A DNA stretch of 26,573 nucleotides from a virus (IMGVR_UViG_3300035661_000288:1-26573); one strand, 5' to 3'; numbered from the stretch's first letter, positions 1-26,573 are shown. Notes: generated from the sequence alone by a model not told the origin. A program made the numbers and translations.

Positions 1-1923
1 GGCGATTTCGTCCTCGTGGGTGGGGGCGTAGGGGGGATTCTCACCCGTGCTAAAGGAACCGACCTTCTTGATGAATTGGCCCTTGTTGCCCCCGTTGTCC
101 TTCAGGTGGTTCAGGTATCGCTTGGCCTCGCCGAGGGTCTCGGAAGAGCCCCCGGTGAGGATGTCGGGGTAGGTTCGCACGAGGTAGTAGTGGCGCTCGT
201 CGCCGTTGGGGGACACGCTGATCTCGTCCACCAGTTCGATCTCATCGACGGCAGGGGGTCCGAGGGGAATCTTGCGGACCCACTTCTCCAGGACTTCATC
301 GCGGGTTCCGAAGGCGATCTTGCTGGAGCCTTCCTTGGTGACACCAGCGGCGAGGCCGGGGTAGCCAAAGTGCTTCAGGGCCTCGCTGAGTTCAGACAGG
401 ACGGAGTTGATGCGGCGATCAGCCTTGTTTGGCTCCAGACCGTCGCAGGTACGAAGCTGCTGGGCGAGGTCTTCGAACTCCTCGGCCATCTTGATGCCCT
501 TGGCCTTCTCTTCCTTGGCAGCACCTTTCTTGGCCTTGGCCTTGTCCTCTTCCTTGCGGATGGCCTCGCACTTGTGGCAGAGGTAGCCAGCACCTTCGCT
601 GTTCTCTACCATCTTGCCAACGGGCAAGGACTTGCCACAGTCCACACACTTGGTGGTCTTCTCGGCTTCCTTGGCGGCTGCCTGGACGAGGTAGCCCTTC
701 TTCTTGTCCTGCTGGGCCTTCATCCACTGGGGGCGACCGTCGATGGAGACGTCCGTAGTGCGCTGTTCGGCTGTCGTCGTCGTGGTGGTCCCATCGGCAA
801 CCGAAGTGCTGGTGGAGACGCCGTCACGGCCCTTGGCTCCAGGGTACCCGGAGCGAACTGCCTTGCTTCCCAGTTCCTTGTCCTTCTGGAGACCGGAGGA
901 GATGATGCCCTTCAGGGAGGACATGACACCATCAGGCAGGGTGCAGGTGTAACCCTTCTCCCCCTTGGTGATGAACTTCTGGGCCATGGGGGTCAGGCGT
1001 TCCACGGCCTTCTGGAAGGCTTGGTAGATACCGGGGTAGGATTCCTGGGCCTTGGAGAGGGGGACATCCCCGACCTCCTTCTGGAAGGCAGACCACACGG
1101 CATTCTTCAGGGCATCACTACCCTTGGGGGCGACGGCAGACACACCACCGGCAGGGGCGGGGGCCACGATGGCGGGCTTCGGGGGTGGGGGCGGAACGGG
1201 GGCGGCTCCCTTGGAGAAGCCGTAGAACTGCTTGGCCACGTCCATGCTGCTCGCGGCGGTCTTGTCGGAGGAGGTCTTCACGCCGGTCAGGTGCATCCCG
1301 TCGAGGAGACCGGCTTCCTTGAGCAGCGAGGCCCACTGGTCGCCGTCGATCTCGTGGCCCTGGATGTCCTTGAGGTGGAGGCTGTAGCTCGTGACCTCCC
1401 CGGACTTGTAGTTGGTGTCGCCGTCCGTGCTCACCCAGCGCAGGCTGTTGATGTCGGACGAACTGGGGTGAATGTAGTTGTGCTGTTCGAGTTCGCGGAT
1501 GACGTCGCTGCGGTCCCAAATCTCGTTCTTGACCTCGAAGCCACGCTGATCGGTGTCCCCGGCGTCGATGGATTCCTCGTCCCAGATTTCATAGGTCTTC
1601 GAGACGATGAACTGCTCTTCTGGGCCTTCATCTTCGCCCTCGGCGGAGGAATACAGCCAGAACTCTGAGCACTCCTCGCCGTCCTTGATCTCCGTGCGGC
1701 CACTGAACTCGAAGTGGTAGTCGTCCCCATCGGCGGCGGGCAGATTCTTGGCCTGACTCACGGGGAGCCAGCCGTTCATGGACCCGTCAATATCTTCCAG
1801 GACGTCCTTGGCCCCCCGACGCTTCAGGTCGGCAGAGACCTCGGCTAGGGTGCTGGCGATCTTGAGGGCACTCGTGACCACTGTGGGCTCGCTGGCCTTG
1901 CGCTTGTTGAACAACTTCGACAT
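1..1923 (-). CDS. Large phage protein with zinc ribbon; C-terminus beyond window
   Basis: The frame is open from ATG 1923 to the left edge, giving at least 641 residues without a stop, so the C-terminus is missing. AGGAG lies 7 nt before the ATG. Residues about 45-210 resemble a small stand-alone phage hypothetical domain that I know from other tailed phages (aromatic/acidic, with a W-x-S-T-D-G-D and Y-K-S-G-E core). A KTSSDKTAA linker follows at 216-224, then a proline-rich hinge (PPPPP) near 245. A zinc ribbon is visible as C426-x2-C429-x19-C449-x2-C452, followed by a Lys/Glu/Ala-rich, probably coiled-coil stretch. The gene begins 25 bp after the 991-residue gene ends and shares its composition. 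The role is unknown. A virion-associated or nucleic-acid-contacting protein is an inference from the zinc ribbon and the location. Confidence 0.85.
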   Translation of the reverse strand, partial: MSKLFNKRKASEPTVVTSALKIASTLAEVSADLKRRGAKDVLEDIDGSMNGWLPVSQAKNLPAADGDDYHFEFSGRTEIKDGEECSEFWLYSSAEGEDEGPEEQFIVSKTYEIWDEESIDAGDTDQRGFEVKNEIWDRSDVIRELEQHNYIHPSSSDINSLRWVSTDGDTNYKSGEVTSYSLHLKDIQGHEIDGDQWASLLKEAGLLDGMHLTGVKTSSDKTAASSMDVAKQFYGFSKGAAPVPPPPPKPAIVAPAPAGGVSAVAPKGSDALKNAVWSAFQKEVGDVPLSKAQESYPGIYQAFQKAVERLTPMAQKFITKGEKGYTCTLPDGVMSSLKGIISSGLQKDKELGSKAVRSGYPGAKGRDGVSTSTSVADGTTTTTTAEQRTTDVSIDGRPQWMKAQQDKKKGYLVQAAAKEAEKTTKCVDCGKSLPVGKMVENSEGAGYLCHKCEAIRKEEDKAKAKKGAAKEEKAKGIKMAEEFEDLAQQLRTCDGLEPNKADRRINSVLSELSEALKHFGYPGLAAGVTKEGSSKIAFGTRDEVLEKWVRKIPLGPPAVDEIELVDEISVSPNGDERHYYLVRTYPDILTGGSSETLGEAKRYLNHLKDNGGNKGQFIKKVGSFSTGENPPYAPTHEDEIA

Positions 1924-1948
1924 GACTAGGCTCCTGGGAGACGGAGGG

Positions 1949-4924
1949 TTAGCGGATTCCGGTGACGAACTTCAGCGTGAGGACCAGGGTGGCGGGGTCG
2001 ATCTTCTCTGCCCTGGCATAGACCTCGAAGGTGAAGCCTTCACTGACCTCAGTCTCGTCGTTCCAGATGGCACCCTGAGCCCAGGATGACTTCAGGGCAT
2101 CGGCGATTTCGATGTCCGTCATGCTGGCGAGGATGGCCCGGAGCGTCTCGGCGGGGGCACCGGGGTTGGCCATCAGTGCGGTCGAGGTGATGAGAGCTTC
2201 TTTCAGGTCGATCTTGAACTCAGCGGGGACAGCTTGGAAGGGGTAGTCCCGCTTGCTCACACCAAAGCCAGCGATGAGGCTGCCGACGAAGTCACCCAGG
2301 ACGCTCTTGAGGAACTGGGAAAGCTGGAAGGTCTCAGCGGCTCCGGCAGTCTTGAGGCCAGCGGCCATGTTTATGCTGGAGGGGGTGAGGTTGTCCACCG
2401 TGCGGTAGAACTCACTCTGGTAGTTGGTGCCCCGGACGTTGTGCTCCTGGCGGAGGGGAGTGCCCTCAGACTGGTAGGGGGCGCGGATGCCACCGATACC
2501 ACCAGGGCCAGGGTTGGCACCCGTGGAGTCACCCAGGGGGGCTCCATCAGGGTTCACCATCATGTCCTCAGGGGTGCGGGGATTGGCACCAAGGGGGTCC
2601 ACAGCGTTGGGGTTGGGCAGGTTGTTCTCGGGGTTGTCCACGATCTCGCCCAGGAGTTCAGGGTAGAAGTTCTCCAGGACACGACCTGGGACCAGCAGGG
2701 AGATGGCCTGCTTGTCCATGGAGGCAACCACGGCCTCATTGTGCTGCTCGACCGTCGTCTTCACACCAGGGTCTACGATGGTGGAGCCCATGGCGTTCTC
2801 AACGATGGAGCGGAGTTCGGAGACGCTGTCGGTCAGCCAAGCCCAGTCAGCGGGCTTGTCTTCGATGGCCTGCAAGGTGGCGTTGCAAACCTGCATGACT
2901 TCCTTGTTGATGCGGAGGTCGTGGAGGCAGGCGAGATACCATTCAACCTTGTCGGCCAGAACTTCCGTGTTCACACCGGCCTGGAGTTCCACGCCAATGG
3001 CCTGGACCTTGTCGAGGAGGCGGAGGCCACGGCTGATGTTCTCAACGGTGAGGCCGGGGACGACCTCTTCGTCAGGCTCGCCGCCCTTCATTTTGACTTC
3101 TTCGACGTCCACGGCCTTCTTCCTGGCGGAGGCGTTGATGAGCGAGCGGTTCTTCACCGTGTAGCCCGTGCCGTCCTTCTGGAAGAGCCCCTGGGACTCA
3201 CCGAAGGCCAGGGCCTTCTTCCAGTCACCGAGGGTGTCCTTGAGCATGGCCTTGAGGGTGTCACCAGCGAAGTAGGTGCTCGTGCGGCCCGAGTGCTTGG
3301 AGACGAAGGAGTTCACTGCCTGGACAATGCCGGGGTCAACAGGCTTGTCCTTACGGTCGAAAAACCCAGCACTCTTGGGGTCCGGCCCATCCACGGTAGC
3401 GGAAGAGATGGTCTCCTTGGAACCGGCCTCGCCGTAGTCTGGGCGACTGCGGAGGCCCTCGGAAGACACACCAGCATCCTGGTAGGTGGTGACCTTGGCA
3501 GCTTGCATGAGTGTGGCCACCATGGTTCTGACCCGGCTGACCTTCAGTTCGGGATCGACGTTGTTCAGGCTGGGATCGTTGGGGTTGATGCGGGCGTCCT
3601 CGGGCATGATGATGTTCGTGCCGTGGACTTCGGGATCGGCCTGGACCTCTGCGTCCTCGGCCTTCTTGTCCGCCCCACTCTTGGGGTTGATCTTGACGAC
3701 CTTGGCTTCCACACCAGCGGGGCCACCGAGGTAGTCTAGGGCCTTCTGATACTGGCTGAAGTCGTGGGTGCCCATCATGGTTCCCATGACGAGGCCGCGA
3801 GGTTCGCTGGCGTTCTCATACTTGGTGGCGAGGCTGGGCTTCTCCCAAGCCCGCTCGGGGGCGTTGGCGTTGAAGTAGGTGGCCTTGCCACCCTTGATGA
3901 ACTTGATGACGTAGTAGGGCTGGGCGGGAGCGGCTGCCTTAGTGAGGCTCGCGGTCGTGCAGGCGTCACACACCAGGGGGGCGATGGCATCCCCGAAACC
4001 CAGGGGGGAGGCCGAGGCGACCAGCTTGGTCTTCTTGCACATGGGGCACAGATTACCCTGGGTGGCCCGCTTGTAGGCACCGGCCAGGGTGGAGGCGTCC
4101 ACCTTGAAGGGCTTGATCCCAGCGGCTCCGATGTTGGTCTGGATCTGCTGTTCCAGGGCCTTCACGACGGCGACTTCCTCGTCACTGAACTCGGGGTTCT
4201 TGTGGGCGGCGGTCACCCGGAACTTGTGGGCTGCGGCCTTCTTGCCCTTGACGACCATGGGGGAGTATTCGTCACCCACTTCAGCCGGGACGAGATCAGG
4301 GAAGGTGCGGTCGAGGCCCTCGGTGGCAACCGTGGAGGGCACCTTGAAGATGTTCTGCTGGGCTGGGATGGATTCGATCCGGTAGCCGGTGTCGGGGTCC
4401 AGGGCCTTCATCTGCTCGAAGACGTTGGACAGGCTGGGATTGAAGGGGGCGGAGAACACCATGTCCCGGAGGAAGTAGAAGATGGTGTCTTCGTTGAAGG
4501 GGAAGCTCACGTAGGAGAGGTTGTCGGCCCAGCTAGGGCAGAACACCATGAGGACGGCTTCCTTGCCGTCCGGGCCGGTGAAGATTTCTTCCTTGGCCAT
4601 CTTGAGCTTGTCGGAGTCCAGCTTGGTCCCACCCTGCTTGTGGAGGGTGAAGTCGATCATGCTCTCAGGGGACACGCTGTGCTTCAGGTTGGCCATCAGG
4701 AGGATGGTCGGGAAGCTCTCGCTGGAGGCACACACGCTGGGGGGCACGATGTAGAGGTCACCGAAGACGAGGTCTTGGCGGTAGCCCTTCTTGCTCAGTT
4801 CAAGCCTCTGGATGACGCCGCCCTTCTTGGCCTTCTTCACGCCTTCCTCGACGGTGGCGAGCAGCGTGACCATGGTGGCATCGGGGATGGTCGTGAAGGA
4901 ACGCAGGGCTTTGTTGGCGGTCAT
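1949..4924 (-). CDS. 991-residue phage protein with zinc ribbon, function unknown
   Basis: ATG 4924 is preceded by GAGG with 7 nt spacing, and the start lies 2 nt after the stop of the 173-residue gene, so the two are probably translationally coupled. The N-terminal 230 residues look like a compact alpha/beta fold without a motif I recognise. Residues 293-322 form a clear zinc ribbon (C293-x2-C296-x22-C319-x2-C322). It is followed at about 335-350 by a Y-Y-V-I-K...G-K-A-T-Y-F module that recurs in the 1395-residue protein. The middle is helical and acidic. Near residues 785-840 lies a Pro/Asn/Gly-rich low-complexity linker, and the C-terminal 130 residues look globular. Length and position fit a virion or injected protein, but no enzyme signature is visible. 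I do not recognise the family. Confidence 0.88.
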   Translation of the reverse strand: MTANKALRSFTTIPDATMVTLLATVEEGVKKAKKGGVIQRLELSKKGYRQDLVFGDLYIVPPSVCASSESFPTILLMANLKHSVSPESMIDFTLHKQGGTKLDSDKLKMAKEEIFTGPDGKEAVLMVFCPSWADNLSYVSFPFNEDTIFYFLRDMVFSAPFNPSLSNVFEQMKALDPDTGYRIESIPAQQNIFKVPSTVATEGLDRTFPDLVPAEVGDEYSPMVVKGKKAAAHKFRVTAAHKNPEFSDEEVAVVKALEQQIQTNIGAAGIKPFKVDASTLAGAYKRATQGNLCPMCKKTKLVASASPLGFGDAIAPLVCDACTTASLTKAAAPAQPYYVIKFIKGGKATYFNANAPERAWEKPSLATKYENASEPRGLVMGTMMGTHDFSQYQKALDYLGGPAGVEAKVVKINPKSGADKKAEDAEVQADPEVHGTNIIMPEDARINPNDPSLNNVDPELKVSRVRTMVATLMQAAKVTTYQDAGVSSEGLRSRPDYGEAGSKETISSATVDGPDPKSAGFFDRKDKPVDPGIVQAVNSFVSKHSGRTSTYFAGDTLKAMLKDTLGDWKKALAFGESQGLFQKDGTGYTVKNRSLINASARKKAVDVEEVKMKGGEPDEEVVPGLTVENISRGLRLLDKVQAIGVELQAGVNTEVLADKVEWYLACLHDLRINKEVMQVCNATLQAIEDKPADWAWLTDSVSELRSIVENAMGSTIVDPGVKTTVEQHNEAVVASMDKQAISLLVPGRVLENFYPELLGEIVDNPENNLPNPNAVDPLGANPRTPEDMMVNPDGAPLGDSTGANPGPGGIGGIRAPYQSEGTPLRQEHNVRGTNYQSEFYRTVDNLTPSSINMAAGLKTAGAAETFQLSQFLKSVLGDFVGSLIAGFGVSKRDYPFQAVPAEFKIDLKEALITSTALMANPGAPAETLRAILASMTDIEIADALKSSWAQGAIWNDETEVSEGFTFEVYARAEKIDPATLVLTLKFVTGIR

Positions 4925-4926
4925 GG

Positions 4927-5448
4927 TTAAACCTCGTTACGTGTGAATGCTGCGCTGTCGAGGCGATTAACCTCAGTTCGGAGATCAGATTCTCGGGTGG
5001 CCATCAGGGAGCGGAATGCCTTGAGGACGGCGATGACGGTGTCATCCCCCATCCCGGCCTCCTTGACTGACTTCTTGAGGACGACGGTAATCTCGCGGAG
5101 GACATACTGGAACTTGGGACCATCGAAGTTCAGGACGTCCTTCTTGCTGAGGGCATCACCTTCCTGCAAGGTCTTGCTGAGTTCGCGGAGGGCCTTGATC
5201 TGTTCGACCAGGGGCCGGAGCCTCCAGGTCTGGTTGGGGTCCACCTGAACCTGGGAAAGCTGCTCGTTGACGATGGCGATTTCACGGGCGATCAGCCGGG
5301 TGATGACGCTGACGTCTCCGGTGGGGTCGTCGATGAGGCGGATGATCTCCGTGAGGGTCCGGGCCTCGAAGCCCGTGATGCTCCCCGTGAGAGTGGCAGA
5401 CGATACCTTGTCGTCGTCGCCTATGACGAATACCCGTTCTTCGCTCAT
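4927..5448 (-). CDS. 173-residue helical phage protein, function unknown
   Basis: ATG 5448 overlaps the upstream stop in an ATGA arrangement (4 bp, 5445-5448), which is typical of translational coupling with the 519-residue gene. The protein is predicted mostly helical and charged, with no signal peptide or membrane segment. A central L-N-F-D-G-P-K-F segment near residue 110, followed by a helical bundle, has the flavour of a conserved phage structural hypothetical protein, though I cannot name a family. It sits between two giant cysteine-containing proteins, so it may be a small partner of that set; this is inference from context only. Confidence 0.85.
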   Translation of the reverse strand: MSEERVFVIGDDDKVSSATLTGSITGFEARTLTEIIRLIDDPTGDVSVITRLIAREIAIVNEQLSQVQVDPNQTWRLRPLVEQIKALRELSKTLQEGDALSKKDVLNFDGPKFQYVLREITVVLKKSVKEAGMGDDTVIAVLKAFRSLMATRESDLRTEVNRLDSAAFTRNEV

Positions 5449-7004
5449 TCCACGTCCACTCGTGAGGTCGCGGGGATCTCAACACCCAGGAGGGTGTCAC
5501 CGGGACCGTCATTGAACTCGATCTCCATGGCGTCAGCCTGCATGTCGTAGCTGGCCATGTCCTGGACGCCGTCCTGAACGCCCTCGTAGCTGGCCTGCTT
5601 GCTCCTCGCACGGTCCATGCCGGGGAAGGAGAGCAGGGTGCCACCCGTCAGGCCGCAGTGCATACCGGCGCAGCGATAGGAGCAGCCCGCACACTTCTTG
5701 GCACCGACGATGGCATTGCTGCTGGCGAGCTTGCCCTTGAGGAAGGTGCAGTCGATCTGTTCGAGGTTGACCTTGCCGCCCGTCTTCTTCAGGTCAGCGA
5801 GGAACTGGCCGAATACCTTACCGGCCTGCTGGGAACCGATGCGGCCCCGGACCAGGGAGTAAGCCTGACTGAAGTTGTGACCAGCCGTGATGAGCTTGGC
5901 GACGTCCTGGATCGTGGTGACCTCGGCTTCCTTGGCGGTGCCGCGAATGCTGACGACCTCGTGAGCGGCGGTGCGGGTGAATACCCGCTCCTCGTGGACG
6001 ATGCGGGCAGGGCCGGTTGCCTTCTTCTCGGCAGCCTGGAAAGCCTTTAGGGCAGCGTTGGCAGTCGGGGTTCCGTGCTCTTCCCGGACGGCCTCGAAGG
6101 CGGCCTGGAGGTCCATGCCTGCGTCCATCTTGGAGGCCAGGAGGGCGATGCGGCCCTGGACTGGGCTCTCGGGGCGCTCGGCTACGGTCATCTTGTCACC
6201 AGCGGTGCGGACGACGGCGTTGGCGTGGCTGCGGGTGGAGACGACCTCAGCCGGGGGCTGTTGGCCACCGTTGTGGATCTCCTTGAGGGCAGCTTTCTTC
6301 GTGGTGTTGAACTTGGCGATGATGACCTTGCGGGCCTCGTCCACACTGGCCACGATGGGGAGCTTGTAGAGGTTGCAGCGCCCATTGGAGCACTTCTGGC
6401 AGGAACCGCAGGCGGCGATCCGGGTGACGGAAGCAGCCTTGATGGAACCGCCCTTGGCCTTGATGAACTCGTGGGACTTCGTACAGGAGCCGAAGTGGTC
6501 GGGGTTCAGGTAGCTCAGGCCCATCCCACCGGCATGGCTCTCCAGGAAGTCGTGGGCGAACTGCTTGTTGAACACCCGATTGACGGTCTCCAGGCCAGCG
6601 GCGATCTTGGCGGGGCTGATCCCGAGGTGCAGGGCTGCGGTGATCTTGGCCTTGACCTCAGCGTCGGACATCGTGGGGATGCCGTCCGAACCGGCCTTCT
6701 GGCCGGAGATGCGGCCCATGGCGGTCCCGAGCAGGCTGTCGTTGTTGTCGGCAACACCAGCGGAGCGACCCCGCCAGTTCTCCTGATTGCGGACGGCTGC
6801 GGTGACGCCACCACCGGGAACGGCGGTGTGGTCGCTCTCCCCGGCAAGAGCATCGAGGAACTCGACGTCGGCCTCATCGGTGGAGATGTCACGGAAGTCC
6901 TCTCCCCTGTGAATCCCCTCGGTCAGAGTGGAGTCCTGGGGGTCGGGGGTGACGTCATCCAGGATGGCGTCGATCACAGAAGCGTAGACGATGTGCTTGC
7001 TCAT
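5445..7004 (-). CDS. 519-residue protein with two matching five-cysteine clusters
   Basis: ATG 7004 has AAGGGA upstream at a normal distance. Two metal-binding-type clusters are visible. The first is C174...C199-x2-C202-x2-C205-x4-C210, followed by N-L-Y. The second is C419...C438-x2-C441-x3-C445-x4-C450, followed by G-L. Each starts with a Cys-Thr pair 18-24 residues before the cluster, so the two appear to be an ancient internal duplication. Between and before them lie short helical repeats near 118-145, 285-325 and 365-405. Ten cysteines in an otherwise cysteine-poor protein suggest zinc or, less likely, iron-sulphur binding. The gene lies 12 bp downstream of the 120-residue gene and overlaps the next by 4 bp. 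I do not recognise the family. Confidence 0.87.
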   Translation of the reverse strand: MSKHIVYASVIDAILDDVTPDPQDSTLTEGIHRGEDFRDISTDEADVEFLDALAGESDHTAVPGGGVTAAVRNQENWRGRSAGVADNNDSLLGTAMGRISGQKAGSDGIPTMSDAEVKAKITAALHLGISPAKIAAGLETVNRVFNKQFAHDFLESHAGGMGLSYLNPDHFGSCTKSHEFIKAKGGSIKAASVTRIAACGSCQKCSNGRCNLYKLPIVASVDEARKVIIAKFNTTKKAALKEIHNGGQQPPAEVVSTRSHANAVVRTAGDKMTVAERPESPVQGRIALLASKMDAGMDLQAAFEAVREEHGTPTANAALKAFQAAEKKATGPARIVHEERVFTRTAAHEVVSIRGTAKEAEVTTIQDVAKLITAGHNFSQAYSLVRGRIGSQQAGKVFGQFLADLKKTGGKVNLEQIDCTFLKGKLASSNAIVGAKKCAGCSYRCAGMHCGLTGGTLLSFPGMDRARSKQASYEGVQDGVQDMASYDMQADAMEIEFNDGPGDTLLGVEIPATSRVDVE

Positions 7005-7016
7005 GTTGACGGTCCC

Positions 7017-7379
7017 TTACAGCGTGAGATCAGCGAGGATGGTGTTCAAAGTATCCTCGGGGTTGGCGGCATCTGCGGCGAGGAGTGATTCACCGTGGTC
7101 CACGGAGGTGGACTCGGTAAGACGCTTGATGCCACCGTCCGCTGTGACCTGCCAGAAGTCACGGGACGAGGGGCACTCATACATGTTGCCTGCAACCCGC
7201 TGGAGGTTGAACCGGGCGATGGTCGCCTTGGCCTGCTTAGACAGGGCAGCCGTCTTCGCAGCAGCGGTTTTGGCAGCGGCCTTCGTCTGGATCTCTTGTA
7301 GAGCATCCGCGAAGAGGCTGTCATCGCCGTTCTGGTTGGACCTGAGTGCATGAGATGGGGTGTTGCGGTAGGAGGGCAT
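7017..7379 (-). CDS. Small 120-residue hypothetical phage protein
   Basis: ATG 7379 has a GGAG element upstream (CTGGAG, spacing about 8 nt). Residues 30-55 are an Ala/Lys/Thr-rich amphipathic helix. This is followed by a small Y-E-C-P-S-S-R-D-F-W-Q-V segment near residue 68 that looks like the core of a compact beta fold. The C-terminus is acidic. The gene is separated by 12 bp from the 519-residue gene and probably shares its transcript. Function is unknown; codon use matches the neighbouring large genes, which supports it as real. Confidence 0.75.
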   Translation of the reverse strand: MPSYRNTPSHALRSNQNGDDSLFADALQEIQTKAAAKTAAAKTAALSKQAKATIARFNLQRVAGNMYECPSSRDFWQVTADGGIKRLTESTSVDHGESLLAADAANPEDTLNTILADLTL

Positions 7380-7461
7380 AGACCGGACTCCAGAAACAAG
7401 AAATCTTCTTCAACTTAGAGTTCAGAAGTGCGGAGTTGAGAAGTAGCTTCGCCTCGGAGCC

Positions 7462-8181
7462 TCAGTAGGATGCCTTGGACACCAGGACGTGCTCGAAGTC
7501 GGGGTCGGTGATTGAGATTCTGAAGGAGCCGAGGACGCCGGGATCACGCCGGAGGACATGGGTGTATTTGTCCAGCTTCCGTTGGTTGTATCCCTGGCCG
7601 CTGGAAGATGCCTTGTCGATGAGGCCGTGCAAGTAGGCCCCCAGGGCGAGTTCCTTGTCGGTGTCCTGGGCCAGGAGGGTCTTGGCGGTGTGGCTGAGGG
7701 CACGACGAACATCAGGCCGGTGGACCCTGAACTTCTTGGCCACCAGGGTGAAGCTGTGGACGTTCCGATACTCGTCGATCATCATAGCCGTGGAAACGCC
7801 CTTGACGAGTTCATTGAGTCCTCGGGGGGACAGGATGGGGTCCATGTCTTCCACGGTGGGAACACCGAAGAGAACGACGGAACCCAACTTCTTGACAGCC
7901 ATCCTGAGCTTTGACGAGCAGACGGTCTGGGTGGAACGGTAGAGCTTGGCGATGCACCACTGAGGTCGGTTGAGGAGGTAGTAGGCCAGGAGGATCTCTT
8001 GATCTTCTGGAGGGAGTAGACGGAGGTGCTGGATGAAGTCTTCGAAGTTCTCGCGGATGTAGGTTCCGATGTGCTCGGCCATCATGTCGGCCTGAGTCTC
8101 CAGGGACAGACAAGTGTCCGCCGTAAGATACTCGGCCTCGTCGTGATAGCCCTTTGACATCGCCCTCGCGGCGACAATCAT
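7462..8181 (-). CDS. Helix-turn-helix protein resembling sigma-70 region 4
   Basis: Residues 55-99 read as a sigma-region-4-like unit. L-P-P-E-D-Q-E-I-L-L is followed by an I-A-K-L-Y-R-S turn and a recognition-like helix ending K-L-R-M-A-V-K-K-L. A second helix-turn-helix-like segment lies at about 143-170 (F-T-L-V-A-K-K-F-R-V then V-R-R-A-L). It may be a phage-encoded sigma-like or late-transcription regulator; a small-terminase-type DNA-binding protein is an alternative. The start is uncertain. ATG 8181 has no ribosome binding site. ATT at 8206-8208, in frame and nine codons upstream, has a perfect AGGAGG 6 nt before it. ATG 8157 has only a close GAGGG. It follows the GIY-YIG gene and precedes the 120-residue gene. 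Confidence 0.8.
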   Translation of the reverse strand: MIVAARAMSKGYHDEAEYLTADTCLSLETQADMMAEHIGTYIRENFEDFIQHLRLLPPEDQEILLAYYLLNRPQWCIAKLYRSTQTVCSSKLRMAVKKLGSVVLFGVPTVEDMDPILSPRGLNELVKGVSTAMMIDEYRNVHSFTLVAKKFRVHRPDVRRALSHTAKTLLAQDTDKELALGAYLHGLIDKASSSGQGYNQRKLDKYTHVLRRDPGVLGSFRISITDPDFEHVLVSKASY

Positions 8182-8214
8182 CTCGAAGTAGGGAGAATTT
8201 TCGGCAATAAGGCA

Positions 8215-8220
8215 CCTCCT
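8215..8220 (-). promoter_or_regulatory. Consensus ribosome binding site without an ATG/GTG/TTG at its correct distance
   Basis: The minus strand reads AGGAGG here, just after the GIY-YIG stop codon. The only codon in the frame of the helix-turn-helix gene at a usual distance is ATT (8206-8208, 6 nt spacing). It continues into Ala-Glu-Asn-Ser-Pro-Tyr-Phe-Glu before the first ATG. This points to a rare ATT start or to a long leader before ATG 8181. Confidence 0.6.
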
Positions 8221-8236
8221 CAGATGGTAAGTAGCT

Positions 8237-8911
8237 TCAGTTGATGGTAGTTACAGGCTTGTTCTTTTCTGCTAGGGCCAACTGTTTAGCCAGTTTATTG
8301 GCACGACGGGTCGCGTGGCCCTTCAATACGTTCTGCTTTCTGGCTTCGGGGTCGGTGGCCTGCATACGCTTCAAGGTGGCCGCTGCAATCCGGGCCGCAC
8401 CTTCAGCGGACATGGGCTTACTATTGGCTGCCCCAATCTTTGCAGCCCAGGCAGCCTTCTCCTCATCCGTGCGGGACGCTAGGGCATCTTTGATCCGCCC
8501 CCTCGATACCTCAGTGTGCTTGAAGCCCTTCATGGCCTCCACACGGGCAGCCTTGGTAGCTTCCGGCCACTGGCGTCCCCGCATGAACCCACCCTTGGCC
8601 TCTCCGGCGATGTTATAGCCGTTCTCCTTGGAGTTGAACCGCTGGAGAGCTTCAGTCTCCAGGGTTTCAAGTTCGGCCTCGGAGCACTCTCCGAGCAGGA
8701 CGAGTTGGAACGCAGCTTCTCCGTGCTTGTCGAGGGAGCGTTGCAGCTTTGGTGAATGGTGCCGTCCGTTGCGAAGCTCCCAGAGGTGACGACGCCACCG
8801 CTTAGTCATCTCCAGTGATGACACGACATACCACTTGTCTGTGATGACGTTGTGAATCCCGTAGATCCCAACCTCACACACCAACTTTGGGTATTTCCGT
8901 TTCGGAGCCAC
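8237..8911 (-). CDS. GIY-YIG homing endonuclease with NUMOD3-like tail
   Basis: GTG 8911 is preceded by AGGAGA with a short spacer. The N-terminal 100 residues are a GIY-YIG nuclease. G-I-Y is at 15-17, and W-Y-V-V-S-S sits where Y-I-G-S-S is usual. A conserved arginine segment (K-R-W-R-R-H) follows, then L-Q-R-S-L-D-K-H-G, an acidic L-E-T-L-E-T-E stretch and a closing G-Y-N-I. Near residues 130-150 a K-G-F-K-H-T-E...I-K-D-A-L segment matches a NUMOD3 DNA-binding repeat, and the tail is basic. By family knowledge such freestanding nucleases cut intron- or gene-specific sites and spread by homing. Codon use appears less G/C-biased than in the flanking genes, consistent with transfer. It splits the 1395-residue gene from the helix-turn-helix gene without interrupting either. 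Confidence 0.92.
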   Translation of the reverse strand: MAPKRKYPKLVCEVGIYGIHNVITDKWYVVSSLEMTKRWRRHLWELRNGRHHSPKLQRSLDKHGEAAFQLVLLGECSEAELETLETEALQRFNSKENGYNIAGEAKGGFMRGRQWPEATKAARVEAMKGFKHTEVSRGRIKDALASRTDEEKAAWAAKIGAANSKPMSAEGAARIAAATLKRMQATDPEARKQNVLKGHATRRANKLAKQLALAEKNKPVTTIN

Positions 8912-8946
8912 CGACTCTCCTATACCAGTGCCAACAGTGTAAGCGA

Positions 8947-8991
8947 AAACCAGTGGAACCGGAAGTGTTACCCTCCTGATTCCACTGGTTT
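8947..8991 (-). terminator. Long perfect hairpin after the 1395-residue gene, possible terminator
   Basis: Arms 8947-8958 and 8980-8991 are perfect 12-bp inverted repeats (AAACCAGTGGAA and its complement) around a 21-nt loop. The hairpin lies 45 bp after the stop of the 1395-residue gene and upstream of the GIY-YIG start. On the minus strand the 3' arm ends in TTTT, as in a weak intrinsic terminator. The loop is long for that role, so an attenuator, RNA-processing site or endonuclease recognition site is also possible. Confidence 0.4.
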
Positions 8992-9035
8992 AGTTCGTTC
9001 TAACCCTGTAAGGAGTCAGATGCAACTTTCTGCAC

Positions 9036-12000
9036 TCAACTCATGTAGATAACGGCTTCGTATTCACCGGAGCGGATTTTGTCGCGGACCACATCTTCGT
9101 CCTCGGCACCCTCTTCTTCACCAACGGGAACCTGCTGGTCCGTGGCGCGGTCGGAGTAGACGACGACGTATAGGTCGACTTCACCGAAGGTATGAGAGAG
9201 GTCGGAGAGCTTCTGGCCAACCTCCTCTTCGTAGTCACCGTCCCAGAACCCGGCACCATGACCGTTGCGGGTCAGCCAGAAGTCAGAGGCCACCTGGGAG
9301 TCATCGAGACCTTCGAGGAGATCCCCGGCCTGCTCGATGAAGGATTTGCAGTCAGCGTGGGCCTTCTCCTGGGCTTCGTTGTCGATGTCGTCGATGCTGA
9401 AGTTGGAGTCGAGAGGCTCGCCACCGTTGGGGCTGAAGTTGTCGCTGGAGGACCACAGGGCAGTCTCCAGGTAGGAGCGGACGAAGTCGTTCACACGCCA
9501 GTCGGGCTCGGGGGTGACGACGTCAGCCTTCTTGGTGTTGACCTTGGCGATCATGAGGGTGTGGCCCTTGGGGACACCGGCAGTCTTGGCGGCGGACTTG
9601 GCACCCTCTTCATCCAGGTAGCGGAGGCCCCCGGCGTTCTTCGTGGCGGCGAAGTCCTTGCCGTCGAAGTAGGTGGCCTTGCCACTGGCGTCTACGGCCT
9701 TCAGGACGAAGTAGGAGGGCAGTGCCGACCCCATCTTCGCGCTGGAGGTCTTGCTGTAGTTCGCCTGATTGTATTCCTGGTGATGTTCGTCCTGGGTGGC
9801 TTCATCCAGCCACTCGCCATCGTTCTCTTCGTCCCACTCGTCTTTGGAGATGGGCATGAAGTCGAATACATCTTCATAGAAGTGTCCGAACTCCTCGGTG
9901 CCCACGGTGTCGATGGTGGCACCGATGTAGTTGCCATGGAGTTCGTTACCACCGATCACGAAGGTCGGGCGAAGTTCCACGGGGAACTGGAGGACTTCAC
10001 CGGCACCCATGGGGGACCGGGTGTAGCCGCTACCGCGCACGAAGCTGCTGAAGGATTCCACACTGAAGTAGATTTCCACCGGCAGGCCGTTGGGGTTGTC
10101 TTCCTCTGAGCGGCAGTCAGCCTTGAGGGCAGCTTCGTCCTCGATGGTGACACCAGTGACCTTCAGGAGGTCACCACGCACGTTGCTCAGGCCATGGCTG
10201 TAGTCGTGACAGTCGAAACTGTCGATCTCAGGCAGGGAGGTCCAGGTCAGGGCATCCGTGGAGGGGTCGTAGGTGGCCGAGATGTGGCCGTCGAGCCCCT
10301 TGAGTTCCAGGGTGATCCCAGCACCAGGGCCAGCGGTTTTGTCGGTGCTGGAGGTCTTGGGATCATCGGTGCCCGTGGGCTTGTTACCCGGGGCCTTCGT
10401 GAAGACCACGAAGCCGTTCTTCTGGATCTCTTCGAGGGGATCGTAGAGTTCATACTGGGGATACCACCAGAGATCACCCAGGCCGACGATCTCGTCTCGG
10501 TTCTCATCCCACTCCACATCATTGGTGATGATGGGGGCGTCCGTGAGGGCTCCGATCTTCTCGGGGGACAGCCATTCCCAACCATTGGAGGTGGCGTCTT
10601 CCATGAACTCGAAGATGTCACGGCACTCGGCGGCAAGGCCGTCATGGTCGCTGATCTTCAGAGCACCATTGGGGAGCAGTTCGATGTTGTGGCGGAGCTT
10701 TCTGGCCTGCTTGGACTTATGAGCCGACTTGACGCTGGCGAGGGAGAGCCCACGGCTGCGGACGCCGGGATCGGGATCCAGGACGCCCTGGTAGTTATTC
10801 TTGGCGGGCGTCTGGGCCAACTGGCTCTTCAGGGCGATGATCTTCTGGATGATGGCATCCTGCTTGGGGCTGTCGTCAGGCACGGAGAATACCTGCTGGC
10901 GGAGGGCGCGGATCTGGTTCTCGATCTCCGCACGGTTGCCCACCCGCTTGGCCTTGAGAGCCTGCTTGGCGGAGGCTTCGACGGGGAACTCTTCACCGGC
11001 CTCTTCAGCGTGAGCCTTATCTTCAGGGGTCGTGTCCAGTTCCACACCGAGATTCTCAGCCAGGGCTTCGAGGTATTCAGCGGAGGTGTCGATACCATCG
11101 TAGAGTTCCTGGAGAGCTTCCTGGACCTCTTCGGGCTCTTCCTCAGCGATGCGCTTCAGGGCAGCGTAGCGGGGGGCCTTGACGGAACCCTTGTGGGCCG
11201 GGGAGGCGTCGTATTCACCGTTGTCGATGCTCTCACTGTAGTCCTTGGCCATCTCTTCGGCCAGGGCCATGCGGACGGGCTTGGGGAAGATGTTCTGGAC
11301 CTTGTCGCCGGGGGCTCCGAACTCCTTGACATACTTCCGAGCACCCTCATCGACCAGATACAGCCAGAGCTTGGGGGCCAGGGTGGGATCGTAGGTGCCC
11401 TTGGCCTTCCGGCGCTGCACGTTCTTGATGATGGGCATCATCTGGCTATGGTAAAGCTGGTAGTCGTTCTCGATGAAGAGGCGGAGTTCCGTCTGGGCCT
11501 GCTCGTCGCCTTTGATCTCGATCTCACCAACCTTGGGGGCAGCCCACTTGTTGGTGGCTTCCTTGTCCTCACCCTCGGCGTCTCCACCCAGGTGTTCGAC
11601 GAGGGCTTCCACCTTCTCAAGCTGCTCCTCATAGTGAGTCTTGAGTTCGCCCAGGGCTTCCAGGACGGCCTCGGGCTCCTCCTCGGCGAATCGCTTCAGG
11701 GTGGCGAAGCGCGGAGCCTTGGGAGCCTTGGCAGCCTTGGCCGCTTGGCGATCACGAATGGTAGGGCGCACGTCGGCCTCCTCTTGGTCAATTTCGGGCA
11801 TGACAATGTTGTCGGGGGTGATGTCGGAGGCAACCACCGACGAGGCTTCGACGGGGGATAGCTCTTTTTTCTTCAAGGTGTTGACGAGGCTGCGGAAGGT
11901 CTCACCAGCGGGGGCACCGCTGCTGTTGGCGAAGGCGTCAATGGCCTTGGCGAGGGCACGGCGGGTATGGTAGAAGTTCTGCTTGCCCGTGCCGGTTGCC

Positions 12001-13223
12001 GACGTCCACTCTTCCAGTGCATCAGCACGGGCGGCGTCACCCTTGTAGGGGTTGTCCACGAGGATGTCGAACATAGTTAGGATGCGGCGGGCACCCGTGG
12101 GATTCTCCGTCCGGGAGAGGTAGGTGGCGAAGGCATCCCGAGTGGACTTGACGGCCATGTTGGAGATGCCGTTCTCGTTGCTCTCGTCGGCGAGGCTTCG
12201 GACACCAGGGGGGACCATGTCGAGTAGGGAGGGCTTCCCGCCGTCCCAGCCTTCGGGGTTGTCGCCGATCTGAGATTCAGGGATGTCCCTGTGGCGCTTT
12301 AGGATGAATTTCTTCACGATGTCCGAACCCGCCGTGGACTTGCCTTCGAATGGCAGGATGCGGGACATGATGAAGTTGGAGACCCGCTTCTCCAGGGGGA
12401 GGCTCTGGTCACCCTTCGTGGGGTCGAACTTCTGGAGGATGGTGAGGCCGGATGCCCCGTTCCCGGTGCCGGGAGCGTAGAGCAGCTTGGTCAGCATCTC
12501 GTAGATGGCCTCTTCCAGGGTGTCGTCATCCTTGGTCCACCGGAACTTGCGGTAGACGCTCAGGAGGAGACCGTCCCAGTTCTTACTGGTGTCAATCGGC
12601 AGGCCAGCTTCCTGGATAGCCGTATTGATATAGAGGGAGAAGTAGGTGCCAGCAGCTTCCTTGAGGGCGGCGATGAGCCGACGCCAGGGAGCGGGGACCA
12701 TACTGAGGCCAGTCTTGGCAGAAATGACATGACGCTCAATACCCGAGGCGGACTTCGCCTGGATGATAAGCATGTCGTCACCGACAAGATTGGAGGCCAC
12801 GATCTTCAGGGCCGAGCCAGTCTTCGCACTGTAGGCGGTGGAGCCCACGGGGAAGGCAGAGGCGATGGTTCGAAGGCTACCCGTCAGGAGGAGCGGGGGG
12901 TAGGGTTCAGAGATGTCAGGCTGCTGTAGCGTGAAGTCCGGCGTTTCCTTGGCCTTGGCCTTCTCTCGCTCTTCCAGGTAGACTTCAGGATCGAAATCCT
13001 CAGCCTTCTTCACCCCGGCAGCGATGAGTTCGGTCTGGATCCGGCCCTCAGCCACACCATGACTCTCGGCATAGCTGACGGCGGCTTCCACACTGCTTGC
13101 AGCCTTCTCGCGGAAGGTCACAGAGCTAAAGGCGTCAGACGTGGAAATCGGAGCTACAGAAGCCTTCCGCTTCGGGGTCTCGACGGGAACTACCCCGGCG
13201 AAGACAGAGGCAGACAGCTTCAT
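9036..13223 (-). CDS. 1395-residue mosaic phage protein with sigma-like segment
   Basis: ATG 13223 has AAGGAG with 6 nt spacing. Residues about 225-300 resemble sigma-70 region 2: L-E-E-A-I-Y-E-M-L, then K-F-D-P-T-K-G near 263, then a helix ending F-I-M-S-R-I. Residues 360-433 resemble a degenerate region 4, with a T-G-T-G-K-Q-N-F-Y-H-T-R-R-A-L helix pair. A 45-residue acidic/helical module starting K-A-P-R is duplicated (about 500-545 and 680-727). Residues 843-945 (E-K-I-G-A-L-T-D-A-P) and 1270-1340 (F-W-L-T-R-N-G-H-G-A-G-F-W-D) match domains that I know as small stand-alone phage hypothetical proteins. KTSS linkers sit at 956 and 1158, and a G-K-A-T-Y-F module at 1170-1195. Catalytic motifs are absent. 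A role in transcription or in the virion is inference. Confidence 0.9.
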   Translation of the reverse strand: MKLSASVFAGVVPVETPKRKASVAPISTSDAFSSVTFREKAASSVEAAVSYAESHGVAEGRIQTELIAAGVKKAEDFDPEVYLEEREKAKAKETPDFTLQQPDISEPYPPLLLTGSLRTIASAFPVGSTAYSAKTGSALKIVASNLVGDDMLIIQAKSASGIERHVISAKTGLSMVPAPWRRLIAALKEAAGTYFSLYINTAIQEAGLPIDTSKNWDGLLLSVYRKFRWTKDDDTLEEAIYEMLTKLLYAPGTGNGASGLTILQKFDPTKGDQSLPLEKRVSNFIMSRILPFEGKSTAGSDIVKKFILKRHRDIPESQIGDNPEGWDGGKPSLLDMVPPGVRSLADESNENGISNMAVKSTRDAFATYLSRTENPTGARRILTMFDILVDNPYKGDAARADALEEWTSATGTGKQNFYHTRRALAKAIDAFANSSGAPAGETFRSLVNTLKKKELSPVEASSVVASDITPDNIVMPEIDQEEADVRPTIRDRQAAKAAKAPKAPRFATLKRFAEEEPEAVLEALGELKTHYEEQLEKVEALVEHLGGDAEGEDKEATNKWAAPKVGEIEIKGDEQAQTELRLFIENDYQLYHSQMMPIIKNVQRRKAKGTYDPTLAPKLWLYLVDEGARKYVKEFGAPGDKVQNIFPKPVRMALAEEMAKDYSESIDNGEYDASPAHKGSVKAPRYAALKRIAEEEPEEVQEALQELYDGIDTSAEYLEALAENLGVELDTTPEDKAHAEEAGEEFPVEASAKQALKAKRVGNRAEIENQIRALRQQVFSVPDDSPKQDAIIQKIIALKSQLAQTPAKNNYQGVLDPDPGVRSRGLSLASVKSAHKSKQARKLRHNIELLPNGALKISDHDGLAAECRDIFEFMEDATSNGWEWLSPEKIGALTDAPIITNDVEWDENRDEIVGLGDLWWYPQYELYDPLEEIQKNGFVVFTKAPGNKPTGTDDPKTSSTDKTAGPGAGITLELKGLDGHISATYDPSTDALTWTSLPEIDSFDCHDYSHGLSNVRGDLLKVTGVTIEDEAALKADCRSEEDNPNGLPVEIYFSVESFSSFVRGSGYTRSPMGAGEVLQFPVELRPTFVIGGNELHGNYIGATIDTVGTEEFGHFYEDVFDFMPISKDEWDEENDGEWLDEATQDEHHQEYNQANYSKTSSAKMGSALPSYFVLKAVDASGKATYFDGKDFAATKNAGGLRYLDEEGAKSAAKTAGVPKGHTLMIAKVNTKKADVVTPEPDWRVNDFVRSYLETALWSSSDNFSPNGGEPLDSNFSIDDIDNEAQEKAHADCKSFIEQAGDLLEGLDDSQVASDFWLTRNGHGAGFWDGDYEEEVGQKLSDLSHTFGEVDLYVVVYSDRATDQQVPVGEEEGAEDEDVVRDKIRSGEYEAVIYMS

Positions 13224-13238
13224 GGTGCTCTCCTTGTC

Positions 13239-13457
13239 TTAGTCCAGGATGAACAGGTCTTTGTCGGTGCCGTCGCTGGTGTCGTCGCTCGTGAGGATCT
13301 CGTTCAGGGTCTTCTCGAACTCAGCGTGATCGGCGAAGCCGGGGGCCTTCTCGGCTGCCACCTTGGCTGCCATCTTGGAGCCGGGAGCGAGCTTGTTGAC
13401 CTCACCGGCATAAAGCCGGTCCATGACGGTGCGGTCGGGGTTGGCGATCTTGGCCAT
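13239..13457 (-). CDS. Small 72-residue hypothetical protein
   Basis: The best start is ATG 13457, with GAGG 8 nt upstream. A GTG three codons earlier (13466) lies inside that ribosome binding site and is unlikely to be used. The protein is short, Lys/Ala-rich in the middle (P-G-S-K-M-A-A-K-V-A-A-E-K) and strongly acidic at the end (S-D-D-T-S-D-G-T-D-K-D-L-F). It ends 15 bp before the 1395-residue gene, so the two are probably co-translated. It could be a small assembly partner or scaffold-like peptide of that protein. No family is recognised, and its reality rests on spacing, ribosome binding site and codon use. Confidence 0.65.
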   Translation of the reverse strand: MAKIANPDRTVMDRLYAGEVNKLAPGSKMAAKVAAEKAPGFADHAEFEKTLNEILTSDDTSDGTDKDLFILD

Positions 13458-13499
13458 GTTGTCCACCTCTTGGAAGTTGGGAATCGGGAGGAGTTTGAA

Positions 13500-13521
13500 C
13501 CCCCACTACATCACTAGGGGG
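13500..13521. other. G+C-rich hairpin between tail-type and 1395-residue gene blocks
   Basis: CCCCC-A-CTA and TAG-GGGGG pair around a 6-nt loop, with one bulged base. The hairpin lies in the 85-bp gap after the last tail-type gene. No T-run follows on the minus strand, so it is not a typical intrinsic terminator. It may be an RNA-processing or pausing element, or chance in G-rich DNA. Confidence 0.3.
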
Positions 13522-13542
13522 GAGGGAAGTTGAGATTTGAGG

Positions 13543-14208
13543 TTAGATGATGAACCAGTTGGTGCCGTCGAACTGGCAGCAGCGGCCCTGCATGGGGGAC
13601 GACAGGGCCACAGATGCAGCGCCGTCGATGTTCCGACCGTTGCCGTGGATAGTGACCTTGTGGTTGGTGGTGTCGATCTTCTTGATGTGGATGATCTGCC
13701 CGATGGCGGGTGAACCCATAAGGTAGATCGTGATGGCCTTGGCGGTGGCGTCCACCAGGATGGTGTAGTCCGAGACACTGGCGGTGTAGTCGTCGGTCTT
13801 GGTGACGATGGTGCCTGCGAAAGATTGGGCCACTGGAGCTTCTCCATTGTCGAACTGCATCATGATGGTGATCGTGGCAGTCAGGGGGACACTGTCTACG
13901 ATGATGGGTTGGTCGAGGTCGTCCAGAGCGGAGACCGTGACGTCTGTCGTCTTGGTGAATCCGGGGACATGTGTGTAGAGGCCATAGCCGAGGCTGTTGT
14001 CCAGGATACCTGAACTGAAGCCACCTGTGATCCGCACTTTGGCGACATTGGGGGCCGTCCAGTAGAAGCCTACCTGCTGGTGCTCCAGGATGGGGTTCGG
14101 CAGGGCGTAGAACAGGGTGATGATGGGATCTGAGGAAGTCAGGTCATAGTCCGGGCTTGCAGGCATGTTGCCCAGCACGGCGAACCCGGAGACGCGATTG
14201 ATAGCCAT
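13543..14208 (-). CDS. Tail or fibre protein with C-terminal beta-strand decoration domain
   Basis: ATG 14208 overlaps the preceding stop as TAATG, indicating coupled translation. The last 75 residues follow a pattern common at the ends of phage fibre and spike proteins. Y-T-I-L-V-D-A-T is followed by I-T-I-Y-L, then G-Q-I-I-H-I-K-K-I-D, K-V-T-I-H-G-N-G-R-N-I-D-G and F-D-G-T-N-W-F-I-I. These are short beta strands ending in an aromatic Trp-Phe cap. The N-terminal 140 residues also look like immunoglobulin-like or beta-sandwich strands (F-Y-W-T-A-P, V-R-I-T-G-G). By family knowledge such modules contact receptors or trimerise. It closes a run of seven beta-rich genes. The exact tail position is unknown. 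Confidence 0.82.
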   Translation of the reverse strand: MAINRVSGFAVLGNMPASPDYDLTSSDPIITLFYALPNPILEHQQVGFYWTAPNVAKVRITGGFSSGILDNSLGYGLYTHVPGFTKTTDVTVSALDDLDQPIIVDSVPLTATITIMMQFDNGEAPVAQSFAGTIVTKTDDYTASVSDYTILVDATAKAITIYLMGSPAIGQIIHIKKIDTTNHKVTIHGNGRNIDGAASVALSSPMQGRCCQFDGTNWFII

Positions 14209-14873
14209 TACCGTTTGTCCCTATCGTCATAGCTCATGACGTAGACGCCGACTTCCTTCTTGAGGGTTGCCCGCTCAAGCCGTTGGACAGCTACCTGCAA
14301 CCGGAGGGGGTCGTCAGGGTGGAAGCCAATAGTCGGGGAGTTCACCATGTAGAGGGGGTCGAGGTCGTTGTTGTAGCCGGTGCGAGAACTGTAGCGTTGG
14401 CTGAACTCAAAGTCATCGGCCATGTGGGCGATCTGGACGACCCCGTTGTCCGTCATGAGCATGTAGACCATCCGGTTGGGGGTCTTGAGGAGGGCTGGAT
14501 ACACGAGGGTGTGCTTGATGGCGCAGAGTTGGTGGACCTTGATGGTGCCTGACTTCAGGGCTAGGCGGGTCAGGCTGTAGTTGTTCGACCCGAACTCCCG
14601 GTAGGTGAGCACCCAGATTCCGCCCTCGGTGGTGCTGAAGTAGACCCTGGCCACATCGAAGCCTGCATCGTCCTTATCCTCCAGGACAGACACCCAGGTC
14701 ACGTTGTCCCGCAGCTTGAAGATTTTGGAGTTCCCGTAGGCCCTCACGCGAAGCTGGAAAATCGAGGTGACGTAGAAGATGCAGGTGACGCCGTTCAGAT
14801 AGGCGACCCCCTTGGCCAGGGGAGAACCCTCATTGACCAAGGGGACGTAGGTGTCTGAAACGATCCTAGTCAT
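14208..14873 (-). CDS. Beta-rich tail-type protein, 221 residues
   Basis: The start codon overlaps the stop of the 1469-residue gene by one base (TAATG), and its own stop overlaps the next start in the same way, so three genes are translationally coupled. The sequence is almost entirely alternating beta strands and turns (V-T-C-I-F-Y-V-T-S-I-F, G-G-I-W-V-L-T-Y-R-E-F, R-M-V-Y-M-L-M-T-D-N-G). This rhythm suggests propeller-like blades. No signal peptide, membrane helix or enzymatic motif is visible. Position between the giant adhesin and the beta-capped protein suggests a distal tail or fibre component. I do not recognise a named family. Confidence 0.78.
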   Translation of the reverse strand: MTRIVSDTYVPLVNEGSPLAKGVAYLNGVTCIFYVTSIFQLRVRAYGNSKIFKLRDNVTWVSVLEDKDDAGFDVARVYFSTTEGGIWVLTYREFGSNNYSLTRLALKSGTIKVHQLCAIKHTLVYPALLKTPNRMVYMLMTDNGVVQIAHMADDFEFSQRYSSRTGYNNDLDPLYMVNSPTIGFHPDDPLRLQVAVQRLERATLKKEVGVYVMSYDDRDKR

Positions 14874-17800
14874 TAGACGCGACGACCCCAGCAGTAGTTG
14901 ATGTGGAGGGTGGTCCCGGTCGGGACGTAGGTGGGGCCACCGAGGAGTCCACCATCAGAGCCAGCCACACCCGTGGGGCGTCCAAAGAATACGAACCCGA
15001 AGTAGGGGTGAACCTTGTAGGTGCCGGGGGAGAGGGGATTGCCGTAGAGCCAGCCGGTCACTGCACCCATGCTGCCACTCTGGTCAGCATTGTAGGGTGC
15101 CCCCAGGAGGGATGGAGCCTGATTGTCGACCCAGAGGGTTGCGACGTCCGGGGCGATACCAAGGCACTCGGGGTCGTAGGTGCCCTTCTCAGGGGTGTTC
15201 ACGGCTGCGGCGTTGCTACCCAGGCGGGTAGCGTGATTCGTCGGGATGCCGTAGTCGTAGAAGGTGTAGTCCCCCACCCAAGCCTGTGAGGTGGTGGTCG
15301 TGTCATTGCAGGGCTTCTGGATGGTGACCCGGAACTTATGGACATCCGTGATGCGGTCGAAGCTACGCATGTAGGAACCCGCAGAGGTCCACAGGGGGGC
15401 GATTTCAAAGAAGCCATTACCTTGGTCCACTTCAAACTTGTGGCCCTGGGTAGGCCAGGATCCGCCAGAGGATATGTCAGTGATGTCCCAGGTGCTCTTG
15501 AGGGGCTGGTCGAAGAGGTAGACGTCACCGATGCTCGTATGGTTGTCTGAGCAGGCAAGCACCTGGAGGCGGAAGTAGAGGTAGTTGGTGGCAGTGTCGG
15601 TCACGGTGAAGGTGTTGCCCGTGGTGCTCGGGGCCGTGCGGGTGACGGTGTGGAGGTTCACCCACATCGAACCGTCGGTGGAGCCCTGCATGGCCCATTT
15701 AGTGATGGTGCCCAGGGCGTCCGTGAAGCTGTAGGCCCGGAGGTTGCGGCCATTGGGATGCGCGGCTGTGGACCTCAGCTTGACCTGGACGTAGGGTGTT
15801 CCACCGAGGTCATTGGTCTGGAAGCGTTGCCCCAGCCCTGCCCTGCCAGCGAAGGCCATCCAGGCTTGGTAGCTGTCGTTGTATTCGCCCGAGGAGGATG
15901 CCACTGAAGTGGTGCCGTCCTGGAAGGTGGTCGTGTTGGCTGAGAGGGGATCGACGAAGCTGGAAGTCCAGTCTGGGCAGGCGGGGGCGATGGTGCCGCT
16001 ACCAGCAGGGACCGTGGTGCCATCGACAATCATTCCGACCGGGTAGGTGACGGTGCCCGTGTAGGTGACGACGATGGGGGCGTCATTCATGCCGCCCCCG
16101 GCTTTCACCTTCGGGAATACGGCGATGGTGTTGGCCGAGTTGTAGGTGATCGTGTCGGGGCCGGTTGCCGTCAGGGAGACGTGGTTGCCCACGGTGTAGA
16201 GGCGGAAGCTCGGGGCAGCGTAGTCGCTGAGGTTCCGGCTCTCGGTGATGTTGTAGGTCTTGCCCGTGAAGAAGGCCATGGTGTAGCGGGCCTTACGGGC
16301 GAACTTCTCGAAGCCATAGGTGGCATTGATGGTGTGCCACTCACCCGCAGCGAAGGTGGTCCCGGATGCGGGACCAAAGTTGACCTTCAGCCCCCACAGG
16401 ATGGGGATGGCCGTGTTGGGCGTGGAAGGAACGGTGTAGGCGTTGGTGGTGGCGTCCGCGAAGGTGTCCGCCAGGGTCCAAGCCGAGTTCACCCACTTGT
16501 AGTAGGTGGGGGTGAAGCGGTAAGCCATCTTGCCGCTGCCGTAGGCGCTCCCATTATCAGAGTCGTCCTGCTCAGGGATGGTAACCCCGAAGGTCGGTCC
16601 CACATAGAAGGATAGGAGACTGGTCCAGGTTAAAAAGTTGTAGGGGTAGTTGAAGTAGGCCCGACCAGCAGACATCTCATCCTTGCGGAAGTAGCCAACG
16701 GTGTCTTCATTGGCACGGTCTGTGTGATAGGAGGTAATGACCTGGGTCTTCGTGGTAGCTCCCCCCTTCCAGTTGAAGCCATCGGGAGCGTAGGTATTCT
16801 TGATGTCATTGTAGTCGTTAGCGAAGGCCCACTCGGCGTAGTGGAATACCACGCGATTGTCGATGGCGTTCTTCAGGAACTCCATGTGCTTCACGGCATC
16901 GGCGACGAATACCGAGTTGGGGGTGCCCTGACCGATGGCTGTGATGTCGGTGTTGGAGATCGTGGCGAGGGGCTTGGTGGTATCCACAACGAACAGCTTG
17001 TCGTTCTGCCAGTTGGCCTGGAAGAGCACGAGGTTAGGCTGGACCTCACACAGGTGGGTGTAGGGAAGTCCCGTGCCCCAGTAGGAGTTGTCAGCCTTAC
17101 CGGCGTTGAGGCCAAGATCGAGGGGGGATACGTTCCAGGCTAGGGTGGTTGGGTTGAAGAACATCAACTGCCACTCCCACCAGTTCATCCCCACGGAGCC
17201 ACTCGCGGGGTTCCCGTTGTTGACATAGAAGTTCCCGGCGTCGTCGTTAAACACCTTGGAGATGAAGTGGGTCCGCTGAGTTCCGTGGGCGGCTGACATG
17301 TCGGGGGAGGTGGTGATGGAGCCCAGGTCGCTCAGGGAGAAGATGGAGCGGCTGGTGCCGACTTCTAGGGTGTCCGTGTAGGGGACACCGAAGCTCGACC
17401 CAGATATGGCAAACATGATGTAGTAGTCGTTGAGGTTGGTGTCCAGGGCCATCTCGATGAAGTCCGTGTCCACTTCGGCCACGCTGTTCACCAGGGAGAT
17501 CGTGGCCCCACCGTTAAATGTGATCGGGACGATCTCATCGAAAGGCTGACCAGCCAGGGGGGTTGAGATGGTCCCGCCCCTCCACTTGCTGTTGGAGCCA
17601 TCGGTGCCGTTCTTGGCGACTCGGGCCACACGGGCTTTCAGGACGTTGTAGCTGCCGGATGCGGTGCGGCGAAGCCTGACCTTGAACCGGGGGAGGAAGG
17701 TGTTGGCGGATACAGAATCCCCAAGGCGGAAGATCAAGGTCTTGTTCTGGCCATCTCCACCCCAAGTCTGTGTTTCAAGGTTGTCCCATCCGAGTTCCGT

Positions 17801-19282
17801 GCGGAACACATCGGGGCGCATGGTGGTCTGGCGAACCTTCTCAGCGACGATGGCCAAGTTGCCGTTGGACAGGGGGATCATCTCGGTGAGTGCCCTGGAG
17901 CCCAAGCGCCCGTTCAAGGGGCTGTAGTTGATAGGCCCCCAGGTGTTCGCCACGGTGTCGTATTCGCACACGCCCACGGTGGGAGTCTGCTCAGAGAAGT
18001 TCAGGGGGTTGACCGTGTGGTTCCCCATCAGGGCGTAGAGCTTGGTGCCCTGCCAGGACAAGCCGGAGCAGCGGGATTCCGTGGGGAGGCTGTTGCCACC
18101 ACCGGAGTTCACTGCGGCCAGGGCATACAGGGAGCCGTTCTTCACGGTGAAGTCGTAGACTGCCAGTTCACCGCTTTCGGACAGGAAGTAGATTTTGGGG
18201 TCCACGGTATTGGGGGTCGAGGCCACACCAGCAATGCGGGGCTTGGTCGCAGAGGGCCAGATGGCTTTCAGGTCAATGAACAGGACGGGGTGGAGCCCCA
18301 TCTTGGTGGAGTGGATACTGGCATTGGTGCCGTAGACAAACCCGTAGTATTCCTCGTTGATCTCGAAGCGGGCAGCCCCACGGATACGGCTCTCACACAG
18401 GACACGCTCGACCGGGTGACGGTCGATGATGCGGGAGTCAGCCAGATCCATGTCGACCCCAGCGTAGGTACCATCTGGGTAGCCCACGCCATTAACCAAC
18501 AAGATGCCGGTGGGGGCGTTCCACTGGAAATGGAGCCGGGAGATGTAGATGTGGAAGGCACGGGTGCAGAGATCGGGGTGCCCCGTGATGTCCTGGAGTT
18601 CCCAGGTGCTCAGATCCAGAGCGTGGAAGGGGCTCGTGGCGATGTGGGTGGTAGGGCGCTCTTCCAGGCAGAACTGCACATTGCCCGATCCCACGGTTCC
18701 GCCATTGGCGATGTGGGCGATCAGGTAGGAGGGGAGGTGATACTTGGACCGGCTGTAGCTCGACCCCGTGAGTGAGATCGTGCTGGAGCCGTCTTGGGGG
18801 AGGTGTGCGGAATCGCTGTCCCGGAACTGCGTGTAGGCGTTGTTGATGTGGGGCCACGCCGTGGAGTGGCCGTAGCAGGGCTCGTAGTCCACCGTGCTCA
18901 AGGCATCGAGGGTGACCCCATCCGAGATGAAGCCCCCGGAGAAGCTGGCGACGGTCCCGAAGCGGGAGACCTCGTCCACCTGGGACGAGGTTCGCATGTA
19001 GTAGCCACCCTGAGGACGGAGCCGTGTGGATGCCTCTTGTGGATCTGACCACTGACCTATGTGGCGGGTCTTGGAACCTGTATCGTCGAAGGCGCTGGGG
19101 TTATGGGTGGCCCACCGGGAGACAGGTATGACATAGCGGGTCATCTGGCCGTTGATGTTGTCAGCCTGAAAGGCAGCCTCACAGCCGTAGGCACCCAGGA
19201 AGGGTGTGGAAGTCAACCAGAAGTCGGTATCGGTGAACAGGTTGGCGTTGATAGATGCAGTGATGTGTGCGCTGACGGCCAT
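14873..19282 (-). CDS. Giant tail adhesin with discoidin-like domain (1469 residues)
   Basis: ATG 19282 has GGAG 7-8 nt upstream, starting 4 bp after the previous stop. The N-terminal half is beta-rich. Around residues 345-480 it has propeller-like blades (K-I-Y-F-L-S-E-S-G, K-L-Y-A-L-M-G-N, N-T-W-G-P-I). Residues about 1100-1275 read as an F5/8 type C (discoidin) fold: Y-Q-A-W-M-A-F, Q-V-K-L-R-S, W-A-M-Q-G-S-T-D-G-S-M-W near 1193, and Y-L-Y-F-R-L-Q-V. By family knowledge this fold binds sugars. No peptidase, lyase or lysozyme motif is seen, so host-surface binding rather than degradation is the more likely role. Size and the surrounding beta-rich genes suggest the main long tail fibre or central adhesin. 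Confidence 0.88.
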   Translation of the reverse strand: MAVSAHITASINANLFTDTDFWLTSTPFLGAYGCEAAFQADNINGQMTRYVIPVSRWATHNPSAFDDTGSKTRHIGQWSDPQEASTRLRPQGGYYMRTSSQVDEVSRFGTVASFSGGFISDGVTLDALSTVDYEPCYGHSTAWPHINNAYTQFRDSDSAHLPQDGSSTISLTGSSYSRSKYHLPSYLIAHIANGGTVGSGNVQFCLEERPTTHIATSPFHALDLSTWELQDITGHPDLCTRAFHIYISRLHFQWNAPTGILLVNGVGYPDGTYAGVDMDLADSRIIDRHPVERVLCESRIRGAARFEINEEYYGFVYGTNASIHSTKMGLHPVLFIDLKAIWPSATKPRIAGVASTPNTVDPKIYFLSESGELAVYDFTVKNGSLYALAAVNSGGGNSLPTESRCSGLSWQGTKLYALMGNHTVNPLNFSEQTPTVGVCEYDTVANTWGPINYSPLNGRLGSRALTEMIPLSNGNLAIVAEKVRQTTMRPDVFRTELGWDNLETQTWGGDGQNKTLIFRLGDSVSANTFLPRFKVRLRRTASGSYNVLKARVARVAKNGTDGSNSKWRGGTISTPLAGQPFDEIVPITFNGGATISLVNSVAEVDTDFIEMALDTNLNDYYIMFAISGSSFGVPYTDTLEVGTSRSIFSLSDLGSITTSPDMSAAHGTQRTHFISKVFNDDAGNFYVNNGNPASGSVGMNWWEWQLMFFNPTTLAWNVSPLDLGLNAGKADNSYWGTGLPYTHLCEVQPNLVLFQANWQNDKLFVVDTTKPLATISNTDITAIGQGTPNSVFVADAVKHMEFLKNAIDNRVVFHYAEWAFANDYNDIKNTYAPDGFNWKGGATTKTQVITSYHTDRANEDTVGYFRKDEMSAGRAYFNYPYNFLTWTSLLSFYVGPTFGVTIPEQDDSDNGSAYGSGKMAYRFTPTYYKWVNSAWTLADTFADATTNAYTVPSTPNTAIPILWGLKVNFGPASGTTFAAGEWHTINATYGFEKFARKARYTMAFFTGKTYNITESRNLSDYAAPSFRLYTVGNHVSLTATGPDTITYNSANTIAVFPKVKAGGGMNDAPIVVTYTGTVTYPVGMIVDGTTVPAGSGTIAPACPDWTSSFVDPLSANTTTFQDGTTSVASSSGEYNDSYQAWMAFAGRAGLGQRFQTNDLGGTPYVQVKLRSTAAHPNGRNLRAYSFTDALGTITKWAMQGSTDGSMWVNLHTVTRTAPSTTGNTFTVTDTATNYLYFRLQVLACSDNHTSIGDVYLFDQPLKSTWDITDISSGGSWPTQGHKFEVDQGNGFFEIAPLWTSAGSYMRSFDRITDVHKFRVTIQKPCNDTTTTSQAWVGDYTFYDYGIPTNHATRLGSNAAAVNTPEKGTYDPECLGIAPDVATLWVDNQAPSLLGAPYNADQSGSMGAVTGWLYGNPLSPGTYKVHPYFGFVFFGRPTGVAGSDGGLLGGPTYVPTGTTLHINYCWGRRV

Positions 19283-19286
19283 TGTG

Positions 19287-19934
19287 CTACTCCACAGCTA
19301 CGACGGAGACGTAGTAAGAAACTTCAAGGATGTCCGGCGTCTGGTTTCCGTTGTCGCGGCCCCGGATATGAAGGGCTGCGGGCAGCACCAGGAGGGTCTG
19401 AAGCCGGAAGAACCCAGGGGTGTCTCCGGTGACACCGTCAACGGCATCGTCTCCACCAGTATATTCAAAGCTGCCCAGGCCCATGGCCCTGAGATTGAAC
19501 ATGACACCGGGGAGCTTGACCCACTTGAAGAACAGGCGGTGCTTGCCGCCCTGCATGGCCCAGGTGTTGCCCGCCCAGTAATGATCTGCCTGGGTGTCGC
19601 CACCTCGGCCCTGGTGATAGGAGTAGGGAGCCCAGGGATCCTTACGCCAAGCGTTGTTGAAGTTGGCGGTGACCTGCAAGGGGTTGTAGCCCACACCATA
19701 CTGGGTGAGGAATTTGTCCCACTTGGTCTGCCCGCTGGGGTCATCCTGGAGCAGAAAGAGGTAGGGGTGGTTGCCCCGACGGTCGTGGACATAGATGCGG
19801 ACGTCTGGAGCCGCGAAGTTGTCCGAGGTGTCGTTGTGGGTCTCGACCTGCTGTAAGACCTCTCCCGTCTCACCGGACTTGATGGTGATTTCGACGACGT
19901 TCTCATACTTCATACTTACGGTGTTGGCATCCAT
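19287..19934 (-). CDS. Tail-associated beta-rich protein, 215 residues
   Basis: ATG 19934 has GAGG 4 nt and GGAGG about 10 nt upstream, and lies 19 bp inside the end of the previous gene. A later ATG (19913) lacks a ribosome binding site. The protein opens with short beta strands (N-V-V-E-I-T-I-K-S-G-E-T-G). An aromatic Trp/Tyr-rich middle (W-R-K-D-P-W-A-P-Y-S-Y-H) follows, then further strands to the end, where the sequence reads S-Y-Y-V-S-V-V-A-V. The composition resembles phage baseplate or fibre-attachment proteins. It is placed immediately before the giant adhesin, so it may be its chaperone or anchoring partner; this is inference. No named family is recognised. Confidence 0.8.
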   Translation of the reverse strand: MDANTVSMKYENVVEITIKSGETGEVLQQVETHNDTSDNFAAPDVRIYVHDRRGNHPYLFLLQDDPSGQTKWDKFLTQYGVGYNPLQVTANFNNAWRKDPWAPYSYHQGRGGDTQADHYWAGNTWAMQGGKHRLFFKWVKLPGVMFNLRAMGLGSFEYTGGDDAVDGVTGDTPGFFRLQTLLVLPAALHIRGRDNGNQTPDILEVSYYVSVVAVE

Positions 19935-20908
19935 CGGTCCTCAATCCTCCCAAAACTTCCTGTTTTTGTGCCTTCAACTACGGTAGCACGGATAGGACTA
20001 GCGGCGTAGGGGATGGCGATAAACGCTCCACGGCCATTCTCTCCCCCCATGGTGACATCTAGGCCAAAGGACATAGTCCCTTCAGAACTTTGTGCGACAT
20101 CCACACCGCTCTCATTAACGATGTTGAAAAACATCTGCCTGGGATACATATAGGACCAAGCCGCTGAAGATTCACCTTCAGTCGTGGCGGTCCCCATCGG
20201 GTCGTAGTAGATCGTTCTCAGCGTCTTCGGGATGACGTCGGAGTCCAGGGTGAGCGTGATGCCCTTAGGGCTCTCCAAGCGGTCCCAGGGGTCGTTGGGC
20301 CTATCAGGGTTGAACAGGTGGCCCCACGACACGCAGTAGTCCATCTGGAGCTTGGGGGTGCCGGTGACGGGCACATTGGCGATCTCCCCCGTCCAGTCCA
20401 TCATCATCACCCACTGGTCCGCAGGGGCACCCATGGGCTTGCTGTAGAGCCTCCACCCGCTGAAGGTGACAGGGTCCGGGTTGAAGCCGGGGGCGCGGGA
20501 GATCAGCGTGGTGTAGGTTAGGGTGGCACTGTCGTAGACGAGGGCGTCCACCCGCTGAAGGGTGTTGCCTGGGGCCATCACATCGGGGAGATTGCGACCG
20601 TAGGCGGACGACCCAAACACTGAGAAGGCCAGGGCGTCTTCACTTCGCTGAATGGAGATGAAGGGGGTGTAGGTGACGGGATCTACCTGGGTGGGGGGCC
20701 AGTCAATCGTGCTCATCAGGCGGGCGTTGAGCACACCCATGTAGTCGAACAGCACCATCTGAACACCTTCCCCGTAGGGAACGACGGTGGGGCGGACCCC
20801 AGGGCCGATGAAGAACCACGTAGGGAGATCCCCGGCTGTGTCGGGACCAGTGGTTTTACCCAACTGGGCGACATAGATCCCGCCGTCCATCTCCTTTGCG
20901 ATCAACAT
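19916..20908 (-). CDS. Beta-rich tail-type protein, 330 residues
   Basis: ATG 20908 has AGGAG about 11 nt upstream. The 330 residues are rich in Gly, Pro, Thr, Tyr and Trp with alternating strands (W-F-F-I-G-P-G-V, V-Q-M-V-L-F-D-Y, W-V-M-M-M-D-W). No membrane segment or catalytic motif is visible. The codon pattern matches the neighbours. It shares aromatic-rich beta composition with the 394-residue gene upstream and overlaps the next gene by 19 bp. I infer a tail-fibre or baseplate-peripheral component. It is not a recognised family. Confidence 0.82.
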   Translation of the reverse strand: MLIAKEMDGGIYVAQLGKTTGPDTAGDLPTWFFIGPGVRPTVVPYGEGVQMVLFDYMGVLNARLMSTIDWPPTQVDPVTYTPFISIQRSEDALAFSVFGSSAYGRNLPDVMAPGNTLQRVDALVYDSATLTYTTLISRAPGFNPDPVTFSGWRLYSKPMGAPADQWVMMMDWTGEIANVPVTGTPKLQMDYCVSWGHLFNPDRPNDPWDRLESPKGITLTLDSDVIPKTLRTIYYDPMGTATTEGESSAAWSYMYPRQMFFNIVNESGVDVAQSSEGTMSFGLDVTMGGENGRGAFIAIPYAASPIRATVVEGTKTGSFGRIEDRWMPTP

Positions 20909-20963
20909 GGTGTTCTTTGCTCCTACTGGTGGTGTGGGGAGTCCGGGGGAGGGTGCCTACCTC

Positions 20964-22148
20964 TTACTGAGGCGGACCCCACTGAGTAGCCCCGTTGGCC
21001 AAGCCCCAGGCAGCCATGTTCTCGAAGATGAAGGCATCGCTCTTGGTGTCGGGGTAGACAGCGAGGTCCAGGAGGGCAGTCTTGCCCTGGGTGCTGTATG
21101 GAATGCCCATGAGAACGCCGAGAGCAGGGATGTTGTTGACAGACCGGACCTGGGGAGGCACCCCGCTGAAGGATCCGAGATCAAGCTGGGCTGAAGTGGC
21201 CTTACGGTTGTTGTAGAACGTATCCAGAATGAAGTGCCTGGGCATGTCGGCTGTCGTGATACGCAGGGCGAAGAATGACACAGCGCCAAACACCTGCCCA
21301 ATCGGGCGGTCAGCGGCAAGGGGACCGGGGAACTGGGAAGTGATGGTTGAACTATTCCGCTGGAGGTAGGGGAAGGGCGGATAGACATCGTCCCACCGCA
21401 ATCGAATGGCTTCCGTGTATTTCAGGGGGTCGTTGTTCGATCCGTTGGCCGCGATGGTCAGAATGTCCCCGTTGGCAAACAAGTTGCTCGTGGGTCCACC
21501 GGCCTGGGTCCACACGGCCATCATGATGGTCTTCATGGGCCAGTCGGAGCCCTCCACATACATCAGGTCGGCCCCGCCGTTAGCATCAGTGACCTGATAG
21601 CCGTATTGGAGGGGGTCTCCGGTGCTTGCGTTGTAGGGCCGACCACCGATACCTGCATGGGCGACGTTGAGGGGAATGGCAGGCCCAGACGGGGGGCAAC
21701 AGTAGGACTCACTGGCGGGGCAGAAGTCCGTGGGTAGGGCCGTGCCGATTTTGTTCGTCAGGTTGTAGCTGTTGCCCCTCAGATTGCTCAATGCAGTCTG
21801 GTTCGTCCCAGACACCACTCCATCCGTGAGAATGAGGGCGTTGTCGCTGATGAACTTACCCATGTAGGGGGACATCAGATTGACGTCCAGCGTGGGAGGA
21901 TGGGTCGCCACGGGAGTCCCATCGAGCAGGATGATGAGAGTCGTGCTGCCCTGGAAGTTCGGCGTCGTGATGACCATGGTGCCCAGGCCAGCCGCCCACA
22001 CCACACTCTGAACGGGGTAGGAACGGCCCCCGATGTCCGTGACGGTGAACCGGGTCTTGTCGGCGGAGAAGGCGGAGAGGGTATCCCCGAGGATGCCCTT
22101 GGCACGTAGGGTGATCGTGGTGTTCTTTGAATTGATGAGGTTGGACAC
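20964..22148 (-). CDS. Beta-rich tail-type protein, 394 residues
   Basis: The start is GTG 22148 with GGGAG 5 nt upstream. Residues 1-95 resemble an immunoglobulin-like beta sandwich (T-I-T-L-R-A-K-G, F-T-V-T-D-I-G-G, V-V-W-A-A-G-L-G-T-M-V-I-T-T, T-L-I-I-L-L-D-G-T-P-V). This N-terminal layout is common in phage structural proteins that carry an exposed domain. The remainder is Pro/Asn/Gly-rich with aromatic strands, and a Cys pair occurs near residue 150 (E-S-Y-C-C-P-P). No enzymatic motif is visible. It lies 18 bp after the 164-residue gene. A fibre or decoration role is inferred from fold style and neighbourhood. Confidence 0.82.
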   Translation of the reverse strand: MSNLINSKNTTITLRAKGILGDTLSAFSADKTRFTVTDIGGRSYPVQSVVWAAGLGTMVITTPNFQGSTTLIILLDGTPVATHPPTLDVNLMSPYMGKFISDNALILTDGVVSGTNQTALSNLRGNSYNLTNKIGTALPTDFCPASESYCCPPSGPAIPLNVAHAGIGGRPYNASTGDPLQYGYQVTDANGGADLMYVEGSDWPMKTIMMAVWTQAGGPTSNLFANGDILTIAANGSNNDPLKYTEAIRLRWDDVYPPFPYLQRNSSTITSQFPGPLAADRPIGQVFGAVSFFALRITTADMPRHFILDTFYNNRKATSAQLDLGSFSGVPPQVRSVNNIPALGVLMGIPYSTQGKTALLDLAVYPDTKSDAFIFENMAAWGLANGATQWGPPQ

Positions 22149-22166
22149 AGGAACTCCCGACAGGGC

Positions 22167-22661
22167 TTAGGGGTAGGTGTTGCTGCCGATGGTGACGCCG
22201 AAGGTGCGGAGTGCCCCATCGTTCAGGACTGCGGGGTCGTAGTCATGGGTGAATACGTTGAAGGCCCAAGGCCGGGGATCATCGAGGACCACCACGTCGA
22301 AGCTGGCGGCAACCATGAACTCCACCAGAGCCCCATTCACGATGGAGGGGTGTCCGCCACGGCTCAGGCCATTCAGCGTCGGGTTGGCCTCACCCTCGAA
22401 GGGTGGGTTGGGCATGTGGTGGATGACCTGTGTAACGGCGTTGAAGTCCAGGGCACCCTTGAGGAAGATGTAGTAGGAGTTCGTCGCGGCGTCGTAGTTC
22501 GAGGAGTCCACCACCATGAGCTTCCCACCGTTGTAGATGGAGAGATCCCTGGAGGGGTTGAAGTTCCCGATGGTGCTGTCCGGGTTGGTCAGCGGTCCAC
22601 GCATGGGGTCCAGCGAGAGCTTCACTCGGTTTGGGTAAGGCGTCTGGAGGACGACCTGCAT
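22167..22661 (-). CDS. Small tail-type protein, 164 residues
   Basis: ATG 22661 is served by AGGAGG that overlaps the stop region of the preceding gene, with only 3 bp between the genes. The sequence has beta-strand rhythm (M-Q-V-V-L-Q-T-P-Y-P at the start, V-E-F-M-V-A-A-S-F-D-V-V-V-L-D in the middle) and a short D-G-A-L-R-T-F-G-V-T-I end. It lacks signal, membrane or cysteine features. Its position as the first of seven beta-rich genes suggests a connector or small virion component. I do not recognise the family. Confidence 0.78.
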   Translation of the reverse strand: MQVVLQTPYPNRVKLSLDPMRGPLTNPDSTIGNFNPSRDLSIYNGGKLMVVDSSNYDAATNSYYIFLKGALDFNAVTQVIHHMPNPPFEGEANPTLNGLSRGGHPSIVNGALVEFMVAASFDVVVLDDPRPWAFNVFTHDYDPAVLNDGALRTFGVTIGSNTYP

Positions 22662-22664
22662 GGC

Positions 22665-23594
22665 TTAGTCCTCCTTTGGAATCAGGCGTGAGAGATCCTT
22701 GAGGAGGCGGTTGATCTTGATGATTCCGTCGTCATCGTCATCGTAGACCGTCACATTGCTGGGAGCCTTCTTGGGCGGGCCGTAGGTCTTCACAGGCCCC
22801 TTGCGGGTGACTTCCTGCTTGACGACCACGGGTTCGGGCTTCTTGCTCTTGGCAGGCTCTTTCTTTGGGGCTTCCTTCTTGGCCGGGGTCTCAGGCTTCG
22901 TCGGATAGGGTGATGGGGTCTTCGGGGTGGTCTTACCAGGGGCCTTCGTCTTCGGGGCCTCATCATCGACCACCTTGACGTTCTTGCCCTTGCCGGGAGC
23001 CTTCTTAGGGGCCTCGTCCTCGTGCTTCTGGAGGACACGATCCACTTCCTTCTGCTTCTTCTTGGCGTCGTCGTCCCGGTAGCGTTCCAGCAGGCGGGCG
23101 ATGACAGGGGTGATGCGGTCGCTGACAACCTTGATGTGCTTGCAGATGACGAACTGGAACCTCTTCCCCTCGGTGGGAGGTTGGAGCATGGGCCGGGGCG
23201 TCCCATAGAGAGCATCACCGTCGAATAGGTTCCACTGAGCCCCCCAGTAGAGGAAGGCGGGGCAACTGCACTGCACACGGACATCCAGGTTGTCCACCGT
23301 GGATTCGCTGTCGATCTTCGTGGGGTCGAACTTGATGCTGACCTTGTGGCCACGGGGATCCGAGTAGGATTCCTTACAGACCACACGGTAGGTCAACAGG
23401 AACGCTTTGGTGTCCGTCCTGGTGACGCTGGCTAGGCAGTTCGGGGCCTTCTTGGTGGAGAACTCGGAGGTCAGGGCGACAAGCTCGTTCAAACTGAAGG
23501 CGAGCTTGTAACGACCCTGCCCCCGATGAACCCCTAGGAGGTTGATCGGGAGCCAGAGTCCGTCTTCATTGGGAGACCTGCCGTGACCACACAT
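22665..23594 (-). CDS. Phage protein with SWIM-like zinc motif and Lys/Pro-rich tail
   Basis: ATG 23594 has GGGAG upstream. The globular N-terminal 165 residues end in C109-x-C111-x39-C151-x-H153 (C-S-C-P-A-F-L-Y-W then I-C-K-H-I). This matches the CxCx(n)CxH layout of SWIM zinc fingers, which elsewhere mediate DNA or protein contacts. Residues about 190-275 are a Lys/Pro/Ala-rich disordered linker with P-K-K-E and P-K-T repeats. A run of five Asp precedes a short C-terminal helix. It lies between the Ala-Pro-Thr-Glu protein and the beta-rich tail genes. It could be a capsid-internal or neck DNA-contacting protein. The motif is clear; the function is inference. Confidence 0.83.
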   Translation of the reverse strand: MCGHGRSPNEDGLWLPINLLGVHRGQGRYKLAFSLNELVALTSEFSTKKAPNCLASVTRTDTKAFLLTYRVVCKESYSDPRGHKVSIKFDPTKIDSESTVDNLDVRVQCSCPAFLYWGAQWNLFDGDALYGTPRPMLQPPTEGKRFQFVICKHIKVVSDRITPVIARLLERYRDDDAKKKQKEVDRVLQKHEDEAPKKAPGKGKNVKVVDDEAPKTKAPGKTTPKTPSPYPTKPETPAKKEAPKKEPAKSKKPEPVVVKQEVTRKGPVKTYGPPKKAPSNVTVYDDDDDGIIKINRLLKDLSRLIPKED

Positions 23595-23615
23595 GCTTGC
23601 TTCTCCCGGAAGGGG

Positions 23616-24083
23616 CTACTTCTTCTTGCCCTTCTGGGGAGCCTTGGCGGCAGCGGTCTTCGGCTCTTCAGCCTTGACTTCCTTGGCAGGGGCCTTTTCC
23701 TCAGTGGGAGCTTCCTCAGCGGGAGCTTCCTCAGTGGCAGGGGCCTTTTCCTCAGTGGCAGGGGCCTCAGTGGGAGCTTCCTCAGTGGGAGCTTCCTCAG
23801 TGGCGGGAGCTTCCTCAGTGGCGGGAGCTTCCTCATTGGCGGGAGCTTCCTCATTGGCGGGGGCGGCTACGGGGGTGTTGACGGTCTCGGTGAGCCAGCC
23901 AGCGGCGACCATGGACATCACGGACGTCAACGAGCGGTTGAACACGCCGACGCTGCTCTGGTTGCGGTAGACAGCGAGCTTGTTCGTGGGCTCGGTGTGG
24001 ACGCAGATGTCGGCGGCTCGGATGTAGAAGTCGTCGTCACTGAGGTAGATGGTCTTGCTGGCGGTAAATTCACGCTGTTGCAC
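23616..24083 (-). CDS. Small virion-type protein with Ala-Pro-Thr-Glu repeat tail
   Basis: The start is GTG 24083 with GGAGG 7 nt upstream. Residues 1-72 form a compact domain (I-Y-L-S-D-D-D-F-Y then L-A-V-Y-R-N-Q-S-S-V-G-V-F). Residues 74-133 are tandem A-P-A-T-E-E / A-P-T-E-E units, followed by a Lys-rich end (G-K-K-K). Such low-complexity tails are flexible and extended, and occur on exposed phage capsid or head-tail proteins. The gene ends 21 bp before the SWIM-motif gene. It may be a head-fibre or decoration protein, but no family is recognised. Repeat number is likely to vary between relatives. Confidence 0.78.
   Translation of the reverse strand: MQQREFTASKTIYLSDDDFYIRAADICVHTEPTNKLAVYRNQSSVGVFNRSLTSVMSMVAAGWLTETVNTPVAAPANEEAPANEEAPATEEAPATEEAPTEEAPTEAPATEEKAPATEEAPAEEAPTEEKAPAKEVKAEEPKTAAAKAPQKGKKK
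23690..23866 (-). repeat. Coding tandem repeats (A-P-x-x-E-E units, about 18 bp)
   Basis: Units of about 18 bp (15-bp variants) encode A-P-A-N-E-E, A-P-A-T-E-E or A-P-T-E-E, and some insert a lysine. Adjacent units near 23770-23866 are nearly identical at DNA level, which suggests recent slippage or unequal recombination. All lengths are multiples of three, so the frame is kept. Confidence 0.85.
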
Positions 24084-24158
24084 GAGGTGTCCTCCGTTGA
24101 GTGGCTAGGTCGCCACAGACTGTTCTCTAACCTAGAAGTTGGAAGTTGATGGACTGAA

Positions 24159-24806
24159 CTAGCCCTTGGCCTTCAGGGTGGATGCCTGCGCCCTCCTGGC
24201 GGCGGTGAGCTTTCGGTTGCGCTCCTTTCTAAACGCCTTCTGGTAGGCGTCCTGGCAGTCGTTACACGTCAGCCTATGCCCCAACAGCTTAATCGAGTGG
24301 GTGGATCTCCGAATGGGGACGCCACACTTACTACAGTGGGTTTCGACGAGGTCATCTGTTGGAAGGGAGCACATGAGGGAGTTTGATTTAGATGCCTTTC
24401 TCCTTGAGTCTGTGAGGGCTGGAAACGCCCGCCGAGGTGTGCCTTTACTCAACCTGAGGGCGGCGTGAGCCATTTTCAAACGCTCCATAACGGCCTCTGG
24501 GTTCTTAGCGTTTTCCAGCTTCCTAGCCGCAGAAAAACGACTGTGGGTGAGCGTTCCACTTAGGCCAAAGGTGGAGGGAATACCAAAATGGTCACGATAG
24601 CCATCAGCGTCCATCCCGTGGGATTTCACTAGGTGGGCACCCAGCATCTTGAATACCTTCCCACAGAGGAGGCATTGGATCTTCTCACCTGAGAGGTAGG
24701 CTTTCACCTCGCCCATTGTCTTAAACTTTCCCTCCTGGGGAAAACCCTCGATGGGTTCCAGGGGCTTGTTTTTTACCCTCACGACCATATCCGCAAGTTT
24801 TCGCAT
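24159..24806 (-). CDS. MucR/Ros-type zinc-finger protein, probable mobile-gene partner
   Basis: Residues 45-64 form a Ros/MucR-like finger (C-x2-C-x9-H-x4-H: C-L-L-C-G-K...H-L-V-K-S-H-G-M). It is followed by the typical Y-R-D-H-F-G-I-P-S and G-L-S segment. MucR/Ros proteins are DNA-binding regulators, and phages also carry this finger on freestanding mobile genes. A second zinc ribbon (C-S-K-C...C-N-D-C) lies near residues 157-180, followed by a basic tail. ATG 24806 has only a weak, distant AGGA. Codon use looks less G/C-biased than in the virion genes, like that of the adjacent HNH gene 55 bp upstream. It may be a DNA-targeting partner of that nuclease or an independent regulator; no nuclease motif is visible. 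Confidence 0.82.
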   Translation of the reverse strand: MRKLADMVVRVKNKPLEPIEGFPQEGKFKTMGEVKAYLSGEKIQCLLCGKVFKMLGAHLVKSHGMDADGYRDHFGIPSTFGLSGTLTHSRFSAARKLENAKNPEAVMERLKMAHAALRLSKGTPRRAFPALTDSRRKASKSNSLMCSLPTDDLVETHCSKCGVPIRRSTHSIKLLGHRLTCNDCQDAYQKAFRKERNRKLTAARRAQASTLKAKG

Positions 24807-24861
24807 TAGGATCTAATCCTTTCACAGTCAGGATACCAAGGTTTTTTTGGGGGAGGGTTTA

Positions 24862-26166
24862 CTAAAGGGGGAGAAGGGCCGTGGCCGCAGGACCAATGGG
24901 GCACCCCCGACCACTCAACCTCAGCCAGAGCCCAGCCTGCCTCCACCGTTCAAACCTCTCCGGGGTGCCCAGGCCATTCCTGATGTCGAGCATCCCACTC
25001 AAGATGTTGTAGGCACGACACCGCACCTTCCAGTTCTTACGCTCCTCCCAGAGGGCGTCCTTGTCACCAGCGTCCCATGCCCTCCCTAGGGCCTCATGCT
25101 CCTCAGCAGAAATGGCCTCAAAGGCTTTCCTCGCCCGAGTCACACCCTTGGGGATGTTAGTCTTTCGTAGCTCGTGGGCACTCAGTTGGCCCTCGGGTAG
25201 ACGGTAACCCCTGCCCAGGCTGGTTGTCGCGGGGATGAGCGTATCGAACTTCAAATTGCCGGATGCGTGGAGCCAGAAGGACGCCTGACGCCATGACTTC
25301 TTGTTCTTCTCCGTGGCGTTACCCAGACGGATCAGGAGGATGCCGGTTAGAACTGTGTAGGCAGTCCGGGATGACGCGAAGGGCTTACGCAGGGCGACAA
25401 GCTCATCCTCAGTGGGGACAGCTAGGGCGGCTACAAATGCCTTCGTTTCTGCCTCGGTGTAGTCTGGCATCTTGGCCAGGGCCAGGGAGGCTGCTCGCCG
25501 CATCCTGGTGTCCTCGGATTGAACGTGGCCTAGTAGGGCTTGGCTGATTTTCTTGCGAGTGGCCTCATCCCTTTTCCTGCCATAGGTCCAGTGGTCTTCA
25601 CCAGAGGGCTTGTTTGTAAATGCAGGATGCTCAGGATGTTCCAAGAAGAACTGATTGCGTGTTGCCGACATATTGGCCTTAGTGTCATTTCCATGCTCCC
25701 GACCCTGGAAGCCAAACCCGGAGTGGACGGGCCTACCCTTCATAATCTCCGATCTACGCTCCCTGGCTTTCAGGCACCAGGGCTTGCCTAACCCTCGGGC
25801 GGTCTCATAGGCTGCGGCGATCTCTGCAAGGAACTCCTCAGAGTATAGGCTGCGTTGGAGCTTCTTAAATTGGACCCCCACCATCATCTTGAATGCCTGT
25901 CGAACACTGGGTTCACCCGGAAGTGCCCTAAAGAGGTAGTAGTGGGCAATGAGGTGGTCAGCAGGGCAGAGGTTCACCTGATTCCAGGGGTGCTCGTCCC
26001 AGGAAGCATAATCGGGGAAGGCCGATTTAGGGAGGATGTGGTGCCTGTCTATAAGGCCAGATGCGGAAGAATGAGTGCGGGGGTGGGTGGGCAGCACAAA
26101 GGCTAGGTAACGGTCTACCCAGGCGATGTCGTGGTGCTTGGTAGTTAGAAGGGCTTTGATGTCCAT
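24862..26166 (-). CDS. HNH homing endonuclease with NUMOD3 and duplicated C-terminal module
   Basis: ATG 26166 has GGGGAG 6 nt upstream. The HNH core is at residues 40-76: D-R-H-H-I-L-P-K-S, then W-N-Q-V-N-L-C and H71/H75. NUMOD3-like segments follow near residues 192-215 (W-T-Y-G-R-K-R-D-E...I-S-Q-A-L-L-G). The C-terminal half repeats: residues 236-303 and 348-419 share A-Y-(T/N)-(V/I)-L-(T/S)-G...I-R...W-R-Q-A...W-L-x-x-S-G. I do not know this repeat; DNA recognition is the obvious guess. Freestanding HNH nucleases of this type spread by homing. The gene sits directly after the capsid-gene terminator, a common insertion context, and its codon use is less G/C-biased than its neighbours. Confidence 0.92.
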   Translation of the reverse strand: MDIKALLTTKHHDIAWVDRYLAFVLPTHPRTHSSASGLIDRHHILPKSAFPDYASWDEHPWNQVNLCPADHLIAHYYLFRALPGEPSVRQAFKMMVGVQFKKLQRSLYSEEFLAEIAAAYETARGLGKPWCLKARERRSEIMKGRPVHSGFGFQGREHGNDTKANMSATRNQFFLEHPEHPAFTNKPSGEDHWTYGRKRDEATRKKISQALLGHVQSEDTRMRRAASLALAKMPDYTEAETKAFVAALAVPTEDELVALRKPFASSRTAYTVLTGILLIRLGNATEKNKKSWRQASFWLHASGNLKFDTLIPATTSLGRGYRLPEGQLSAHELRKTNIPKGVTRARKAFEAISAEEHEALGRAWDAGDKDALWEERKNWKVRCRAYNILSGMLDIRNGLGTPERFERWRQAGLWLRLSGRGCPIGPAATALLPL

Positions 26167-26186
26167 AGGTCACTCCCCACCCCTAG

Positions 26187-26262
26187 GATACCCCAATTTC
26201 TATGAAGATTAAAAATAATTTTTGGTGGAGATTAGGTTGATTTACACTCAAAGAGGGGTATC
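26187..26262. repeat. Perfect 8-bp inverted repeat flanking A+T-rich gap
   Basis: GATACCCC (26187-26194) and GGGGTATC (26255-26262) are perfect complements 60 bp apart. They bracket an A+T-rich stretch (AAAAATAATTTTT around 26211-26222) that is unusual in this G+C-rich window. It lies between the terminator and the HNH start. A promoter for the inserted pair or an old insertion boundary is possible; no clear sigma-70 -35/-10 pair is seen. Confidence 0.4.
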
Positions 26263-26265
26263 AAA

Positions 26266-26287
26266 AAGGGCCTCCGAAGAGGCCCTT
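26266..26287 (-). terminator. Intrinsic terminator with UUCG loop after capsid-type gene
   Basis: On the minus strand a 9-bp perfect stem (AAGGGCCTC with GAGGCCCTT) encloses a TTCG loop closed by C-G, the exceptionally stable tetraloop form. It is followed by TTT directly after the two T residues of the stem. It begins about 32 bp after the stop codon of the capsid-type gene. It is the clearest terminator in the window and fits a highly expressed gene. Confidence 0.92.
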
Positions 26288-26319
26288 AAAGTTTCGCAGA
26301 ATTGCGAGAAACCCTTGAG

Positions 26320-26573
26320 TTACCGGGTGATCTTGCAACGCTGAACGGCGCTCGGGTTGAAAACCAGCAACCCAAGATTTTCGAAGATCGAGAAGCCGAT
26401 CTGGCGGAGGTCAGGGCGGTCAGCCGACATCACGGTCAGGGGGATACGCTCGGGGATGACGCCCAGGAACTCGGCATCGCCCAGGAGGTAGAAGGTGCCA
26501 ATGGTCACCTTCCTGGACTGGAGAATGGTGGCTCCCCAGATGTAGCCCATCACGCCGGTCTTGAGCAACTTGC
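26320..26573 (-). CDS. Probable major capsid protein, C-terminal fragment
   Basis: The frame is open to the right edge, so only the last 84 complete codons are visible and the start lies outside the window. The fragment reads as a compact beta-rich end with W-G-A-T-I-L-Q-S-R-K-V, T-F-Y-L-L-G-D-A-E-F-L-G-V and I-P-L-T-V-M. A closing helix-strand (F-S-I-F-E-N-L-G-L-L-V-F-N) is followed by a basic C-K-I-T-R tail. This style fits the last strands of an HK97-fold capsid protein. The strong terminator immediately downstream and the virion genes beyond support that. A different head protein is possible because the N-terminus cannot be seen. Confidence 0.55.
   Translation of the reverse strand, partial: KLLKTGVMGYIWGATILQSRKVTIGTFYLLGDAEFLGVIPERIPLTVMSADRPDLRQIGFSIFENLGLLVFNPSAVQRCKITR

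Follow-up and report, generated by a model that had tools for sequence, protein, structure and literature searches.

A putative diverged sigma-70-type module in giant virion-block proteins of jumbo phages related to Tunturi_5

Gene order and domain layout of the giant protein

The analysed window, 26,573 nucleotides of viral DNA (IMGVR_UViG_3300035661_000288), contains on its minus strand a confirmed open reading frame at positions 9036-13223, which encodes a multidomain protein of 1395 residues with a sigma-like segment. A 555-residue plus-strand frame antisense to this gene was rejected as a GC-rich frame artefact. Within the segment, tblastn yields one annotated phage match, the gp345 protein of Tunturiibacter phage Tunturi_5, a 309-kb myovirus jumbo phage of Acidobacteriota, and the label "virion structural protein" that gp345 carries is a computed annotation. 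The synteny with Tunturi_5 continues in the same order through the following genes, with 7462-8181 corresponding to gp346, 7017-7379 to gp347, 5445-7004 to gp348, 4927-5448 to gp349 and 1949-4924 to gp350. In Tunturi_5 this block is located between the tail-fibre genes and the terminase, with the sheath, protease and major head protein upstream and the portal downstream, and the placement of the gene in a structural block, as given in the preliminary description, is therefore correct.

The giant protein combines several unrelated domains in one polypeptide of a late-gene block: a barrel, a sigma-like module, helical repeats and a phrog_1915 domain, all encoded on the minus strand. First, a small N-terminal beta-barrel of the KOW/SH3-like type occupies residues ~115-172 (12708-12881); its strands are predicted by AlphaFold at residues 129-168, and Foldseek matches the barrel of the model to EF-P and ribosomal KOW-type domains. 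Next, a sigma region 2-like helical block at residues 195-312 (12288-12641), delineated by predicted helices, hhalign and conserved residues, is followed by a disordered linker at residues 313-346 (12186-12287), where the pLDDT falls below 50 at segment positions 217-254 (segment numbering plus 97 gives the residue number in the full protein), and which in the relatives aligns as a conserved "NILDTEEHA" stretch. A sigma region 4-like four-helix domain, recognized from its helices and from an hhalign match to the region 4 helix-turn-helix, then spans residues 347-432 (11928-12185). Further on, two copies of a helical repeat are found at residues 503-547 (11583-11717; APRFATLKRFAEEEPEAV...) and 683-726 (11046-11177; APRYAALKRIAEEEPEEV...), and a two-copy helical-repeat protein exists as a separate gene of 156-167 residues in the loci L006, L007, L010 and L016. 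Finally, a C-terminal phrog_1915 domain is present at residues 1244-1352 (9168-9494; E=9e-20). This domain is a mobile and common phage module: 252 phage records match the 1395-residue protein, mostly in the phrog_1915 region, and the domain also occurs inside the gp350 homologs of L007-L015.

The stretch 11925-12560, residues 222-433 of the protein, had been described as holding an acidic helix, a KFDPTKG motif with a helix after it, and a helix-turn-helix-like TGTGKQNFYH sequence, all of which were indeed found. In an AlphaFold model of the segment (mean pLDDT 73), for which 28 sequences of the family were used, helices are predicted before the linker at residues 195-205, 216-226, 233-249, 277-289 and 298-312, and after it at residues 347-372, 375-390, 396-410 and 414-432. 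The acidic helix corresponds to residues 233-249, the KFDPTKG motif with its invariant F266 lies at residues 265-271 (12411-12431, minus strand), and the helices 277-289 and 298-312 come after it. The TGTGKQNFYH sequence is located at residues 410-419 (11967-11996), and the last two helices of the region 4-like domain form a predicted helix-turn-helix around TGTGKQ. The chance expectation of an F-D-P-x-x-G match in the 1395-residue protein, calculated from its composition, is 0.014, although the motif was chosen after the fact and by itself proves little; the conservation within the family is more telling.

Homologs of the segment and their relation to sigma factors

The segment family, defined as homologs of residues ~98-465 of the 1395-residue protein, comprises 36 distinct proteins of 301 to 1968 residues from jumbo phages related to Tunturi_5. 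Scanning viral contigs with the segment alone gave no match, and the relatives were reached through conserved neighbouring genes, in overlapping sets of 70 and then 46 viral contigs. Eleven of the 13 contigs examined contain a member of the family; the remaining two are fragments of 84 and 98 kb. In one subfamily, at the loci L007-L016, the segment is a stand-alone gene of 301 residues, with the barrel missing as an alignment gap and the helical-repeat part encoded by a gene of its own of 156-163 residues, while in the 1395-residue protein the segment and the repeats are fused and the phrog_1915 domain is added at the C-terminus. Since it occurs both alone and fused, the segment is a true domain and not a random stretch of a large protein. 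Thirty-one members sharing 18-25% identity with the 1395-residue protein all keep F266 of the FDP motif as well as L263, W216, F292 and F365, and in all 31 the position 284 is aromatic (F284 here), which aligns to the Trp in the FYTWL sequence of RpoE region 2.3. Many members, but not all, also begin with a short recurrent leader, MKLxA.

The proposal that the giant protein has a sigma-like core finds different answers at the level of the single protein and of the family. The 1395-residue protein alone gave no sigma match for the segment in Pfam, PHROGs or NCBIfam, the family profile retrieved no sigma chain from PDB sequences, and no curated sigma cut-off was passed, with TIGR02937 reaching 12.9 bits on the best homolog against a cut-off of 42.9. 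An Rpb4-like match of the 1395-residue protein (PF03874, E=0.09, below the cut-off) was taken as chance. When whole phage contigs were scanned, the ECF-sigma model TIGR02937 matched the stand-alone 301-residue homolog over profile positions 50-154 (E=0.0099). The family profile aligned to 49 sigma factors with an hhalign score of 33.6 (P=3.2e-4, 142 columns), in collinear order over region 2, the linker and the helix-turn-helix of region 4, as compared to at most 16.9 for 60 column permutations of the sigma alignment, 15.9 for its reversed version and 25.5 for the highest-scoring of the 44 other phage families. The region 2 and region 4 parts each exceed the permutations on their own and align to the matching sigma regions. 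The score depends on the alignments used: narrower sigma alignments gave 20.2 (ECF only) and 15.1 (groups 1-3 only), the latter not above the permutations, and a full-length, automatically clustered family alignment scored just 20.4 against sigma. In a search of 4,299 distinct ORFs of the loci with a sigma HMM, the ranks 1-10 were all taken by the segment family or the neighbouring gene family described below, and the segment-family members among them all belong to one closely related subfamily.

Among the phage families tested, the best profile match of the segment family is gp3, which is annotated as an RNA polymerase sigma factor in Tunturi_5 and is a core gene of these phages, carried by 11 of the 12 relatives. 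The two families align with a score of 39.6 over 164 columns, whereas the next of 44 other families reached 24.7, the permuted profiles at most 20.6 and the reversed profile 13.9. The gp3 family itself matches sigma somewhat more clearly than the segment family does (38.3, P=4.7e-5) and, in contrast to the segment, is encoded by a separate unfused gene beside those of the terminase and DNA polymerase, ~12-13 kb from the segment gene in Tunturi_5 and in the contig G001.

The order of helices in the segment model is that expected of a sigma2-linker-sigma4 arrangement, and the disordered linker fits it as well. However, Foldseek of the whole-segment model returned no sigma among the top 50 matches in either the PDB or BFVD, where the barrel dominates the lists and provides the only consistent matches, and the sigma fold of the segment is thus not proven. 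A helical bundle unrelated to sigma, with the FDP motif and the helix-turn-helix arising by chance, would be in line with the segment having neither a curated profile match nor a fold match, but it would have to account for alignments to both sigma and gp3 that score above the permuted, reversed and decoy-family controls, and for their collinearity across two domains; we consider such a coincidence quite unlikely. What the analysis shows is the profile relationship at the family level, the order of the helices and the conserved residues, in line with a segment in which a flexible linker joins region 2-like helices to a region 4-like helix-turn-helix, and with moderate confidence the sequence comparisons support a sigma-like core at the family level.

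The adjacent sigma region 4 gene

The next gene downstream of the giant protein gene, at 7462-8181 on the minus strand, encodes a 239-residue homolog of Tunturi_5 gp346. This sigma region 4 protein, which carries a second helix-turn-helix, is more clearly of the sigma type than the segment in the giant protein and had gone unnoticed in the preliminary description. Residues 40-100 match TIGR02937 (E=1.2e-4) and NF009183 (E=8e-4), the antitermination Q family PF06530 gives a best E-value of 1.9e-5 within the gp346 family, and Foldseek superimposes the protein onto the sigma4 domain of SigD with a TM score of 0.80 and an rmsd of 1.7. Foldseek also matches it to SigD4, SigL sigma4 and an RNA-guided transcription complex (chain C). 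The matches of the gp346 homologs are mutually consistent, while lying below curated cut-offs or, for Foldseek, combining a high E-value with a high probability. The label "exonuclease" of Tunturi_5 gp346 is a mis-annotation, and the protein is of the sigma region 4 type. In all 73 loci with a homolog of the giant protein, a gp346 homolog is found within about 9 kb, sometimes inverted, and a search of GTDB genomes for a neighbouring gene of this type found none. The resemblance to antitermination Q and to the sigma4 domains of SigD and SigL extends in both sequence and fold over residues 40-105; the second helix-turn-helix and a conserved C-terminal part, on the other hand, are the protein's own.

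Possible functions and comparison with known systems

On balance, residues ~195-432 of the giant protein probably constitute a strongly diverged sigma-70-type module that is related to gp3 and uses the host RNA polymerase. RNA polymerase beta (PF00562) gave no match in 12 related phage records, mostly fragments, while the control matched in 14 of 14; a multisubunit phage polymerase in the clade was rejected, and the polymerase of the host is thus the likely target. The region 2-like part would bind the clamp of the host core enzyme, and the region 4-like part, the 7462-8181 protein or both would contact the beta flap and upstream DNA, by which the phage could recruit the host polymerase, likely for the expression of late (virion) genes.

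The same module might instead be a former sigma- or gp3-derived domain turned into a virion component, scaffold-like or DNA-packing, that no longer initiates transcription. The location of its gene in the late block between tail fibres and terminase, where genes for capsid, protease and sheath are close by, would suit such a role, as would the annotation of gp345, the variation in size from 301 to 1968 residues by fusion of unrelated modules and the presence of the dedicated sigma gp3 in nearly all of the relatives. However, the linker, the helix-turn-helix and the region 2.3-type aromatic residue are kept across 18-25% identity, and the region 4 protein always accompanies the segment family. 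The annotation itself is computed, in a paper where gene functions are given as predicted and the main text never mentions mass spectrometry (PMC11924767). A loss of the transcriptional function appears unlikely to us, and a sigma-type module acting on the host polymerase remains the preferred explanation.

Known phages such as N4 and phiKZ inject virion RNA polymerases, and an injected sigma-type module would be the sigma counterpart of these. The giant protein could in this way be a polyvalent protein that is packaged in the head, enters with the DNA and directs the first transcription. It is large and multidomain, with exchangeable modules such as the phrog_1915 domain common to the gp350 homologs, it is encoded in a late-gene block beside gp350, labelled DarB-like, and the MKLxA leader recurs in many members; the DarB protein of phage P1 is an archetype of injected polyvalent proteins (PMC5512222). 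In contrast to polyvalent proteins, the 1395-residue protein has no recognized enzymatic domain and its injection is hypothetical, and moreover the leader is short and absent from some members, the 301-residue version is devoid of the other domains and the 2017 survey of polyvalent proteins does not mention sigma (PMC5512222). We find an injected protein of this kind very doubtful, and the broader proposition, that the soil jumbo-phage clade packages and injects a sigma-type module in giant virion proteins and so redirects the host polymerase from the first minute, hardly more probable. Injection would add a delivery step to a sigma-type module that works with the host polymerase and is compatible with it.

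To our knowledge, the sigma factors known from phages are small proteins encoded on their own. In a largely uncultured clade of soil jumbo phages, by contrast, a core gene conceals a sigma-like module within virion-block proteins of up to ~2000 residues, and three sigma-like pieces, the segment, the mis-annotated region 4 protein and gp3, are encoded close by, an arrangement suggesting that the virion-gene block of these phages houses several components for directing host transcription. If the module is functional, the phages would run host transcription by means of several sigma parts, both split and fused; were it packaged, it would represent an injected initiation factor with no need of a phage polymerase. 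The cultured member Tunturi_5, which grows on Tunturiibacter, makes both the functional and the packaging claims testable.

The module resembles the sigma-70 family, in particular the ECF-like sigma2-linker-sigma4 proteins, in the order of its helical domains, the FDP-type loop, the aromatic-Leu feature of region 2.3 and the helix-turn-helix near its end, whereas it differs from them in scoring below every curated cut-off, in the N-terminal beta-barrel and in being embedded in a far longer polypeptide whose C-terminal domains are unrelated. Jumbo phages of group 2 are thought to use the host RNA polymerase with phage sigma factors and gp33 (Iyer et al. 2021, PMC7824862), and a possible working analogue is the pair of T4 late transcription factors, gp55 and gp33 (PMC7892883, PMC2988020). 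As in T4, a promoter-specificity factor and a small region 4-type protein might act together in a phage devoid of a multisubunit polymerase of its own, with the 7462-8181 protein, which has a sigma4 fold by Foldseek, as the gp33-type partner and a putative binder of the beta flap. Unlike in T4, the first of the two factors has a region 4-like end of its own and resides within a giant protein.

Neighbourhood of the giant gene

The gene next downstream of the giant gene (window 7462-8181, minus strand) encodes a sigma region 4/Q-antiterminator-like protein with two helix-turn-helix motifs, and its counterpart in the annotated jumbo-phage relative Tunturi_5, gp346, carries the label "exonuclease", which is likely a mis-annotation. 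The giant gene and this region 4 gene are separated by a GIY-YIG homing endonuclease gene (window 8237-8911, minus strand; phrog_314, E=1e-20). The same intergenic insertion is shared by the related phage loci L007, L010 and L011 and is missing from L014 and L003, and it therefore has the appearance of a mobile intergenic element. In some loci of the clade, L004, L034, L033 and L054 among them, the region 4 gene lies in the opposite orientation to the giant gene at a distance of 1.3-4.7 kb, thus the pair is not always co-transcribed. A second homing endonuclease is found at window 24862-26166 (minus strand; phrog_655, E=2e-20).

Other reading frames on the minus strand

The protein encoded at window 22665-23594 has a Lys/Pro-rich repetitive tail, and its first ~200 residues are kept in L007-L016; the overlapping ORF of RKLPPLRKLPP repeats (window 23534-23854) is probably an artefact frame. 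A 641-residue protein (window 1-1923) has a zinc-finger-like patch at residues 411-465, where weak profile matches to treble-clef and HNH/endonuclease VII are found.

The giant protein and its relatives

The C-terminus of the giant protein holds a phrog_1915 domain of unknown function (window 9168-9494, minus strand), which is common across phage records, many of them from Mycobacterium phages, and is likewise present internally in the gp350 homologs of L007-L015. The clade also has a divergent sigma-like core gene, Tunturi_5 gp3 (L213:3240-4220); no Pfam model detects it, and it can be aligned both with sigma factors and with the giant-protein family.
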